Made by a program: the position numbers and the translations under genes. From the NCBI GenBank assembly GCA_013036095.1, contig JAAXCW010000001.1:372001-436000 (forward strand): DNA of 64,000 nt, in the 5' to 3' direction. The notes beneath the pieces are model-generated. The model saw only the letters and a program-made list of their open reading frames with translations, did no database searches and was not told the DNA's origin. This document shows positions 1 to 64,000 of this stretch, piece after piece. The stretch is from Vulcanimicrobiota bacterium. GTDB lineage: Bacteria > Vulcanimicrobiota > Vulcanimicrobiia > Vulcanimicrobiales > Vulcanimicrobiaceae. Every line of letters starts with the position of its first letter. The stretch's first letter is position 1.

Positions 1-2
1 AT

Positions 3-1316
3 GATTCGCCGCATGACGCGCGGTTATACGCTGCGAGCAGGGTCGCCTTCGTGAGCTTCAAAGAGAGCATCGTGCAGTCTGCCGAGCAGCGTGCTTTTCT
101 AACGGCGGCTTTAGCGTGGACGCGAAGGCCGGACGAACGCCACGCGGTGCGAATGCTGCGATCCCCGTTCTCCGGCGTCCCACAAGAACTCGGAGCCGCA
201 TACGCGGCGCTCTCGGCGAGCGAGGGCGGACTGCTCGATCGCGTCGCGCAAGAGCGCTCACTCGCGCCGTTCGCCGCGTCGCTGCGCGAACTCGAGAAAA
301 TCGGGGACGGCGAGACCGCGCGGAATGAAATCGTGCGCCGTTTTCAACTCGAAGCGGACGTACCGCCGGTTGCGGTGGAGCGCGGCGAACTGAAACTTTG
401 CGAGCCGGCCGTTCCCGAACCCCGTCTTGGAATGCGCGCTGCGCGCCCGCGTTTTTCGGCATCGCAGCTCAACGCTTACGTCGAGTGTCCGCGAAAATGG
501 TTCTACCGGTATATGTGCGGCGCCGTCGAGGACAAAGGATCGTCCGCCTCGTTTTATGGCACCGCATTTCACGCCGCCCTCGAAGCGTTGCATGGCGAAT
601 TTCCGCGCCCCGGCGACGCTGAGCCCGCCGAGCTTTCGCTCAAACTGGAAGGCTTGGTCAATTCGGCCTTCGACCGGCACCGCAACAACTTCGAAACGCC
701 CGTGGAGTACGAATTGCAGCGCCGCCGCGCGCAGCGCACTGCAAAAAAATACGTCGAGTGGCTGCTCGCTGAGGCCAAACGCGCCTCTTTTACCGTCGTC
801 GGCTGCGAGCTTTCAGCCGAGCTGGAGATGGAAGGCTATGAGTTCATCGGCTACATCGACCGGCTCGACCGCGACGACAAGACGGGAGCGGTTGCGGTGA
901 TCGACTATAAGACGGGAACGATCGCTACGAGCGCGGCCGAGTACCGCGAAAAGATCCGTCAGTTCAAAGATTTCCAACTGCCGTTTTATTACTGGGCGCG
1001 AACCGCCGAAGGCGACAAAGTTTGGAAACTGGCGCTGCTTCCGCTGAAAGATGCGCTGCTCGACGTACAGCCGATCGTCCTCGAAGTCGTGCCGGTGCCG
1101 TCGGAGATCGGCCGCTCGCAAAGCGCGACCGGCGTGATCCCGCTGAGCGAGCTCGAGCGTGCGCGCGAGCGGATGATCGACATCTGCGCGGAGCTTACCG
1201 CCGGCACCACGGCTGCGTTTCCCGTCACGACGGATCCGTCGGCATGCACGTACTGCTCCTATGCGATCGCCTGCGCCGGCCGTCCCTATCCGCCGGACCA
1301 GCGGTTCGGACGATGA
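3..1316 (+). CDS. AddB-like PD-(D/E)XK nuclease, 5' end cut by window edge
   Basis: The reading frame is open to the left edge, so the first GTG (51) is probably internal and this is the C-terminal part of a larger helicase-nuclease subunit. The N-terminal stretch (LRSPFSG and following helices) resembles the end of an AddB/RexB helicase-like region. After it come a first cysteine in an SxSQLNxYxxCP motif, the nuclease core GYIDRLDR...VIDYKTG (Asp and Lys of the PD-(D/E)XK site), and a terminal CxxCxxxxxC. Together these four cysteines look like the Fe-S staple of AddB-type nucleases. It overlaps the downstream helicase by ATGA, so the two are probably one double-strand-break repair (RecBCD/AddAB-like) unit. 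An orphan exonuclease-V-like protein is the alternative. Confidence 0.8.
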   Translation, partial: DSPHDARLYAASRVAFVSFKESIVQSAEQRAFLTAALAWTRRPDERHAVRMLRSPFSGVPQELGAAYAALSASEGGLLDRVAQERSLAPFAASLRELEKIGDGETARNEIVRRFQLEADVPPVAVERGELKLCEPAVPEPRLGMRAARPRFSASQLNAYVECPRKWFYRYMCGAVEDKGSSASFYGTAFHAALEALHGEFPRPGDAEPAELSLKLEGLVNSAFDRHRNNFETPVEYELQRRRAQRTAKKYVEWLLAEAKRASFTVVGCELSAELEMEGYEFIGYIDRLDRDDKTGAVAVIDYKTGTIATSAAEYREKIRQFKDFQLPFYYWARTAEGDKVWKLALLPLKDALLDVQPIVLEVVPVPSEIGRSQSATGVIPLSELERARERMIDICAELTAGTTAAFPVTTDPSACTYCSYAIACAGRPYPPDQRFGR

Positions 1317-3514
1317 GCCGCTTCATTACCGGCGCGGCCGGAACCGGGAAAACGACCGAGCTCGCGCGGCGCGCAAAGGAAGCGGCGCAAACAGCCGGAG
1401 TACTCTTGACCGCGCCGTCGGCAGCTTCGCTCGAAGTCGCGCGCAGGCTCTGCAGCGGCGAATCGATCGAAGTCCGGGCGCTGGACGAACTCGCGTTGGA
1501 GATACTCATAAGCAAAGCCGGTGATGGTCCCCGCCCGGAGCTCATCGACGATGTGCAGGCGGCCTTACTGTTCGAGGAATCGGCGCAGCCGCTGCTTTCG
1601 CTCGAGTGGACTGAGTTTATGGAAGCGACGGTCGACCCCGAAGTGCCGGGTTTGCGTGCGCCGCAGCGTTTCTTGGATGCGGCTTTTCTTTTGTTCTGCA
1701 AATTTCGCGATGCGCTCGTTTCACCCGAACAGTTTTTGGAGAGCGCTCTACGCGGCGCAACCGCGTTTTACGCGCAACCTCCGAATTTCGCGCACCCCGA
1801 TCTCCTGTACTACACGAAAGAGACACACCAGGACTCGCTCAACGTCGACAGCGCCGAGCTCCAGCGCCAGTACCGGCGCGAAGTCGACCTCGCGAAGATC
1901 TTGGCTAAACTTTACCGGTCTTATTTGGATCATCCGGTCAAGCGCGGCTGCCTGAGTCCTCGCGACGCGATCGCCGAAGCCGTAAAGTCGCTGCGCGACC
2001 TGCCTGCCCTCGCCGCCGAGGTGCGCGAACGTTACCCCGCTGCGTTCGTCGACGACGCGCAAGGATTGACGCTTGCGCAACTGCAGCTGTTGCAGGCCAT
2101 CTACGGAGAAAATGCCGACGGCGTTTGTTTTGCGATCGACGAGGCTTCGGCGACCTCGACGTTCCGCGGCGCGCGTCCGGACCGGGTGCTCGCCCTGCCC
2201 GGCGAACGCGTCGATTTGACCGAGCAGCGCCGCAGCCCGTTCGCGGTCGACGTAGCGTGCCGGCACCTCTTGGGAGCGCACGGCTCTCCGCCGGTCAGCA
2301 CCGATCCGCAAGTCGGCCTCACGCTCTTCCGCGCGACGACCAAGAAAGCCGAAGCGCAGTTCGTATCCGAGCATGTGGCGGCGCTTTTGGCCGGCGGGAC
2401 GAAGCCGGGCGAGATCGCCCTACTGTTCCGTTCCGTTTCAAACGTGCGCAGCTATTGCGACGCGTTGCTCGATCGGAATATTGCCGCGCAAATAGCCGGT
2501 GACCTCAACATCTTCGCGGAGCCGGAAGCTATCGATGCCCTAGCGATTCTTTGGTTCGTGCACGACCCGTTCCGCCACGACTATTTGCTGCGCGTGCTTT
2601 CGGCACCGGCACTCGCATTTGCAGATTCAACGCTTGCGGCTTTATGCGCCGAACCGGAGGACTCGCAAACGCTGCTCTTCACCGAAGAGGCGCTGCCCGA
2701 AACGGGGCCGCACGCTCCGCGCTGGGATCCGATGCGCGACGTGCGCCTGGGATGGAACGTGCTGCGTGGAGATCGAGACGGAGCGCTGCCGGATCTGGCG
2801 CGCGACCGGCTGATGCGGCTGCGCGAACTTCGAAAAGAGTGGCTGAACGCGCTGCGCGTGCGTCCGCTCCCCGAATTCGCGCGGCTTGTCTGGGGTCAAA
2901 GCCTCGCGCGAAAAGGCCCAACCGGATCTGCCCGCGCGGGCTATCAGCAATTGACGCTGCGCCGTCTGTACGATCGCATCGAAGCTTTCGCTTCCGATCA
3001 TCCGGACGCGTCGCTTGCGGAATTCTTGACCTATGCCGAAGAGCGATTGTCTAGCGAGTTCGAATCGTGCGAAACGATCGAAGGCGGCGACACGGTTCGC
3101 ATTTTGAGCATCGACGCTGCGGCCGGACGCGAGTTCGACCACGTCATCTTGCCGAACGTCCGGGCCGGCGCATTCCCGCGCTACTACGTGCCCGACGCGT
3201 TCCTTTACAGCCCCAGCCAAGGCATGATTGCCAAAGAAAACGTCGGCGAAGCGCGAGCGGCGCGCACGGCAAAGTTTACGTATTACATGTTCCGAAGCAA
3301 AACGCGCGAGCGTTACAATCGCGAAGAGCGGCGGGCATTCGTCTATGCATTGCGGCGCGCAAAATGCTCGGCACTGATCACCGCGCATGAAAAAGCGACG
3401 CGAGGCGTCGCGGCTCCGGAATTCTTGGCCGAGTTGCAAGCCGCGCGCATCCCGGGCGTAGTCGACGTGTCCGATAAGTGGCGCGCCACCGGCTCCGTTC
3501 GCTCTGCAAGATGA
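1313..3514 (+). CDS. UvrD/AddA-like superfamily 1 DNA helicase
   Basis: A 733-residue SF1A helicase starting at the ATG that overlaps the stop of the preceding nuclease gene. Walker A is GAAGTGKTT near residue 8. A Walker B-like FVDDAQGLT replaces the usual DExxD. A motif V-like segment (SIDAAAGREFDHVILPNV) and motif VI-like ERRAFVYALRRAK lie near the C terminus. There is no nuclease domain of its own, which fits it working with the upstream PD-(D/E)XK protein as a two-subunit end-resection machine. The Walker B and motif VI sequences differ from typical UvrD/PcrA (no DExQD, no ALTRA), so it belongs to a divergent AddA/UvrD branch. Its stop overlaps the next start by ATGA. Confidence 0.82.
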   Translation: MSRFITGAAGTGKTTELARRAKEAAQTAGVLLTAPSAASLEVARRLCSGESIEVRALDELALEILISKAGDGPRPELIDDVQAALLFEESAQPLLSLEWTEFMEATVDPEVPGLRAPQRFLDAAFLLFCKFRDALVSPEQFLESALRGATAFYAQPPNFAHPDLLYYTKETHQDSLNVDSAELQRQYRREVDLAKILAKLYRSYLDHPVKRGCLSPRDAIAEAVKSLRDLPALAAEVRERYPAAFVDDAQGLTLAQLQLLQAIYGENADGVCFAIDEASATSTFRGARPDRVLALPGERVDLTEQRRSPFAVDVACRHLLGAHGSPPVSTDPQVGLTLFRATTKKAEAQFVSEHVAALLAGGTKPGEIALLFRSVSNVRSYCDALLDRNIAAQIAGDLNIFAEPEAIDALAILWFVHDPFRHDYLLRVLSAPALAFADSTLAALCAEPEDSQTLLFTEEALPETGPHAPRWDPMRDVRLGWNVLRGDRDGALPDLARDRLMRLRELRKEWLNALRVRPLPEFARLVWGQSLARKGPTGSARAGYQQLTLRRLYDRIEAFASDHPDASLAEFLTYAEERLSSEFESCETIEGGDTVRILSIDAAAGREFDHVILPNVRAGAFPRYYVPDAFLYSPSQGMIAKENVGEARAARTAKFTYYMFRSKTRERYNREERRAFVYALRRAKCSALITAHEKATRGVAAPEFLAELQAARIPGVVDVSDKWRATGSVRSAR

Positions 3515-4476
3515 CCGATACGCTGACCCCGATACCCGCCGAGGAGTACGCGAAGCTCGTGCTGCCTTTGACGGCGCCGTTCTGGGCGAACGGCCGAACG
3601 TTTGATGCCTACGTCGCGCAGACGCTGCAGCTCGCGCGCACGGATTATGGCAAGCGGCACTACCAGACGCTCGGATTGCGTTCGGGAAAAACCATCGTCA
3701 CTTCGTTCAAACGCTACGAACGGATCGCGTGGTTGGGCTCGAATAGACTCGCATCGATCGGCATCGGAGCCGTTTTCACGCCGCCGGAGGAGCGGGGCCG
3801 CGGCTATGCGAGCGCGATGCTTGCCATGGCGCTGGATAAGGCAAAATCCCAGCGCTTCGATTTCGCGTACCTCTTCTCGGATATTCATCCACAGTTTTAC
3901 AAGGCGCTCGGATTCGTCGAACTCCCCTCGCGGCTGATCTCATTTCGCGCCGATGCGCTTTCGCAGACGCGCATCGATGTCGCCCCCATGACGCAAAAAG
4001 ATTGGCCGGCCATCAGGCGCTGCTTCGACGCCACCCAATCGCAGCGCGACTGGGGCTTCGAGCGCGGGCCCGCGTTTTGGAAGTGGCTGCAAACGCGCAT
4101 CCAGCACGGTTCGGAACACACGAGCGGACAGGCAGTGCATTTAGTCGTGCGCCGCGGACGCGGAATTGCCGGCTACGTTTTCGGCCAGCGCGAACCGCTG
4201 CATGATGCATACGTGCTCGACGAGTTCGGATTTGCCGGCGAAAAAGATCGCCGGCTTGTCGCGCCGCTCCTACGCGCCGCCGCAGGCGACCTGCGAAAAA
4301 TCACGGGCTGGCTGCCGCCGGACAACGTGCGCGCACTATTGCCGCGCGGTTCCGTGCGCAAGCGCAAAGACGCCGCCCTGATGATCGCGCCGCTCAGCGC
4401 ACCCGGCAAGAAATTCTTAGAGCGCGCCAAAACGACCGGCCCCGCCGACGGAGTCTGGTCCACCGATCATATCTGA
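3511..4476 (+). CDS. GNAT-family N-acetyltransferase
   Basis: A 321-residue protein whose ATG overlaps the helicase stop (ATGA). The N-terminal half carries a GNAT core: a beta strand IGAVFTPPEERGRGYASAML, matching the acetyl-CoA-binding Q/RxxGxG/A loop (here ERGRGYA), followed by FSDIHPQFYKALGFVELP, a typical strand 5 to helix 4 with the YxxLGF motif. The C-terminal half may be a second degenerate GNAT or an Eis-like domain. The substrate is not predictable. Translational coupling to the repair genes suggests co-expression, but a functional link is inference. Confidence 0.78.
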   Translation: MTDTLTPIPAEEYAKLVLPLTAPFWANGRTFDAYVAQTLQLARTDYGKRHYQTLGLRSGKTIVTSFKRYERIAWLGSNRLASIGIGAVFTPPEERGRGYASAMLAMALDKAKSQRFDFAYLFSDIHPQFYKALGFVELPSRLISFRADALSQTRIDVAPMTQKDWPAIRRCFDATQSQRDWGFERGPAFWKWLQTRIQHGSEHTSGQAVHLVVRRGRGIAGYVFGQREPLHDAYVLDEFGFAGEKDRRLVAPLLRAAAGDLRKITGWLPPDNVRALLPRGSVRKRKDAALMIAPLSAPGKKFLERAKTTGPADGVWSTDHI

Positions 4477-4486
4477 CGCCCCCCGA

Positions 4487-4597
4487 TGTCATGGTGAACG
4501 GCGTAGTGTCATGGTGAGCGGGCGTTTTGGTGTCATGGTGACCGGGGATGATGTCATCCTGAGTAGAGTTCGCATAGCGAACTCGTAGTCGAAGGAC
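4487..4597. repeat. Degenerate TGTCATGGTGA copies plus one TCATCCTGAG repeat
   Basis: Three TGTCATGGTGAnCG copies start at 4487, 4507 and 4531. A full repeat at 4553-4597 begins GTCATCCTGAG, contains an 8-bp hairpin GAGTTCGC/GCGAACTC with a 3-base loop, and ends GTCGAAGGAC. The full unit recurs at 6312-6356 and part of it at 7811-7833. It occupies the convergent gap between the GNAT gene and the minus-strand block. Confidence 0.85.
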
Positions 4598-4617
4598 GAG
4601 GCCCGCGCGGCAGCTAC

Positions 4618-4899
4618 CTACGGCGGAGAATCTTTGTACTCACGTTCGCCCGTCTTTGGATTGTAAACAACGTCGACGAGCTTGCCTGTACCTGGATCGA
4701 TGAATTTCTCGCCGGTCGGCTCCCAGCCATCAGAGCCCGCTCGAACTCGCGGGCGATACCGGCCTTCGAAGAGCGTCCCGAGCAGCAACGCACCGCCTGC
4801 GATCAACGGCGGCAGTGCGCCCATAACGGAAAACCTCAACGTGAAGAGCCCGAACGCAAGTGCGCAGAGTCCGGCGAGAATGAGAATTGCGCGCAGCAT
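4618..4899 (-). CDS. Small two-helix membrane protein
   Basis: 93 residues. Two hydrophobic segments (about residues 3-20 and 27-45) with a short turn, then a hydrophilic tail of about 45 residues with GEKFIDPGTGKLVDVVYNPKTGEREY. That tail resembles the charged repeats of small bacterial membrane proteins but matches no family I know. The start overlaps the ybjQ stop by one base (TAATG), so it is translated from the same mRNA. Function unknown. Confidence 0.65.
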   Translation of the reverse strand: MLRAILILAGLCALAFGLFTLRFSVMGALPPLIAGGALLLGTLFEGRYRPRVRAGSDGWEPTGEKFIDPGTGKLVDVVYNPKTGEREYKDSPP

Positions 4900-5222
4900 T
4901 ATTGGACCGGCGTCAACGTGACGGCGGTACCGTACGCCACGACTTCGGTCATCGTATTGCCCATTTCGGAAGAGTCGAATCGCATCATCGCGACCGCATC
5001 AGCACCCATTGCTTGCGCGTTTTGGACCATGCGGTCGATCGCGTGGCGGCGCGTCTCTTCTACGAGTTGCGTGTACTCCCTGATTTCGCCGCCCATAATA
5101 GCGCGCAGCGACGCGACGATGTTTCCGCCCAAGCCGCGACTTCGAACGACCACTCCGAAGACTTGTCCCTTTGTTTCCTTGACCCGATAACCGGCGATGT
5201 TTTCCGTGGTTGCTACGATCAT
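4899..5222 (-). CDS. ybjQ: YbjQ / UPF0145 (DUF74) family protein
   Basis: 107 residues, full length for the family. It begins with TENIAGY and carries the hallmark GGEIREYTQLVEETRRHAIDRM...A..MGADAVAMMRFDSSEM segment. Members form pentameric rings of unknown biochemical role and are often described as heavy-metal-binding-like. It sits 10 bases downstream of dinB and is coupled to the small membrane protein that follows. Confidence 0.9.
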   Translation of the reverse strand: MIVATTENIAGYRVKETKGQVFGVVVRSRGLGGNIVASLRAIMGGEIREYTQLVEETRRHAIDRMVQNAQAMGADAVAMMRFDSSEMGNTMTEVVAYGTAVTLTPVQ

Positions 5223-5232
5223 GCCGAGCCTC

Positions 5233-6288
5233 CTATTGCAGGCTACCTGCGAATAACGTTTGCTGTTTCGGTTCCCCGGCCACGAGCGAAGCGACCCGCG
5301 TTCCTAGAAGGCGCACGGGCGAACGGCCGAGCTCCGCGCGCTGTAGGCAGTGGACCGCGGAGGCGTAGATCTGCTCCGCATCCATCGTGGGTTCGGCCAG
5401 GTTCGTCTGCCGGACGATGATCTGAAAATCGGCGCGTTTTATCTTGATGCCGATCGTGCAGGCCGACAGCCCGTCCTTCTCGAGTTTCTGCGCTAATTCG
5501 ATTGCCTGCTCGCGCAAGAGTTCGCGCAATTGCTTTTCGTCGCGCACGTCGTATTCGAAGGTTTCCTCGGTCGAGATCGATTTCGTTTCCCGTTCGGGCT
5601 CGACTTTACGCCGGTCGATGCCCCGCGCTAAGTCGCGCAATTCCAATCCCCACGATCCGAAAATAGCGCGCACGCGTTCGTCCGAAAGTGCGGCCACGTC
5701 GCCGATCGTTTTAATGCTTCGTTCTTGCAGGCGCGTTTGCGTCTTCGGACCGACGCCCCACAACCGTCCGACGGGCAGTGGAGCGAGAAATTCCGCCTCG
5801 CGGCCCGGAGCAAGCGATTCCAAACCATTGGGTTTGCACGAATCGGAGAGAATCTTTGCGACCATCATTCCGCTGGCGACGCCCGCGCTCGCGGTCAATC
5901 CGCATTCATCGAAGATCTCGCGACGGATTGTCTGCGCCAATTCGCGCCCCGCATCGACCGTGCAATCGCCGAAATCCACGAACGCTTCGTCCATTGACAG
6001 GCCCTGCACCTGATGGCCGCGCCGCTCGAAGATTGCGAAGATTTGGTATGACACCTCGCGGTATTTCTGCATGTTCGGGCGCACGACAATAAGCTCGGGG
6101 CAAGCTTCAAGCGCGCGCCAGAGCGGGACCGCCGATTTCACTCCGTACGGGCGCGCTTCATAAGACGCGGTAAGCACCACCGCGCGCCGGCTCGATCCGG
6201 CTACCGCGACCGGCTTGCCGCGCAGGTCGGGGTTGTCGCGGATTTCGACGCTCGCATAAAACGCGTCGATATCAAAGTGCGCGATCAT
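5233..6288 (-). CDS. dinB: DNA polymerase IV (Y-family translesion polymerase)
   Basis: 351 residues, typical length. The palm carries FDIDAFYASVE (metal ligands Asp6 and Asp8, steric-gate region Phe10-Tyr11) and SMDEAFVD (Asp100-Glu101). A little-finger domain follows. The very C terminus has QQTLF (342-346), a canonical beta-clamp-binding peptide, so replisome access is preserved. It performs error-prone bypass of damaged template. It lies in a run of maintenance genes (ybjQ, nfo, scpAB) on the minus strand. No LexA-type operator was recognised upstream; that gap holds the repeat at 6295-6356. Confidence 0.96.
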   Translation of the reverse strand: MIAHFDIDAFYASVEIRDNPDLRGKPVAVAGSSRRAVVLTASYEARPYGVKSAVPLWRALEACPELIVVRPNMQKYREVSYQIFAIFERRGHQVQGLSMDEAFVDFGDCTVDAGRELAQTIRREIFDECGLTASAGVASGMMVAKILSDSCKPNGLESLAPGREAEFLAPLPVGRLWGVGPKTQTRLQERSIKTIGDVAALSDERVRAIFGSWGLELRDLARGIDRRKVEPERETKSISTEETFEYDVRDEKQLRELLREQAIELAQKLEKDGLSACTIGIKIKRADFQIIVRQTNLAEPTMDAEQIYASAVHCLQRAELGRSPVRLLGTRVASLVAGEPKQQTLFAGSLQ

Positions 6289-6294
6289 AACGGT

Positions 6295-6356
6295 GTCATC
6301 CTGAGTGCCTTGTCATCCTGAGTAGAGTTCGCGTAGCGAATTCGTAGTCGAAGGAC
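6295..6356. repeat. TCATCCTGAG...CGAAGGAC repeat, one truncated and one full copy
   Basis: A truncated TGTCATCCTGAGTGCCT (from 6295) is followed by a full copy at 6312-6356 with internal stem GAGTTCGC/GCGAATTC. It is nearly identical to 4553-4597, differing at two or three positions inside the hairpin. It lies in the dinB-nfo gap. Confidence 0.88.
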
Positions 6357-6390
6357 ACCTTTAGAGCTCATCTCCAAATGCAACTGCATC

Positions 6391-7242
6391 TTAGATTTCG
6401 TGGCCGGCGCCTTTGAAGATGGCGCGAATCGTTTCGATGTTGCGCGCGTCGTCGGCTTCTTCACCCGGCGTTTCGAGAATCGCAGTCTTGTCGCGCAACT
6501 CCGGACGCGCGGCCAGCGCGCGAAAACCGTCGAACCCGATGTTGCCTTCGCCGATGTGATGGTGCCGGTCGCGATTTCCGCCCAGCGGTACTTCCGTATC
6601 GTTGAAATGGAACATCGGAATGCGTTCGAGTCCGATCTGTTCGGCAGCCTGATAAAGAAAATCGTCGACGCCGCGCTGCGAGTTGATTTCGTAGCCCGCG
6701 GCCCAGGCGTGAGCCGTGTCGAGACAGACGCCCAACTGCGGGTGGTCGATCGCCTTGATGAACCTGCCGAGCTCTTCAAGCGTTCCACCGCAGAGCGAAC
6801 CGGCGCCGGCGGAGTTTTCCATCACGAGCGTCACAGCCGGTGTAATGCCTTCGAGCGCGGCGCTCAGCAGCCGGCACGCGGAAGCGAACCCTTCCTCACG
6901 GTCGCGCTTTCCATACGATCCGAGATGCGTATTGACGTAGCTGACGCCGCCCGCCTCAGCCGCCTCGAGATCGAAGCGCAGCAGCGCGAGCGAACCGGTC
7001 GAGACTTTTTCGTTCTCGGCCGCGAGGTTGATCAGATACGGCGTATGGATGGCGCACGGCTCGATGCCCGCTTCTTTTCGCAGCTCGCGGAACTTTTCGA
7101 GCGCCGGCCGGTTGACCGGACTCGTGCGATAGCTGCGCGGATTGCTCGAGAAAATTTGGAACGCGGTTGCTTTTACGCGCTTAGCGTATTCGATGGCCGC
7201 CGGATACCCGGCCGAGACGCGCACGTGCACGCCGATTCGCAT
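6391..7242 (-). CDS. nfo: Endonuclease IV (AP endonuclease)
   Basis: 283 residues with the TIM-barrel and Zn-ligand motifs of Nfo: GVHVRVSAG, the AFQIFSSNPR strand, AIHTPYLINLA, YVNTHLGS, VMENSAGAG, CLDTAHAWAAGY, MFHFNDTEVPLGGNRDRHHHIGEG and AILETPG. All histidine, aspartate and glutamate ligands expected for the three-zinc site appear present. It cleaves 5' to abasic sites in base-excision repair. The start lies 4 bases past the scpB stop, suggesting it is the third gene of an scpA-scpB-nfo transcript. Confidence 0.96.
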   Translation of the reverse strand: MRIGVHVRVSAGYPAAIEYAKRVKATAFQIFSSNPRSYRTSPVNRPALEKFRELRKEAGIEPCAIHTPYLINLAAENEKVSTGSLALLRFDLEAAEAGGVSYVNTHLGSYGKRDREEGFASACRLLSAALEGITPAVTLVMENSAGAGSLCGGTLEELGRFIKAIDHPQLGVCLDTAHAWAAGYEINSQRGVDDFLYQAAEQIGLERIPMFHFNDTEVPLGGNRDRHHHIGEGNIGFDGFRALAARPELRDKTAILETPGEEADDARNIETIRAIFKGAGHEI

Positions 7243-7246
7243 GCCG

Positions 7247-7840
7247 TTATTCCGAGGGAGCGCTTGCGGTCAGGTTGGCGGTCAACAAACCGAGTTCGAG
7301 CGGCTGGCCTTGCTCCAACTCCATCGGCGGAAGATCGTCGAGCGAGCGCAATCCGAACGACTCCAAAAATTCGGGCGTCGTCTTGTAGAGCAGCGGGCGG
7401 CCGACAACGTCCTTGCGCCCCGCTTCGGCGATGAACATGCGATCGAGCAGCGTCGAGACGACACTATCGGAGGCGACGCCGCGAATCGACTCGATCTCGC
7501 TCTTGGTGACCGGCTGAAGGTAGGCCACTATCGCCAGTGTTTCGAGCGCGGGCGTCGAGAGATTTGTGCGCGGCGGCAAGAGATATGCTTCGACGACTTC
7601 GCGCGCCGAAGGCGCCGTCGCGAAACGGTAACCGCCGGCCACCTCGCGTAGTACGATGCCGCGCTCCGCGTACTCGGCTTCGATCTGCTGCAGCGCCGTC
7701 GCGACATCAGTCTCCGACGCGCGCGTCAGTTTCGCGATCTCCTTGATCGGGAGCGCTTCGCTGGCAACGAAGAGCAGCGCCTCGATCGGGCGACGCAACT
7801 GGTCGATTATGTCATCCTGAGTTTGTCGAAGGGCGTTCAC
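7247..7840 (-). CDS. scpB: Segregation and condensation protein B
   Basis: 197 residues. Two winged-helix domains in order: PIEALLFVASEALPIKEIAKL at the N terminus and LETLAIVAYLQPVTKSEIESIRGV in the middle, both diagnostic. It is the kleisin-associated subunit of the SMC-ScpAB condensin. The start is a GTG overlapping the scpA stop (GTGA). The first dozen codons (NALRQTQDDI...) are encoded by a copy of the TCATCCTGAG repeat, so the original start may have been the downstream TTG next to RRPIEALLF. Confidence 0.94.
   Translation of the reverse strand: MNALRQTQDDIIDQLRRPIEALLFVASEALPIKEIAKLTRASETDVATALQQIEAEYAERGIVLREVAGGYRFATAPSAREVVEAYLLPPRTNLSTPALETLAIVAYLQPVTKSEIESIRGVASDSVVSTLLDRMFIAEAGRKDVVGRPLLYKTTPEFLESFGLRSLDDLPPMELEQGQPLELGLLTANLTASAPSE
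7811..7833. repeat. Partial TCATCCTGAG repeat inside the scpB start region
   Basis: GTCATCCTGAG followed by TTTGTCGAAGGG; a short version of the 4553 and 6312 repeats without the hairpin core. Read on the minus strand it encodes residues 3-10 of ScpB as annotated. Confidence 0.8.
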
Positions 7841-8601
7841 GCTTTCGCCACCAAGAAAAGCCGGATATCGTCGAAGGGCGCTTGCTGATCGTACGAGAGA
7901 CGCTTGCGGCGGATGAGTTCGAGGATCGCCAAAAACGTCACCACGATCGATTCGCGCGTCATGCCCAGTTCTTTGCAGATAACCGAGAACAGGACCTCGC
8001 GCTGCTCGCGCACGCGGCGCATGATGTAATCCATCGACGCGACCAGCGTCAAGCGTTCGCGCGCGATAGTCCGTTTTTCGGGGCGCGCGCTCTGCAGCAT
8101 CGTGAGAAACGCGTGCGTCAGCCGATTGGGATCGACGCGGTAGCGCTGGCGCAGCTCGCCGTGCGGATCGCCGAAGTCGCGAAAGAAATACGACGACGCC
8201 TCGAATTGGCGCTGGCGCAGATCTTCGCCGACCTCGCGATATTTCGAATACGCGATGAGGCGCTGACGCAGCCGCTCCTCGACCTCTTCGGGCGACTCGC
8301 CCTCTTCCAAAAACTCCGCGGGAATCGGCGGCAGCAGCGCGCGCGATTTCAAGAACACAAGCGTGGCGGCGACCACCAAATACTCGGCGGCGGCCTCCAC
8401 GTCGATGGCCTGCATCATCGAAACATATTCGAGAAATTGCTCCGCGACTAACGCCAGTGGCACGGTCGCGATGTCGAGTTGCTTCTCTTTGACCAGATGC
8501 AGCAGCAAGTCCAGTGGACCGTCGAAATTGGCAACGCTTACACGCAGTGCGTGGTCGTTTTGGTCAGGATGTAAGACGGCCGGAACGCCCGAATCGGTCA
8601 C
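7837..8601 (-). CDS. scpA: Segregation and condensation protein A (kleisin)
   Basis: 254 residues. The N-terminal signature is FDGPLDLLLHLVKEKQLDIATVPLALVAEQFLEYV, then AAEYLVVAATLVFLKSRALLP, both defining ScpA. The C-terminal winged helix (SIVVTFLAILELIRRKRLSYDQ) binds the SMC cap. ScpA bridges SMC heads and recruits ScpB to organise the chromosome. It overlaps scpB by four bases and starts 9 bases after the Nudix gene stops, so the three are co-transcribed. Confidence 0.96.
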   Translation of the reverse strand: MTDSGVPAVLHPDQNDHALRVSVANFDGPLDLLLHLVKEKQLDIATVPLALVAEQFLEYVSMMQAIDVEAAAEYLVVAATLVFLKSRALLPPIPAEFLEEGESPEEVEERLRQRLIAYSKYREVGEDLRQRQFEASSYFFRDFGDPHGELRQRYRVDPNRLTHAFLTMLQSARPEKRTIARERLTLVASMDYIMRRVREQREVLFSVICKELGMTRESIVVTFLAILELIRRKRLSYDQQAPFDDIRLFLVAKA

Positions 8602-8610
8602 GAAGCTACT

Positions 8611-9090
8611 TTACGAGGTACGCTGCTCGGCAACCCTCGCGACAACCGGAATATCGCCAAACTCGGTGGGGTGGGCCATCAGGTAATCCTGTGCCATGTC
8701 GATCAGCCGCTTCTCGTTGACGTACTTGAGCGCTCGCTTTGCGGCTCCAACGTCGAACCACCGGGCTTCGTCGACTTCGTGATCGTGATTTGCGGTATCC
8801 CCGGAAAGATAGCGCATCAGGTAAAACGTCACGGACTTCTTGTGCTTGAGATGATTGAGGTAAAACCAGTACGAGATGTCGTTCAGCTTGGTGACGATCT
8901 CGGCCCAGCAGCCGGTCTCCTCGCGGACCTCGCGCAAGGCGGCTTGCTCGTGCGATTCCCGCACTTCAACGTGGCCCTTGGGGAGCGTCCAAATCCGCGG
9001 CGTGCCTCGCCCGATGAGCAAAGCATCGTAGGCCGATTCGCGCCGCCGGAGCACGAGCCCGCCGGCGGAAACCTCGAATTTGATTCGCAT
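8611..9090 (-). CDS. Nudix hydrolase
   Basis: 159 residues with a perfect Nudix box, GHVEVRESHEQAALREVREETG (pattern Gx5Ex7REUxEExGU), preceded by IWTLPKGHVE, the MutT/Ap4A-hydrolase style lead-in. It would cleave a nucleoside diphosphate linked to a further moiety; the WTLPKG and late YLMRYL segments suggest an Ap4A- or NTP-cleaning type, but the substrate is inference. It heads the scpAB unit on the minus strand. Confidence 0.88.
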   Translation of the reverse strand: MRIKFEVSAGGLVLRRRESAYDALLIGRGTPRIWTLPKGHVEVRESHEQAALREVREETGCWAEIVTKLNDISYWFYLNHLKHKKSVTFYLMRYLSGDTANHDHEVDEARWFDVGAAKRALKYVNEKRLIDMAQDYLMAHPTEFGDIPVVARVAEQRTS

Positions 9091-9124
9091 CGTAAGCCCC
9101 TAAAGAACCCCTAGAGGACCGGAA

Positions 9125-9147
9125 AGGCGCCCCCGCTGGGGTCGCCT
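9125..9147. terminator. GC-rich inverted repeat between Nudix and prepilin genes
   Basis: AGGCGCCCCC, loop GCT, GGGGTCGCCT: ten base pairs with one mismatch. There is no clear T-run on either side, so intrinsic termination is uncertain. Its position downstream of the prepilin gene (minus strand) is what a transcript end would need. Confidence 0.4.
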
Positions 9148-9188
9148 CCTATTACTTCGATTATAGCCGACGGGCCCAAGAGAGCCTG

Positions 9189-9674
9189 CTAGGGAGGGAC
9201 CGTTCCAACCGGTTCGGGAGACCCCGCGGCCGTGACCGCGCAGGGCAGCAGGCGGCTCTCCGAGGCTGGTCCGGACGAAAACGTGAGTGCGAATCCCCCC
9301 GCGGACGGGCAAGGCTGAGGCGCCACCGCGTGCCCATAGGCGTCGAGCGTAATCGCGAAGGGAGGCTTCCCCAAGGCGGCCTCCGAGACGTCGGCGCGCA
9401 GCGTTTCGGGCGGCGCGTCGGCGGGCGTGAGCGACACGATCGTCCCGCTTCCGCTCGGCGCGATCGCGAAGCTCAGCGTCGCGTTCCCGCCCGCCGCCGA
9501 TGCGACGGTGCGCGCGTGTGCGAAGAGCGCATCGAAAACGGTCGCGGCGGATCGCGTTTCGAACGAACGGTTGCCTAGACTCATCGATGCGAACGCCCAA
9601 AGCATCGCCAGGATCGCAACCGTGAGTAAGACTTCAATCAGACTCGTCCCCCGCTGCTCCTCCACGGAGACCAC
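9189..9674 (-). CDS. Prepilin-like protein with type IV N-methylation signal (GspH-type)
   Basis: 161 residues. Short N-terminal leader ending EEQRG, cleavage expected before TSLIEVLLTVAIL, with the conserved Glu at +5 of the mature protein and a single hydrophobic helix. That is the class III signal of type IV pilins and type II secretion pseudopilins. The rest looks like a GspH/FimT beta domain (two late cysteines could form the usual disulfide). No assembly ATPase, prepilin peptidase or other pilins are nearby, so it is an orphan minor pilin here. Confidence 0.78.
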   Translation of the reverse strand: MVSVEEQRGTSLIEVLLTVAILAMLWAFASMSLGNRSFETRSAATVFDALFAHARTVASAAGGNATLSFAIAPSGSGTIVSLTPADAPPETLRADVSEAALGKPPFAITLDAYGHAVAPQPCPSAGGFALTFSSGPASESRLLPCAVTAAGSPEPVGTVPP

Positions 9675-9743
9675 GGTGCCCGGTTAGGCGATAGCTTCAT
9701 TCCATAAGAGGAAGAAGTCGTCTGTCGCCAGGAGGGATATGCC

Positions 9744-10805
9744 TTGAACCCATCTGCCATTTTTGCAGCGGTCCTCGCCGCGTCTTCACTTTTCACATCG
9801 CTCGTCAATTCGGCCGTCAAAGAGCGAATGGCCTCGACGGGCGCACCAGGTGTTTCGGTCGCGATCGTACGCGCCGGCCGGATTGTCTATGCGCAAGGGT
9901 TTGGCGTTGGAAGATTGGGCGGTCGCACCGTTGATCCTGACACCCGTTTCGAAATCGGTTCGCTGACAAAACAGTTCACGGCAGCGGCGATTCTCCAACT
10001 CAAGGAACGTCGTAAGCTTTCCCTAGACGATCGGCTCGCAAAGTTCGTTCCGCAGTTCCCGCACGCGCGCGAAATCACACTTCGCCAGTTGCTCAATCAA
10101 ACCAGCGGCCTACCGGACTTCATGACCGTAAATCACTTCCTGCACATATCGCATTCCACGCCGGGCGGCTTCTCGAAGATCGAACGCATGGCATCCGGCC
10201 CGCTACACTTCATGCCGGGATCGCACTGGGAATACAGCAACACCAATTACATTGTGCTAGGCCGTGTGGTCGAGATTGCATCGGCGCAACCCTACGATAC
10301 GTACGTGCGCGATCATGTGTTCACTCCAGCAGCTATGCGGCAAAGCTCAACCATCGCGGGCGAGCGCGCCTTGAAGCGCGCGACGGGCTATTGGCGCGGA
10401 TTACAGATGAAAGGCGCGCTGCGGCCGGCGCCCTCGACGCTCGAATCGTGGACGTGGTCCGCCGGCGACATTGTCTCCACGGCCGGAGATATTGCTCGCT
10501 GGGACATCGCTCTTGAGTCAGGAAAAATCATCAGCAAAGCGGACTTCCAATTGATGACCACGCCCGCGCGGCTAAGCAGCGGAAAAATTGACGACTACGG
10601 CTTCCACTGGTGGACCGACCCGCAGCAGGGCCATCGCTTATTTTCAGGACTGGGCGACACCTACGGATTCTCGTCTGCTAATGACATTTTCCCCGACGAC
10701 GATATAGCTATCATCGTTCTTGAAAACATGGCCGTCAATCCCGACGGGAGCTCGGACGCTGCTGAAGGGATCGCCGAGGCAATTTTCAAGGCGATTCAGC
10801 TCTAG
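9744..10805 (+). CDS. Serine hydrolase of the beta-lactamase (class C / DD-peptidase) family
   Basis: 353 residues. The catalytic SxxK is SLTK in FEIGSLTKQFTAAAI, and the YxN motif is YSN in WEYSNTNYIVLG. The third K/HxG box is not obvious and may be the GLGDTYG segment. A hydrophobic N terminus (AIFAAVLAASSLFTSLV) suggests export. A strong AGGAGGG site precedes TTG at 9744; the closer ATG at 9739 runs into a stop after two codons, so TTG is the start. Such proteins are esterases or peptidases more often than lactamases. The gene overlaps the opposing vapD by four bases. Confidence 0.88.
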   Translation: MNPSAIFAAVLAASSLFTSLVNSAVKERMASTGAPGVSVAIVRAGRIVYAQGFGVGRLGGRTVDPDTRFEIGSLTKQFTAAAILQLKERRKLSLDDRLAKFVPQFPHAREITLRQLLNQTSGLPDFMTVNHFLHISHSTPGGFSKIERMASGPLHFMPGSHWEYSNTNYIVLGRVVEIASAQPYDTYVRDHVFTPAAMRQSSTIAGERALKRATGYWRGLQMKGALRPAPSTLESWTWSAGDIVSTAGDIARWDIALESGKIISKADFQLMTTPARLSSGKIDDYGFHWWTDPQQGHRLFSGLGDTYGFSSANDIFPDDDIAIIVLENMAVNPDGSSDAAEGIAEAIFKAIQL

Positions 10806-11092
10806 CCGAACTCGATCGCGGGCGACAGGTCGTTGTTCTCTTCGATGCGCAGCATCCGGATATCGCGCACGCACGTCGAGAACCATTCGAAGCGCTTAGA
10901 GAGCTCCTGGATTGCGAGCACGCACGTCACCGGCGTTACGCGCTCGTCGCCAAAGTAGACGGAGCCTTGGCGCGAACTGAACCCGTGCTCTTCCAGCACG
11001 GCCCGCACATCGAAGTATGCGTTGTTCCAGGATGGCGCCGGATAGGCAGTTTTTAGTAAATCAGTATCGAGGTCAAACGCTATCGCGTACAT
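10802..11092 (-). CDS. vapD: VapD-family endoribonuclease (Cas2-like fold)
   Basis: From the internal ATG at 11092 the protein is 96 residues and starts MYAIAFDLDTDLL, the exact style of VapD. QGSVYFGDE and WFSTCVRDIRMLRIEENNDLS match the family along its whole length. An upstream ATG at 11140 would add 16 proline-rich residues, but a GGGAG site 9 bases before 11092 favours the shorter form. VapD proteins are ribonucleases structurally related to Cas2 and in some species pair with an antitoxin (VapX). I see no partner gene. It converges on the beta-lactamase-like gene. Confidence 0.85.
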   Translation of the reverse strand: MYAIAFDLDTDLLKTAYPAPSWNNAYFDVRAVLEEHGFSSRQGSVYFGDERVTPVTCVLAIQELSKRFEWFSTCVRDIRMLRIEENNDLSPAIEFG

Positions 11093-11184
11093 GCGGCGCA
11101 CTCCCGTCGGCGGCGGCGGGAGATCTAATTGCAAACTCATCTCCCTGCCATCATATCACGCGTTGCGGTAAGAATCGCAAGGGG

Positions 11185-12663
11185 TTATGACGCCGGCCGC
11201 CACCGGAGATCGGGTTCGCGGGCGGCGCGTGTTTCGTCGAGACGGCCGACGACCGTGGTGATCGGCGCCGCTAAAATTTTCTCGGGTTCGCGCTTCGCCG
11301 TTTCGACGATGTCGCGCAGCGTGTCGACGAATGCGTCGAGCGTTTCCTTCGACTCGGTCTCGGTCGGCTCGATCATCAGACACTCGGGAACGATGAGCGG
11401 GAAGTACATCGTCGGCGCCATATAGCCGCGGTCGAGCAGCGCTTTGGCGATGTCGAGCGCACGCACGCCGGTCTGCTTCTTTAGCTCCTGCGCCGACGCG
11501 ACGAACTCGTGACGGCAAATCTCGTCGTACGGCGTCTCCAAGAACTCGCGAATCTTGACGCGCAGGTAATTCGCGTTGAGAACGGCGAGTTGCGAGACTT
11601 TCGTCAGCCCCTCCGCCCCGTTAGCATACACGTACGCCAGCGCGCGCACGATGTGCGCAAAGTTCGACCAGAACGACCGCATCGGACCGATGCTCTTTGG
11701 GATGTCGAAATCTAAGACGAACAACTCGTTCTTCTTCCGGACGTACGGCGTCGGCAAGAAATCGAGCAAATGCTTCGCTACGCCGAGTGGCCCCGATCCC
11801 GCACCGCCGCCGCCGTGCGGAATCGTAAACGTCTTGTGCAAGTTGAGGTGCATGAGGTCGAAGCCCATGTCGCCCGGCCGGGCGTTGCCCATCAGCGCGT
11901 TGGCGTTCGCGCCGTCGTAATAGCAAAGGCCGCCTGCTTCATGCACCGCGCGCGTGATCTCGTGCACGTGATCTTCGAAGAGGCCGAGCGTGTTGGGATT
12001 GGTCATCATCACGACGGCGGTGTCGTCGCCGAGCACCTTCTTCACTTCATCCACGCTCACACGCCCGCGTTTGTCGCTCTTGAGCGAGATGACTTTGAAA
12101 CCGCACATCGCCGCCGAGGCCGGATTCGTGCCGTGGGCCGTATCCGGAACGATGACCTTATCACGTTTGCTCTCGCCGCGACTCTTGAAGTAGGCCTTGG
12201 CGATCAGCAGCGCCGCTAGTTCGGCGTGCGCGCCGGCCGAAGGATTGAGCGAAAACGCCGCCATGCCGAAGAGCGAGCAGAGGCTGCGCTCGAGCTCCCA
12301 CATGATCCGCAGCGCACCTTGAGCCTGCGCGTCGGGAGTGTACGGATGCAAGTCGCGCAGCCCCGGAAGATTCGCCATCGCGTCGTTGACGCGCGGATTG
12401 TACTTCATCGTGCACGAGCCGAGCGGGTAGAAGCCGACGTCGATGCCAAACGTTCGCTGCGAAAGCCGGGTAAAATGACGCACGACGTCCATCTCGCTGT
12501 TGTCCGGAATCGGGAGGTCGGCGCGCAACCTCTCGCGCGGCAAGAATTCATCTAAATTTTTTCCGCGCTCGAAATAGCGATTGGCCCGGCCGTCCTGCCC
12601 GGATTCGAAGATGAGCGGCGAGGCCGTATGGTCAGACACGGGCGTGGACATGTACGACCTCAT
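11185..12663 (-). CDS. gcvPB: Glycine dehydrogenase (decarboxylating) subunit 2
   Basis: 492 residues, the PLP-binding half of the two-subunit P-protein. The lysine that binds PLP is in LNLHKTFTIPHGGGG (about Lys277), with GTNPASAAM and DGANANALMG upstream. It decarboxylates glycine and passes the aminomethyl group to lipoyl-GcvH. It overlaps gcvPA by 32 bases; a start at the second ATG (12651, MSTPVSD) is equally possible. It is the last gene of the minus-strand glycine cleavage unit. Confidence 0.95.
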   Translation of the reverse strand: MRSYMSTPVSDHTASPLIFESGQDGRANRYFERGKNLDEFLPRERLRADLPIPDNSEMDVVRHFTRLSQRTFGIDVGFYPLGSCTMKYNPRVNDAMANLPGLRDLHPYTPDAQAQGALRIMWELERSLCSLFGMAAFSLNPSAGAHAELAALLIAKAYFKSRGESKRDKVIVPDTAHGTNPASAAMCGFKVISLKSDKRGRVSVDEVKKVLGDDTAVVMMTNPNTLGLFEDHVHEITRAVHEAGGLCYYDGANANALMGNARPGDMGFDLMHLNLHKTFTIPHGGGGAGSGPLGVAKHLLDFLPTPYVRKKNELFVLDFDIPKSIGPMRSFWSNFAHIVRALAYVYANGAEGLTKVSQLAVLNANYLRVKIREFLETPYDEICRHEFVASAQELKKQTGVRALDIAKALLDRGYMAPTMYFPLIVPECLMIEPTETESKETLDAFVDTLRDIVETAKREPEKILAAPITTVVGRLDETRAAREPDLRWRPAS

Positions 12664-13993
12664 GCAGAGCTTTGGCGAGCTTTTGAATATCTTGCGGCGT
12701 CGTCATTTCCGTCGCCGCCATCAGAATGCAATTGTCGTACTCGGGATAGTAGCGTCCGAGATCGACGCCGCCTAAAACGCCGCGCTGCTCGAGTTTCGCC
12801 AGCGCGTGTCGCGCCGGCTGATGCACGCAGACGACGATTTCGTTGAAATGCGGCGCCGGAAATTTCAGCGAACAGCCGTCGATTGCATCGACTGCTGCCG
12901 CCAGTTCGCGCGTGCGCTGAAGATTCGCCGCCGCGACGTCGCGCAAACCGGTCTTTCCGACGAGCGCCAGATACATTGTCGCGATCAGCGCGCAGTGCGC
13001 CTGGTTCGTGCAAATATTCGACGTCGCGCGTTCTCTACGGATGTGCTGCTCGCGCGCCTGCAATGTCAGAACGTAACCTTCTTTGCCCTGCGAATCGACG
13101 GTCTTTCCGGCGAGCCGCCCCGGAATGCGGCGCAGATGCTCCTTCGTTGCAGCGATAAATCCGACGTACGGACCGCCGTAAGCCACCGGGACACCGAAGC
13201 TCTGCGCTTCACCCGCGACGACGCCGGCGCCCCACTGCGACGGCGGCTGCAGCGCCCCGAGCGAGATGGCCTCAGCGATCACCGCTATCAAAACGGTGCC
13301 ACTCTCTTTCAGCGCGGCTTGCTCAGCCGAACCGGGTGTGTCGATAACGCCGAAGAAGTTAGGCGATTGGATCGCAACGCACGCGTATTCCTTGGTCGCG
13401 GTTAAACGCGCAAGTTCGCCGAGATCGGTGGTGCCGTCGGTTGCCACCGGCAGTTCTTCGATCGCCACATCCAAACCGTCGCAATAGGTTTTCAGGACCG
13501 CACGGTAGTTTGGATGAATCGCGCGCGAGACCAATATTTTTTGCCGGCCGTTTTCATTGAGCGCCATGATTGCGGCCTCGGCCAGCGCGGTCGCGCCGTC
13601 ATAGACCGAAGCGTTTGCGATATCCATTCCGGTGAGCAGACACATGTAGGTCTGCCACTCGTAGATCGCTTGCAGATAGCCTTGCGATACTTCCGCCTGG
13701 TAGGGCGTGTACGCGGTAAGAAACTCGCCGCGCATGGCGAGCGCGCTGATCGCCGGCGGAGCGTAGTGCCGGTAGCTGCCCGCGCCGAGAAAAGAAACGA
13801 ACGAAGCCCCCGGATTCATGCGCGCGAACTCTTCGAAGCGGCTCACGATTCCGGTCTCCGGCAGGGCCGGAACCACCTCGAGTTTTTCGCGCAACTTGAC
13901 CGCGTCGGGAACGCGCAGCAGCGCATCGAGCGACTCGACGCCGACCGTCTGCAGCATCTGCGCGACGTCGGCTTTAGTGTGGGGCGTGTACAA
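12632..13993 (-). CDS. gcvPA: Glycine dehydrogenase (decarboxylating) subunit 1
   Basis: 453 residues, complete. Motifs typical of the N-terminal P-protein half: SFLGAGSYRHYAPPAISALAMRGEFLTAYTPYQAEVSQGYLQAIYEWQT (positions about 65-115) and the TSNICTNQAHCALIATMYL segment near 340. It forms the heterotetramer with GcvPB. The gap to gcvH is 3 bases, so both are on one transcript. Confidence 0.96.
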   Translation of the reverse strand: MYTPHTKADVAQMLQTVGVESLDALLRVPDAVKLREKLEVVPALPETGIVSRFEEFARMNPGASFVSFLGAGSYRHYAPPAISALAMRGEFLTAYTPYQAEVSQGYLQAIYEWQTYMCLLTGMDIANASVYDGATALAEAAIMALNENGRQKILVSRAIHPNYRAVLKTYCDGLDVAIEELPVATDGTTDLGELARLTATKEYACVAIQSPNFFGVIDTPGSAEQAALKESGTVLIAVIAEAISLGALQPPSQWGAGVVAGEAQSFGVPVAYGGPYVGFIAATKEHLRRIPGRLAGKTVDSQGKEGYVLTLQAREQHIRRERATSNICTNQAHCALIATMYLALVGKTGLRDVAAANLQRTRELAAAVDAIDGCSLKFPAPHFNEIVVCVHQPARHALAKLEQRGVLGGVDLGRYYPEYDNCILMAATEMTTPQDIQKLAKALHEVVHVHARV

Positions 13994-13996
13994 GGG

Positions 13997-14377
13997 TTAG
14001 CTTTCTTTGGTGAAGCTCTCGTAGTCGGCGGCCGACATCAGCCCCGACGTTTGCGCGCCGGAAAGCTTCACTTTGAAGAGCCAGCCGCCTTCGAAGGGCT
14101 CGCGGTTGACCAGCGCCGGATCGTTCTCGAGCCCCGCGTTGATCTCGGTAACTTCTCCGCCGACTGGGGTGAACAGATCGGAAACGGCTTTCACCGATTC
14201 AACGACGCCGACCGCGGCGAACTGCGCGATCTGTTTGCCGGCTTTGGGGAGTTCGACGTAGACGATATCGCCGAGCGAATCTTGCGCGTAGTCGGTGATG
14301 CCGACCGTTGCGTTATCGCCGTCGATCTTCACCCATTCGTGCTCTTTGCTGTAGAGCAAGCCTTCAGGCTGCGCCAA
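13997..14377 (-). CDS. gcvH: Glycine cleavage system H protein
   Basis: 126 residues, standard length. The lipoylation site is VESVKAVSDLFTPV with Lys63 as the attachment residue. It shuttles the aminomethyl group between P and T proteins. Its start overlaps the end of gcvT by 14 bases. Confidence 0.97.
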   Translation of the reverse strand: MAQPEGLLYSKEHEWVKIDGDNATVGITDYAQDSLGDIVYVELPKAGKQIAQFAAVGVVESVKAVSDLFTPVGGEVTEINAGLENDPALVNREPFEGGWLFKVKLSGAQTSGLMSAADYESFTKES

Positions 14378-15467
14378 TCTTGTAACTCCTCTTGTAAAAT
14401 GGAAGCTCTACGACCTTAGCGCCGTAGGCGGTCCCGCGAATGTGAACCACTACGTCCGTGCCGGGAGTTGCGGCTTCCTTTTCCACCAGCGCTGTTCCGA
14501 TGCTCTTGTTCCCGACCGACGGCCCGATCGATCCGCTGCGGATCTCGCCCACGCGCTTCTCGCCCAGGAAAACGTGATAGCCTTCGCGCGCGGGCGCGCG
14601 CCCGTCCATCACGATCCCCACGATGCGCGGGTAGTCGTCGCGGCTCTGCTGCTCTTCCAGTGCGGCTTTCCCAAGAAACTCCGGCTTGCTCATCTTGACC
14701 ACCCAGGCCAAGCCGGCTTGCAGCGGCGTGATCTCTTCGGTGAGCTCGTGTCCGTAGAGCGGCATGCCCGCTTCCAGACGCAAGACGTCACGCGCTCCCA
14801 AACCGGCGGGGATTAAGCCGTTGCCCGCATTGTCGGCCAGAAGTTTCGTCCATATCTCGGGTGCGTCGGCTCCGTCGATGAAAAGCTCAAAGCCGTCTTC
14901 TCCGGTATATCCGGTTCGCGCGATGACGGCTTTCTTGCCGTAGACGCTGCCTTCAGTACAAAAATAATATTTGAGGCCGTTCACGTCCGCGTCGGAATGA
15001 GACTGCAGCATCTCGACCGAGCGCGGTCCCTGAATCGCGATCAGTGCGTTGCGGCCGTGCAGCGACGTCAGCTTCACGCCTGAGCCGCCGGCGTTATCGT
15101 TGAGAAGTTTCCACATCTTTCCGGCATTGCCGGCGTTGACGACCAGCAGCCAGCGATTGGGCAGACGGTAGAAAATGACGTCGTCGTGCGCGCCGCCGCG
15201 TTCGTTGGTAAAAATATTGTAGCGCGCTTGCCATGGTTTCATCGTGGGAACCGCGTTGACGGTCATCCGGTCGGCCCACTCGGCCACGCCCTCGCCTTCC
15301 AAAACGAACTGGCCCATGTGCGAGAGATCGAAAAGCCCCGCGGCTTTACGCACCGCTTCGTGCTCTTGCAGAATGCTTTGGTACTGCAGGGGCATGTCGA
15401 AGCCGCCGAACGGAATCAGCCGGGCGCGCAGTGTCACGTGCTCGTCGTAAAGGGCGGTGCGTTTCAT
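14364..15467 (-). CDS. gcvT: Glycine cleavage system T protein (aminomethyltransferase)
   Basis: 367 residues from the ATG at 15467, which overlaps the upstream thioesterase stop by four bases. The frame stays open further upstream but that extension is arginine-rich shadow sequence. Family motifs: LPFGGFDMPLQYQSI-like start (IPFGGFDMPLQY), FDLSHMGQF, ALIAIQGPRSVEML, RTGYTGEDGFELF and GARDVLRLEAGMPLYGHEL. It transfers methylene to tetrahydrofolate. No glycine riboswitch can precede it because the coding sequences overlap. Confidence 0.96.
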   Translation of the reverse strand: MKRTALYDEHVTLRARLIPFGGFDMPLQYQSILQEHEAVRKAAGLFDLSHMGQFVLEGEGVAEWADRMTVNAVPTMKPWQARYNIFTNERGGAHDDVIFYRLPNRWLLVVNAGNAGKMWKLLNDNAGGSGVKLTSLHGRNALIAIQGPRSVEMLQSHSDADVNGLKYYFCTEGSVYGKKAVIARTGYTGEDGFELFIDGADAPEIWTKLLADNAGNGLIPAGLGARDVLRLEAGMPLYGHELTEEITPLQAGLAWVVKMSKPEFLGKAALEEQQSRDDYPRIVGIVMDGRAPAREGYHVFLGEKRVGEIRSGSIGPSVGNKSIGTALVEKEAATPGTDVVVHIRGTAYGAKVVELPFYKRSYKIGAA

Positions 15468-15901
15468 TTTTTTGCCGGTTTTTCGTTGGGGTAAGAATTC
15501 AAGTAGTTGAGCGTCGAGTGCGCGACCACTTTTTCGCCGCTTCGCACCGTGACTTCGCCGTAACAGATGCGTCGTCCGGCCCGCAAGACGGTTGCTTCCG
15601 CAACGAGATCGTGCGGTCCGACCGCGGGCGCCAGAAAATTGCATTGCAGCGAAACGGTGGTCGTGTCTTGGTCGCGTCCGTACAGCGACGCGAGCGCCAC
15701 GTAGAAGACGGTGTCGCAGAGGCTCACGATCGCGCCGCCGTGAACCGCTCCCGTACCGTTGGAGATCTGTGAACGATACGGCATGCGCATAACCGCGGTG
15801 CCGTTGCCGACGCTCTCGAGCTTCAGGTCGAGCAGCTCGACAAAGTACGAGCGCTCCTTATCCCACTGCCGCCGGACCGACTCTTGATCGATCGAGCTCA
15901 A
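15464..15901 (-). CDS. PaaI-type hotdog thioesterase
   Basis: 145 residues with the hotdog signature NGTGAVHGGAIVSLCDTVFYVAL; the HGGA(I) turn and the following Asp are the usual catalytic region of PaaI-like acyl-CoA thioesterases. The later SLQCNFLAPAVGPHDLVAEATVLRAGRR is the second conserved half. Coupled by four-base overlaps to speE upstream and gcvT downstream. The acyl substrate is unknown, and nothing in its neighbours fixes it. Confidence 0.86.
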   Translation of the reverse strand: MSSIDQESVRRQWDKERSYFVELLDLKLESVGNGTAVMRMPYRSQISNGTGAVHGGAIVSLCDTVFYVALASLYGRDQDTTTVSLQCNFLAPAVGPHDLVAEATVLRAGRRICYGEVTVRSGEKVVAHSTLNYLNSYPNEKPAKK

Positions 15902-16785
15902 AACGTATCTCCGCCTTGCGCCAGCGCGCGCCGCAGGTACAGCGGCAGCGCGAAGAGCCGCCGATGCGTCTGCGCGTCATAAAAGAAATTTTCGCCGCGC
16001 AATTCTCTACAGTACGGCTCAATTTCGCCTTCTTCCAGCCGGGCAAGATCGACGTCATCGCTGCACGCGATGAACGCCCAGTCGTTGTCGAACGCCGGCA
16101 CGTGCGTGTAGTACGAAGCGATGTGGTTGTAGTATTTCCGCAGCGTGCGCGCCATCTTGGCGTGCAGCGACAGGTTGTGAAACCCCGCCGTGCTCGCTTG
16201 CAGAACGTAGATGCCGCCCGGTGCGAGGCGGTTTTTGATGTCCCGAAAAACTGCGTCGCAAAATAAGGGGTTGCTGGGAGAGTCTTCCAGCGGTTCGGTC
16301 AGATCCGAGATGATGACGCCGTAGTGCTCTTTATCTTCGGCCAAAAACTTCAGCGCATCGCCGACGATCACGCGCGCACGCTTCTCGTCAAAAGCTCCCG
16401 CGGACCATTCCGGCAAGTATCGTTTGGAGAGCTCGACGACGTCGCCGTCGATGTCGACCATGGTGGCGCGCCGAACCCCGGCATAGCGCAATACTTCGCG
16501 GAGCGTCGCGCCCTCGCCGCCGCCGAGTATTAAGACCTCGGAACGGTCGCCTGCGCCGGCCATCGCGGGATGCACCAGCGCCTCGTGATAGATCTTTTCA
16601 TCGGCTTGAGAGCTCTGCGTGTCGCCGTCGAGTATGAGCATCTTCCCGAAAACGGGCGTGCCGATAATACCGATATCTTGGAATTGCGAGCGCCCCGCGT
16701 AGTAGACGCGATCGACCGCGTGGTAATGTGCCTCGGTGGGAGCGAATTGCTCGACATACCACTGCCAACGTTCGGTCTTCGGCAT
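15898..16785 (-). CDS. speE: Polyamine aminopropyltransferase (spermidine synthase)
   Basis: 295 residues. The AdoMet-like fold motif LILGGGEGATLREVLRY, then MVDIDGDVVELSKRYLP, and ISDLTEPLEDSPSNPLF, which holds the Asp general base region. N-terminal YYAGRSQFQDIGIIGTPVFGKMLILDGDTQSSQADEKIYHE is the classic substrate entry region. It transfers aminopropyl from decarboxylated AdoMet to a diamine. SpeD, which makes that donor, is directly upstream. An intrinsic terminator-like hairpin separates the two. Confidence 0.94.
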   Translation of the reverse strand: MPKTERWQWYVEQFAPTEAHYHAVDRVYYAGRSQFQDIGIIGTPVFGKMLILDGDTQSSQADEKIYHEALVHPAMAGAGDRSEVLILGGGEGATLREVLRYAGVRRATMVDIDGDVVELSKRYLPEWSAGAFDEKRARVIVGDALKFLAEDKEHYGVIISDLTEPLEDSPSNPLFCDAVFRDIKNRLAPGGIYVLQASTAGFHNLSLHAKMARTLRKYYNHIASYYTHVPAFDNDWAFIACSDDVDLARLEEGEIEPYCRELRGENFFYDAQTHRRLFALPLYLRRALAQGGDTF

Positions 16786-16794
16786 CGCTTACGA

Positions 16795-16819
16795 AATAAA
16801 AACCGCGGGTTAGGCGGTT
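16795..16819 (-). terminator. Terminator or attenuator between speD and speE
   Basis: On the minus strand AACCGC, loop CTAACCC, GCGGTT is followed by TTTATTT. The hairpin includes the speD stop codon in its loop. It could end most speD transcripts or attenuate read-through into speE, so speD may be made in excess of the downstream genes. Confidence 0.6.
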
Positions 16820-17223
16820 CGCGGTCGATCTTTTGCTTCGGTTGCCGTTACGACGTGGGTAAAGGTCCCGTTCTTTGCTTCGATGCCCCGTTTGAATTCG
16901 GTGGTCAGCATTCGCTTTGCGGAGAGAACTTTGGCTGCGTGTAAACATGCCAGCCACGGGTCCGTGTGGTCGCCGCACGTGTAAAAGTCCATGGCGGCGT
17001 ATCTCTTTTCAGGCCAGGTGTGGATCGAGAGATGCGATTCTGCCAGAATCACCGTGCCCGAGACGCCCTGCGGCTCGAAACGGTGAAACGAACTCTGCAG
17101 AATAGTCGCGTTGGCGGCTCGCGCCGCTGCGACCATCATGGCGTGGACGCCGTCTACGTCCGAAAGTGCGGTCGGGTCACACCCCGAGAGTTCGCACACG
17201 ATGTGCGTACCGAGTGCTTTCAA
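16810..17223 (-). CDS. speD: S-adenosylmethionine decarboxylase proenzyme (prokaryotic class)
   Basis: 137 residues from a TTG at 17223, preceded at 7 bases by GAGGAGAG. This start makes the self-cleaving serine of AESHLSIHTWPE residue 63, with His68 and Cys83 (FYTCGDH), the same numbers as the well-studied Thermotoga enzyme. A longer frame from GTG 17256 would add 11 residues with no good ribosome site. It yields decarboxylated AdoMet through a pyruvoyl cofactor for SpeE. Confidence 0.94.
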   Translation of the reverse strand: MKALGTHIVCELSGCDPTALSDVDGVHAMMVAAARAANATILQSSFHRFEPQGVSGTVILAESHLSIHTWPEKRYAAMDFYTCGDHTDPWLACLHAAKVLSAKRMLTTEFKRGIEAKNGTFTHVVTATEAKDRPRTA

Positions 17224-17573
17224 TTCTGAGCTCTCCTCGACTTGTGGGAATCCCACCTCCGGACTTGTCGGCTGGCGCCTGCAGTGCAGCCACGTCCCCG
17301 ACCTATCGGCGAACTCTTGCCGGCGCTTTTTCGGTGCGCGTGCGGCTCGCCGCGATGGCGCGTAAGGGCGCGCCTCCCATGACCGCGAGCTCCTTCCTTA
17401 AAAAGAGCTCGAAAAAAGAATAGCCCCTATCGCCGTCGCTGTAAAGCTATTCGAGCGCACTGCGAACGAATGCATCCCGAGCGGTTTTTGTACGGACGCC
17501 GCAAGGAGCCGGGCGCCCGCCGCCTCCGCGCGTTCCCCAACTGCAACTCGGCGGTCCCGGAAGCGGTCATAAA
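17224..17573. other. Non-coding gap between speD and sufB
   Basis: About 350 bases without a convincing gene. It holds the speD leader, including a palindrome GTGGGA-A-TCCCAC at 17245-17257 just upstream of the ribosome site, and a GAGCTC...GAGCTC pair at about 17388-17411. I recognise no known riboswitch consensus. Confidence 0.5.
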
Positions 17574-17636
17574 GATAGTGAAGATACCCCTTCATTATCT
17601 TGACTATCGCTAAGCGCTGACATACCTTTATAAGAC
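17574..17636 (+). promoter_or_regulatory. sufB promoter with overlapping inverted repeat, likely leaderless
   Basis: Inverted repeat GATAGTGAAGATA (17574-17586) and TATCTTGACTATC (17596-17608), 13-base arms with one mismatch. Its right arm contains TTGACT (17600-17605), a -35 box. Seventeen bases later is TACCTT (17623-17628), and the ATG follows only 8 bases after. There is no Shine-Dalgarno, so transcription would start at or next to the ATG. A repressor on the repeat would block the -35. Confidence 0.6.
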
Positions 17637-19055
17637 ATGGCCACCCAACTTCAGCCTGCCCAGCCCCTCATCGAGGAATACCGTCACGGGTTCCACGATT
17701 CCGAGGACAAGTACGTCTTTAAGTCCGGGAAGGGCCTAACGCGCGAGATCGTGGAGCGCATCAGCGAGATGAAGGACGAGCCCGCGTGGATGCGCGAGTT
17801 CCGCCTCAAAGCGCTCGACGTATTCTTGAGCAAGCCGATGCCCACGTGGGGCGACACGAAGTTGCTCTCCGAGATCGACTTCGGCAATATCCACTACTTC
17901 GTGCGGTCGACCGACAAATCGGAACGCTCGTGGGACGACGTGCCCGACGACATCAAGAAAACGTTCGACCGGCTGGGAATTCCCGAAGCCGAACGCAAGT
18001 TTTTAGCCGGCGTTTCGGCGCAGTACGAATCGGAAGTCGTCTATCACAATGTGAACAAAGAGCTCGAGGATCTCGGCGTGCTTTTCTGCGACATGGATAC
18101 GGCCGTCAAGAAGTATCCCGAGATCGTACAAAAATATCTGGCGACGATCATTCCGGTCGCCGACAACAAGTTCGCCGCGCTCAACTCGGCCGTCTGGTCG
18201 GGCGGTTCGTTCATCTACGTTCCGCCGGGCATTGAGGTCAAGCAGCCGCTCCAAGCCTATTTCCGCATCAACGCGGAGAATATGGGGCAGTTCGAGCGCA
18301 CGCTGATCATCGTCGACAAGGGCTCGAAAGTGCATTATATCGAGGGATGCACGGCGCCAAAATTTTCAACCAGTTCCTTACACAGCGCCGTGGTCGAGCT
18401 CATCGCGCTCGAAGGCGCTTCAATCCGCTACACGACGATTCAAAATTGGTACCGTAATATTTTCAATCTCGTCACGAAGCGCGCCTATGCGCACAAGAAC
18501 GCAACGGTCGAATGGGTCGACGGCAACATCGGCTCGCGATTGACGATGAAGTATCCGGCGATCTATTTGATGGGCGAAGGCGCCCGCGGTGAAGTGCTCT
18601 CGATGGCATTTGCCGGCGAAGGCCAGCACCAAGACGCCGGCGCGAAAGTCATCCACGCCGCCCCGAACACGACCTCAATGGTTACCAATAAATCCGTCAG
18701 CGCGCACGGCGGCAAAACAACCTATCGCGGACTCGTCGAGATTTTTCCCGGCGCGGTCGGCGCCAAGACGCGCGTCAAGTGCGACGCGCTGATTATGGAC
18801 GAGCAATCGGCCAGCGACACCAAGCCGACCATGAAGATCCACGAGCAGCGCTCCACCGTCGAGCACGAAGCCAGCGTCAGCAAAATCGGCGAAGAGCAGC
18901 TGTTTTACGCGATGAGCCGCGGCCTGAACGAAGCCGATGCGACCGCGATGATCGTCAACGGTTTCTTCGACTTTTTCGTCAAGGAACTGCCGATGGAATA
19001 CGCCGTCGAACTGAACCGCCTCGTCAAAATGGAGATGGAAGGCTCGGTCGGCTAA
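17637..19055 (+). CDS. sufB: Fe-S cluster assembly scaffold SufB
   Basis: 472 residues, full length. N-terminal YKYGF-like region is [20 protein letters not shown]. Later come [33 protein letters not shown] and [32 protein letters not shown], all diagnostic; the late cysteine [17 protein letters not shown] is conserved. It accepts sulfur and builds Fe-S clusters with SufC and SufD. sufC, sufD and sufS are not adjacent here; instead a VOC protein and a Rieske protein follow a strong terminator. Confidence 0.97.
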
Positions 19056-19077
19056 CGCCGATTGCGCGATCAAATAT

Positions 19078-19102
19078 GGCCGCCCGCAAGGGCGGCCTTT
19101 TT
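19078..19102 (+). terminator. Rho-independent terminator after sufB
   Basis: GGCCGCCC, loop GCAA (a GNRA tetraloop), GGGCGGCC, then TTTTT. Textbook form, 22 bases past the sufB stop, so sufB is monocistronic or nearly so. Confidence 0.93.
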
Positions 19103-19148
19103 CGTTGCCGAAACCGCAGAGTCCGCACTAAAGAGGAGTAGTTAACGA

Positions 19149-19511
19149 ATGTCGATCGTAGGAATAGATACTACCGCGTACCTGGTCAAGGACGTCGACC
19201 GAGCCACGAAATTCTACCGCGACGTTATGGGCTTGCCGGTAACGAGCGAATTCGGCGGTCAGGGCGCCGAGTTCGTCATGCCCGACAACACGACGTTCAG
19301 CATATGGAAGATGAGCGACGGGACGTGGACGCAGGGGAACGGCGTGATGTTCGCCGTCGACAACTTCGAGGCGGCCGTCGATCAGTATCGCAAGGCGGGC
19401 GTAAAGATTGAGGCGGAGACCGAAGATACGCCTGTCTGCAAGATGGCTTTCGCTGAAGACTCGGAGGGCAACACCTTCATCATCCACTTCCGGAAAAGCG
19501 GCCGCGATTAA
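19149..19511 (+). CDS. Glyoxalase/bleomycin-resistance (VOC) family protein
   Basis: 120 residues, one complete VOC module (two beta-alpha-beta-beta-beta units): IDTTAYLVKDVDRATKFYRDVMGLPVTSEF and, later, AVDNFEAAVDQYRKAGVKIEAETEDTPVCKMAFAEDSEGNTFIIHFRK. The final DSEGNTFIIH resembles the metal-binding Asp/Glu strand. GAGGAG lies 8 bases before the ATG. Could be a lyase, dioxygenase or binding protein. It lies 11 bases before the Rieske gene, so they share a transcript. Confidence 0.85.
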   Translation: MSIVGIDTTAYLVKDVDRATKFYRDVMGLPVTSEFGGQGAEFVMPDNTTFSIWKMSDGTWTQGNGVMFAVDNFEAAVDQYRKAGVKIEAETEDTPVCKMAFAEDSEGNTFIIHFRKSGRD

Positions 19512-19522
19512 GATTCCCGGCA

Positions 19523-19828
19523 ATGGCTGAGCAACTCGCCGCGAAGAAAAGCGAGATCGGTGAGGGAGAGGCGCACCGCGTCGTCGTCGACGGCGTCGAA
19601 GTACTGCTTTGCAACGTCGGCGGCGAGATCTACGCCGTAGAGGATATCTGCACGCACGACGGGGGAGCGCTGGATCAGGGTGAACTCGACGGCGCGCGGA
19701 TCGTCTGCCCGCGCCACGGCGCCACGTTCGACGTGCGAACGGGCGAAGCGTTGACGCTTCCGGCGGTCATGCCCCTACCCAAGTACGCCGTCCGCGTCGA
19801 CGGCGACGATATCTACGTCACTCTCTAG
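19523..19828 (+). CDS. Rieske [2Fe-2S] ferredoxin
   Basis: 101 residues. The two cluster ligand boxes are CTHDGG (Cys-x-His) and CPRHGATFD (Cys-x2-His). Size and layout match the small NirD/biphenyl-dioxygenase-type ferredoxins that commonly sit in suf clusters. It is an electron carrier of unknown partner, in keeping with sufB upstream. Confidence 0.92.
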   Translation: MAEQLAAKKSEIGEGEAHRVVVDGVEVLLCNVGGEIYAVEDICTHDGGALDQGELDGARIVCPRHGATFDVRTGEALTLPAVMPLPKYAVRVDGDDIYVTL

Positions 19829-19835
19829 GCGCGGA

Positions 19836-19877
<42 letters not shown>

Positions 19878-19883
19878 AGACTA

Positions 19884-22118
19884 GTGCTTCGCTTCTTTGC
19901 GCTGGCCGTCTTGATTTTCTTAGCCGCCATCGCCATCTATGGAATTAACGCGTTCGCCGGCATGCAGGCGGCGGCGCAGACTACCGGATCGCTGCGCGTT
20001 GCGGGTCTAAGCGCTCCCGTGCAGATCGTTCGCGACGATCGTGGCATCCCGCACATCCGCGCACAAAACGACAACGATCTCTTTTTTGCGCAAGGCTTCG
20101 CCGAGGGTTCGGACCGGCTCTTTCAAATGGATTTTATCCGGCGTTACGTGTACGGAAGGTTAGCCGAAGTCGTCGGCTCGCCAGCCTTGCCTTCCGACCA
20201 AAACGCGCGCATCGTGGATATTCGCGGCATCGTGACACGGCAATGGCTTGCGCTCGCCCCGCGAGACCGCGCGATGTTGCGGTCGTTCTCCAACGGTGTG
20301 AACGCCGCAATGCAACAGCAGCCGCTCCCCGTAGAGTTCCGGCTCTTGCTCTATCGTCCCGAACCGTGGAAGCCGCAGGACTCGCTCGCCGCGGGAATGG
20401 CGACGGTTCTCGATCTGATCGATTCATGGGATGACGTGATCCGGCGCGACGGTGTGGCCAGGCACTTAGCGGCGCCGTTGCGCATGGTCGATCTCTACAC
20501 AATTACTGATCCCGCGTATGACGCGCCGATTGCGCCGCCGCGCCCGGCGCCGGTACCGGCTTTAAAAACGTTCGGCATCGTTAAGGCGCTCCAAAGCGCC
20601 GCATCACTAGAACGCGCACCCGTGGGCAGCAACGAATGGGCCGTCGGAGCAAACCGTTCTACAACCGGCCGCGCGCTGCTCGCAAACGATCCGCACCTGC
20701 GCCTGGGAATTCCAGGCGTTTGGTATTTGGTCGATCTGCAATCGCCGGATCTGCACGTCGCGGGCGGCACGCTGCCCGGAACGCCAGGTGTCATTCTGGG
20801 ACATAATGCCGAGGTTGCCTGGGGCGCCACCAACGCGACCGTCGTAACGGAAGTCGTCTACCGCACAACGCTGATGAATGCACGGACGCGCCGGGAAGTC
20901 TTTCACGTGCGCTTCGGCCGTGACGCGCGAATGGCGTATAGGCAAACGGCGCACGGTTTTGTGGCGCAATCGGACGGCGCAGTCGGGTACTCGGTTGACT
21001 GGAACGCTGCGACATTGCCGCGTTCGCCCGTCATTGCCTTCGCTGGGTTAGATCGCGCGCATTCGGTGAGCGATGCTCTCAAGGCGCTGCGAGCGTATCC
21101 GGGACCGCCGCAAAACTTCGTTGTCGCCGATCTCAGCGGCGCCGCGGCATACACCGTTGCCGGTCTCATTCCGAACGATCCATCCTGGGGATTAAAAGTT
21201 CACCCTGCAACGGATCCGCACTACGCCTACATCGGATTTCAAAGCGTCCCGCAAATCGCGCCTTCGCGCGACGCAATTCTCTTCACCGCCAACAACCGCA
21301 CATACGGCGAAGGCTATCCGTACAGACTCAGCCCGAGCTTTGCGCCGCCCTACCGCGCAGCCCGTATCAAAGCGCTGCTGCACTCAAAGAGGCGGCTGAG
21401 CATCGCCGATATGGCCGGGTTTCAAACCGATACACTCTCGGCGCCCGAGCGCGATTTGGCGCGCGCAACGCTCGCCGCGCTTCACCGTAAGGGCCTGGCG
21501 GACGACCGCGCGCTTTCACCCTATATCGCATCACTCGCGAATTGGAACGGACGCTTCGAGGCAAACTCGCGTGGCGCCGCAATCGCTTGGGAGACGCGGC
21601 GAATCGCGGTGGCGGCTTTGGCACGCGCGCTTGTGCCCGATCGTTACGAAGATTACCAGGCCAGTGCGGACGGCTCGGATTTTATGCTGTTGCTGCGATT
21701 ACTGCGCCATGGGCCCAACCTCGACGCGCTGCTCGTGAAATCATTCCGGCAAGCGGTCGAAGCCGGCGGAACGCGTTTGCTTGCACCCTGGAGCGAATAT
21801 GGGAAAGTCACCGTTCACCATCCACTCCATTCGCTCGGCTTTTCGTTCTTGAACGGCGCAATGCTACCGGGAGATGGCGATCGTTACGGCGTTCACGTGC
21901 AGACGGCAACGGCGTCGCAGAGTTTTCGCGCGGTGTGGGACGTGGGAAATTGGGATGCCGGCGGAATGTCCGTTCCAAGCGGCGAGTCCGGTCAACCCGG
22001 GTCGGGACACTACACCGATCAAAGCCCGGCGTGGATCGCGCAACGCTTAGTTCCGCTACCATTTAGCGACGCCGCCGTACGCGCCGCGGCGCGCGCTACG
22101 TTAACGCTGCAGCCTTAG
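19884..22118 (+). CDS. Penicillin acylase family (Ntn-hydrolase) protein
   Basis: 744 residues. An N-terminal hydrophobic segment (residues 4-25) is followed by the alpha-subunit region PVQIVRDDRGIPHIRAQNDNDLFFAQGFAEGSDRLFQMDF. The autocleavage site and nucleophile are in APVGSNEWAV (Ser249), then LLANDPHLRLGIPGVWYLVDLQSP, typical of the beta subunit. Homologues are acyl-homoserine-lactone acylases or cephalosporin/penicillin acylases; the true substrate is not readable. The GTG start has no ribosome site and lies right after the GCGGGC repeat. It overlaps the opposing glycosyltransferase by four bases. Confidence 0.92.
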   Translation: MLRFFALAVLIFLAAIAIYGINAFAGMQAAAQTTGSLRVAGLSAPVQIVRDDRGIPHIRAQNDNDLFFAQGFAEGSDRLFQMDFIRRYVYGRLAEVVGSPALPSDQNARIVDIRGIVTRQWLALAPRDRAMLRSFSNGVNAAMQQQPLPVEFRLLLYRPEPWKPQDSLAAGMATVLDLIDSWDDVIRRDGVARHLAAPLRMVDLYTITDPAYDAPIAPPRPAPVPALKTFGIVKALQSAASLERAPVGSNEWAVGANRSTTGRALLANDPHLRLGIPGVWYLVDLQSPDLHVAGGTLPGTPGVILGHNAEVAWGATNATVVTEVVYRTTLMNARTRREVFHVRFGRDARMAYRQTAHGFVAQSDGAVGYSVDWNAATLPRSPVIAFAGLDRAHSVSDALKALRAYPGPPQNFVVADLSGAAAYTVAGLIPNDPSWGLKVHPATDPHYAYIGFQSVPQIAPSRDAILFTANNRTYGEGYPYRLSPSFAPPYRAARIKALLHSKRRLSIADMAGFQTDTLSAPERDLARATLAALHRKGLADDRALSPYIASLANWNGRFEANSRGAAIAWETRRIAVAALARALVPDRYEDYQASADGSDFMLLLRLLRHGPNLDALLVKSFRQAVEAGGTRLLAPWSEYGKVTVHHPLHSLGFSFLNGAMLPGDGDRYGVHVQTATASQSFRAVWDVGNWDAGGMSVPSGESGQPGSGHYTDQSPAWIAQRLVPLPFSDAAVRAAARATLTLQP

Positions 22119-23593
22119 CGTCCATCCGGCCAACGCAACGTCGCGATCGTGTTGGGCTTTGCGCTGCACCACGTCGTGAAATACTGGCGCGGCGGAACGC
22201 TGCGATCTCCGCCCGCGAGCGGATAGGTTAGCACCGGGCCCGGCGCGACACGCTTGCACGCGAGCAGCATCTGTTCCGTAAAGTCGGCGCGCTTCGCAAG
22301 CGGAACTTTATCGACGAAGAGCAGCAGATGCGGATGGTCGCCGTCGGTGAACCAGTGGCGAGCTTCTTGGCCTTGCGCGTCGTACCCGATCAGAATGGGA
22401 CGCAGGCCGCCGTAAAAATCCAGCAGCGAGGAAAACCCGTACCCGTCCGTCATGACGTCCGCTTCACGCGTGCGCGTCAGCGCGCGCACATCTTTGGCCA
22501 GCGACGGATATGTGAACATTTCGAACGGGCCACCGTTGTTCAAACGCAGACCGGCGTGGCGGACGCCCGCATAAACGGCGTCCGGTGCGATTCCGGCAAA
22601 GAAGACGAGAGCGCACAGCGCCACGGCGGGAGCGAAGATCCACGAGCCACGGCGAAGCTGCCGCTGAGTATCCCATCCCGTGAAAACGGCGCCAAGTCCG
22701 ACCGCCAGCGATATGAACGGCCCGATGAACCAGTAGACTTCGACGGATTCGCGCAACGCGAGCAACAATAGCGCGACGCACAACGGCAGTGCGGTCCACA
22801 GAATCAGCGGTTCTTTCGGCCGCAGCGCAACGAGCGTCGCGGCTATCCAAAGCCCGGGTGAAAAGCCAATCGCGCCCAAGACGTAGATGAGAAACGGCCG
22901 TCCGAACGAGTATTGCGGCTCGTGGCGCTGCACGAGCGCAAACGTAAACGAGATCCAATGGTGGGACGCGTTCCAGAAGAGAAACGGCGACCAGACCGCG
23001 CACGCAACGAGCACCGAAAGCCCGACGCGCGGAAGCATGCTCCGGTACGGCCTCATGCAAGCGGCCGCGATGACGCCCCAGACCAGCGCGATCGCAAAGA
23101 AGCGCGAGAGCAGCGCCAAGCCGAGCGCAATTCCCAGCAGCACGAACCACTGCCACGACCGGCCGCGGAACGCGCGGGCCGCGCAATACAGACTGAGCGT
23201 CCAGAACAATGCGAAAGGACCATCAGGGCTAACCATGCCGAACGCGACGATCATCATCGGCGCCAATGAAACCGCGAGCGCCGCGATCCACCCTGCGCGG
23301 CGATCGCCGGTCAAAACATTTGCAGCGGCGGCTGCGAGAATTGCCGTGCCCAAACCGCACAGAACGAACGGCAGCCGGACCGCAAACGTCGTCTGCCCGA
23401 GCCACGCAAACGCCGCGATCGCAAACGCGACGGCAGGCGGATGATCGACGTAGCCGGCCGCTAGCCGCCGGCTCCATTCCCAATAGTACGCTTCGTCGCC
23501 GGTCATCGGCAGCGTGGCATCAAAGATCGCGCGAAGCGCCGTCACTACGAGGACGGCGCTCCACACGATCACACCTACTCGAGCTGCGCGCAT
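22115..23593 (-). CDS. GT39/ArnT-like integral membrane glycosyltransferase
   Basis: 492 residues, about ten transmembrane helices. The first periplasmic loop has TGDEAYYWEWSRRLAAGYVDHPPAVAFAIA, with the acidic GDEAYY and DHPP motifs of the PMT/ArnT (GT-C) fold. It would transfer a sugar from a polyprenyl-phosphate donor to protein, lipid A or another acceptor in the periplasm. It follows the secreted hydrolase gene by 18 bases on the same strand. Confidence 0.9.
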   Translation of the reverse strand: MRAARVGVIVWSAVLVVTALRAIFDATLPMTGDEAYYWEWSRRLAAGYVDHPPAVAFAIAAFAWLGQTTFAVRLPFVLCGLGTAILAAAAANVLTGDRRAGWIAALAVSLAPMMIVAFGMVSPDGPFALFWTLSLYCAARAFRGRSWQWFVLLGIALGLALLSRFFAIALVWGVIAAACMRPYRSMLPRVGLSVLVACAVWSPFLFWNASHHWISFTFALVQRHEPQYSFGRPFLIYVLGAIGFSPGLWIAATLVALRPKEPLILWTALPLCVALLLLALRESVEVYWFIGPFISLAVGLGAVFTGWDTQRQLRRGSWIFAPAVALCALVFFAGIAPDAVYAGVRHAGLRLNNGGPFEMFTYPSLAKDVRALTRTREADVMTDGYGFSSLLDFYGGLRPILIGYDAQGQEARHWFTDGDHPHLLLFVDKVPLAKRADFTEQMLLACKRVAPGPVLTYPLAGGDRSVPPRQYFTTWCSAKPNTIATLRWPDGR

Positions 23594-23611
23594 CGCGCTT
23601 CGCTATTTGCC

Positions 23612-24568
23612 TTAGGGTGAAGTTCCCGCCTGCAGAGCAGCAGCCAGGAAGGAAAAGATCTTCGGCCACGCCTGCTGCGCGGCGGCGACGTTCGCCTGCG
23701 CGGTGCCGCCAAGCAGAATCTGCATGCCGTTCTGCCCGGCTTGAATCAGCGGCCGTTGCGCCGTTGCGAACAAGAAGATGTGACCCGCGCCGGCATAGGT
23801 TTGCGAAGCGTCGGCATAAGCGTGGTGCTGTGCCTGTAAGTACGCCATCGCGATCGTGCATTGTGCAGGCGAATCCCAGATCTGATCGTCTTGCGCCGCT
23901 AAGCACAACATCGGCCCATGAATATTTTCCAGATGAAACATCGCAGCCGACACCGCGTTCTTGTCGGCCATCGCCGCGGCGTAGCCGGGCAGCAAATCCA
24001 AAGGCTTGTGTTGCGCGTAGCTTGCCCCTACGGCTTGAGCCATCGCCATGCCATACGGCACGAACGGAACCGGTTTGCCGGCAATCGTCCAAGACGACAG
24101 CGGCTTACTGACCGGACCGTTCGGAATGCTTTCCCAACCGAAGGGACTGGGCACGTCCGCAATCACCGCGTGAATTTGTGGAAACGTCGAAGCCGAGAGC
24201 AGCGCGAGCTCTCCGCCTTTGGATATCCCGAAGATCGCGATGCGGTTCGGATCTACGTCGGTCCGTTTCGCAAGCTCGGCCAGCGCGCTGCCGACCGTTT
24301 CGACCGGAATGAGTTCCAATAACTTCGGCAGCCCCGGCAACCCGAAATACGCAACCGACGCGGCAACGTACCCTTGCGCTGCAAATTGCGGCGCAACCTG
24401 CGCCATCGAGTCGCCGCCTTCGGAGCCGCCGAGCAACACGATCGCCGGACGTTTTCCGGGCGTAGCTGGGGCACAGATCGTTCCGGTGAACGTCACCGGC
24501 TTGGTGCAATTTGCCGGCATCGCCGGAGCAAGCACGGTCGCGGCCGCTAAAACGAGTGAGGCAAACAT
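23612..24568 (-). CDS. Secreted alpha/beta hydrolase, BAAT / dienelactone-hydrolase type
   Basis: 318 residues. Signal peptide at the N terminus (MFASLVLAAATVLAPAMPA). Fold landmarks: AIVLLGGSEGGDS (oxyanion strand), nucleophile elbow IFGISKGGELALL, acid region LCLAAQDDQIWDS and His in YAGAGHIFLF. The GGSEGG start and C-terminal layout resemble bile-acid-CoA:amino-acid acyltransferase C-terminal domains. Probably a periplasmic esterase or thioesterase. Confidence 0.86.
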   Translation of the reverse strand: MFASLVLAAATVLAPAMPANCTKPVTFTGTICAPATPGKRPAIVLLGGSEGGDSMAQVAPQFAAQGYVAASVAYFGLPGLPKLLELIPVETVGSALAELAKRTDVDPNRIAIFGISKGGELALLSASTFPQIHAVIADVPSPFGWESIPNGPVSKPLSSWTIAGKPVPFVPYGMAMAQAVGASYAQHKPLDLLPGYAAAMADKNAVSAAMFHLENIHGPMLCLAAQDDQIWDSPAQCTIAMAYLQAQHHAYADASQTYAGAGHIFLFATAQRPLIQAGQNGMQILLGGTAQANVAAAQQAWPKIFSFLAAALQAGTSP

Positions 24569-24586
24569 AGCAAACTCTCTCTTCTT

Positions 24587-25291
24587 CTAATGAAGACGTT
24601 GTGCGCGGGCAATCGCGAGTTGCGCGACGAGCCCGGCGAAGTACAGTACGAAGAAATCCGCCGCACCGTGCCGGCGGTCGATAAACGACAAGATGATTCC
24701 CACAAGCAAAGCGCCGGTGAAGACTTCGGCGAGCAAACCTTGCACGAGTGACGGCCGCGCATCACTCTGCGCCGCGATGGGAGTCAGGCGCGGGAACAGC
24801 GATGGAACTTCGGCCGCATACTTGCGGAAGCGCTCTCCGTAGGCGTTTTCCAGAATCTTTTCTTCGTGCCGCGCGAGCGCGATCACCAGGAGCACGTTGC
24901 CCGCGACGATAATGGCGCAGCCGATCACGGGCGCCAAGAGTCCCACGCCTAATGCTAAGAAGAAATTGCCGAAATACAGCGGGTTGCGAATGTAGCGGAA
25001 AGGACCGGCAACGAGCAGGGTATCGCTACGCGCCGGAGCGCTCCATACGATTCCCGCGTGCAAATAGCTCGAACCCCAAACGCGCAGAATGTAACAGATC
25101 GCGGCGCATACGGCGGCAAAAACGAGGACCGCTGCCGGACCTTGCGGCCCGAGATGCGTGCCCAGTTCCCGAAAAGCGGGCACGTACGTTCCGTGTACAG
25201 CCGTCGAAACGACGGCGCCGAAGAAAAATCCGGCAAAATATATCGCCCCAAACATCCAGCTGCGGCCGCGATACCACCACGGCGACGTCAC
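24587..25291 (-). CDS. ICMT/PEMT-family membrane methyltransferase
   Basis: 234 residues with five or six transmembrane helices. The diagnostic cofactor region is GPFRYIRNPLYFGNFFLALGVGL, followed by RHEEKILENAYGERFRKYAAEVPSLFPR, as in isoprenylcysteine carboxyl methyltransferases and phospholipid methyltransferases. It uses AdoMet to methylate a lipid-linked substrate at the membrane. The start overlaps the winged-helix regulator stop by four bases. Confidence 0.88.
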   Translation of the reverse strand: MTSPWWYRGRSWMFGAIYFAGFFFGAVVSTAVHGTYVPAFRELGTHLGPQGPAAVLVFAAVCAAICYILRVWGSSYLHAGIVWSAPARSDTLLVAGPFRYIRNPLYFGNFFLALGVGLLAPVIGCAIIVAGNVLLVIALARHEEKILENAYGERFRKYAAEVPSLFPRLTPIAAQSDARPSLVQGLLAEVFTGALLVGIILSFIDRRHGAADFFVLYFAGLVAQLAIARAQRLH

Positions 25292-25572
25292 GATGCGCTC
25301 TCCTTCTCGAGCAGGCGCTGCATGTCACGAACGTGCTCGACGAATGCGGCGCGTCCGGTTTTCGTCAACCGGTAGCGCGTCTGCGGACGGCGCGCGACAA
25401 ATATTTTTTCCTCCGCAAGGTAACCGGCCTCGACGAGTTTGCCCAAGTGCGCACCCAAGTTGCCGTTGGTCGTCTGCGTCGCCTGCTGGAGATCGCTAAA
25501 CGCGACCCATTCTACGTTGAGCAGCTGCGCTATCACGCCCAACCTAATCTTAGAAAGCAAGAGATCGTCCAC
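25288..25572 (-). CDS. Winged-helix transcriptional regulator (HTH_34 type)
   Basis: 94 residues, one winged-helix domain: IRLGVIAQLLNVEWVAFSDLQQATQTTNGNLGAHLGKLVEAGYLAEEK, then the wing RRPQTRYRLTKTGRAAFVEHV. It resembles the small MarR/PadR-like regulators that are encoded beside the membrane proteins they control. Gap of one base from the upstream membrane-protein stop. It may bind the AAGTCT-N7-AGACTT site at 26169-26187; that is inference. Confidence 0.87.
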   Translation of the reverse strand: MDDLLLSKIRLGVIAQLLNVEWVAFSDLQQATQTTNGNLGAHLGKLVEAGYLAEEKIFVARRPQTRYRLTKTGRAAFVEHVRDMQRLLEKESAS

Positions 25573-25573
25573 G

Positions 25574-26149
25574 TCAGTCGCGCGACGTTAAGCTAACGAG
25601 ACCGAAACCGGCGTATCCGAAGAGCAATCCCGCCGCGAGCACGTACCCGGTAACGGCCGGCAGAAAGTTCGCAACTGCAACCGAGGCGAGCACGATGATA
25701 CCGCAAACGAGTGCGCGGCGGTTGCCATGCACCGCGATAAAGAGCAACACGATCGCCGCGGCGATATTCCAAACTGCAGAGCTCGCCCACGTCGAAAAGA
25801 TGCGATATCCAAACGCATCGGCAAAGAACGCGACGCCAAGCGAGATCCACAGCACCGCAAAAAACTCGCGCTGAATGAGCGGCAAGCCTTCAGAGCATTT
25901 GCTAAGCTGGCGACCGCGCAGCATGCTGAATAAAATCCCGGCGGCAAAAAACAGCGGCAGCACCCATAGCGCCCGGATTGGAATCCGCCCATCCACGACG
26001 AGCTGGAAAGCCAGCGTTACGCTGGTCCCGATCAGGCCCCATACCAGAAAAAACTCGCCCCCGACGCGCAGCGAGCGCTCCGAGCGGGTCAGGATTCGGT
26101 CGACCATTTCGATGTGGTCCCGGACCTGGGCTGGGCTGAGGGATTCCAT
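25574..26149 (-). CDS. Six-helix membrane protein of unknown function
   Basis: 191 residues from the ATG at 26149, with GGAGAC 5 bases upstream; the open frame before it is antisense to rplU and is not coding. A soluble start (MESLSPAQVRDHIEMVDRILTRSERSL) precedes six hydrophobic helices. The layout is like the membrane proteins found with HTH_34/PadR regulators. First gene of a three-gene unit with the regulator and the methyltransferase. Confidence 0.75.
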   Translation of the reverse strand: MESLSPAQVRDHIEMVDRILTRSERSLRVGGEFFLVWGLIGTSVTLAFQLVVDGRIPIRALWVLPLFFAAGILFSMLRGRQLSKCSEGLPLIQREFFAVLWISLGVAFFADAFGYRIFSTWASSAVWNIAAAIVLLFIAVHGNRRALVCGIIVLASVAVANFLPAVTGYVLAAGLLFGYAGFGLVSLTSRD

Positions 26150-26168
26150 TTCAGTCTCCGTTCTAGAT

Positions 26169-26187
26169 AAGTCTGTTTTATAGACTT
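26169..26187. promoter_or_regulatory. Inverted repeat AAGTCT-N7-AGACTT, candidate operator
   Basis: Six-base arms with a 7-base AT-rich centre, 20-38 bases upstream of the ATG of the membrane-protein/regulator unit. TATAAA on the minus strand lies in the centre, so a dimeric regulator here could compete with RNA polymerase. Confidence 0.5.
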
Positions 26188-26252
26188 CTCTGCCAAATAT
26201 AGCATCAGCGGGCCCGGCCGTCAAGGGCCGCTGCCCGAATCTCCCGCGCGCG

Positions 26253-26279
26253 TTGACAGGGCTCTGGGCGGATGATAAT
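26253..26279 (+). promoter_or_regulatory. rplU promoter, very short leader
   Basis: TTGACA (26253-26258) and GATAAT (26274-26279) with a 15-base spacer. The ATG of rplU is 12 bases past the -10, so the leader would be about five bases and there is no Shine-Dalgarno. Confidence 0.6.
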
Positions 26280-26290
26280 GTTCCAAAGTT

Positions 26291-26608
26291 ATGTACGCGA
26301 TTATCGAGACCGGCGGCAAGCAGTATAAGGTCGCCGAGGGTGACGTTATCCGCTGCGATCTGCTCGAGAGCGAGGTCGGCAAGAACGTGACCTTCGATCG
26401 CGTCGTGCTGGCCAGCAAGGGCGGCGATAAGGTGACGGCGGGATCGCCGATCGTGAAGGGAGCCTCGGTCACCGGCAAGGTGCTTCGTCAGGACAAAGAC
26501 CGCAAGATTTTGGTCTTCAGATACAAGTCCAAGAAGCGGGTCCGCAAGTTGAACGGCCACCGCCAGCCTTTCGCCGAGATTCAAATCACGAAGATCCAGT
26601 TGCCTTAA
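26291..26608 (+). CDS. rplU: 50S ribosomal protein L21
   Basis: 105 residues, complete: MYAIIETGGKQYKVAEGDVI at the start and KVLRQDKDRKILVFRYKSKKRVRKLNGHRQPF near the end. It binds 23S rRNA near L20. Unlike most genomes the rplU-prp pair is not followed by rpmA (L27). Confidence 0.98.
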   Translation: MYAIIETGGKQYKVAEGDVIRCDLLESEVGKNVTFDRVVLASKGGDKVTAGSPIVKGASVTGKVLRQDKDRKILVFRYKSKKRVRKLNGHRQPFAEIQITKIQLP

Positions 26609-26620
26609 ACGCTCCGCGCG

Positions 26621-26959
26621 GTGATGAACGTCACGTTTCGCAAGGACAGCCGGCACCGGCTGTCCTCTGTTTTTGCCGAAGGGCACGTCGAGCTGCCCGA
26701 AACCAGCTCGGATGAGTTCTCACTAGTCTGCGCCGCCGTTTCGGGCATCTTGCAAGCCGCGCGCCTCGGCTTGGAAGCGCACGTGAAGGTGCCGCTGGAC
26801 GCCACTCAAACTTCGGGAACGCTTTCGCTGCGCTGGCCGAGCAGCTGCCGCGAGGACGAGCGCGTGCAGGCGATTGTAGATACGGCCCGGTTGGCGATCG
26901 CCCAAATCGCCTCGCAATATCCGCGCCACGTCACCTGCCGCGAGGAAACAGAAACCTAG
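26621..26959 (+). CDS. prp: Prp-like ribosomal-processing cysteine protease
   Basis: 112 residues (GTG 26621, or ATG three bases later). The catalytic dyad region is EGHVE (His) and FSLVCAAVSGILQAAR (Cys), matching Prp/YsxB. In Firmicutes this protease trims the N terminus of L27 and its gene lies between rplU and rpmA. Here it follows rplU but rpmA is missing from the next position. Confidence 0.87.
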   Translation: MMNVTFRKDSRHRLSSVFAEGHVELPETSSDEFSLVCAAVSGILQAARLGLEAHVKVPLDATQTSGTLSLRWPSSCREDERVQAIVDTARLAIAQIASQYPRHVTCREETET

Positions 26960-27019
26960 CTCCGCGGGTAAGAGTGAGAGACAGGCTTCCGCCGCGAATG
27001 CTTCATCTAGGAGAATTAC

Positions 27020-27265
27020 ATGACAGAGACTTATCGCACGCCGCCGGCGGAACAGCAATGGCCCGCCGGCGATCGCCCCGGAAACGACGTATCGAACGAA
27101 GCGGGCAAAGCTTTGCTCGTCGGCGTGCTGGGCGGTTTAGCCGCGGCTGCCGGCTATCTGGTATTCCAGCGCCTGCCCGAAGATCAAAAAGGCCGCCTGC
27201 AGTCGCAGGCCAAGCAGCTGCTGCAAGAGCGCATCGGCGAAATCCGCCGCAACTTTAACGTCTAG
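27020..27265 (+). CDS. Small single-helix membrane protein
   Basis: 81 residues. A polar N terminus (about 28 residues), one transmembrane helix LLVGVLGGLAAAAGYLVFQ with glycine-rich face, then a positively charged amphipathic helix (QSQAKQLLQERIGEIRRNFNV). Reminiscent of YtxH-like proteins but without a firm match. TAGGAGAATT lies just before the ATG. The last bases overlap the opposing tatA stop. Confidence 0.7.
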   Translation: MTETYRTPPAEQQWPAGDRPGNDVSNEAGKALLVGVLGGLAAAAGYLVFQRLPEDQKGRLQSQAKQLLQERIGEIRRNFNV

Positions 27266-27537
27266 CGTCCGGCTTCTTTTCCGGGCTCGATCGATTTCTC
27301 GGGCTCGATCGGCAAGGCCGGCTCGAACGGCAGCTCGGCCGTCGCGGGCGTATCGATAACCGGTGCGGGTTCCCTTATATCCGCCGCGCGATCCATTTCG
27401 CGCAAGAACGACTGCGACGTGTTCTGCACGTCGCGCATCATCTTTCCGGCTTGACGCATGACGCCGGGCAGCTTCTTCTCGCCGAAAACGAGGAGCGCGA
27501 GCACGCCGAGGATTGCCATGTCCGGTATGGAGAGCAC
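27262..27537 (-). CDS. tatA: Twin-arginine translocase TatA/TatB-type subunit
   Basis: 91 residues. Single N-terminal helix PDMAILGVLALLVFG, the hinge FGEKKLPG and amphipathic helix VMRQAGKMMRDVQNTSQSFLREM; FGxxxLP is the family signature. The acidic/proline tail (PATAELPFEPALPIEPEK) is variable. It forms the protein-conducting oligomer of Tat. No tatC is adjacent. Confidence 0.9.
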   Translation of the reverse strand: MLSIPDMAILGVLALLVFGEKKLPGVMRQAGKMMRDVQNTSQSFLREMDRAADIREPAPVIDTPATAELPFEPALPIEPEKSIEPGKEAGR

Positions 27538-27590
27538 TCCCGCACTTTTGAGAGGGTTGCCCCGCGACCCTGTGCAAGTTTGCGCGTCCC

Positions 27591-28058
27591 GTGAAGATCA
27601 TCTATACGCGGGGCAACCGGACGGAGACTCTCGCCTCTCTTTCGACGTTGCGCAAGATTCTCAATAGGTTTGTCGCGCACCGGGTCTTCTACGAAGTCTC
27701 CAGCCGCAACAAGCGCGGGCATGAGTTTTTCTCGGCCAAGAACGTCTTCGTCGTCGGCTCTATCGAAATCGTTAACCGCGACTATTTGACGATTACGATT
27801 TTCGACGCGCACAACGCGACGCACTCGATCGAGATTTTGAACCCTGCGACGATGCGCATTTACGACGAGATGCCCGGCAAGGGATTCGCGGTTTCGTTTA
27901 TCAGCGAGAGCGAAGGCGGCGTGGAATCCCGCTGCTATCTGCGCGACGAGGGCGAGGACGGCGACGGAGACATGCACCGCACGGCGCTCGAGAAGATCAC
28001 GCTACCGCAGCTCTTCGAATACCTAGAAGAGATCACGAACACCGATTTGGTGAAATAG
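27591..28058 (+). CDS. Hypothetical protein, all-beta N-terminal half
   Basis: 155 residues from a GTG with no ribosome site. Sequence suggests a beta-rich N-terminal domain (MKIIYTRGNRTETLASLSTLRKILNR..., then VFVVGSIEIVNRDYLTITIFDAH) and an acidic stretch (DEGEDGDGD) before a terminal helix TLPQLFEYLEEITNTDLV. No family recognised. Its 3' end is inside a 34-bp direct repeat. It diverges from tatA with a 53-base gap. Confidence 0.7.
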   Translation: MKIIYTRGNRTETLASLSTLRKILNRFVAHRVFYEVSSRNKRGHEFFSAKNVFVVGSIEIVNRDYLTITIFDAHNATHSIEILNPATMRIYDEMPGKGFAVSFISESEGGVESRCYLRDEGEDGDGDMHRTALEKITLPQLFEYLEEITNTDLVK

Positions 28059-28175
28059 CAAACAGGCCGAAGGCCGGGGGCCCCGACGGCTCTGCCGGCG
28101 GGGGGCGCGGAGCCGCGCAGCGCGGATGCGCCTGTTTACACGAAGAGATCACGAACACGGATTTGGTGAAATAGC
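28026..28175. repeat. 78-bp palindromic insertion flanked by 34-bp direct repeats
   Basis: The last 34 bases of the preceding gene (28026-28059) recur at 28142-28175 with a single mismatch. Between them is a GC-rich block starting AAACAGGC (28060) and ending GCCTGTTT (28137), perfect terminal inverted repeats, with further internal hairpins. The second copy gives no longer reading frame. Confidence 0.85.
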
Positions 28176-28631
28176 TCACATCAACTTTCCGGCACGGCGC
28201 AGTTCGCGGACCGAATCCGCCGTGCGTCCCATGCGCTTGTAGGCCACAGCCAGATTGTGGTGCGCGGGACCATAGCGGTCGTCCGCTGCTATCGCGGCCA
28301 GATAGCGGGCCACCGCCGGTTCGAGTTCCCCCGACTCTAAGTGCAGGTTTCCGATGTTGACGAGCGCCGGCGCGAAACGCGGGACCGTCGCGAGCGCGTC
28401 TTCAAAGGCTCGCAACGCTTCGTCGCGGCGGTGCAAGCTGACCAGAGCGACGCCGCGCTTGTTGAGCCGGGCGGCGCGCTCTTGCCCAGTGAGCGTTTCA
28501 TCTTCTAATAAGGTGTCCAGGCGATGTAGCGCTTGCGCGTACTCTCCGCGCGCCAGATCGCGCAGCGCCAGCTCGTACGGCGTGAGCGGCTTGCGGCGCC
28601 AAGGAGCGAGGAAGCGGCCGAGGTTGAACAC
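28176..28631 (-). CDS. TPR-repeat protein
   Basis: 151 residues. Three tetratricopeptide units can be read: YELALRDLARGEYAQALHRLDTLL, LNKRGVALVSLHRRDEALRAFEDALATVPRFAPALVNIGNLHLESGELEPAVARYLAAIAADDRYGPAHHNLAVAYKRMGR. A protein-interaction scaffold with unknown partner. The GTG start is only 8 bases from the divergent trmD ATG, so each gene's promoter lies in the other's coding sequence. Confidence 0.85.
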   Translation of the reverse strand: MFNLGRFLAPWRRKPLTPYELALRDLARGEYAQALHRLDTLLEDETLTGQERAARLNKRGVALVSLHRRDEALRAFEDALATVPRFAPALVNIGNLHLESGELEPAVARYLAAIAADDRYGPAHHNLAVAYKRMGRTADSVRELRRAGKLM

Positions 28632-28639
28632 TCGCCTTT

Positions 28640-29347
28640 ATGTTCACGATCGATGTGCTGACGCTCTTTCCGGAGGTTTTCGCTCCGTTCGTTGGTTTGT
28701 CGATCGTCGGGCGTGCGGTCGAGGCGGGCGTCGTGGAAATCCGTTACCACCACGTGCTCGATGCGCTGCAGAGCAACGAGCGCGCGGACGACGAGCCCTA
28801 CGGCGGTGGGCCCGGCATGGTGATGCGCCTCGAACCGCTCGCGCGCATCCTCGATTCGATCGCGGCATTGGCTCCGCCAAAGGAACGCCGTATCCTCGCC
28901 GTACCATCTCCGGGCGGCAAGCCGTTCACGCAAGCTGAGGCTCAGCGCTTTGCGCAGCAAGACAGGCTCGTCTTTCTCTGCGGACACTACGAGGGAATCG
29001 ACGACCGGCTCGGCGCGCTCTATCCGATAGAAGAGTACTCGCTCGGCGATTTTGTGGTGACCGGCGGCGAGCTCCCTGCCCTGGCGATGATCGACGCGAC
29101 CGTTCGGCTGCTGGACGGCACGCTGACGGCCGCCTCCCTGGAAAGCGAGTCGTTCGGCGCCGCCGGCTTGGATTACCCGAGCTACACCCGGCCGCCCGTC
29201 TTCCGGGGAGTCCACGTGCCCGAGGTGCTCCTTTCCGGCAATCACGCTGCGATCGCCCGCTGGCGGCGCGAGGCATCTCGGGAGCGGACGCGCGCGAAAC
29301 GCCCCGACCTCGACGGCCCGTCATTGCGGAACGACGAGCGCCCGTGA
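28640..29347 (+). CDS. trmD: tRNA (guanine-N1)-methyltransferase
   Basis: 235 residues. IDVLTLFPEVFAPF at the N terminus, YGGGPGMVMRLEP (AdoMet loop), LCGHYEGIDDR and YSLGDFVVTGGELPALAMIDATVRLLDG, all TrmD landmarks of the SPOUT knot. It methylates G37 of tRNAs for reading-frame maintenance. Followed 15 bases later by rplS, the usual trmD-rplS pair; rimM and rpsP are not upstream here. Confidence 0.97.
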   Translation: MFTIDVLTLFPEVFAPFVGLSIVGRAVEAGVVEIRYHHVLDALQSNERADDEPYGGGPGMVMRLEPLARILDSIAALAPPKERRILAVPSPGGKPFTQAEAQRFAQQDRLVFLCGHYEGIDDRLGALYPIEEYSLGDFVVTGGELPALAMIDATVRLLDGTLTAASLESESFGAAGLDYPSYTRPPVFRGVHVPEVLLSGNHAAIARWRREASRERTRAKRPDLDGPSLRNDERP

Positions 29348-29362
29348 TAAAATCCCCAAGCC

Positions 29363-29713
29363 ATGAACGTCATCGATCTCCTCAATCAAGAGCAGCGTAA
29401 AGAAAACGTGCCGGATTTCCGTCCGGGCGATACCGTAAAAGTCTATTCGAAGGTCACCGAAGGCGGCAAAGAGCGCACGCAGCTGTTCGAAGGAGTCGTG
29501 ACGGTTCGTAAGGGCGGCGGCGCGCAAGAATCGATCACCATCCGGCGCGTCGCACACGGCGTCGGCGTCGAAAAGACGTTCTTACTGCACAGCCCTCGCG
29601 TCGAACGGATAGAGGTCAGCAAGCGCGGTTCCGTCCGCCGCAGCCGGCTCTATTACCTCACGGAAAAAGTCGGCAAAGCCGCGCGCATCAAAGAGAAGAA
29701 AGCTGCCCGCTAA
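29363..29713 (+). CDS. rplS: 50S ribosomal protein L19
   Basis: 116 residues, complete: [60 protein letters not shown] and [11 protein letters not shown]. It sits at the 30S-50S interface. Its stop lies inside the in-frame upstream sequence of the next gene (signal peptidase), suggesting coupling. Confidence 0.98.
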
Positions 29714-29762
29714 TCTGGCCCTTTCCCCGCTACAGCTGCTGGGGCTGATTTGCGTTTTTGCC

Positions 29763-30446
29763 GTGGCGCGCGTCGCGCTCAGTTTCAAAACTGACAGCGC
29801 GAAGCTGGCGGTACGCGAATATCTCGACGCGTTCATCGTCGCGGGTCTCGCATCGCTCTTTCTGATCACGTTCGTCATCCGGACGTTCTACATTCCGTCC
29901 GACTCGATGGTTCCGACGTTGCAGCAAAACGACGTGCTGCTCGTCAACGAATTCGAATACCGTGTGCACGCGCCGGCGCGCGGAGACATCGTTGTTTTCA
30001 AACCGCCGATCGCATCGCCGACCGATTTCATCAAGCGCGTCGTGGCCGTGCCCGGCGATACCCTGCGTGTGAGCGGCGGCGCCGTCTTCGTGAACGGCAA
30101 GCCGCTCGACGAGCCGTACATTTCGCAAGCGCCTTCCTATGAGCTGCGCGTTGCCGGGTACGGGATTACGGTCGACACCGGCACCGGGGCGCGGCGCCTT
30201 AACCCCGCGGAAGCCGACGTGCCTCCGCGCGCGCTCTGGCAAACTTCCGACCGCATTCCGGCCGGATTTTATTTTGTGATGGGAGACAACCGCAACGACT
30301 CGGATGATTCGCATATTTGGGGCTTCGCACAGCTCCACGGAAAATTCGCCGCAGGACCACTGGCGCAAACCCGGACGACGGCGCAGTTCACGGGCCGCGC
30401 ATTCTTACTCTTGTGGCCGCTCAACCGGCTGCGTGTCCTTCATTAG
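29763..30446 (+). CDS. lepB: Signal peptidase I, first of three
   Basis: 227 residues from GTG 29763. Catalytic Ser in FYIPSDSMVPTLQ and Lys in DFIKRVVAVPGD; box E GDNRNDSDDSHIWGF. It cleaves Sec/Tat signal peptides on the outer face of the membrane. The frame stays open upstream of GTG and encodes LSPLQLLGLICVFAVARVALSF, matching the first helix of the next paralogue, but has no ATG, GTG or TTG back into rplS. The true start may be a non-canonical CTG. Confidence 0.92.
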   Translation: MARVALSFKTDSAKLAVREYLDAFIVAGLASLFLITFVIRTFYIPSDSMVPTLQQNDVLLVNEFEYRVHAPARGDIVVFKPPIASPTDFIKRVVAVPGDTLRVSGGAVFVNGKPLDEPYISQAPSYELRVAGYGITVDTGTGARRLNPAEADVPPRALWQTSDRIPAGFYFVMGDNRNDSDDSHIWGFAQLHGKFAAGPLAQTRTTAQFTGRAFLLLWPLNRLRVLH

Positions 30447-30455
30447 CAGTCGGGA

Positions 30456-31208
30456 TTGATCGCCGTGACGCCGGTCCAACTCCTCATCCTCGTCGCCATC
30501 TTTCTGGTTGCCAGAATCGTTCTGAGCCTTCGTCCGGTCACGGCAGGCTCGCACGGAAAGTCGGCCATTTTCGCGCGCGAGTATCTCGACCCGTTCATCG
30601 TCGCCGGGCTCGCCGCGTTTCTGCTGATCACATTTGTCGCGCGCACGTACTACATACCCTCGGCATCGATGGTTCCGACGCTGCAAGTCGGCGATGTGCT
30701 GCTGGTGAACAAGTTCCAATACCGTTTCGTACGGCCGGCCGAAGGAGACATCGTCGTGTTTCCGCCGCCGATTCCGACGACCGACGACTTCATCAAGCGC
30801 GTGATCGGACGGCCGGGGGACCGGCTCGCCATCAGAGATGGCGTCGTCTATCTCAACGGCAAGGCCCTCCACGAGCGCTACATCGCGCAGCGGCCCGGCT
30901 ATAATCTGCAGATTCGAAACTACGGCATCTACGTAACCCAGCTCGGCGACCCGAAGAGTTATGACCCGCTCGACCCGCATAGAGCGAACGTCCCGCCGCG
31001 GCAGTATTGGAGCGCGCCCGATCGCATTCCCAAAGATTGTTACTTCATGATGGGCGATAACCGCAACGATTCCGAGGATTCGCACGTCTGGGGTTTTGCG
31101 CAATTCGCGGGCACATTCGACACCGGACCGGAGATCGGTAAGCCCGCATATTTTACGGGCCGCGCCTTCCTGATCTTCTGGCCTTTCAGCCACGCTCACA
31201 TACTGTAG
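30456..31208 (+). CDS. lepB: Signal peptidase I, second of three
   Basis: 250 residues from TTG 30456 (or GTG 30465). Two N-terminal helices (TPVQLLILVAIFLVARIVL and FIVAGLAAFLLITFVAR), catalytic Ser in SASMVPTLQVGDVLLVNKF, Lys in DFIKRVIGRPGD, and GDNRNDSEDSHVWGF. Clearly a paralogue of the preceding gene by tandem duplication, with an insertion after YNLQIRNYGIY. Confidence 0.93.
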   Translation: MIAVTPVQLLILVAIFLVARIVLSLRPVTAGSHGKSAIFAREYLDPFIVAGLAAFLLITFVARTYYIPSASMVPTLQVGDVLLVNKFQYRFVRPAEGDIVVFPPPIPTTDDFIKRVIGRPGDRLAIRDGVVYLNGKALHERYIAQRPGYNLQIRNYGIYVTQLGDPKSYDPLDPHRANVPPRQYWSAPDRIPKDCYFMMGDNRNDSEDSHVWGFAQFAGTFDTGPEIGKPAYFTGRAFLIFWPFSHAHIL

Positions 31209-31245
31209 TTAGGATTTCACGCCCGCACGGCGAAGGAGTTGATCC

Positions 31246-31755
31246 GTGCAAGGGCAACTGCATTGGCGCTCCGTCGCACGGACGACGCTGCAACTCGCTG
31301 CATCGGCTGCGCTCGCGATGGCGTTCTTCATGCGAACGCCCGAGGTCTCCGGGCTTTCAATGGCTCCCCGGATTGCGAGCGGCGAATTCGTTCTCATCAA
31401 TACCATCTCGTATCGTCTGCACGCGCCGCAGCGCGGAGATATCGTCGCCTTCCGGCACGATTCGCCGGCGCCCGAAGTTTTCATCAAGCGCATCATCGGC
31501 TTGCCCGGCGACAAGATCGCGATCGATCGCGGGCGCGTGATGGTTAACGGATCGGTTCTGCCCGAGCCGTATGTCCGCTTTGCCGACAACCGCAGTTTTT
31601 CCGAAGTCACCGTGCCCGCCGGCTCGCTCTACGTCTTGGGCGATAACCGCGTCGACAGCAACGACTCGCGCTTTTGGGGCTTCGTCGGACAGGATCAGGT
31701 GCTGGGCAGAGCCGTCGCGGGCATTTGGCCGCCGGCAGCGCTGGGCACGTTTTGA
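31246..31755 (+). CDS. lepB: Signal peptidase I, third and shorter
   Basis: 169 residues, GTG start with AAGGAG upstream. One N-terminal helix only, Ser in VSGLSMAPRIASGEFVLINTI, Lys in VFIKRIIGLPGDKIAID and LGDNRVDSNDSRFWGF. It lacks the extra domain found in the two preceding copies and is closer to minimal Gram-positive-type peptidases. The stop is 4 bases before rbgA. Confidence 0.93.
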   Translation: MQGQLHWRSVARTTLQLAASAALAMAFFMRTPEVSGLSMAPRIASGEFVLINTISYRLHAPQRGDIVAFRHDSPAPEVFIKRIIGLPGDKIAIDRGRVMVNGSVLPEPYVRFADNRSFSEVTVPAGSLYVLGDNRVDSNDSRFWGFVGQDQVLGRAVAGIWPPAALGTF

Positions 31756-31759
31756 TGGC

Positions 31760-32569
31760 ATGAAAAACTACGGCTTCGAGCAGATCATCCAGTGGTTTCC
31801 GGGCCACATGGTCGCCGCCATGCGCAGAATGGCGGAGTACGTCAAACTCGTGGATGTGGTGATCGAGGTTGCCGACGCGCGCGTACCCGGGAGCGGTTTC
31901 AACCCCATGCTCGACGAGGTTGCCGGTAACAAACGCCGGCTGAAGATCCTTAGCCGCGACGACCTGGCCGAACGCCCCGAAACTGTCCGCTGGCTCGAAG
32001 CGCTCGGACCGCATAGCATCAGCGTGAACGGGCGAACGCAAGGCGCGTTCGTCGAAGTCAAACGACGCCTGCGCGACCTCGTGAGCGACGGGCACCGTCC
32101 GCAGCGTGCGATGGTCGTGGGAATTCCCAACTCCGGAAAATCTTCGGTCATCAACGGCCTGGCCGGCCGTTCGGTTGCGCGCACCGAGGACCGCGCCGGC
32201 GTGACCAGGCAGCTGCAGTGGTTTAAAGTCGGCACGGAGCTCGAGGTGATGGATACGCCCGGCATACTGGTACCTCGCATCGCCTCCGCGGACGCCCAGT
32301 GGAAACTTGCCTTGGTGGGCGCCGTGCCGCGCGATCACTACGACCCTGAGGATGTGGCCAATCGCTTTCACCGCTGGCTGACGGAAAAAAGCGGCGGCCG
32401 GACGAAAGTGCCCGGCCTCCCGGCGTTCGCGCAAGCGCGAGGATTCGTGCGGCGCGGCGGAGAGAGCGATTACCATAACGCCGCGCGGTCGTACGTGAAG
32501 GATTTCAACGACGGCAAGTTCGGCAGGATAACTCTGGAGAGCGCCACGCGTGACGTCGAAACAGCGTAA
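31760..32569 (+). CDS. rbgA: Ribosome biogenesis GTPase (RbgA/YlqF)
   Basis: 269 residues from ATG 31760. Circularly permuted GTPase: the PGHM motif (WFPGHMVAAMRRM) at the N terminus, VIEVADARVPGS (start of G5/G4 region), then P-loop GIPNSGKSSVING and DTPG further on. G4 is normally NKxD; here the position reads LSRDDLAE, so guanine specificity may be altered or another element supplies it. It matures the 50S subunit. The end overlaps rnhB by 20 bases. Confidence 0.92.
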   Translation: MKNYGFEQIIQWFPGHMVAAMRRMAEYVKLVDVVIEVADARVPGSGFNPMLDEVAGNKRRLKILSRDDLAERPETVRWLEALGPHSISVNGRTQGAFVEVKRRLRDLVSDGHRPQRAMVVGIPNSGKSSVINGLAGRSVARTEDRAGVTRQLQWFKVGTELEVMDTPGILVPRIASADAQWKLALVGAVPRDHYDPEDVANRFHRWLTEKSGGRTKVPGLPAFAQARGFVRRGGESDYHNAARSYVKDFNDGKFGRITLESATRDVETA

Positions 32570-33257
32570 AGCCAAGAACGCCTACGAACGTGAGCGGCGC
32601 CGCTTACACCGCATTCATTCCTTTGAAACGGCCGCGCGCGCGCTAGGCTTCTTGTACGTCGGCGGCATCGACGAAGTCGGCCGCGGACCGCTGGCGGGGC
32701 CGGTCGTCGCCGCGTGCGTCGTCGCATCCGAACCGCTGATGCTGCACGGGCTGAACGATTCCAAGCAAGTCAAACCGGAATTGCGGGCCGAACTCGCCGA
32801 AACGATCAAGACCCGCTGCTCCGCTTGGAGCATCGGCAGCGCGAGCGTCGCCGAGATCGATCGCCTCAACATTTATTGGGCCAGCGTCCTGGCGATGGAG
32901 CGAGCGCTCGCAGCGCTGGCGGTTCTGCCCGAGTACCTCATCACCGACGCGGTGCGCATCAAGTCTTTCGCCGGCCCGCAAGAGCCGCTGATCAAAGGCG
33001 ATGCGCGCAGCGCGATCGTCGCCGCCGCATCGATCGTCGCCAAAGTCCATCGCGACGCGCTGCTGCGCGAGTTGCATGAAATCGAACCGCGTTACGGTTT
33101 TGCCGATCACAAAGGCTATTCGACGCCCGAACACTTACGCGCACTCAAGGAGCATGGCCCCTGCGTCCATCACCGTTCGGGCTGGTGGCGCGTGCGCGAA
33201 GCTCAGCTCGCCTTCGGTTTTACGGTCACGGAAGCGGAAGCCGCGTTTGGCTCTTGA
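32550..33257 (+). CDS. rnhB: Ribonuclease HII
   Basis: 235 residues. GIDEVGRGPLAGPVVAACVV holds the first metal-binding Asp-Glu, LNDSKQVKP the GxDSK-like motif, DAVRIKSF and KGDARSAIVAAASIVAKVHRD the remaining acidic residues and the AASI(V)AKV helix. A lysine/arginine-rich N-terminal extension (about 35 residues) precedes the domain. It removes ribonucleotides from DNA. GTG start inside rbgA. Confidence 0.96.
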   Translation: MTSKQRKAKNAYERERRRLHRIHSFETAARALGFLYVGGIDEVGRGPLAGPVVAACVVASEPLMLHGLNDSKQVKPELRAELAETIKTRCSAWSIGSASVAEIDRLNIYWASVLAMERALAALAVLPEYLITDAVRIKSFAGPQEPLIKGDARSAIVAAASIVAKVHRDALLRELHEIEPRYGFADHKGYSTPEHLRALKEHGPCVHHRSGWWRVREAQLAFGFTVTEAEAAFGS

Positions 33258-33588
33258 GCGCAATGCCAAAGGCCGCGAGGGAGAGAATCGCGCCGCTGCG
33301 TTCTTGGAATCCTCGGGATATAGCGTGGTGCGCCGGAACGTACGCGTGCCCGGCGGCGAAATCGATTTGGTCTGCCGCGACGGGGCCACGATCGTTTTCG
33401 TCGAGGTGAAGCGCCGCGACACGCGCACGTTCGGCAGCGCGCTTTCGGCAGTAGGACCGCGCAAACGCGCAAGACTGCGCCGGATTGCCGCCGACTATAT
33501 GCAAATCGTCGCTCCCGGCACGCATTTTCGTTTCGACGTCGTCGCGTTCGACGGCGACCGGATGACGCTGCACCGCAATGTCTTCTAG
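33247..33588 (+). CDS. yraN: YraN / UPF0102 nuclease-fold protein
   Basis: 113 residues from TTG 33247, which overlaps the rnhB stop. NAKGREGENRAAAFLESSGYSVVRRNVRVPGGEIDLVCRDGATIVFVEVKRRD is the family signature with the PD-(D/E)XK-like GEIDLV...FVEVK core. It usually follows rnhB, as here. Function in vivo not settled; likely a DNA-related nuclease. Confidence 0.93.
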   Translation: MALERNAKGREGENRAAAFLESSGYSVVRRNVRVPGGEIDLVCRDGATIVFVEVKRRDTRTFGSALSAVGPRKRARLRRIAADYMQIVAPGTHFRFDVVAFDGDRMTLHRNVF

Positions 33589-35191
33589 CAACCCACAACT
33601 GCGGCGTGCCGTAACACCGTGGGGGTCTTTCTCATGGGGATATTCGGACGTCGGGGCAGATATTTTTATCGGACTGGGCCTGGTCCTCGCGTATGCTGCC
33701 GGCGCTTCAAACTTCGCGTTTCTGTTTGCGGGGCTCGTTTACGTGTGCATCGGCCTGGCGTACACAGAACTCGCGGCCGCTTATCCTGTTGCGGGCGGGG
33801 GCCAATATTTCGTCTTGCGTGGACTCGGCGATTTTTTTGGCTTCATCGCCGGTTGGGCCATTCTCTTGGACTTCACCATAGACATAACGCTCTTTGCGTG
33901 GTCTAGCGTTGATTATATTTCTCAGCTCATGCCGGCATTACTCGCTTCGATACATCCTTGGTCGCATTTCTTGCTCGTCCTTGGGCTCATTGGCCTGTTG
34001 TGCCTGCTCAACATCGTCGGCGTACGCGAAAGTACGGCGTTCCAAGGTTCGGTAGCGGCAATCGACGTGGTAAGCGAAACGCTGATCCTTTGTTTCGGTT
34101 TCCTTTTCGCATTTCAACCGCAGATTCTCATACACACGATGCACGTCGCATGGCCATCAACTTTTGCGTTGATGCAGGGAACGTCGCTTGCGATCATCTC
34201 GTTCGTCGGCCTGGAGTCGATCTCGCAGGCGGCCCAAGAAACGCAGCGGCCGGCTTCAGTCATTCCGCGCACGTCTGTCGTGCTTATCCTGACGATTCTG
34301 ATTTACGCGGTCGGCTACTCGAATCTTGCGCTCGGAATGCAGATGTGGCATCCGCTGCACGACGCTCACGGGCATGCCATTGCGTTTTGGCAACTCTTCC
34401 CCGGCAACGGTGACAACCAAGGTAAGGGCGTCGCTCTGCTGTCGGCGCAGATTCCGTACTATGGCTATCTGGCTCAGTTCTACGTTCCGATACTGGGAGC
34501 GGTGTTGCTATTGATCTCGAGCAATTCCGGCGTCTTCGGCGCCTCGCGCATTGCCTATTCCATGAGCACGTCGAAGCTGCTACCCTCGATCTTTCAAAGG
34601 ATTCACGTTCGTTTCCGTACGCCGGCTTCGTCGATACTTACGTTTTGCGCACTTGCCGCCATCGTCCTGATTTTTGCAGCCCTACCGCAGCTCGATCACG
34701 GGGCGCGTGCTTTATATCAGCGGCTCTTCCACGGCGAGGATGGTATCACGTTCTTAGGTGATCTGTACGCTTTCGGGGCCGCAACGAGCTACTCGTTTGT
34801 CTTTGTCGCGCTCGTTGCACTTCGTCTCTTCGATCCTATGACGCCCCGTAAGTTTAAGATCCCCTTCAACATCCCATTGCGTGTGCGCGGCGAACGCGTC
34901 GATTTTCCAATTGTGGCGGTAATCGGCTTTGTCGGGATTTTTTCGATCCTCGTTTTCACGCTTTTAACGCATGACATCGGACGCGTCGCCGGACCGGGCT
35001 GGCTGATACTCGGTGTATTCTTCTACCTGTTGTATCGCCGCCGGAAAAAACTGCCAATGCTGCGCTCGCAACCTCACGATTGGCGAACAGCCCAGACGCA
35101 CATCCTCAAAAACGCCGGCGAGCTCGAGCTTATGGACGAATATCACGCCAATCTTAAGGCCTCCGACGAACGGAAGCGCACAGCGCCGTGA
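33578..35191 (+). CDS. APC-superfamily amino acid permease
   Basis: 537 residues, about twelve helices. Starts with WGSFSWGYSDVGADIFIGLGLVLAYAAGASNFAFLF, the unwound TM1 region, then AYTELAAAYPVAGGGQYFVLRGLGDFFGFIAGWAILLDF, both APC hallmarks. The substrate is probably an amino acid or polyamine, imported with H+ or by exchange; not determinable. The C-terminal soluble tail is about 40 residues. Overlaps the next small gene by four bases. Confidence 0.9.
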   Translation: MSSSNPQLRRAVTPWGSFSWGYSDVGADIFIGLGLVLAYAAGASNFAFLFAGLVYVCIGLAYTELAAAYPVAGGGQYFVLRGLGDFFGFIAGWAILLDFTIDITLFAWSSVDYISQLMPALLASIHPWSHFLLVLGLIGLLCLLNIVGVRESTAFQGSVAAIDVVSETLILCFGFLFAFQPQILIHTMHVAWPSTFALMQGTSLAIISFVGLESISQAAQETQRPASVIPRTSVVLILTILIYAVGYSNLALGMQMWHPLHDAHGHAIAFWQLFPGNGDNQGKGVALLSAQIPYYGYLAQFYVPILGAVLLLISSNSGVFGASRIAYSMSTSKLLPSIFQRIHVRFRTPASSILTFCALAAIVLIFAALPQLDHGARALYQRLFHGEDGITFLGDLYAFGAATSYSFVFVALVALRLFDPMTPRKFKIPFNIPLRVRGERVDFPIVAVIGFVGIFSILVFTLLTHDIGRVAGPGWLILGVFFYLLYRRRKKLPMLRSQPHDWRTAQTHILKNAGELELMDEYHANLKASDERKRTAP

Positions 35192-35373
35192 TTCACCTGC
35201 GCACCATGTTTTACGTCTTGTACGTCGCGCTCGGAGCGGTCGTTTTGATCCGGGTTCTCAGTTTTGGTATTCGATACGAAACATTGACCGGAATCGTACT
35301 TGGCCTGCTTCTGATCGCGCTTGGCGTTTATAGACTCGTTCAGCTAGCACGAATAAGAACGGCGCGGCACTGA
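35188..35373 (+). CDS. Small two-helix membrane protein
   Basis: 61 residues with two hydrophobic helices (MFYVLYVALGAVVLIRVLSF and GIVLGLLLIALGVYRLVQL). GTG start coupled to the permease stop and its own stop to the next start. Possibly an accessory subunit of the permease; no family known to me. Confidence 0.65.
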   Translation: MIHLRTMFYVLYVALGAVVLIRVLSFGIRYETLTGIVLGLLLIALGVYRLVQLARIRTARH

Positions 35374-35981
35374 TGCTGCACGTTTCATGGGCCGGAGGGC
35401 TCGTCGCCGTTTTCATTGCCGGGACGATGGCGACAACGCTGTGGTGGATGCTGCATCCGCCGACTTCCTTCGTGCAGCGCCTGGCTGCGCAGGCGGAACA
35501 TCAGCTCGAACGGCTCGTCGGCAGCGTCATAGTGGTCTTTTCTGCTGGGATCGAGTCGGCGCATATGATGGCGCTTGCGGCCAAGCTAGCACACGGCGGG
35601 CGGTCGGATCTTTTCGCAATCTATGTAATAGACGTTCCCTTCACCCTGCCGCCGGACGCGATCATGGTCGACGAAGAGCGCTCCGCGCTCGACGCGCTGG
35701 GCGCTGCCGAGGCAATTGCGATGCATAGCGGAGTCAACTTCCGCAGCGACATAATCAAGACGCGCAATACGAGCCAGGCTGTCTTGGAGCTAGCGAAACG
35801 CGAAAAAGCGAACCTCATCGTACTGGGCTCATATCGTGAGGGCAAGTACACCGGGGCGCCGCTTGGGAGCGATATCGAAGAGATAGCGGCCAACGCGAAG
35901 TGCGACGTTCTTATCGGCGTGGAAGGCAAGCACGGCACGCTGCTCACCGACGAAAGCCAAGCGGGGGCGGGCGCTTCCTAA
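35373..35981 (+). CDS. Membrane-anchored universal stress protein domain
   Basis: 202 residues. An N-terminal helix (WAGGLVAVFIAGTMATTLWWML) followed by a USP fold: VIVVFSAGIESAHMMALAAKLA, YVIDVPFTLPPDAI, LVLGS-type loop IVLGSYREGKYTGAPLGSDIEEIAANAKCDVLI, the ATP-binding GxxG...GS region (GS of LGS replaced by PLGSD). Coupled to the APC permease, so it may sense nucleotide or stress to adjust transport. Confidence 0.84.
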   Translation: MLHVSWAGGLVAVFIAGTMATTLWWMLHPPTSFVQRLAAQAEHQLERLVGSVIVVFSAGIESAHMMALAAKLAHGGRSDLFAIYVIDVPFTLPPDAIMVDEERSALDALGAAEAIAMHSGVNFRSDIIKTRNTSQAVLELAKREKANLIVLGSYREGKYTGAPLGSDIEEIAANAKCDVLIGVEGKHGTLLTDESQAGAGAS

Positions 35982-35995
35982 GAGAAGGCCTAGCG

Positions 35996-36640
35996 GTGCT
36001 ATACAAACTTTCGATTCTCGTATTGGCCGCGGCCGCCGTCATCGCGCCCGCCTCGGCCGCAACCCTCCCGGCCATCACCGCGTTCCAAGAAACGTTCGCG
36101 AGGGTGAACGATTACACGGTCATCGTGCACGCGCACGAAGTGCTGGGCAATCAAACGCAAGACCGCACGTACCGCTACATGTGGAAGCGGCCGCACTTGG
36201 TCAAGACGCTGATTCTTTCAGGCCCCGGAGCGGGCGGCGGCGGCGTGTGGAATGGCGGCGACACGGTCAGCGGACATCAGGGCGGAATCTTGTCGTTCAT
36301 TCATTTGACCGTTGGCATCCACGACGGGCGGGCGACGTCGCTGCGCGGTTACACGATTCCCGACGGCGTACTGCCGAACCAAGTCGGCAAGTACACGACG
36401 ATGAAGGGCATGCTTTCGGAACGCAACGGACCGGTAATCGGCGGTCAAGAGACCACGCTCGTCGAGTTGAAGATCGCTGAAGGCGCCGGCGAACCGGGTG
36501 AAACGCGCGCCGTCATCTATTTCTCCAAAGCGACACACCTTCCGGTCGCGCAAATCCGCTGGGCCGGCGAAAAGATTATCTCCCAAGAGTCGTGGACCGA
36601 TCTCCACACCAACGCCGGACTCAAGGACTCAGACTTTTAG
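35996..36640 (+). CDS. Secreted protein, LolA-like / DUF1571-type
   Basis: 214 residues from GTG 35996 with GAAGG 8 bases upstream. A signal peptide ends near ASAAT. The mature part has alternating strands (DYTVIVHAHEVLGNQTQDRTYRYMWKRPHLVKTLI, later RAVIYFSKATHLPVAQIRWAG), the look of LolA/outer-membrane lipoprotein sorting folds. The assignment is from layout, not clear motifs. Ends convergent with kup, overlapping four bases. Confidence 0.6.
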   Translation: MLYKLSILVLAAAAVIAPASAATLPAITAFQETFARVNDYTVIVHAHEVLGNQTQDRTYRYMWKRPHLVKTLILSGPGAGGGGVWNGGDTVSGHQGGILSFIHLTVGIHDGRATSLRGYTIPDGVLPNQVGKYTTMKGMLSERNGPVIGGQETTLVELKIAEGAGEPGETRAVIYFSKATHLPVAQIRWAGEKIISQESWTDLHTNAGLKDSDF

Positions 36641-38592
36641 AGTTTTACCTCAACTCCAAATTCGATCACGCTGTTCGGCGGTAAGCCAAGCGAGTCGGTG
36701 AGCGGACGCGCGTTACGCGCCAGCCACCGAAACAGGTTCAGCTGCCAAGAGGGCATGCCGTGTGTCGAGGTATCGTCGGCGATCTTCGGATTTGCTAGAT
36801 AGTACGTCGGCTGCGAGAAATCCACGTCGGGACGGCGCGCGCGCAGCAGCCGCAAGATGTCGTGAATTCTCGGAGTGTCCATGAACCCATACGACGCTTT
36901 GACGCGCAGCAATCGCGGCGCCAACTGCTCCACCTCGATGCGGTTTTCAGGATGGATGAAGGGCCGCGCCGAGTGCATGACCGTGAGCAGGACAATCGTA
37001 TCGTAAATGATGTGGCTGCGGATCCAGCCGTGCTGCAGAACGAACGGTATCCCGGTCGGCTGTGGACTGAGAAAGAACGCAGTTCCTCCGACGAGCGTCG
37101 GGTCTTTGAGCTCTTTCAGGAAGTCATCGACCGGCATCGTGTGCGAGTCCAAGCTCTCCATCAAGCGCCGGCGGCCGCGATTCCACGTGATGAAGACCGT
37201 GAAGAGCGTCAGCGCCATCGCGACCGGCACCCAGCCGCCGGATATGAACTTCGAAGCGTTGCCGATGAAGAACGGCACGTCCCAGGAAAGAAAGATCAGG
37301 ACGAGCGGCGCCCACTGCCAAGCCGGCCATTTCCATTTCTTGCGGACCAGCTCGGCGAAGCCGATCGTGGTCGTGAGCATCGTAATGGTGACCGCGAGCC
37401 CGTATGCGCCACCGAGATTGGCCGAGGAACGGAACGTTACCACGATGAGAATGCACGCGATGCCCAGCAGCGCGTTGATCGTCGGCATGTAGATCTGACC
37501 CGCGAAGTGGCGCGACGTGTGCACGATCCGGAAGCGCGGCAGATACCCGAGTTGGATGGCTTGCTGAGTGAGGGAGAAGACGCCGGTGATGAGCGCCTGC
37601 GATGCGATGATGGTGGCTGCCGTCGCCAGGATAACCATGGGAATCAAACCCCAGCGCGGCACCATCGCGAAGAACGGCGATCCGATTGCGTCCGGGTTGG
37701 AAAGCACGAGCGCACCTTGACCGAAATAATTGAGCACGAGCGCCGGGAAGACGACGGTTGCCCAGGCTATCGCAATCGGCTTTCTGCCGAAATGCGCGAG
37801 ATCGGCATATAACGCTTCGACGCCGGTGACGCAAAGTACGACCGCGCCGAAAATCAGGAAGCTCAGCAAGCCGTTGCGCAGGAAGAATTCCCAACTGTAG
37901 ATCGGATTCAGCGCGGCCAAAATCTGCGGATGATGGGCGAGCGAGATCGCCCCAAGTATGCCGATGACCAAGAACCACACCAAGACGATCGGGCCGAACA
38001 AGAACCCGATGCCGCCCGTTCCTCGTTTTTGAATGAGGAAGAGGCCGACCAAAATGACGACTGATATCGGTACGATGTACGGATGCGCGGCGCTCGTCCA
38101 AACGTTGAGGCCCTCCACCGCGGAGATGACCGAGATGGCCGGCGTAATTGCGCCGTCACCGTAGAGCATCGATGCACCGAACAGCATGAGCAGTGCGATT
38201 GCCGTCAGTCCGGCCGGCTTGGCCGCGCGGCGAACCGGAATGAGTTGCGCGAGTAGCGCGAGCGTGCCGCCTTCGCCGTCAAAATCGGCACGAAGCATAA
38301 AAATCACGTATTTTACGGTGACGACGATGACCAGCGCCCAAAAGATCAGCGAGCATATCCCGATGATGTTTTGCGGCGTGACTTTCGCCGGATAGTCGCC
38401 CGCGAAGCAGAGCGAAAACGCGTAGAGCGGGCTGGTGCCGATGTCGCCGAACACAACGCCCAGCGCGCCGAGCGCTAATGCGGATAGCGGTTCCTTTCGA
38501 CGGCGGCTCGGTTTTACGCCCGTTTGAAGTACCTCTTGCGCAGTTCGTCGAGCACGACGGCCAACAGGATCACGACTCCCAGCACGACCCAT
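36637..38592 (-). CDS. kup: Low-affinity potassium uptake protein Kup
   Basis: 651 residues, about twelve helices then a soluble tail. Signatures: LALGALGVVFGDIGTSPLYAFSLCF, VVFPALVLNYFGQGALVLSNPD and PWATVV-like region near 290. It imports K+ by H+ symport. The only ATG start places its first 26 codons inside rbsC (79-base overlap), and no ATG, GTG or TTG alternative was found downstream of the rbsC stop before the first helix. Confidence 0.93.
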   Translation of the reverse strand: MGRAGSRDPVGRRARRTAQEVLQTGVKPSRRRKEPLSALALGALGVVFGDIGTSPLYAFSLCFAGDYPAKVTPQNIIGICSLIFWALVIVVTVKYVIFMLRADFDGEGGTLALLAQLIPVRRAAKPAGLTAIALLMLFGASMLYGDGAITPAISVISAVEGLNVWTSAAHPYIVPISVVILVGLFLIQKRGTGGIGFLFGPIVLVWFLVIGILGAISLAHHPQILAALNPIYSWEFFLRNGLLSFLIFGAVVLCVTGVEALYADLAHFGRKPIAIAWATVVFPALVLNYFGQGALVLSNPDAIGSPFFAMVPRWGLIPMVILATAATIIASQALITGVFSLTQQAIQLGYLPRFRIVHTSRHFAGQIYMPTINALLGIACILIVVTFRSSANLGGAYGLAVTITMLTTTIGFAELVRKKWKWPAWQWAPLVLIFLSWDVPFFIGNASKFISGGWVPVAMALTLFTVFITWNRGRRRLMESLDSHTMPVDDFLKELKDPTLVGGTAFFLSPQPTGIPFVLQHGWIRSHIIYDTIVLLTVMHSARPFIHPENRIEVEQLAPRLLRVKASYGFMDTPRIHDILRLLRARRPDVDFSQPTYYLANPKIADDTSTHGMPSWQLNLFRWLARNARPLTDSLGLPPNSVIEFGVEVKL

Positions 38593-39491
38593 TGCAAATA
38601 GGAATTGATTTGTAGCAAGTTCATGGCGTTATCCAAAAAGCCGATGAGCAGCGCGCCGAAAAAGGTTCCAACTATCGCGCCGCGGCCGCCCATCAGGCTC
38701 GTGCCGCCGACGACGACCGCCGCAATGGCGTTCAACATCTCGTTGCCGTTGGCAGTCTGCGGCGAGCCCGAAGAAAACAGCGCCATCCACAAGAACCCGA
38801 CCACGGCCGCACACATCCCGCTAATGACGTAGACGGCCGTTTTGATGCGCGCAACGTTGATGCCGGCAAGTCGTGCCGCCTCTTCGTTTCCGCCAATCGC
38901 AAAGACGTAGCGTCCGAAACGTGTGCGCATCAACAAGACCGAACTGATGATTAAGACAACGATCATCCAGATAACGGGATACGGGATCTTCGTATGTGGG
39001 ATAACTCCGTAACCCGTATGTTGAAAGTCGGTCATTTGCAGCGGAACGGGCTGGCCGCCCGAAAGAATGTAAGAGAGCCCCAACGCGATCTGCATCATCG
39101 CGAGCGTTGTGATGAACGGCGGCAAATTCAGTTTCACCACCGGAACGGCATTGACGAATCCGGCGGCTGCGCCGACCGACAGTCCGACCAGCAACGTAGC
39201 CGCGATCAGCGCAAAACCGTGTAACCCGGTGGCGTTTGCGAAGAGTGCCATCACGACGCCGGTGAGCGAAATGAGCGACCCGATAGAAAGATCGATTCCC
39301 GCCGTGATGATGACAAACGTTTCGCCTACGCCCATGATGAAGTTGTACGTGATCTGGCGAAGCACGCGGACCAGGTTATCCTGCTGCAAAAAGGTCCCGT
39401 GCGCTCCAAAATTTATGACGAGCGCAACGATGACCAAGAGCGCGATGGCGCCCGCAACGCGCAGCCAGTACGCGCGAGCCTGCGCTTTCAT
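38514..39491 (-). CDS. rbsC: Ribose/simple-sugar ABC transporter permease
   Basis: 325 residues, eight to ten helices. GETFVIITAGIDLSIGSLISLTGVVMAL is the family landmark, and GGNEEAARLAGINVARIKTAVYVISGMCAA the EAA-like coupling loop. Works with the RbsA-like ATPase, whose stop it overlaps by four bases. Sugar identity is unknown. Confidence 0.93.
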   Translation of the reverse strand: MKAQARAYWLRVAGAIALLVIVALVINFGAHGTFLQQDNLVRVLRQITYNFIMGVGETFVIITAGIDLSIGSLISLTGVVMALFANATGLHGFALIAATLLVGLSVGAAAGFVNAVPVVKLNLPPFITTLAMMQIALGLSYILSGGQPVPLQMTDFQHTGYGVIPHTKIPYPVIWMIVVLIISSVLLMRTRFGRYVFAIGGNEEAARLAGINVARIKTAVYVISGMCAAVVGFLWMALFSSGSPQTANGNEMLNAIAAVVVGGTSLMGGRGAIVGTFFGALLIGFLDNAMNLLQINSYLQWVVLGVVILLAVVLDELRKRYFKRA

Positions 39492-40966
39492 GCAGCCGCT
39501 CCGGTCGCTGCGGCGATGACCGCGTCAGGAGTCGCGTCCGCGCGCGCGAACTCGCGCACGATCTGTCCGCCGCGGATCACGAGAATGCGATGCGCCATCC
39601 CGAGCACTTCGGGCAGTTCGCTGCTGACCATGACGATTGCCGCTCCGCCGTTTGTGAGTTTCACCATGAGATCGTAGATCTCGGCCTTCGCGCCGACGTC
39701 GATGCCGCGCGTCGGCTCGTCGAAGAGAAAGACGCCTGCATTGCCGAGCAGCCACTTTGCGAGTACGACCTTTTGCTGGTTTCCGCCGGAAAGATTGCGG
39801 ACCAACTGCTCGGTGCCGGGCGTTCGTATTTGCAACTGGTCGATGTATTCGCGAGTCGTTTGCCGCTCTTTTGAGCGGTCGATGAGTTGGTCGCGCTCCA
39901 CGAACTGCCCCAGATGCGCGAGCGTCACATTTTCGCGCACGCTCATTCCCAGCACGAGGCCTTGCGCCTTGCGATCTTCGGTAATGAATGCAAATCCGGC
40001 GTCGATACCGTCGCGCGGCGAACGGATGCGTATCACCCGGCCTTTCACTTCGATCGTGCCTTTTTGCGGAATATCCGCGCCGGCGATCGCGCGCACGATT
40101 TCGGTCCGCCCCGCTCCGACCAAGCCCGCAAGTCCGACAATCTCGCCTTGACGCACCTCGAATGAGACGCCGTTCACGGCCGGCGCGCGCGTGAGGTCTT
40201 GGACCTTTAGCGCCACCGGGGCGCCGGACGCAACCGGCGGCAGGTCGGGGAAGTGTGACTCGAGTCGCCGTCCGACCATTGCGCGGATCACGTCGTCGGG
40301 CGGGAAATCTTTGGCCGCGCGCGTCTCGATAACTCGGCCGTCACGCAAAACGGTCACCCGATCGGCGATTTGCGGCAGTTCTTCGAGACGGTGCGAAATG
40401 TAGACGATTCCCACCCCGCGCGCTTTGAGCGTGCGGATGATTTCGAAGAGTTTGGCAATCTCGCGCTCGGTGAGCGCGGCGGTCGGCTCATCCATCACGA
40501 TGAGCCGCGCGTCGCGCGACAGGACCTTGGCGATCTCGATCAGCTGCTGCTGCGCCACTCGCAGCTGCGACGTCTCGACCGTAAGCGGCAGCACAATGCC
40601 AAGTTCGGCGAAGACCGCCTCGGCACGTTTACGCGCGGCGCCTTCGTCGAGCAGCAAACCATTGGCGGGCTCATTGCCGAGCACGATGTTGTCGACCGCA
40701 TTGAGCGCCGGAACCAGATTGAACTCTTGATAGATCATGCCGATGCCGAGATTTTCGGCGGCGCGCGGCGAGTCGATCGTAACGGTCTTGCCGTCTACGG
40801 CGATCTCGCCCGTGTCGGCGCGCTGCGCGCCGGCTAGGATTTTCATCAGTGTCGACTTGCCCGCGCCGTTTTCGCCGACCAACGCGTGGACTTCGCCCGC
40901 CTGCAGATCGAGCGAAACGTCTTCGAGCGCGCGAACACCGGGAAATGTTTTCCCAATGCCGCGCAT
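39488..40966 (-). CDS. rbsA: Sugar ABC transporter ATPase with two nucleotide-binding domains
   Basis: 492 residues, two NBDs in tandem. The first has Walker A GENGAGKSTLMKIL and Walker B RLIVMDEPTAAL; the second begins around VNGVSFEVRQGEIVGLAGLVGAGRTEIVRAI (degenerate Walker A, typical of RbsA/MglA), signature NLSGGNQQKVVLAKWL and Walker B VFLFDEPTRGIDVG. Imports a pentose or hexose with the neighbouring permease and binding protein. Confidence 0.95.
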   Translation of the reverse strand: MRGIGKTFPGVRALEDVSLDLQAGEVHALVGENGAGKSTLMKILAGAQRADTGEIAVDGKTVTIDSPRAAENLGIGMIYQEFNLVPALNAVDNIVLGNEPANGLLLDEGAARKRAEAVFAELGIVLPLTVETSQLRVAQQQLIEIAKVLSRDARLIVMDEPTAALTEREIAKLFEIIRTLKARGVGIVYISHRLEELPQIADRVTVLRDGRVIETRAAKDFPPDDVIRAMVGRRLESHFPDLPPVASGAPVALKVQDLTRAPAVNGVSFEVRQGEIVGLAGLVGAGRTEIVRAIAGADIPQKGTIEVKGRVIRIRSPRDGIDAGFAFITEDRKAQGLVLGMSVRENVTLAHLGQFVERDQLIDRSKERQTTREYIDQLQIRTPGTEQLVRNLSGGNQQKVVLAKWLLGNAGVFLFDEPTRGIDVGAKAEIYDLMVKLTNGGAAIVMVSSELPEVLGMAHRILVIRGGQIVREFARADATPDAVIAAATGAAA

Positions 40967-40992
40967 TTGGAGGAGCGGACTAGCCGGCTCTG

Positions 40993-41967
40993 TTATTTCG
41001 CGTTGGCCTTCGTATAGGTTCCGACCGGAACGTCGATGCGCGCCGGAACGGTTTTGCCCGAGAAATAATCGTGGATGACGTCGATCGTCTTGGCGCCGAT
41101 AACGTCGGGATGTTGAATCGCATCGCCGACCATCGAGCCGCCGGCAATAGCTGTGCGCGCTTCAGGAGATGCGTCGTACCCGACGACCGCGATGCCCTTC
41201 ATACCGGCCGCTTGGATCGCCGCGACCGCACCGAGCGCGGAATCGTCGTTGATGCCGAAGATGCCTTTGAGATCTTTGTAGCGCTGCAGCACGTCGCCGG
41301 TGTCGGCGTTCGCCTTGGTGCGCGTGCCGCCCGAATCGACGTCGGCGACGACTTTGACGTTCGGACAATGCTGTGCGAGCGCCGAGCGAAAACCTTTGAC
41401 CCGATCTTGGACGCTCGTGACTTCGGGTTCGTCGATGATTGCAACACTGCCCGAACCGTGCAGCGCGTTGCACATGAGCGTGCCGGCCTGCTGTCCGCCT
41501 TGCACGTTGTTCGAGGCAACGTGTGAAACCACGACGCCTTGTTTGCTCGCATTGGCGATGTCGGCCGTGAAGACCGGAATATTCGCGCCGTTCGCTTCAA
41601 CGATTGCGCTGCCGATCGCTTGCGAGTCGTAGGGCGTCAGGATGATCGCATCGACTTTGCGCGAGATAAAGTCCTCGACTTGCGACTGCTGGCGCGAGCT
41701 GTCGCGGCTGGCGTCGACGAACGTCACTTTGTACCCGAACTTGGCGGCTTCTGATTTCATCCCGGCTTCCATCTGCTGATAGAACTGCGCTTCGAGATCT
41801 TGAATCGAGACGCCGATCGTCTTTGGACCGGGCGAATTCACGCCGGCCGTGGTTTTGGCCGTCGTCGTGGTTCCGTTTGTCGTGGTGGTCGAACCAGAAT
41901 TCGAGGAGCACGCGGGCACGAGAAGCGCAATCGCGGCGAGGGCCGCAGGGCCGAATTTCTTCAACAT
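40993..41967 (-). CDS. rbsB: Sugar-binding lipoprotein of the ABC importer
   Basis: 324 residues. Lipoprotein signal peptide ending LVPAC, then a threonine-rich linker, then the periplasmic-binding fold GVSIQDLEAQFYQQMEAGMKSEAAKFGYKVTFVDASRDSSRQQSQVEDFISRKVDAIILTP. Matches the RbsB/D-allose type. The first ABC gene transcribed, 26 bases before the ATPase. Confidence 0.92.
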   Translation of the reverse strand: MLKKFGPAALAAIALLVPACSSNSGSTTTTNGTTTTAKTTAGVNSPGPKTIGVSIQDLEAQFYQQMEAGMKSEAAKFGYKVTFVDASRDSSRQQSQVEDFISRKVDAIILTPYDSQAIGSAIVEANGANIPVFTADIANASKQGVVVSHVASNNVQGGQQAGTLMCNALHGSGSVAIIDEPEVTSVQDRVKGFRSALAQHCPNVKVVADVDSGGTRTKANADTGDVLQRYKDLKGIFGINDDSALGAVAAIQAAGMKGIAVVGYDASPEARTAIAGGSMVGDAIQHPDVIGAKTIDVIHDYFSGKTVPARIDVPVGTYTKANAK

Positions 41968-42008
41968 TCTCTCCTACTTTATGGCAACGTTCGCGTTTCA
42001 GGTTATAT

Positions 42009-42043
42009 CCACAGCGGGGTCAGCCCCCCTGTGAGCGCTGTGG
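42009..42043. terminator. Inverted repeat across the symporter stop codon
   Basis: CCACAGCG (42009-42016) and CGCTGTGG (42036-42043), perfect 8-base arms with a 19-base loop that contains the SSS symporter stop. No T-run follows on the minus strand, so it may limit but not end read-through into rbsB. Confidence 0.4.
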
Positions 42044-43813
42044 AGAACGCACGCGCGCGCGCGAGGTCAGCCGGGCCAGCCAAACGGCCGCCACAATCAC
42101 AATAACGGTGTAGATCACGCCTTGGAGGGCATGGCCGTAGAGATAGGCTCCCGTGCCGAAAAGCGCCGCATAAATGCCCACCAGACCCAAAACCCAGCAG
42201 AGCAGCGACGCCGGAAGGCTGTCAGGAGAGGCCGGCGCTCCCGTACGGTTGCGAACTTTAGCCCAACCGGCGCCCGCAGGCCGGACTTTTTCGTAGAAGG
42301 CATCGAGCGTGGCGTCGTCCACCGGCGGCGTGAGAAACGTCACCGCAAGCCAAACGACGGTCGTGATCCCGACGGTCGTAAGCAGCACGACGTTGTCGTC
42401 GAACGTGTGTCCCGCTTTCGAAAGCGCGAAGAACGTCAGCGAAACCGCAAACGAAGCCGCCATCGCGCTCACTTCGGTCCAAGCGTTTACGCGCCACCAG
42501 AACCAGCGCAGCAAATAGACGAGGCCGGTGCCCGCGCCGATCGAGACGATCAAATGGAAGGTTTGCTGCGCGTTGTCGAGTTGGAAGGTCAACGCGATAG
42601 CCAGCAGCATCAGCACGACAGTGAATATCCGCCCGACCAGCACGTAGTGCTTCTCGGATTTATCGGGGCGTATGAAGCGCCGGTAGAGATCGTGCACGAG
42701 ATAGGACGTGCCCCAGTTCAAATGCGTTTCGAGCGTCGAACGGTATGCAGCAAAGAGTCCTGCTACCATGAAACCCGCAAAACCGGCCGGTAGAAAGACG
42801 AGCATCGCGGGGTAGGCGATATCGTTGCCGAGCAGATTCGGCGGAAGATTCGGGAAGCGGTGCTGGATGTCGCCGAGCGTCGGATAGACAATCACCGACG
42901 CCAGCGCCACGATGATCCACGGCCACGGCCGCAACGCGTAATGCATGACCAGAAATAACAGCGTTCCGAAAACTGAGTCTTGTTCGGTTTTCGCCGAAAG
43001 CATGCGCTGCGCGACGTAGCTTCCGCCGCCCGGCTCGGCACCCGGATACCACGATGACCACCATGCGACCGTCAGCGGAATCACGAAGATCGCGGCAGCC
43101 GTTTTCCAATCCGAGAAATCCGGCAGGACGTTCAATAAATTCGGATGGACCGCGTGAATATGTTGTAACAGGCCGTGCAGTCCGCCGACTTGCGAGCTGC
43201 GTATGGCGAAGAATGCCGCTGCAAACGCGCTGGTCATGGTGATGCAAAACTGCAGCATGTCGGTGACCATGACGCCCCACAATCCGGAGATGGAGGCAAA
43301 GATCACCGGAAATGACGCGCCGATCAGCAGCGTCTCGAGTTCGGGAATGCCGAACAAGATGCTCGCAATCTTGGCAGCTGCCAAGTTGACGCTCGCAATA
43401 ACGAAGCAATTGAAAAACAAACCCAAGTAAACCGCGCGGAAACCGCGCACGAAGGCCGCGGCTTTCCCGGAGTAGCGCTGCTCGTAAAATTCGAGGTCGG
43501 TCAGCACGCCGCTGCGCCGCCAAAGCCGCGCGAAGAAAAAGACCGTCGCCATGCCGGTCAGCAAAAATGCCCACCAGACCCAGTTGCCGGCGATGCCGCC
43601 AGTGCGCACGAGGTTGGTTACGAGGTTCGGCGTGTCGGTGCTGAAGGTCGTCGCGACGAGCGAGATGCCGATCAGCCACCACGGCGCCTGCCGCCCCGCC
43701 ACGAAGAACTCGGCTGTATTTTTTCCCGCTCGCCGCGCGAGGACGATCGCCGGCACGAACATGATGGCGACCGAGACGACGATGATGACCCAATCGAGCG
43801 CAGTCAGGTGCAT
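42020..43813 (-). CDS. Sodium:solute symporter (SSS family)
   Basis: 597 residues, about fourteen helices. Early AEFFVAGRQAPWWLIGISLVATTFSTDTPNLVTNLVRTGGIAGNWVWW is the SSS Na+/substrate core; LTDLEFYEQRYSGKAAAFVRGFRAVYLG follows. Close in style to SGLT-like sugar carriers, which suits the sugar ABC importer downstream (52-base gap). Substrate unknown. Confidence 0.9.
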   Translation of the reverse strand: MHLTALDWVIIVVSVAIMFVPAIVLARRAGKNTAEFFVAGRQAPWWLIGISLVATTFSTDTPNLVTNLVRTGGIAGNWVWWAFLLTGMATVFFFARLWRRSGVLTDLEFYEQRYSGKAAAFVRGFRAVYLGLFFNCFVIASVNLAAAKIASILFGIPELETLLIGASFPVIFASISGLWGVMVTDMLQFCITMTSAFAAAFFAIRSSQVGGLHGLLQHIHAVHPNLLNVLPDFSDWKTAAAIFVIPLTVAWWSSWYPGAEPGGGSYVAQRMLSAKTEQDSVFGTLLFLVMHYALRPWPWIIVALASVIVYPTLGDIQHRFPNLPPNLLGNDIAYPAMLVFLPAGFAGFMVAGLFAAYRSTLETHLNWGTSYLVHDLYRRFIRPDKSEKHYVLVGRIFTVVLMLLAIALTFQLDNAQQTFHLIVSIGAGTGLVYLLRWFWWRVNAWTEVSAMAASFAVSLTFFALSKAGHTFDDNVVLLTTVGITTVVWLAVTFLTPPVDDATLDAFYEKVRPAGAGWAKVRNRTGAPASPDSLPASLLCWVLGLVGIYAALFGTGAYLYGHALQGVIYTVIVIVAAVWLARLTSRARVRSPQRSQGG

Positions 43814-43881
43814 GCGGCGCGGCTTCGGCTCCCCTTAAGACGCGGCCTTTCCAACGGGCGCCCTCGGCGTGATAGGGTTAC

Positions 43882-44481
43882 GTGCTCTCACTTGCGTTTT
43901 CGGCCGCGATGCTCGGCATCGACGGTTACGTGGTGCGCGTCGAAGCCGACAGCTCGCCCGGATCTCCCACACTCGCGATCATCGGGCTGCCGGACCGCAC
44001 CTTAAATGAAGCGCGCGAACGCGTGCGCAGCGCGATCTTCAATTCGGGTTTCATGTATCCGGCGGGACGGCTGCTCATCAACCTTTCGCCGGCTGACGTG
44101 CGCAAAGAAGGTCCGGCGTTCGATCTTTCGATCGCGCTGGCGCTGCTCGCCATGGACGAACAGATCGACCGGCTCGCGCTGCAAGACTTTGTCACCCTGG
44201 GCGAGCTCGGGCTGAACGGATCGCTCCAACCCATTGCCGGAATTCTGCCGATGGTGCTCGGGGCGCGCAACGCCGGCTTCACGAAGATCGTCGTGCCGCG
44301 ATTGAACGCCGAAGAAGCTGCGCTGGTCGAAGGCATCGATCTCTACGCGGTCGATTCGCTGCAAGATGCATGGTCCGCGATCGCCGGAAACGGATCGAAA
44401 TGGCGCACACACACGAGCGCGCCGGCCGTTTCACCGCTTGACGAAGTGCTCTACGGCGATTTTGCCGACGTGAAAGGATAA
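43882..44481 (+). pseudogene. comM: Truncated ComM/YifB, N-terminal domain only
   Basis: 199 residues. ComM N-terminal Lon-like domain complete: LGIDGYVVRVEADSSPGSPTLAIIGLPDRTLNEARERVRSAI and GRLLINLSPADVRKEGPAFDLSIALALLA, GELGLNGSLQPIAGILPM. It ends DFADVKG-stop exactly where the normal protein continues with Q-E/D-xA-K and the AAA+ Mg-chelatase Walker A. The ATPase part, needed for helicase activity in transformation, is absent from the following sequence. Either broken by insertion of the downstream element or a domain-only relic. Confidence 0.85.
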
Positions 44482-44768
44482 ACGCGCGCCTTAAGCAGTG
44501 TAATCTCCGCTGCTTGAGGCGCCTTACGGAAGCCTGGTTGCAATTTGTCTCTCCGCTCGCCTCGCTATGCCGCGCTTGGAGCGACCATCCTGCGCGCGCT
44601 ACCTAAAGAAAGCGCACGGTAGTTAACGGCACGCACCCGAGGACGGTCCCTCTCCTTGCGGGGACCGCCCTTCAACCCCAAAGTATGGAATCGCCGACGC
44701 TCGGCGCTCGGCGCAACGCACGCTCAGCCATTTAAGTCTTTACCACGCCGCCAGCCCGGAGAAAACAC
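44482..44768. other. Gap after truncated comM, hairpins only
   Basis: 287 bases with no gene. Hairpins: CCTTAAGCAG/CTGCTTGAGG (about 44489-44522) right after the stop, and CGGTCCC/GGGACCG (about 44645-44670). These could be transcript ends or marks of a recombination junction. The 3' part of comM does not occur here. Confidence 0.5.
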
Positions 44769-44996
44769 ATGAACAGATTCATTTACTCATTGTGCCAGGA
44801 ATATATCATTCACTACGATGGCCCAAAAAATTCAAACCGCGGTGAACACGCAATCGACGTCGGGATCGCAGGCGCCATGCTTGCGACAATCCCGGTGTTG
44901 TTCACCATGCTTGTGACGCACCGCGTGAACTCTCCCGTCGGATATGTTGCAATGGTCGAGTTCGTCCTCGCCCTGTTTATGATGTATATTCGCTAG
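44769..44996 (+). CDS. Small two-helix membrane protein
   Basis: 75 residues. Soluble N-terminal 25 residues (MNRFIYSLCQEYIIHYDGPKNSNRGEHAID), then two helices separated by a short turn (VGIAGAMLATIPVLFTMLVTHRV and VGYVAMVEFVLALFMMYIR). No known family. First gene of the accessory region after comM. Confidence 0.6.
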   Translation: MNRFIYSLCQEYIIHYDGPKNSNRGEHAIDVGIAGAMLATIPVLFTMLVTHRVNSPVGYVAMVEFVLALFMMYIR

Positions 44997-45048
44997 GGCC
45001 AGGCGCCATCCGGTGCAAAGTATCGATCATAGTATTCGACTCGCGCAT

Positions 45049-45795
45049 TCAAATAATTAGGGAGCGAAAGCGTTTTTGAGCACGCCGCTGAAACGTGAAA
45101 AGCCGAAACAAGAAAATCGCAAAAAACGGAAGCGACGTAACGGTAAAGCCGATGCCCACATCGCTTTCACCTAACAACTGCGAAGCCATTACCGCAGTAC
45201 CCAGGAGACAAATCACCGACATTTCGCGAGAAAACGTACTTCTCAAAACCATATCATGACAAACGCTGTTGGGCATGGAGAGATCTTGCACCAATATCTT
45301 CCCCACTATATACATAGATAGGAAAAACGACGATAACGCACATGCGGAGAGCACCTGAAGTGCTCCTCTCAGTAGGGCTGTATTATCGGATATGTTCCCC
45401 AATGCTAGCCCCAGTCCCGGCGCCGCAGCTCCAGCCGCTACCAAGACGCATAAGAGCGGCATGGTCATACAGACCAAGAAACGGCCGCTCCGCAACGAGC
45501 TCTTCAGAACAACGATCTGCGTGAGCTCGATGTACGTTATCCAAGCAGCAATGAACAAGATTATCAGCGGGACTTTCGAGACAAGCCACCACGCGAGCGC
45601 CGTCAGTGCGTTCTCTCTCGGGTCGGATGAGAAATCGCTCAGCGCCGCCGTAAACGTCAAAGCCACACCGAAGACGATGTTGGCCAAATCAGGTATTTTC
45701 TTAAAGACGTTGTCTTGAACTTCGAGAATATGCGGGTCCACTTCGCGGTTGAGTTCAAAGTACGAACCAAGTCGGGAGCGCCAGCGTTCCACCAC
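45049..45795 (-). CDS. Six-helix membrane protein of unknown family
   Basis: 248 residues. A cytoplasmic N terminus of about 35 residues, then hydrophobic helices at IVFGVALTFTAALSDF, VPLIILFIAAWITYIEL, FLVCMTMPLLCVLVAAGAAA, ALQVLSACALSSFFLSMYIV, SVICLLGTAVMASQLL and VTSLPFFAIFLFRLFTF. A charged tail follows. Nothing in sequence points to a function. Confidence 0.65.
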   Translation of the reverse strand: MVERWRSRLGSYFELNREVDPHILEVQDNVFKKIPDLANIVFGVALTFTAALSDFSSDPRENALTALAWWLVSKVPLIILFIAAWITYIELTQIVVLKSSLRSGRFLVCMTMPLLCVLVAAGAAAPGLGLALGNISDNTALLRGALQVLSACALSSFFLSMYIVGKILVQDLSMPNSVCHDMVLRSTFSREMSVICLLGTAVMASQLLGESDVGIGFTVTSLPFFAIFLFRLFTFQRRAQKRFRSLII

Positions 45796-46049
45796 GCCTA
45801 CCTGGCTGAACCATGGGGCCTACTAACAAAAGTCAGCGTGGATCCCGGATTATTGGCGCGGCTGCTGTTAATCATGTCGCTGTCCTCACCCAGCTCATGA
45901 GCCAGGCCAACACTTGGCTCAGGGCCTACCACCGTACTAGCCCAAAAGAGCCATTTCAAGAATGCTCCTGGACTGGAATGTCCGAGGTCTGATAAGCAAG
46001 CACCACGTCCCAGGAGGTCAAACCATCGAGCGCAGGGCGCACGGCAGAT
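45796..46049. other. Non-coding gap before the hydrolase gene
   Basis: About 250 bases between the divergent membrane-protein and hydrolase genes; no frame with a plausible start and composition. It leads into the palindrome at 46050. Confidence 0.5.
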
Positions 46050-46067
46050 ACTAGCCAATTTTGGCTA
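46050..46067. promoter_or_regulatory. Palindrome ACTAGCCAATTTTGGCTA, candidate operator
   Basis: TAGCCAA-TT-TTGGCTA dyad 39 bases before the ATG of the hydrolase. An almost identical sequence (ACTAGCTTATTTTGGCTA) occurs at 62943-62960, 42 bases before the ATG of a lipoprotein gene, on the same strand. Confidence 0.6.
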
Positions 46068-46106
46068 CTGTCTTTATTAGGCCGGTTGCAGCGGGGAGCC
46101 TGTTTT

Positions 46107-47516
46107 ATGAACCGGACGAACTTCCTAATCAGCGCCTCGAGCGCGATGGCCGCAGCGGGCATCCCAACCGCGGCGCTGGGCAACCTCGATATGCTCGGAA
46201 AAGATCTGGACCGACGGCTGTACCTGGATCTGTCTAACGGGGTCTTCACCCCCCAGCAAGACGGACGCGTGATTTTGGACGCGACGTTCGACCTGCTCAA
46301 GGAAAAGGCGCACGATCCTTATCGCCCCCAGCGGACGCTGGTCATTTACTTTCACGGCGGCCTCGTGGATCGAACAAGCGCGCTTAATGGCGCCGCCCGA
46401 TTGCGGCAGCCGTTTGAGGATGCCGGAGCTTTTCCGTTTTTCTTCGTGTACAACGTCGGGGCCGGCGAATCAGTGGGACAAGGGAGCGCGAATTCGACGC
46501 TGTACCCGGTCGAGGATCTCCGAGAAGTCGGACTCATTAACCGTTACATGGCACTCAACAAGGAAGACCGAATCCGTCACGCGCTTGATCGCAGCCACGG
46601 CAGCTGGTCTCCCGGAATCGACGACGTAACGCACGTCGAAGAATTCATGCGGCACGGAGGGATTCTTAGCAATGTAGGTTGGTTGGGGTCCCTCGCGTGG
46701 GCGTACATGAAAGGCGCAATCAATAACAGCCTGCTCATAGATGCGACTAACGGCCCGGTCGACCCCGAACAGGCCGGCGGATACGTCTTTCTACTCAAAC
46801 TTCGCGATTTTCTCCATACCTTAAACCAGAACGATTACCGCATCGTCCTAATCGGCCACAGCACCGGCGCGATCTACATCAGCAAATTCATCCGCAAGGC
46901 GCATCAGGTTTTTACTTCGGAGAAAACAACCAATCAAAACTTTGAAGTTATCTTACTGGCGCCGGCAGTCAGATATGACGATTTCCAGGAAACGCTGGCG
47001 CAGGCCGGGCGTCGCATCGCAAATCTGAGGATATTTACGATGCTCGACGCCTGGGAATCCCGCGATCATGTTCTTGCGTCGACCTTGGGCGTGTTTCTCT
47101 CGCCGTTTGCAGGCGTCTACTCACACTCGCTTCTCTATCTCATCTCCGGCGTATTCGAAGCCGAACCCGACACGCCGCTCGTCGGCCTTGATCGCTTTCG
47201 TCCCGAGAATTTCGCGTGCCTTACGCGTTTTCAAGATTGGCCGACCGGGCCAAAATGGAGAGACATAATAACGGACGCAAACGAGCGGATGCAGGTCATC
47301 GCGCGGGGCTCGCCATTCGCGCTTTCGCCCACCGGACCCGGAGCAACGCGCGGCTGGCGAAGCTTCGCGACGGACCACGGCGACTTCCCGACGGACTATG
47401 AAACCCTCGATAGCATGGTCTATCTCGTCGGAGACGCTGCACATTGGTCCACGGAGCCGAACGCGGCACTTGACGCATGCAACGCCAACGGTGCAAGAAT
47501 AAAGAATGCTCGATGA
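46107..47516 (+). CDS. Exported alpha/beta hydrolase of unknown family
   Basis: 469 residues from ATG 46107, with GCGGGGAG upstream. N-terminal MNRTNFLISASSAMAAAGIPTAALG looks like a signal peptide, weakly Tat-like. The fold: RTLVIYFHGGLVDRTSALNGAARL (oxyanion loop), nucleophile elbow IVLIGHSTGAIYISKF (Ser252), and VILLAPAVRYDD, the usual GxSxG hydrolase. Long insertions around 120-220. Probably a lipase/esterase or a PGAP1-like enzyme. The second hydrolase in the island (59,659) is not closely related. Confidence 0.8.
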   Translation: MNRTNFLISASSAMAAAGIPTAALGNLDMLGKDLDRRLYLDLSNGVFTPQQDGRVILDATFDLLKEKAHDPYRPQRTLVIYFHGGLVDRTSALNGAARLRQPFEDAGAFPFFFVYNVGAGESVGQGSANSTLYPVEDLREVGLINRYMALNKEDRIRHALDRSHGSWSPGIDDVTHVEEFMRHGGILSNVGWLGSLAWAYMKGAINNSLLIDATNGPVDPEQAGGYVFLLKLRDFLHTLNQNDYRIVLIGHSTGAIYISKFIRKAHQVFTSEKTTNQNFEVILLAPAVRYDDFQETLAQAGRRIANLRIFTMLDAWESRDHVLASTLGVFLSPFAGVYSHSLLYLISGVFEAEPDTPLVGLDRFRPENFACLTRFQDWPTGPKWRDIITDANERMQVIARGSPFALSPTGPGATRGWRSFATDHGDFPTDYETLDSMVYLVGDAAHWSTEPNAALDACNANGARIKNAR

Positions 47517-47607
47517 AGGGCCGTCGGACTGCGCCTTCTTTCAGTATGCAATCCAACCAATTACCGAAGCCAACACACCTTCCAATCGGTTTTAGCAAGG
47601 GAGAATA

Positions 47608-47823
47608 ATGCCTAGAAATACAAACGCTTTTTACATCGAGCCCAATGGTAGCGGCGGTTTTAAGGTCAGCAAGGGCGGCGCAGGGAAGGCAAGCGCGACG
47701 GCGCCGACGCAGAAACGGGCCATCGCTAAGGCCAAGAAAATCGACCCCGACGCGCCCATCCATGCGGCGCGCGTGCGTCATGTTAAGAGCGGATCACCGG
47801 ACAAGTTTCGAAAAGTCAAGTGA
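47608..47823 (+). CDS. DUF2188 domain protein
   Basis: 71 residues, AAGGGAG ahead of the ATG. FYIEPNGSGGFKVSKGGAGKASATAPTQKRAIAKAKKIDPDAPIHAARVRHVKSGSPDKFRKVK is a typical DUF2188 (a small beta-hairpin/alpha domain with a C-terminal basic strand). Commonly found in mobile regions; role unknown. Confidence 0.85.
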   Translation: MPRNTNAFYIEPNGSGGFKVSKGGAGKASATAPTQKRAIAKAKKIDPDAPIHAARVRHVKSGSPDKFRKVK

Positions 47824-47860
47824 GAGAAAAACGCGGCTGGCAAACCAATGAAATCTGACG

Positions 47861-48022
47861 TCAGTTAGTTAGAATGTTCGTCTCACTTTGGTTCCTCGCG
47901 ACCATTGAGTACAGAATCCATCCCATCAGGGCGGAAAGCACCACCTGCGACGTTAACCAGCATAAGAACTCGAGGGCGCGGACTCTCTTATTGGAGTCCC
48001 ATACGTCGTTGACCCTAAGCAA
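47861..48022 (-). CDS. Possible 53-residue single-helix membrane protein
   Basis: TTG start at 48022. One clear hydrophobic segment (LEFLCWLTSQVVLSALMGWILYSMV) between polar ends, and the frame closes at 47861. There is no ribosome site and it lies opposite two plus-strand genes, so it may be chance. Confidence 0.25.
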   Translation of the reverse strand: MLRVNDVWDSNKRVRALEFLCWLTSQVVLSALMGWILYSMVARNQSETNILTN

Positions 48023-48036
48023 AAACGTCGGCGCTT

Positions 48037-49773
48037 GTGCTTAAAGACTTGAGTGACGAGGTTCTGCGAGAACTACGCGATCACTTAGGCTTCGCTGGAC
48101 TGATTCTCGCCTTTACGATAGCTACCGCCGCTTATGTGTGGCGCGACTGGGACCGCGTCAAGAACCTACCAGGAGTCTCGAGCGTCCTCTTTGTGCTGGC
48201 CACCTGGTGGAACCGCAAGTGGGGTCTAACGGCAAGTCTGTTCGTCGCAATCGACGAGGACTTTCCTCATGCTCCCTTTATCACGATCTCGCTGCGAAAC
48301 AATGCGCTACGTTCCAGAAGAGTCATCGGGGTCGAGTTTATCACCAAGGCTCAATGGAATATGCCCGATCCTTACCGCAGCGGAGTGGGAGCGCCCGTTG
48401 AAAAGTTTTTTCCCTCGAACGAGCGCTTCGTGGTTATTAGTCGCGAACCGAATTCCGTGGCTACCAAGTCACTCGAAATCAACGTTGCGCCAAGAAGCGA
48501 AGCTGAAACTACGTTCAGACTGCTGGCTAAACATGCACCCGCTCACGGCATCGGACTCTTTCCATATCATTTGGGCGTTAAGCTGTTACTGGGCAACGGC
48601 CGGCACATATCGCTTCCAGACGTGCTCGCAAGTTTACACGGAAGCCGGCCGTTAAGCGAATTGCAAGTGAGCGCACCCGATCCTTTCGGGCAATCTCCGA
48701 CGGATTTGCACCAGAGCGCCAACGAGGCATTGAGTAGAATCTATGCCGGGGCGATCTCCCCTCCGGAAATCAGGCGAATACTTCAAGAAATGGTCGATCC
48801 AGGCGAGAGAAAAACGGTCGAGGGGCAAACTGGAAGTGGTCCCCGCGCTCACGATCCGGAACCGCGAAAGCCGGTCGAGCCGAGCACAAAAAGCACCGGG
48901 AGGCCTAGGATGTATGTTTGGTTACCCGCAACTCTCGTTGCAATCACAGTGGTTGCGCTCTCAATTGCCGCCGGAGAGTTCGAACGCAATACGCGCACCG
49001 TGCGCGCGCCCGCATTTCGCCCGGCGCCCGCTTCCAAGCCCATCAGGGGCCAGTTAGTCGCACACAGCCATCGAACGGAAAAACCCTCCAGCATTCGGCG
49101 CCGCGCGCTGTTGCACGGGGCCCCGGATGCTAATTCTCGCGCTACGATCCGCGCGCCAGTTTTCGAAACGCTCACGCCTGCTCACGCCGGGTTCACGTCG
49201 TCGCGGCGTCCAAAAAGCGCCACGTTGCGACAGCCGGCGCCTTCCGCCCAAGCGACTGCCGGCTTGCAGCGGGGTAGCGCCGCGCAGGGTTCGAGCGTAA
49301 GCCGTGCGATTTCAGCACCCAGCGGCGGGGTGGGTACGCCTGCCCAACTCTACGCGGCGATTGACAACTGGGAGCAACTATCCACCTGGAGCGCCGTTTC
49401 GTATGACCCGACTTACGCGTGGACTCACGTGCGCTCCCAATACAGTCTTGACAACAAGGGTTGTTACTTCGTGTACACGGTGAAACAAGTCGACGCCAAC
49501 CATGGCTCAACGCTGTTAACCCACCGAGTAATGGGCGACCTGAAGCCCGGCGTAATTCAGTCCTATGCGGACGCCACAACGCTTCGATTGGCGGCGGCGG
49601 GTTCGGCGGAGCAGTTTAGCGAGAGCTTTGCACAACAGTGGCAGGACATCGACAGTTCGCCGACGCGGCCTACGTTGCGGGTCGACATTAAGTACCCCGA
49701 AGCCGGCGTGGCCTTACAGGCGGGCACCGATCTGTCGAAAATACTGCGGCTGTGTGCCGCCGGCGTGGAATAA
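48037..49773 (+). CDS. Two-helix membrane protein with large variable linker
   Basis: 578 residues, GTG start. One N-terminal helix (AGLILAFTIATAAYVW), a soluble domain up to about residue 280 (VFVAIDEDFPHAPFITISLRNNALRSRRVIGVEFITKAQW...), a second helix near 290-308 (YVWLPATLVAITVVALSIAAG), a proline/alanine/arginine-rich linker, then a small C-terminal domain (QLYAAIDNWEQLSTWSAVSYDPTYAWTHVRSQYSLDNKGCYFVYTVKQ). Not assigned to any family. Confidence 0.65.
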   Translation: MLKDLSDEVLRELRDHLGFAGLILAFTIATAAYVWRDWDRVKNLPGVSSVLFVLATWWNRKWGLTASLFVAIDEDFPHAPFITISLRNNALRSRRVIGVEFITKAQWNMPDPYRSGVGAPVEKFFPSNERFVVISREPNSVATKSLEINVAPRSEAETTFRLLAKHAPAHGIGLFPYHLGVKLLLGNGRHISLPDVLASLHGSRPLSELQVSAPDPFGQSPTDLHQSANEALSRIYAGAISPPEIRRILQEMVDPGERKTVEGQTGSGPRAHDPEPRKPVEPSTKSTGRPRMYVWLPATLVAITVVALSIAAGEFERNTRTVRAPAFRPAPASKPIRGQLVAHSHRTEKPSSIRRRALLHGAPDANSRATIRAPVFETLTPAHAGFTSSRRPKSATLRQPAPSAQATAGLQRGSAAQGSSVSRAISAPSGGVGTPAQLYAAIDNWEQLSTWSAVSYDPTYAWTHVRSQYSLDNKGCYFVYTVKQVDANHGSTLLTHRVMGDLKPGVIQSYADATTLRLAAAGSAEQFSESFAQQWQDIDSSPTRPTLRVDIKYPEAGVALQAGTDLSKILRLCAAGVE

Positions 49774-49826
49774 CGAGACCGTCTTCGCAGCAGGCCATGC
49801 GCACCGAGTCACTCTCGGCCCCTTCA

Positions 49827-51005
49827 TTAGATATTCGCGCCAAACAGAAAATCGATCATTTGATCTCTCTGATGATCGTTTAACGGAAAACCAGTTCCGA
49901 TTAAAAACATCCTTTTTTCCTGAATGACGAAATCTGATTGTCTGACCCGCTCCAAAAATTGGGCATATTCCGGCTGATAGGTAACCGAATGCGTTGCCGG
50001 AAGCAGCAACGCTCGCGATGTTTCGCCGCTGCTCAAGCTCTCGTCGTTTAGCTTGGTGACGTAAACTCCTCGAAAGTTATCCCCATGGACGCGCCTAGAC
50101 AAGAACACGGCTGCATTTATGTACGGATCGTTCCCGCCATAGCCTATGGACAGAAAACGAGGACATCTTAATAGGCCGTCTACCAGCCTCTGATGATACA
50201 GGCCGTAGGGTTCGAGAATCAGCTTTTCCGTTTTGCGAAGTCCTGAAAGCATCGGACCGTTAAACAGTATTTCTCCTGCTTGCGAAACGAACATAAGATC
50301 TTTTCTTGCTAAACGCTGCGGTTTAGCCTCGGCATTAGACGCAAAACGGCGAAGCTCGGGCATCACCTGAGCGTTCGACTCTGGTGGAGCAAACCGAATA
50401 CTGCCGTGCAGGTGAAGTACTTCTAGGGGATGCTCGTGCAAGAATCCGGGGTAATCGACGCCGGCGGGATTCTGATCGGTAAAGCCGTCCCAAAACGTAT
50501 CCACGCTACGTTCAATCGCGTCATCGTAATTGAGCGTTGCTATTCGCACGTTTGTGTGCTCGCGCAAGGGCCGTAAGAACGCTGAGATTACTCCTTGCTT
50601 TTCCGGAGACGACTCGCTGATCTTCTCATCCAGAAAGTCGGCAACGTTTGCCATCATCTCGATGCCGAAGCGTTCCAAGGACGTTTGTTCAAGCAAACGT
50701 TCCCACCGTCCACCGATGTCCATGAAGGCGTTGAAGGCGACCTTATGCGCATCAGGGAGCGTATATCCGAAGCGGCTCCTTCCCGCAGACAACATGGACT
50801 CGACTAGATGCAGCAGCGTTTCAAAGTTTGGTTTGTCATAATAGGCGTTGGCCATCTTCCAAAGGACATTGCCAATAGGGACCTCATGATGGTCATCGCC
50901 ACTGACACCGTACAAAGGAAGCGATCGAATGTGAGACGTGATTGCGTCTGTACCTGGCAGGTTGATTCCCTGAGAGAAGCCGGCTCCAAGAAGAACCGTC
51001 AGCAT
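49827..51005 (-). CDS. SIR2-like NAD-binding protein
   Basis: 392 residues. Rossmann start LTVLLGAGFSQGINLPGTD (GAGFS 7-11), IATLNYDDAIERSVD (157-168), LHLHGSIRFAPP (198-209) and FLSIGYGGNDPYINAAV, the layout of the SIR2_2/SIR2-like group. In defence systems such proteins deplete NAD+ on phage infection; a deacetylase role is the alternative but the catalytic His context is partial. It is 28 bases upstream of nothing recognisable as partner; an HTH regulator follows on the same strand. Confidence 0.85.
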   Translation of the reverse strand: MLTVLLGAGFSQGINLPGTDAITSHIRSLPLYGVSGDDHHEVPIGNVLWKMANAYYDKPNFETLLHLVESMLSAGRSRFGYTLPDAHKVAFNAFMDIGGRWERLLEQTSLERFGIEMMANVADFLDEKISESSPEKQGVISAFLRPLREHTNVRIATLNYDDAIERSVDTFWDGFTDQNPAGVDYPGFLHEHPLEVLHLHGSIRFAPPESNAQVMPELRRFASNAEAKPQRLARKDLMFVSQAGEILFNGPMLSGLRKTEKLILEPYGLYHQRLVDGLLRCPRFLSIGYGGNDPYINAAVFLSRRVHGDNFRGVYVTKLNDESLSSGETSRALLLPATHSVTYQPEYAQFLERVRQSDFVIQEKRMFLIGTGFPLNDHQRDQMIDFLFGANI

Positions 51006-51033
51006 GGCCTACTCAGCCTCGGCCGCAACGAGA

Positions 51034-51408
51034 TTATTTGCGCCGCTTTAACGACGCTTGCGCTCGGCTCAAATCGTCCGCCGCCGCCTTCAACCGCTTT
51101 TGCGCTGCATCGATCGCCTGGGACACCTGAGCCCCTCGCGCTTTGGTATCGGCAGAAACCACGTCAGGTAGATCCAAAAGGCCAGCCTTAGACGCCAGTT
51201 CGTCGACCGATATGCCAAGCGCGGCGGCAAGGCGGCAGGCAGTGGAAAGCTGGATGCCCTGGCGTTCGTCCTTCTCAAGTCTTGTGAGCGTCCCCTGACT
51301 TAGGTTCGCGGCCCGGGCGAGCGCCGTGGCCTGCAAGCCGGCTCGTTCTCGGAGCGTTCGAAGCGCCCGCCCCAGCGTTTTAGGCATCCGTGGGTCGTTT
51401 GCCACCAC
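51034..51408 (-). CDS. Xre-family HTH transcriptional regulator
   Basis: 124 residues (GTG 51408; ATG 51387 possible). Helix-turn-helix LGRALRTLRERAGLQATALARAANLSQGTLTRLEKDERQGIQLSTACRLAAALGISVDELA, then a charged coiled-coil tail. Lies just upstream of the SIR2-like gene on the same strand (gap 28 bases) and may control it and itself through TTGCCAA/TTGGCAA at 51448-51471. Confidence 0.9.
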   Translation of the reverse strand: MVANDPRMPKTLGRALRTLRERAGLQATALARAANLSQGTLTRLEKDERQGIQLSTACRLAAALGISVDELASKAGLLDLPDVVSADTKARGAQVSQAIDAAQKRLKAAADDLSRAQASLKRRK

Positions 51409-51447
51409 GCCGGCCGGTTATCCACTGCAAAAATCAAGCGCTGAAAA

Positions 51448-51471
51448 TTGCCAAATGACAAATCTTGGCAA
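51448..51471. promoter_or_regulatory. TTGCCAA-N10-TTGGCAA inverted repeat
   Basis: Seven-base perfect arms, 40-63 bases upstream of the HTH gene start. ACTTGCCAA recurs upstream of the wHTH gene (about 52155-52163), suggesting a shared operator. Confidence 0.5.
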
Positions 51472-51518
51472 GTCGGTGCTGCAGGACCAGCGTGTCTTTG
51501 CCACGCCGCCACGCTGAC

Positions 51519-51542
51519 TTCCGATAAGTCTGCTTATTGGAA
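51519..51542. repeat. TTCCGATAAG-TCTG-CTTATTGGAA hairpin
   Basis: Ten-base arms with one mismatch and a four-base loop, between the divergent HTH gene and the small gene at 51553. An operator or mRNA hairpin ahead of that gene. Confidence 0.5.
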
Positions 51543-51552
51543 GTGAGGTACT

Positions 51553-51708
51553 GTGGTCAGTCCACATAAAGCCACTCCTTCAAAAAAAGTTTTAGCTAGA
51601 AAAGCCTCAGAGGCTCAGCCATTACGCCTCGGCGACAACGCCGAAGGCATGGCCATTCTCGCGATTTTGGACCGCATTTCGGCGACTCGCAAGGAAGGCA
51701 AAAAGTGA
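51553..51708 (+). CDS. Small basic protein, 51 residues
   Basis: GTG start with AGTGAGG shortly upstream; MVSPHKATPSKKVLARKASEAQPLRL then a hydrophobic, helix-forming stretch (MAILAILDRISATRKEGKK). Nothing assignable. Could be a small regulator or antitoxin-like protein; its stop falls within the 3' end of the opposing wHTH gene. Confidence 0.4.
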   Translation: MVSPHKATPSKKVLARKASEAQPLRLGDNAEGMAILAILDRISATRKEGKK

Positions 51709-51712
51709 AGAC

Positions 51713-52108
51713 TCATGTCTTCCGCCCTTCTGCCGGCTGCGCGCGCCTGCGCGCTGATTGGAACGTTTCGGGAATGAGCCGCCGCGCGGACGCGACGATC
51801 TCGTACAAAAAGGCGAGGTCCGAGAACTGCAGCTGCGGCCGGATCCGCTCGAACAGTTCGTCGAGGTACCGGTCGTCCTCGCGATCGACCTCCGGAGTTT
51901 TGTCAGCGACCGTCGATGCGCGGTACTTCCCGTGCTCGAGGCGCTTGAGGCTGCCCTCGCGGGTCAGCCGGGTCAGCGCGAAGGTGATCGACGAGCGGGT
52001 CTTTTCCGGCAGCGCCGTGACCAGCTCGCGGGCCGAAACCGTTCGGCCCGCCGCTTTTACGTACTCGTACACCAGTTGCGTAACCGATTTGACGCCTTCA
52101 GACTCCAT
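51713..52108 (-). CDS. Winged-helix DNA-binding protein
   Basis: 131 residues from ATG 52108, GGGAGA just upstream; a TTG at 52126 would add six residues. N-terminal wHTH: VTQLVYEYVKAAGRTVSARELVTALPEKTRSSITFALTRLTREGSLKRLEHGKYRAS. The C-terminal half is helical and charged (DRYLDELFERIRPQLQFSDLAFLYEIVASARRLI). Divergent from the serine recombinase, 78 bases apart; a candidate repressor of it. Confidence 0.75.
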   Translation of the reverse strand: MESEGVKSVTQLVYEYVKAAGRTVSARELVTALPEKTRSSITFALTRLTREGSLKRLEHGKYRASTVADKTPEVDREDDRYLDELFERIRPQLQFSDLAFLYEIVASARRLIPETFQSARRRAQPAEGRKT

Positions 52109-52186
52109 GTCTCTCCCGGTTGTCAATCAGCAACTACTAGGAATTGACGATTGGCAAGTTCAATCCTCGCTGTCCGGTAATCGTCT

Positions 52187-53722
52187 ATGAAGGCAACAGC
52201 GAAGAAAAGGGCCCCGGTTACGTCCAGCGCATGGGCGCTGCTCGTGGTCTCCGACTCAGGCCAAGCCGAGACGCTACCCAACCAAGAGGCGTGGGCGCGC
52301 GAAGCGGCCGCCAAAAACGGCTGGACGATCACGCGCTATTTCTCGGGCGTGTCGACCGGGAAGTACGGAACGCGCGCGCTCGCGTCGAGGATGATCACCG
52401 AACTTGAAGAGATGCCGGCGGAGTCGCGACCTCAGCGCGTGCTCATGATCAGGCTCGAGCGCTTAGGCCGCGGCAACGGCCTCGAAGCTATGGAATCATT
52501 CTTGCGCATTCGGAAGCTGGGGATCATCGTGCACACCCGTCTGGACGGCGACGTCGGGTACGAAAAAGCGTCCGAACTCTTGATGCCGGTGCTGAGGTTC
52601 TTCATTGGCGGGATGGAGAACGAGGTGCGCCGCGACAAGCTTCACGCGACGTACGCTCGGCGGCGCGAAGGCAACAAATCCGATCCGACGATCGCACTAA
52701 GTAACCGCCCTCCGTACGGATTGCAGTTCACCAATGGCAAATATGCAGAACAGCTTCCGGAAGCTGCCACCGTTCGCCAGATTTACGATCTAAAGATTCA
52801 GGGATACGGCGGTCATCTAATCGCCAAACGCATTGGCGCGACGGCGCCGCCGATGACGCTCAAAGACGGCCGCGCCGTGCCGCAAGTCTGGACTGCTGAT
52901 CGCGTGCATAAGATCATCGCCAAGGTGACCTACCGGGGAACGCTGGTCGATGACGCGACATGGCTGCGCGCCCAGCAGTACCTGCGCGAGATGCGCTGTA
53001 AATCGCGGCGTTTCGACTACCCGCTGGGCGGCGCACTGCAGTGCGAGTGTGGCTATGTGCTTATCGGACATGCCGGCGCAGCCCGCGGGGAAGGCCGCTG
53101 GCGCAACTACCACTGTTCGCATCTAGAAAACCACGGCGGGCATTCCCGCTCCCACCCTATCGCCAAAATCGACGCGCAGTTCGTCGAATTACTGCAGCGG
53201 CTCTCCGCCGACGACGCGCTTCTCGAACGCTACGTCACCACGCAAACGCACGGGCCGAGCCGCAAAAGCCTCACGGCCAAACTGAATGCGCGCATCCGCG
53301 AGCTTGATGCGATGGAGTCGCGCAAACGCAAAATTTTCGATGCCTTCGAGAGCGGAACGATATCTAACGAAGATCTGCGCTGGAGGCTAACCGACCTTCG
53401 CGACTCGGAGCTGAATCTCGCCAGCGTCATCGCCTCTATCGAAAGCCAGCTAGCAGCAGACGAGTCTCGTAGCGTCAGCGTGGCACATGCTCGTGAACTC
53501 ATCCGCAGTGCGGCGGAACTATGGAGTGCGGCTGAAATAGAGGACCGGCGCGCGGTCGCAAAAGCAGTCTCGGTCGCGTGCGGTGGCTTATTCGTAACCT
53601 TCAAAGGAGAGCTCGTCGTGGGAACCAGAGCGGTCAGCGTACCGGCGACGGTGGGTGAGAAGAAAGGCTATCGGCGCGTTACTCCATTCCCCCTAGATGG
53701 ACAACGTGCGGGGCCTAGGTAA
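52187..53722 (+). CDS. Large serine recombinase
   Basis: 511 residues. Resolvase catalytic domain with the Ser22 in LLVVSDSGQAETLPNQ and the Arg cluster MIRLERLGRGNG. Then the recombinase domain (NRPPYGLQFTNGKYAEQLPEAATVRQIYDLKIQGYGGHLIAKRIGA ... WTADRVHKIIAKVTYRG), a zinc-ribbon-like segment (LQCECGYVLIG...YHCSHLENHGGH), and coiled-coil helices near the end. It integrates or excises DNA between att sites and is the mobility gene of the island. Confidence 0.93.
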   Translation: MKATAKKRAPVTSSAWALLVVSDSGQAETLPNQEAWAREAAAKNGWTITRYFSGVSTGKYGTRALASRMITELEEMPAESRPQRVLMIRLERLGRGNGLEAMESFLRIRKLGIIVHTRLDGDVGYEKASELLMPVLRFFIGGMENEVRRDKLHATYARRREGNKSDPTIALSNRPPYGLQFTNGKYAEQLPEAATVRQIYDLKIQGYGGHLIAKRIGATAPPMTLKDGRAVPQVWTADRVHKIIAKVTYRGTLVDDATWLRAQQYLREMRCKSRRFDYPLGGALQCECGYVLIGHAGAARGEGRWRNYHCSHLENHGGHSRSHPIAKIDAQFVELLQRLSADDALLERYVTTQTHGPSRKSLTAKLNARIRELDAMESRKRKIFDAFESGTISNEDLRWRLTDLRDSELNLASVIASIESQLAADESRSVSVAHARELIRSAAELWSAAEIEDRRAVAKAVSVACGGLFVTFKGELVVGTRAVSVPATVGEKKGYRRVTPFPLDGQRAGPR

Positions 53723-53743
53723 TTGGGACGTAGAGTAATGCTG

Positions 53744-54388
53744 CTACACTTCCTCACCTAAAGAACGAGCCCCGTCCCCAAAGTCTTTCCATTCTTCATT
53801 ACCTATCAGCGTCGATCGGATCATTTCGATTTTTTCGCATCCGGAAATCGAGCCGAGAACATCTTTGACGGTTTCGAAGACGCCGGGGTGGACCCAAGGA
53901 CCCAAAGTCACTTTTTTAATGCTCGACATCGGAATGGGCAAATCAAGCGTCGACTTAGTTCCGTTCGATCCGTAAACGATTCGAAACTCGCGTTCATCTT
54001 CAAAACCAAGCCGCTTCAAAAAAGGCAACTGACTGACAGGAGGGTGGTCCGCTTCGCGAACCGCCTTAAGAGGTATGTAACGGACAGTCTTGGCTTTGAC
54101 GCGAGGATGGCTCCGGACAGCCTTGAGAAGCGAGCTGCGGTCGAATGTAATACAGACTCCGCTTGGGCCATTGGCAAAGACGCGCCAGTGATGATACCGT
54201 TCGCCACGTTGAGTGAAGCAGACGGCTAGAACTGATTTCAGGTTCTTCGCTTCTTTATATACGGTCAGGTAGTGCGTGTCGTTGCCATCGTCCCACATTG
54301 ACGGGTCGATTAACGTGATGGCGCGCTTCTTGAGGACGTATATCAATGAGGTCAAGTCGCAATAGCGGCGAAGATAAGATTTGGACAT
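53744..54388 (-). CDS. DUF2971 domain protein
   Basis: 214 residues. LRRYCDLTSLIYVLKKRAITLIDPSMWDDGNDTHYL (W/NDP-like box), CFTQRGERYHHWRVFANGPSGVCITFDRSSLL (the CFS...mW..Ya...G..igF block) and FLKRLGFEDEREFRIVYGS are the family landmarks. DUF2971 proteins are common in phage-defence islands; enzymology unknown. Base composition looks more AT-rich than neighbours. Confidence 0.85.
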   Translation of the reverse strand: MSKSYLRRYCDLTSLIYVLKKRAITLIDPSMWDDGNDTHYLTVYKEAKNLKSVLAVCFTQRGERYHHWRVFANGPSGVCITFDRSSLLKAVRSHPRVKAKTVRYIPLKAVREADHPPVSQLPFLKRLGFEDEREFRIVYGSNGTKSTLDLPIPMSSIKKVTLGPWVHPGVFETVKDVLGSISGCEKIEMIRSTLIGNEEWKDFGDGARSLGEEV

Positions 54389-54600
54389 TGCCTACTCCAA
54401 TAGAGAAACTGCAAGGATTCGGGTTCGGTCCTAACTATCAAGTGATTACCCTAGAAGAACATCGGGTTCGCGTAAGAAACTCACGGCGCACGAAAATTGG
54501 TTCAACAGGGAAACATCGCACCGAAAGCCGCACCGGCGCACGCTACCAAGAAACCAAATCGCAGGAAATTAGCCTTCGGCGTTCGCATAAACACCCGGCC
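54389..54600. other. Divergent gap between DUF2971 and vsr
   Basis: 212 bases. The vsr frame is open here but reads as low-complexity basic sequence without a ribosome site, so I regard it as upstream region; a longer Vsr N terminus is possible. Confidence 0.4.
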
Positions 54601-55092
54601 ATGAAGAAACGCCGCGATCAAAACTTGGCCCGCAAAAATCAAAAACCTACCAAGGCTGCAAGAAGTGAACGCTGGGCGTCAACCAAATTCTCCAGGCAGC
54701 TTTCCGGCCGCCGCTCGCGCGACACTACGCCCGAAATCACACTGCGCCGCGCACTTTACGCCGCTGGCTTCCGTTTCCGAATACATTATAAAATCGGAAG
54801 GCGGTTAACGGCTGATATTATGCTTCCCAAATACCACGTCGCAATCATGGTAGACGGTTGCTTTTGGCACTCGCACTTCTGCCCAAGAGGCCGCCGCACC
54901 AAGCCGATCACCGGCCCGAATGCGGGCGCCTGGCTAAAAAAATTCGCTCGCGTAAAGGAGAGGGAGGCGGAGGCCGCCAGCGGCCTGAGCGGGATGGGCT
55001 ATCGCGTCGTACGCATATGGGAATGCGAGATCACTCAGGACCTCCCATCGGCGCTCTACCGGGCCACCGAGTTCGCCCGCTTGCATTGCTAA
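54601..55092 (+). CDS. vsr: Very short patch repair (Vsr) endonuclease
   Basis: 163 residues from ATG 54601. DTTPEITLRRALYAAGFRFRIHYKIGRRLTADIMLPKYHVAIMVDGCFWHSHFCPRGRRTKPITGPNAGAWLKKFARVKEREAEAA: catalytic Asp in ADIML, His pair in FWHSH, zinc ligands Cys/His in FWHSHFC and IWECE near the end. It nicks T:G mismatches made by deamination of 5-methylcytosine. Near the Dcm and a GHKL ATPase, as in MutL/MORC-type restriction clusters. Confidence 0.93.
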   Translation: MKKRRDQNLARKNQKPTKAARSERWASTKFSRQLSGRRSRDTTPEITLRRALYAAGFRFRIHYKIGRRLTADIMLPKYHVAIMVDGCFWHSHFCPRGRRTKPITGPNAGAWLKKFARVKEREAEAASGLSGMGYRVVRIWECEITQDLPSALYRATEFARLHC

Positions 55093-55181
55093 GCAATATA
55101 ACCAAGGCGGGATAAACTCCCGGCCCGGGCCCATCAGGGTTCGAACCGGCCGACCTATACTCCTACTACTTTCCGGCTCGA

Positions 55182-55231
55182 ATTGCGCCGGCGCGCTATT
55201 TTAACGCCGGCGCTACCGCCGCGGCGCAATT
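55182..55231. repeat. Nested inverted repeat
   Basis: Outer arms AATTGCGCC (55182-55190) and GGCGCAATT (55223-55231), perfect 9 bases. Inside is a second perfect pair GCGCCGGCG/CGCCGGCGC (about 55186-55212). It could form a cruciform just upstream of the extended -10. Confidence 0.75.
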
Positions 55232-55232
55232 A

Positions 55233-55241
55233 TGCTATACT
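55233..55241 (+). promoter_or_regulatory. Extended -10 promoter TGCTATACT
   Basis: TGnTATACT at 55233-55241, no good -35. A GTG is 7 bases downstream (55248), so an mRNA would be leaderless, or the transcript is non-coding. Confidence 0.55.
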
Positions 55242-55247
55242 GGGCAG

Positions 55248-55420
55248 GTGAGCTCTGGCAGCAGCGCCTGGGCTCCTAAAAACCGGAGCCGCGGCTTGGC
55301 GGCTCCGGTTAAGAACGAAAGGCAGGTGAGAGTTCACAGTGCTCAGGCTTAAACACCGTCGCTGGCGCAGCAAACCCAAAACGCCACGCTCCGCCCCGGC
55401 TCTCGCCGGGGCTTCTTCTT
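55248..55420 (+). ncRNA. Putative small RNA or leader with alternative hairpins
   Basis: About 175 bases from the -10 to a terminator-like hairpin (CCCCGGC-TCTC-GCCGGGG followed by CTTCTTCTT). It contains GGCTCC, GGAGCC and a second GGCTCC segment, which can pair in exclusive ways, the main hairpin being ACCGGAGCCGC/GCGGCTCCGGT (about 55284-55311). GGCAGGTGAG occurs twice (55243, 55321). Two tiny reading frames (35 residues from GTG 55248; 27 basic residues from GTG 55340 ending in the terminator) are possible. No match to known RNA families. Confidence 0.45.
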
Positions 55421-55477
55421 AATTACCATCTTGGCGCGCCGCGCGCAAGGGCAAAACCCACGCCCGGCGCTTTCCGA

Positions 55478-57340
55478 CTAAAAATCCATTGCGCGCGAGA
55501 GATCGCTCACGAGCAGCCAGCGCTCTTCTTCCGTAAGGCCATCAAGAAGCCGGTGCGCATCGAGAACCCAGAGAGCGGCCTTGAGGCGCGCCGAAAAGAC
55601 GATATCGCTCTCAACGCCCCCCTTCTTCTTGTTCGGAAGCCCGCCAATAAAAAGCGTATCCGGCGGTAAAGAACTTGGCGGCTCCTCGCTGGATGAGAAC
55701 ACGATCTCAGGGGGCTTCGCGCGCGGCGCGTTGCGCCGGTGCGACCACATGCGCGCCGCAGTCTGCAGCAATATCTCGGCCTCGCGGGTTTCTTCTTGCC
55801 CCTTTTTATCGTATGCGACTGCCTTCTGATCCGCTTTCAGCCGTGAAAATAACCGGGTCATTGAACGGTGCACCCAGTACTCTAGCTGCCGCACCGACGG
55901 ATCCGTTTGCACAAACGATTCCCGGTCAACATTGAGTGCGTTCTCCAGCCCGTGATCGATGAACGCCTCAGCGGAAACCTGCCTGAGGCGAAGATTCTCC
56001 GATGTGCGAAATCCTAAGAACTGAGGGTCAAATAGGGTGCCGCTGGCGCCGGCAATGCGCGCTAAAATTCCGTTATTCTCTTTTGGAATGATCGCATAAG
56101 ACCAAAAGAAATAGCCGGTTAGACGAAGGTCCGCGCCTTCGCGAGTGCTCGTGAAATCACCAACGAACATCTTAGGGCGCGGGAGCAGCCGGCGTGGGTC
56201 CGCGGCAAACTTCTGAAAAACAATAGGCCTGCGCAGTTCGATACCGTCAATATAGATTGAAAAGGGAATGGGCGGTGCCCCCTCTTCTGAAATCCCTAAG
56301 TAGGGACCAATCTTAATGCCAGGAGGCAAGTCTTCAATTTTTTCTGGTGTGCTGTCTCCCCCTAAGCTGTAAAAGTCAATTCCGTCGTCAGCCGTCAACG
56401 AGAACGGATGGCGTTCCACGTACTTCAATGGCGCGCTCAATGAGATTTTCCACAGCATCGCAAGATAATAGTCGAGGGTCTTATCGATCGATGGCGATGC
56501 GGCTGCGGCTTCAGACTGAGTACTCAACGCGTCGACGAGTTTCTTGAATTTCTGAAGCGGGGATGCGCCAGGGGCCCACGGCAAAACTGCCTCGGTCTTC
56601 GGCTCGGCGCGCCCGATATGATACTTCAGCTCGCCTTTCTGGCGCGGCGCATTGGAACGCAATAAATCCCAACGGTCCGAACTGCGCAGAATGTGACGCG
56701 CATCCTCAAGTACGTCATGCAAAACAATCCGCGTGTAATGCTTGTTGACTTCGGCAGGATGAACGCGTTGCCGCTCAACTTTTGCAAAACCCGCAACGTA
56801 GCGCTCACCTCCAGCAGGTTGAACCTGATCGGCATCAAGCCCACTAAGATCCAAATCGACGAAGAACCGGTACGAGGCATCCTCCTGCTTCGATTCTACG
56901 GTCAGGTGTCTCGTTAGGCGCGCCACAGAGTACAGGCCGATCCCCATCTGCCCGATCAGCTTTCGGCCGCCTGGGCTAACGCCTACCGAACGCGTCACGC
57001 CTGCCGCGGAACCGCGCTCGGAGCGCTTGAGTGTCCCACCAACATGGTGCACCAAATATGCGATCGCGGTCTCGGACATCCCGATACCGTCGTCCTCAAT
57101 TTCAATCTTGTCGAAAAAAGGCGGATGCATCGTAATGCGAATCTCGGTCGCATCCGCGTCATAGGAGTTGGAAACCAGCTCGCGCAGCGCAGAAGCGGGC
57201 TCGCGGTACAGGCCAAGGGTGATCCGCTCGAAAACCTGCGGATCGGTCGCGACTTCTGTGGTTACCGAGCCGGATGCAGCGAGTTGTTTTCGGAATTCCT
57301 CATCGGACGCTGCACGCGCCTTAACGCGTTGTGCGGCCAC
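55478..57340 (-). CDS. GHKL ATPase, Hsp90/MutL/MORC-like
   Basis: 620 residues. Bergerat fold: N box ALRELVSNSYDADA (51-64), G1 box EDDGIGMSE (82-90), G2 box LIGQMGIGLYSVARL. Long middle and C-terminal domains unlike HtpG. Such ATPases occur in restriction-modification-type clusters with Dcm methyltransferases and Vsr nucleases, where they may act as MutL/MORC-like clamps. It overlaps the end of the methyltransferase gene by 20 bases, so they are translationally linked. Confidence 0.9.
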   Translation of the reverse strand: MAAQRVKARAASDEEFRKQLAASGSVTTEVATDPQVFERITLGLYREPASALRELVSNSYDADATEIRITMHPPFFDKIEIEDDGIGMSETAIAYLVHHVGGTLKRSERGSAAGVTRSVGVSPGGRKLIGQMGIGLYSVARLTRHLTVESKQEDASYRFFVDLDLSGLDADQVQPAGGERYVAGFAKVERQRVHPAEVNKHYTRIVLHDVLEDARHILRSSDRWDLLRSNAPRQKGELKYHIGRAEPKTEAVLPWAPGASPLQKFKKLVDALSTQSEAAAASPSIDKTLDYYLAMLWKISLSAPLKYVERHPFSLTADDGIDFYSLGGDSTPEKIEDLPPGIKIGPYLGISEEGAPPIPFSIYIDGIELRRPIVFQKFAADPRRLLPRPKMFVGDFTSTREGADLRLTGYFFWSYAIIPKENNGILARIAGASGTLFDPQFLGFRTSENLRLRQVSAEAFIDHGLENALNVDRESFVQTDPSVRQLEYWVHRSMTRLFSRLKADQKAVAYDKKGQEETREAEILLQTAARMWSHRRNAPRAKPPEIVFSSSEEPPSSLPPDTLFIGGLPNKKKGGVESDIVFSARLKAALWVLDAHRLLDGLTEEERWLLVSDLSRAMDF

Positions 57341-58664
57341 GAGGAATCAAACTCTTTCTGATATGACAAGCGATCGCGAAAGCTAAAAGGGGCGGGACTG
57401 CGTTCGCGACTTGCAGCGGCTGGTTCGCACGAGCCCCGAGAAATACATAGTTAACGGGAAAACTCTGGATCGAGGCAGCCTCTCGGACAGACAACGTGCG
57501 GTGGCAAGTTGGATGAACTGGTAGGGCGCGGTGCCCTGCAATTATCGTGTTCGCATATAACCGCGAAAGCCTCCGGTATGACAAGGGGCCGCCGTTGCTT
57601 CGAATCTTCTTAATTTTCTTCAACACTCGCCGAGAATGGCGCATAGTTCCCACGTTCCAAATATAGAAACCATTGCTCAAACGGTACCAGTCACGGGCGC
57701 ATCCGTGTTGCCGGCTCGGTAACCCGCGCAAAACTTCCGTGACCGTTGGCGCCGACGGCAACCGGCTTCGATCTGTCTGTTCACGGTGCGTTGCTGGCGG
57801 AGCTCCTAACGGACGCATAGACTTGCGCCGTCCAAAAAAGAAATACCGCTGACGCTTCTGAGGGACTCCGTAATCAAGAGCTCGCAAAAGATGAACCTCG
57901 ACCTTAAAGTGCTTTCCGAGCTCTGCTTCAACAATCTCTTTGTAGCTCCGGCGGCCGAACTTGCGGTTCATGCCAGGAACATTCTCAATGAGTACTACCT
58001 GCGGCTTCAAGCCACGCGCAATTGCCAACACATGCCTGAACAGATGATGCCGCGGATCTCTTCTTTTGCGAAGTCCGGCGACAGAGTACGACTGACAAGG
58101 TGGACCAGCACATATCGCAGACACGTTGGGCCCCGCCGCACGGCGAACCTGGGCCGCCGTCAGCTTCCCAATATCGGCTTCAATCACCGGAACTCCAGGG
58201 TTATTGAAACGGTATGTTTGAGCGGCGTTGCGATCCATCTCGACAGCGAGGCCGACTCGAAAACCAGCCTTGCGAAAGCCGCTCCCAAGACCGCCGGCAC
58301 CTCCAAAAAGATCAACGACAACCGGGAGTTCGCTCGAACGAATTCTTTGCTTGCCAAGGCCACAAAAAGAAACGAGCGGACATTGTGCACAGCGAGGCTG
58401 AGCGCGGCAGACGCGCCGGCGGTGGAAAAGGAGAGCAGTAAAATCCGCCGGTGCAAAGTGCCGCGCCGCTACTCCGAGCCGCTCAAACATTTGACGCAGA
58501 TCTCTTGCGCCCGATGATGTTCCGCCTTTAGCGGAGCGGCCCTGACCAACGATCTTGTCGAAGTACATTGTTCTGAGCAGCTCATTAACCCGAGATGCGA
58601 CCAGAGGCGCCCGCCGCCCATCGACGAGGCTACGTTTCAAGGCGGTCCTGCGCGAAAGAAACAA
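57321..58664 (-). CDS. dcm: Cytosine-5 DNA methyltransferase with N-terminal Fe-S-like domain
   Basis: 447 residues. C5-MTase core from residue 115: DLFGGAGGLGSGF (motif I), AGPPCQSYSVAG with catalytic Cys190 (IV), ENVPG (VI), QKRQRYFF (VIII) and ANAVPP (X, usual Gly changed to Ala). The first 110 residues carry Cys86-x5-Cys92-x2-Cys95-x5-Cys101 in RRVCRAQPRCAQCPLVSFC, like the C-terminal 4Fe-4S loop of endonuclease III/MutY (C-x6-C-x2-C-x5-C). No HhH-GPD catalytic region was seen. It methylates the island's target and may guide Vsr/GHKL partners. Confidence 0.9.
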   Translation of the reverse strand: MFLSRRTALKRSLVDGRRAPLVASRVNELLRTMYFDKIVGQGRSAKGGTSSGARDLRQMFERLGVAARHFAPADFTALLFHRRRVCRAQPRCAQCPLVSFCGLGKQRIRSSELPVVVDLFGGAGGLGSGFRKAGFRVGLAVEMDRNAAQTYRFNNPGVPVIEADIGKLTAAQVRRAAGPNVSAICAGPPCQSYSVAGLRKRRDPRHHLFRHVLAIARGLKPQVVLIENVPGMNRKFGRRSYKEIVEAELGKHFKVEVHLLRALDYGVPQKRQRYFFFGRRKSMRPLGAPPATHREQTDRSRLPSAPTVTEVLRGLPSRQHGCARDWYRLSNGFYIWNVGTMRHSRRVLKKIKKIRSNGGPLSYRRLSRLYANTIIAGHRALPVHPTCHRTLSVREAASIQSFPVNYVFLGARANQPLQVANAVPPLLAFAIACHIRKSLIPRGRTTR

Positions 58665-58762
58665 GGATGCGGTTTCTGCGCTTGGGCTCGCTATAAGAAA
58701 ACTGCAAACTTTTCACAAGCTCTCTGACTGACGGCCACCTTTAAGATATAGCAGAAAACCCT

Positions 58763-58887
58763 GCGGCTCAGCCCCGAGCCGCGAACTTTATTTAGCGCGT
58801 TTTGTTCGTGTCACCATGTTGGATATCCCGCAACATGCCGGTTGCTTTTTCCTGGAGCCGCCACGGCTCGCCGTGCGAGAGCCGTGG
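58763..58887 (+). promoter_or_regulatory. Hairpin-rich leader of the tandem-HTH gene
   Basis: Three perfect dyads: GCGGCTC/GAGCCGC (58763-58782), CATGTTG/CAACATG (58815-58837) and CCACGGCTC/GAGCCGTGG (58861-58887). The last right arm can instead pair with ACGGCTC at 58888-58894, which abuts the GGGAG ribosome site, so two exclusive structures are possible. Confidence 0.6.
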
Positions 58888-58904
58888 ACGGCTCGGGAGA
58901 AACG

Positions 58905-59600
58905 GTGGCAAGAAGCAAGTCACGATCAACCCATGAACGCCTCGCGGCAGCGTACGAGGCTTATAAGAAATACCGATCGCTTTCAAAGGCCGGAGCATCG
59001 CTCCGCCCTCCCGTCAAGAGAACGCAGATGCAAAACCTCCTTGCTAAAGGCGCAGCGCTTGGGCTTTTCAATTACGCTCCGCGCACAAACGGAAAACCCA
59101 AACGCGTTAACCACGAGCGGATCACAGAAGCCGGTGATCTCTACAGGCGCCTCCGCAGTTTTGCTGCCGCAGGCCGGGCCATGGACCCGCCCGTTGGGAA
59201 AACGCGCGCGAGAAGACTTGTTCAAATCGGAACAGAGCTGGGATTTCTTTCTGCTCCTGAAAGCCGCCGACAGCTACGCAGCGAGGACATCGTGAATGCA
59301 ATACTCGCATCCGGTTCGGTCAAGGCCGCCGCTAAGGATCTACGCATCGGCCTAAAAACTCTGTACGCGAAATTCGGACCAGAGATCGTCGGCCTCTCGG
59401 CCCAAGCTCGGCGCCAGCACGCCAAGACCAGAGTTCTCAACCGCTACAAAAGCACGGCGCGCTCCTTGCGTTATAACCCGCCCGTAACTCCAAAAGCTCT
59501 GGGCGCCGCATTGTATTCCCGTATTTTGGACTTGTGGAAAACGCCGAAAGCATTCCTGATTGAGAACGCGATCGAAGCCGGAAGAAACCCGCTGGCGTGA
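58905..59600 (+). CDS. Tandem helix-turn-helix repeat protein, novel
   Basis: 231 residues from GTG 58905 with GGGAG 5-9 bases upstream (longer frame from 58842 lacks a site). Two copies of an approximately 48-residue unit: 11-58 (ERLAAAYEAYKKYRSLSKAG...PPVKRT..NLLAKGAALGLF) and 71-118 (ERITEAGDLYRRLRSFAAAG...PPVGKT..RLVQIGTELGFL). A Fis-like HTH follows (127-160, GSVKAAAKDLRIGLKTLYAKF). A positively charged C-terminal tail. Probably binds repeated DNA sites. No family recognised. Divergent from the methyltransferase gene. Confidence 0.65.
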   Translation: MARSKSRSTHERLAAAYEAYKKYRSLSKAGASLRPPVKRTQMQNLLAKGAALGLFNYAPRTNGKPKRVNHERITEAGDLYRRLRSFAAAGRAMDPPVGKTRARRLVQIGTELGFLSAPESRRQLRSEDIVNAILASGSVKAAAKDLRIGLKTLYAKFGPEIVGLSAQARRQHAKTRVLNRYKSTARSLRYNPPVTPKALGAALYSRILDLWKTPKAFLIENAIEAGRNPLA

Positions 59601-59658
59601 ATGCACGCCGAACGTAAGTTCGAAAAGCACGTCCGCCGAATCGCCCTTGAACGGCGGC

Positions 59659-61428
59659 TTACGCAATGATTTGAGCGGCGCCCGTGTATTGCTTGCCCGC
59701 TGCGTCCAAACCTGACCGCCAAAATTGAGGATCGCCCAGATAGTCACCGTGGACCCACACCCTCCAAGGGAACGCCGATCCTAGGCGAACGTTATCGCAC
59801 ACCGAGTGTGTCGAAGGCGTAGTCGTGCTCAACAATCGGCTGCCGGGCGCGACACTGGAGCGGTAAGAAACAATTTGGTTAGCGACGAGGTCATGCTCGT
59901 ACCAAAAATTTGCCCAGTAAATACCCACGTGCCCCGTATTGGCCTTCTGAAGAACACTTTTATTTTTGGTAAAAAGATGTCCGTACACGTCATCGCGCCA
60001 GCGCTGCACCGATGCCGAATACGACGGGTTACGAACATCGAAAAAGAACCTGGTTTTTTCAAGCGATGTTCCAAAGGTAATGAGCCCCCGCAGCCGTCGC
60101 CATAACGTTTCGGACATACCCTGCTCTTCGACTAATTCATGGATGTTCATCAAAGCGTCGAGGGCGATAGTGGAGCCGAGGCTGTGCGCGGCGACGAATA
60201 TTTTATCGTAGTATGGTTGAACGACCGGAGGTTCAGTGTCCAAAATGTTCGCTTCTTCTACGTGTACGACCGTCGCCTTTGGGCGCTGATCGTCGGTCGT
60301 GCGTAGCACGCTTAAAATGACGCTCTCGACAGCCTGCACAATACTCTTGCGCAGTTCGAAAAATTTTGCATTTTCATCTTGGGTACAATATATCTGAACG
60401 TCCCCCAGAAAATTGATAAGGAACCCTTGGATAAGTGCCAGTGCGCTCTTTAGCGCTCCCACAGCTGCCACTAATGTGAAAGCCGGAGCGAGCGTCTCGT
60501 ATACCCGGGCTCCCGGGGTTATTGGAAAACCCCAAGCCAAAACGCCAAAGCAAAATATCGACAGTGCGGCAAGCGCCGCCTGCATGTAATAACGCCAGGA
60601 TGTACGCGGGCCTTCGCGGATGCGCGTATCGCCCGTCTTTTTCTGTTTTCGCCTACGCCAAGCTCGCTGCATTTCCATGATAACGCTAAAAATGAGCTGC
60701 CAGAAGGCGTAAGAACCAATCGCGGCGATCAGCAGAACTATCGCGGCTCGAGACCCGAGGCCGTTTACCGCGTTTACGGGGTTTGTAAAAAAGGCGAGAA
60801 ATCCGGGAATGATCTTCCCGCACGGTGTGCCCGCGCTACGTACAGTATCCCAGATTGATTGCATACCGCACGTGACTATTGAGGCATAGAGAAACCACGC
60901 ACGGTCTGCAATCGCAGCAAACAGAATAAGCAACGCGACGATGATGAAAAAGGCGCAAAGCACGTAGCCGATGTCAAAAAGCGTCTTGCGAGGCGATGCA
61001 TACAGCTTTGCAAATCCGTTAAGTGGCGAGAAAAGCGACCGTAACAACCATTGCAAGACGGCCTGTACCGTTGTCTGGTTCTTGTCGATCGGGCTCCAAT
61101 AACCCTCAAAGACATCGTAAAAATGCTCAGTGTTTTCTGGAGTCTCGCCTTCAGGGTAGATCCGCACAGCGGTCGCATGCAAATCCGAAGCTGATGCGTC
61201 GCTGCGGGTGATCACCGGCCAGAGAATGGCCTTGCTCCATGACTTATTTAGGTGTTGCAGCCGGCACAGTTCTTGGCGCAGCCCCTCGGCAAAATCATCT
61301 TGCATCGCGTACCGAGGATGCGGGCAGACGCCATGCACGGCGATGATTGCCGTTTTGTTCTTCAATGCGGCGTCACCGCCGGCTGTGGAAACCGTTCGCA
61401 ATTCGGTTCTTGGCGCGGGTTGCTCCAA
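59659..61428 (-). CDS. Membrane-embedded alpha/beta hydrolase
   Basis: 589 residues (ATG 61428; TTG 61365, overlapping the upstream stop, would give 568). N-terminal strand and oxyanion loop KTAIIAVHGVCPHPRY, then four hydrophobic helices (about 151-173, 225-250, 281-302, 310-340) inserted before the nucleophile elbow KIFVAAHSLGSTIALDAL (Ser416) and LITFGTSLEKTRFFF. Resembles hydrolases that act on lipids or lipid-linked substrates at the inner membrane. Coupled to the preceding membrane-anchored protein gene. Confidence 0.82.
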   Translation of the reverse strand: MEQPAPRTELRTVSTAGGDAALKNKTAIIAVHGVCPHPRYAMQDDFAEGLRQELCRLQHLNKSWSKAILWPVITRSDASASDLHATAVRIYPEGETPENTEHFYDVFEGYWSPIDKNQTTVQAVLQWLLRSLFSPLNGFAKLYASPRKTLFDIGYVLCAFFIIVALLILFAAIADRAWFLYASIVTCGMQSIWDTVRSAGTPCGKIIPGFLAFFTNPVNAVNGLGSRAAIVLLIAAIGSYAFWQLIFSVIMEMQRAWRRRKQKKTGDTRIREGPRTSWRYYMQAALAALSIFCFGVLAWGFPITPGARVYETLAPAFTLVAAVGALKSALALIQGFLINFLGDVQIYCTQDENAKFFELRKSIVQAVESVILSVLRTTDDQRPKATVVHVEEANILDTEPPVVQPYYDKIFVAAHSLGSTIALDALMNIHELVEEQGMSETLWRRLRGLITFGTSLEKTRFFFDVRNPSYSASVQRWRDDVYGHLFTKNKSVLQKANTGHVGIYWANFWYEHDLVANQIVSYRSSVAPGSRLLSTTTPSTHSVCDNVRLGSAFPWRVWVHGDYLGDPQFWRSGLDAAGKQYTGAAQIIA

Positions 61429-62648
61429 ATTTGTCCGAGGACGGCTGTTGAAGGTGCTTCATCGCAGCGAGTGATCGGCGGCAGAGAACAGGCCAAAGTG
61501 GACTCCCGTGCGCAAAGCCGGTCCACAAACTGTTGCATGGCACGATCGATAGAATCATTTCCAATCATGGTTTCAGTATCCGAAGGGTTCAGTAAACTGA
61601 AACTCAGCGCCGCAATTGGGTTGATGCCGCTCCAGGAAAATTTCGGAAAAAGAAGGGCCCCAAGGCCTAGTATCGCGGTTTTGTCGGATGTCTTCACATA
61701 CGTAGCCCGATCCTGACCGTAGACCGCTGGCGAAATCGCACCGCACGAATAGAGAAAGCCTCTGACGTAGGCAGTGTCGTTGGAAACGCCGATAAGCGCG
61801 CGATCGCGGTGCGAGCCTGTAGCCTCGTAGAGAATGTACTTCTCGCCGGAATTACAGCTGCCGCGGTTCATGATGTCTTCTGCCGACTCGGTTGCCGCTA
61901 CGGCAGGAACTCCGCGGTGGATGAGCCAGCCAGCGAGCATGTCGTTCCACATCGCGACAGGTTGATTCACATCCGAAAGCGGCGCAAACGATGCAACGAC
62001 AAGCGCGCCTGGAGGCGCGCCCGACAAGCCGAAGGACGGCCCGCTCCCAACGGTCGTCGGCGGAAGAAATGCTTGGAGATCGGTAGCTTTCCATGACTTC
62101 ACCGAGGCAGCCGATTCACCGTCGCGCTCTTTGAAGCGCCTTCCCGCAGCGTTCTGGGAAATTAAATTGTATTTGTCACCTGATACCGGCACAATCAAGA
62201 CCTGCACTGGAGCGCCGACCCAATCCGGAAGCGTCTTTGCTATTTTGGCACGGTAACCGTGCGCGTGACCGTTTATCTGGGCGCAAAGCTCGCCCATGAT
62301 CGCGGGCTGCCCAGCAGTAAGCTTGCACCCGGAAGCGGTCGTTTGAGCCCCTTTTTCGGCGGCCATCTTCCCTAAAGGCGCCCGGACATATAACGCGACG
62401 GTATCTTCGGCCGCAAACGCGTGCGCCTGGAGCGCGAAGCCGCTGGAGACGGTCGCGAAAATCATAAAAAGAGTTTGCAGAACCCGAACACGCGTTGCTG
62501 TTGCGGCCGCGAGTGCGTTGAGCAAATTTATGGGCGCCTCGTCTTCAGCAAGACTGCCAGTGTTTTCGTCCTCCGAAGGGGCAACAGCCGGTCGCCGCAA
62601 GCCGAGCTGGCGTACAGCCGATTCAGGCACCACAGGCGCTAAAAGCAA
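61362..62648 (-). CDS. Membrane-anchored protein of unknown function
   Basis: 428 residues from TTG 62648, which has GGAGG six bases upstream; the GTG two codons earlier is too close to it. About 55 polar residues, then a helix (VLQTLFMIFATVSSGFALQAHAFA) that would anchor or, with an internal start at TTG 62525, be cleaved after AHAFA. The extracytoplasmic domain has six or so cysteines (SGCKL, ELCAQ, SCNSGEK, YSCGAI, RLCARE, LACSL) in pairs, so disulfides are likely. No known family. Confidence 0.65.
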   Translation of the reverse strand: MLLAPVVPESAVRQLGLRRPAVAPSEDENTGSLAEDEAPINLLNALAAATATRVRVLQTLFMIFATVSSGFALQAHAFAAEDTVALYVRAPLGKMAAEKGAQTTASGCKLTAGQPAIMGELCAQINGHAHGYRAKIAKTLPDWVGAPVQVLIVPVSGDKYNLISQNAAGRRFKERDGESAASVKSWKATDLQAFLPPTTVGSGPSFGLSGAPPGALVVASFAPLSDVNQPVAMWNDMLAGWLIHRGVPAVAATESAEDIMNRGSCNSGEKYILYEATGSHRDRALIGVSNDTAYVRGFLYSCGAISPAVYGQDRATYVKTSDKTAILGLGALLFPKFSWSGINPIAALSFSLLNPSDTETMIGNDSIDRAMQQFVDRLCARESTLACSLPPITRCDEAPSTAVLGQIWSNPRQEPNCERFPQPAVTPH

Positions 62649-62892
62649 CGGCACCCTCCGTCCTAACGGTGGCCTGGCCCGACCTTAAAGGCACCGGCCA
62701 TTGGCCCCGGTATGATGGCCACTTTGAGCTAGCACGCTCCCACCCCTGCGCCCTTTCCGCGACCATAAGATGGAGGCCCCGAACACGTCGGCCCCCCATT
62801 TCCCCTGGGCGCGCCTCTTGGTGCGGATGCCCTTGAAACGCAGTCGCCACGCCACTTTTCCTTCATCCAGCCGACAAGCGGCTTTCGGAGGC
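62649..62892. other. Non-coding gap, no convincing feature
   Basis: About 240 bases between divergent genes; no plausible frame or RNA signature was seen. Confidence 0.5.
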
Positions 62893-62970
62893 TTGACATT
62901 TCGCTCTAGCGGGAAGCGTATCGCGCGGCATACTCTTAAGTGACTAGCTTATTTTGGCTAGTCACTTAAG
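62893..62970 (+). promoter_or_regulatory. Lipoprotein promoter with 14-bp-arm palindrome
   Basis: TTGACA at 62893-62898 with weak -10 candidates near 62918-62924. Then CTTAAGTGACTAGC (62935-62948), loop TTATTTTG, GCTAGTCACTTAAG (62957-62970), a perfect 14-base inverted repeat. Its core ACTAGCTTATTTTGGCTA matches the site at 46050 in 16 of 18 positions. Confidence 0.65.
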
Positions 62971-63002
62971 CCACCCCTCGGGGTGAAAGGAGCCAAGAAT
63001 CG

Positions 63003-63191
63003 ATGCCTTCTCTAAGAAAGGCCTTGTTTGCCCTTGCCGCCTTGGCGGCACTCTCGGCATGCACTAGCCGACTTCAGTCAACGCTTGTTCCTCAAACTAT
63101 CGGCGCCAAGGTCCCGGCAATAACGCCAATGGACGAGACCCCGCCGCCGTGCCCGACGTGTGACAGCGGCGGGGGGCTACCCAACAGATAG
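63003..63191 (+). CDS. Small lipoprotein
   Basis: 62 residues, AAAGGAG before the ATG. Lipoprotein signal peptide with lipobox LSAC, then a polar mature part (TSRLQSTLVPQTIGAKVPAITPMDETPPPCPTCDSGGG) with a CPTC pair. Single gene under a palindrome-bearing promoter; role unknown. Confidence 0.75.
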   Translation: MPSLRKALFALAALAALSACTSRLQSTLVPQTIGAKVPAITPMDETPPPCPTCDSGGGLPNR

Positions 63192-63248
63192 ACGGCGCTC
63201 GCTAGTGGTAGCGGGTCAACTACGGCCCGCTACCCAAGTCTCTAACTC

Positions 63249-64000
63249 ATGGCGAAATCGCAGGCGCGCGCTTCGCACGCGCTCCTTGATCGCATGCGGG
63301 TGGCGGTCGACAATGGTCTTTTATCGGAAGCAGCAGACATCTTTGATCGAGATGCAAGCATCGCATCGGCCGATATGGGTCTTCTTCGGGCTCGGATCTA
63401 CTTTAAAACGCGCGCATATTCCCAAGCGATCGAGTTTCTCAACGGCCAGAGGTTCCGCGACCTAACGCCGCGGCAGCAAGCGGAACGGTACGTGCTGCTG
63501 GCAAGCACCCACTCACAATCGAATCGCTTCGCGGAAGCCGACGAATACTTCGAACAGGCCGCAGCACTCGAGCCGAATTTGCTTCCCGACGAAGAATTGG
63601 CGTATTGGCGGGGCCGGCGTTACCTGGACGAGCGGCGCCTGAAAGAAGCCGCAGAGCAATTACGCAACGTGCGGAACGCAGCCGGCGAGAACGCGCGAAT
63701 CCATGCAGACCTTCTGGAAAGCGGACTCCTGGCACAACAGCAGCGCTATCTCGACGCTGCGGTGCTGTTGATGCACCTTCTGGAATTCATGGACGGCCTA
63801 AAAGATCAGCACCGCGAAACCGAGGTCTGGACGCTGCACACATTGGCTGTGTATGCTCGCGAATTAGACGCGCCGAAAATTCGCCGGTTCGTTCAATCAC
63901 GCGTTAGCCGGCAACACTGGCCACCGGACCTCTCCGTCAACGAATTCCAAACCTTAAAAGCCGTGGCATGGTGCCATGCGCTCGACGGCGATTACTTCAA
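63249..64000 (+). CDS. TPR-repeat protein, 3' end cut by window edge
   Basis: Open to the right edge; at least 250 residues from ATG 63249. Repeated helix pairs with TPR-like spacing: AVDNGLLSEAADIFDRD, MGLLRARIYFKTRAYSQAIEFL, QAERYVLLASTHSQSNRFAEADEYFEQAAALEP and ELAYWRGRRYLDERRLKEAAEQL. Might be the N-terminal part of a large TPR regulator (for example with an HTH); that cannot be seen here. Confidence 0.75.
   Translation, partial: MAKSQARASHALLDRMRVAVDNGLLSEAADIFDRDASIASADMGLLRARIYFKTRAYSQAIEFLNGQRFRDLTPRQQAERYVLLASTHSQSNRFAEADEYFEQAAALEPNLLPDEELAYWRGRRYLDERRLKEAAEQLRNVRNAAGENARIHADLLESGLLAQQQRYLDAAVLLMHLLEFMDGLKDQHRETEVWTLHTLAVYARELDAPKIRRFVQSRVSRQHWPPDLSVNEFQTLKAVAWCHALDGDYF

Follow-up and report, generated by a model that had tools for sequence, protein, structure and literature searches.

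What is a four-cysteine loop of the kind seen in repair glycosylases doing in front of a cytosine DNA methyltransferase, itself translationally linked to a GHKL ATPase? The question is posed by a single locus in the window (the whole 64,000-nucleotide stretch of DNA analysed here). Mutations that stem from 5-methylcytosine are known to be countered by Mig-type glycosylases and by Vsr; if the reading proposed below is correct, a methyltransferase carrying the Fe–S lobe of such a guard minus its chemistry would be a clean test of what this loop does beyond base excision. What appears to be new is the fusion of the Fe–S lobe to a C5 methyltransferase, the GHKL/methylase/Vsr setting being already known, as the first-pass annotation had noted from comparative genomics and in agreement with PMC2292703.

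The methyltransferase and its neighbours

The methyltransferase open reading frame (ORF), with its N-terminal extension, occupies 57321..58664 on the minus strand (447 residues from TTG 58664). Residues 116–435 (57360..58319, minus strand) match PF00145 with E 1.4e-54 and 186.2 bits (cut-off 22), and the ORF carries the PCQ, ENV and C-terminal AVPP motifs of C5 methyltransferases; L119, F120, G122, G124, G125, GPPCQ (G187–Q191), ENV (E227–V229) and A422–P425 are invariant across five aligned methyltransferases. The gene for the 620-residue GHKL ATPase (55478..57340, minus strand) shares 20 bases with the methyltransferase ORF (57321–57340); ORFs, strands, coordinates and overlap are all as initially described. 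A Vsr-like endonuclease ORF (54346..55092, conserved part about 54640–55092) does lie close by, 385 bp beyond the GHKL stop; to this the correction must be added that it is on the plus strand, convergent with the pair, and hence not co-transcribed with it. The Vsr-like protein scores above the Pfam cut-off (62.9 versus 27) and below that of NCBIfam (83.4 versus 97.85). No helicase family was detected by Pfam in the ten window ORFs scanned.

No Shine–Dalgarno sequence was seen ahead of TTG 58664, whereas AGGA lies 5 nt upstream of TTG 58640. This favours the latter codon, and a probable Shine–Dalgarno sequence (58646–58649) and TTG start (58638–58640), together spanning 58638..58649 on the minus strand, can be read in the sequence; TTG 58640 is thus the likelier start, and the protein would then have about 439 residues. 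Counted from 16 codons ahead of TTG 58664, the frame is free of stops (open frame of 463 codons), and by codon score the N-terminal frame is the best of six, with a modest margin over 110 codons (10.9 bits when the training set includes the methyltransferase, 7.8 bits when it does not). The first 110 residues match no Pfam family except DUF4505, at E 0.11.

An Fe–S-loop motif of the endonuclease III class

The motif C86-x5-C92-x2-C95-x5-C101 (58362..58409, minus strand) is present ahead of the methyltransferase domain, as first noticed, and is the sole instance of C-x5/6-C-x2-C-x5-C in the 76,821 residues of the window's frames (stop-to-stop frames of at least 60 residues, both strands, whole window). 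Its assignment to the endonuclease III class was borne out by sequence comparison. The best match in the PDB is EndoIII (1p59/1orn; E 0.0026, residues 78–112, the loop being aligned with a gap of one residue), and hhalign gives 92.9% over the loop against 21 Nth/MutY domains, a set that contains the MutY of L002, itself found via a query peptide. Against Mig-type sets lacking L002, the values are 91.1% (11 proteins) and 94.7% (20 proteins); in the 20-protein comparison, residues 8–117 are aligned colinearly with E 6e-8 for that single comparison, most of the hhalign score being contributed by the loop. The 20 proteins exclude L121 (stops in the stretch translated), L130 (an ordinary mutY) and L132 (missed by the regular expression). 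Seven of the 20 have the x5 loop spacing of the query, among them L170, L171 and L172, which lie near methyltransferases in the window's phylum. The blast comparison in which the loop scores E about 1e-5 also gives E 0.005 to one unrelated site on the opposite strand.

The query spans only the C-terminal lobe of the Mig-type proteins. Their alignment (11 proteins) has 23 invariant positions; of those that fall in the retained part, all four cysteines and the proline that characterize the Mig/MutY/Nth loop are present in the query. Asp140, the catalytic aspartate (the D of GPD), is replaced by alanine and Asn142 by arginine; the remaining invariants of this lobe are lost or alignment-dependent, the aspartate of the LDF motif being kept or lost according to the alignment used. 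The helix–hairpin–helix (HhH) half with its catalytic Tyr/Lys is absent from the methyltransferase ORF, which has no match to PF00730, and the original remark that no HhH-GPD catalytic domain is visible therefore stands. Nor was such a half found in 58300–60200 with 20 HhH halves as queries (best E 0.083 in a 1.9-kb target, which is noise). With the HhH half gone and the catalytic aspartate changed to alanine, glycosylase activity of the fused lobe is excluded.

Two further comparisons carry little weight. In a scan of genome contigs with the N-terminal 118 residues, the sole confirmed relative was the Fe–S loop of the L002 MutY; the ten residues that it has in common with the query count for little because eight of them are the search peptide. 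The A4 profile finds 1kea, a G–T mismatch repair enzyme, as its best PDB match, a result that is dominated by the five glycosylase rows of the profile and lends the query no support.

A putative lobe ahead of the loop

Residues 18–85 (58410..58613, minus strand), placed by the hhalign alignment of residues 8–117, form the putative lobe before the loop. When this segment was scored without the loop against six Mig sequences, 4 of 300 shuffles and none of 300 natural segments scored as high; the corresponding counts were 26 and 21 of 1,000 with 11 Mig sequences, and 9 and 1 of 1,500 with 20. With the last 15 residues held fixed, 57 of 1,000 (11 Mig sequences) and 103 of 1,500 shuffles (20 Mig sequences) reached the score. 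A profile of Nth/MutY alone separated the segment from controls less well than Mig did (6 of 300 shuffles and 3 of 300 natural segments as high). These values weakly suggest homology of residues 18–85 to the Mig-type C-terminal lobe. AlphaFold2 models had low mean pLDDT, 42.1 for the query alone and 49.4 together with five glycosylase lobes. As judged by these comparisons, the closest source of the lobe is best read as a Mig-type T/G mismatch glycosylase, a relative of EndoIII and MutY.

Mig-type genes beside C5 methyltransferases

Mig-type genes, here short relatives named from similarity and not from activity, repeatedly accompany C5 methyltransferases. Glycosylases of this kind take out the T from T/G mismatches that deamination of 5-methylcytosine leaves behind. 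In one genome of the window's phylum (L070/L120), an HhH-GPD gene lies directly upstream of a C5 methyltransferase. Its protein (P0015) resembles Mig.MthI, and tblastn with it matches 80 plasmid records, one of which holds the mig gene annotated in Methanothermobacter; by NCBIfam it is nearest to mutY, below the cut-off. Among 12 loci chosen from the 80 matching plasmid records, the Mig-type gene overlaps a C5 methyltransferase or lies at most 2.1 kb from one in 10; in the window's phylum, such a gene stands beside 7 of the 42 methyltransferase matches. Searched with one Mig protein, phages yielded 31 matching records, and in viral contigs a methyltransferase was found by tblastn near a Mig-type gene in two of nine loci (L131 and L133), with none in the other seven.

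Some of these loci also encode GHKL ATPases of BbrUII/HgiDII-like or MZA-like type. Mig, methyltransferase and GHKL genes occur together by family assignment in L009, L120 and L172, and by annotation only in L123; the L009 ATPase is a BbrUII/HgiDII enzyme (800.8 bits, cut-off 550). This co-occurrence ties repair to the defence parts of such islands.

The GHKL partner and a relative of the system

The GHKL protein matches HATPase_c_3 with E 1.4e-13 and has the N, G1 and G2 boxes of this class; E54, N58, D83-x-G85-x-G87 and G133-x-G135 are common to it and a relative with 34% identity. Its best NCBIfam match is BbrUII/HgiDII (NF050001), at 72.3 bits over residues 35–212 only, far from the full-length match above 550 bits that defines that family, and no nuclease family was matched in its C-terminal part. 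In the window's phylum, only two other genomes have matches to this protein at E 1e-8, limited to parts of the ATPase region (residues 15–176 and 33–95).

The 34% identical relative aligns over residues 17–616 and comes from genome G411, the only one with such a protein among 398 of L002's phylum; of 385 genomes sampled in the class of G411, the 384 besides G411 itself have none at E 1e-15. Its locus (L118) comprises a Vsr-like gene (36% identity to the Vsr-like protein of the window over 111 residues), a C5 methyltransferase, the GHKL gene and a gene of 408 residues and no assigned family that overlaps the GHKL gene by 4 bases and has no counterpart in the window. The G411 methyltransferase has no N-terminal domain, so the domain is dispensable there and the system does not always include the Fe–S lobe. 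The GHKL/methyltransferase system is rare and probably mobile; the pair of the window is best read as a probably laterally acquired GHKL-ATPase restriction-modification-like system and is a probable anti-virus gene pair.

Search for further copies of the fusion

No second C5 methyltransferase with this N-terminal domain was found by any of the searches, each of which is a partial view. In the window's phylum, 149 genomes were covered, and 31 of them gave the 42 methyltransferase matches (E 1e-12 or better). The 41 besides the query's own align no earlier than residue 90, and the motif was found in none of the 25 scannable loci of 29 fetched. Matches at E 1e-25 or better numbered 26 in the sample of L002's phylum (its genome is labelled a proteobacterium) and were spread over 25 of 398 genomes. 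Here, two alignments begin at residues 74 and 81 but run across a stop, and the motif is absent from the 24 loci scanned of 26. The scan of genome contigs with the N-terminal 118 residues, which reaches only sequences with one of six exact query peptides, gave 173 pattern stretches, of which one was confirmed (MutY), and no fusion; the equivalent scan of viral contigs gave four stretches, none confirmed. By tblastn with the whole protein, there was no fusion among the best 40 of 647 plasmid records or the best 20 of 584 phage records, and two IUPAC patterns run on viral contigs gave 14 loci, 13 of them in the scan output, with no fusion.

Several candidates were rejected on inspection. In a phage (H41), an apparent match from residue 80 ran back into the neighbouring gene. 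Three haloarchaeal plasmid methyltransferases (P0007, P0008 and L014) have about 300 extra N-terminal residues that are HhH-GPD-like by eye only; hhalign gives these extensions 20.8% to Nth/MutY and 0.9% to Mig. A glycosylase–methyltransferase fusion indicated by annotation (H130) is an unannotated glycosylase frame that only overlaps the end of the methyltransferase. The titles and abstract openings listed, with subscription journals largely outside, contained no description of a C5 methyltransferase with an Fe–S loop, a silence that is not proof of novelty.

A proposed DNA-holding module or a remnant

The Fe–S loop of EndoIII and MutY contacts the DNA backbone. By analogy, it is proposed with moderate confidence that the Fe–S lobe of a Mig/MutY/EndoIII-class glycosylase has been fused to the methyltransferase as a probable DNA-holding module within a GHKL restriction-modification-like system. 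The lobe would bind a [4Fe–4S] cluster and, through contact with the DNA backbone, may tether the methyltransferase or set its orientation. Unmethylated DNA would be the substrate on which the GHKL ATPase acts, presumably in restriction, and any T/G repair after deamination of 5-methylcytosine would fall to the Vsr-like protein. The fusion suggests a lobe retained only for holding DNA after loss of the cutting half.

The main rival to the DNA-holding reading is a neutral gene-fusion remnant: a deletion would have fused the methyltransferase gene with a Mig-type gene next to it, leaving the lobe idle, or translation would start later, for example at Met34. The position of Mig-type genes in relatives, beside the methyltransferase and also directly upstream of it, the single known case, the G411 relative without the domain, the strong divergence of the region before the loop and the TTG start all fit it. 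A remnant in decay would be hard to tell from a functional lobe, and because no other methyltransferase with the domain was found, selection on it cannot be demonstrated. Against this origin, the loop has retained its proline and all four cysteines while the catalytic aspartate and the following asparagine are lost, no stop interrupts the frame from 16 codons before TTG 58664 onwards, and the Shine–Dalgarno sequence fits TTG 58640; a mere remnant is a possible but rather unlikely explanation.

The clusters of EndoIII and MutY have been reported to alter DNA affinity with redox state. The first-pass annotation had suggested redox or DNA-damage sensing, in which the oxidation state of the cluster or the binding of a lesion would switch methylation or restriction; the loop match to the EndoIII/MutY class is in keeping with this, but no result of the analysis bears on or supports sensing, no regulatory partner was identified, and a sensor is improbable. 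A bolder version, a [4Fe–4S] cluster in a domesticated non-catalytic lobe that would scan DNA integrity or redox state and so gate GHKL restriction, is likewise improbable. The overlapping genes, the nearby Vsr-like gene and the MutL–Vsr interaction named in the title of a cited paper could instead point to a docking lobe that, in place of holding DNA, brings a partner (the GHKL ATPase, Vsr or a repair enzyme of the host) to methylated sites; this is quite improbable given that all three partners are present in G411, where the domain is missing. Finally, the cysteines might be there by chance or form a zinc site, or the ORF might be an assembly chimera. The metagenome-type assembly (6.6% contamination), the lack of a homologue of the fusion and the low-pLDDT models might speak for such readings, which are highly improbable in view of a loop match that exceeds the cysteines in searches not seeded with query letters, a motif that occurs once in 76,821 residues and sits where a domain junction makes sense, and a continuous reading frame.

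Comparison with known systems

The N-terminal regulator of M.SsoII is an HTH domain. Methyltransferases of this type also have an extra N-terminal domain (PMC6100179), a regulator domain there and an Fe–S-loop lobe here. In MORC/paraMORC neighbourhoods, a GHKL ATPase, a cytosine methylase and Vsr are found together (PMC2292703), as they are in the window with its Vsr-like gene, a likeness of general GHKL resemblance and context; by contrast, the main text of PMC2292703 has no mention of glycosylase, MutY, endonuclease III, HhH or iron, and a helicase family is missing from the ten window ORFs scanned. With BbrUII/HgiDII, the locus shares a C5 methyltransferase overlapping a GHKL ATPase gene, whereas the low, partial score of its GHKL protein and the lack of a C-terminal nuclease family set it apart. 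Mig.MthI acts on T/G mismatches, which arise from deaminated 5-methylcytosine (PMC2714593). The Mig-type proteins and the fused lobe have in common the four-cysteine loop with its conserved proline, the x5 spacing (in 7 of 20) and a frequent linkage to C5 methyltransferases; in the window, the HhH half is missing and the catalytic aspartate is alanine, and the lobe, which in the Mig-type systems belongs to a separate gene, is fused to the methyltransferase itself.

Genes surrounding the methyltransferase–GHKL pair

A serine recombinase with Resolvase and Recombinase domains is encoded at 52187-53722 (+), and the island may have been moved by this enzyme. The gene for a SIR2_2-domain protein (49827-51005, -) adjoins that of an HTH regulator (51034-51408, -), and the two (49827-51408) are possibly a further defence unit. 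A DUF2971 protein (53744-54388, -) matches PDC-S31, listed in PADLOC as a candidate family for defence.

The intergenic region separating the divergent genes contains, 5' of the methyltransferase start codon, a GC-rich hairpin of 8 pairs (58762-58783), of a kind that turned up often in the same scan. At 59659-61428 (-), a 589-aa protein with hydrophobic stretches is encoded, for which searches of Pfam, NCBIfam and PADLOC returned no family match.

Comparison with related loci

At the locus of the closest syntenic relative (L118), the GHKL gene shares a 4-base overlap with a gene for a 408-aa protein (8174-9400 of that locus), which has no match in Pfam, PADLOC or PDB and no counterpart in the window.

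C5 methyltransferases with N-terminal extensions of ~300 residues are present on haloarchaeal plasmids (loci L004, L005 and L014). The likeness of these extensions to HhH-GPD glycosylase domains, suggested by eye, was not borne out by hhalign. In L005, a separate gene of the Mig type, that is, a short relative of the T/G mismatch glycosylase Mig.MthI named by similarity, adjoins the extended methyltransferase.
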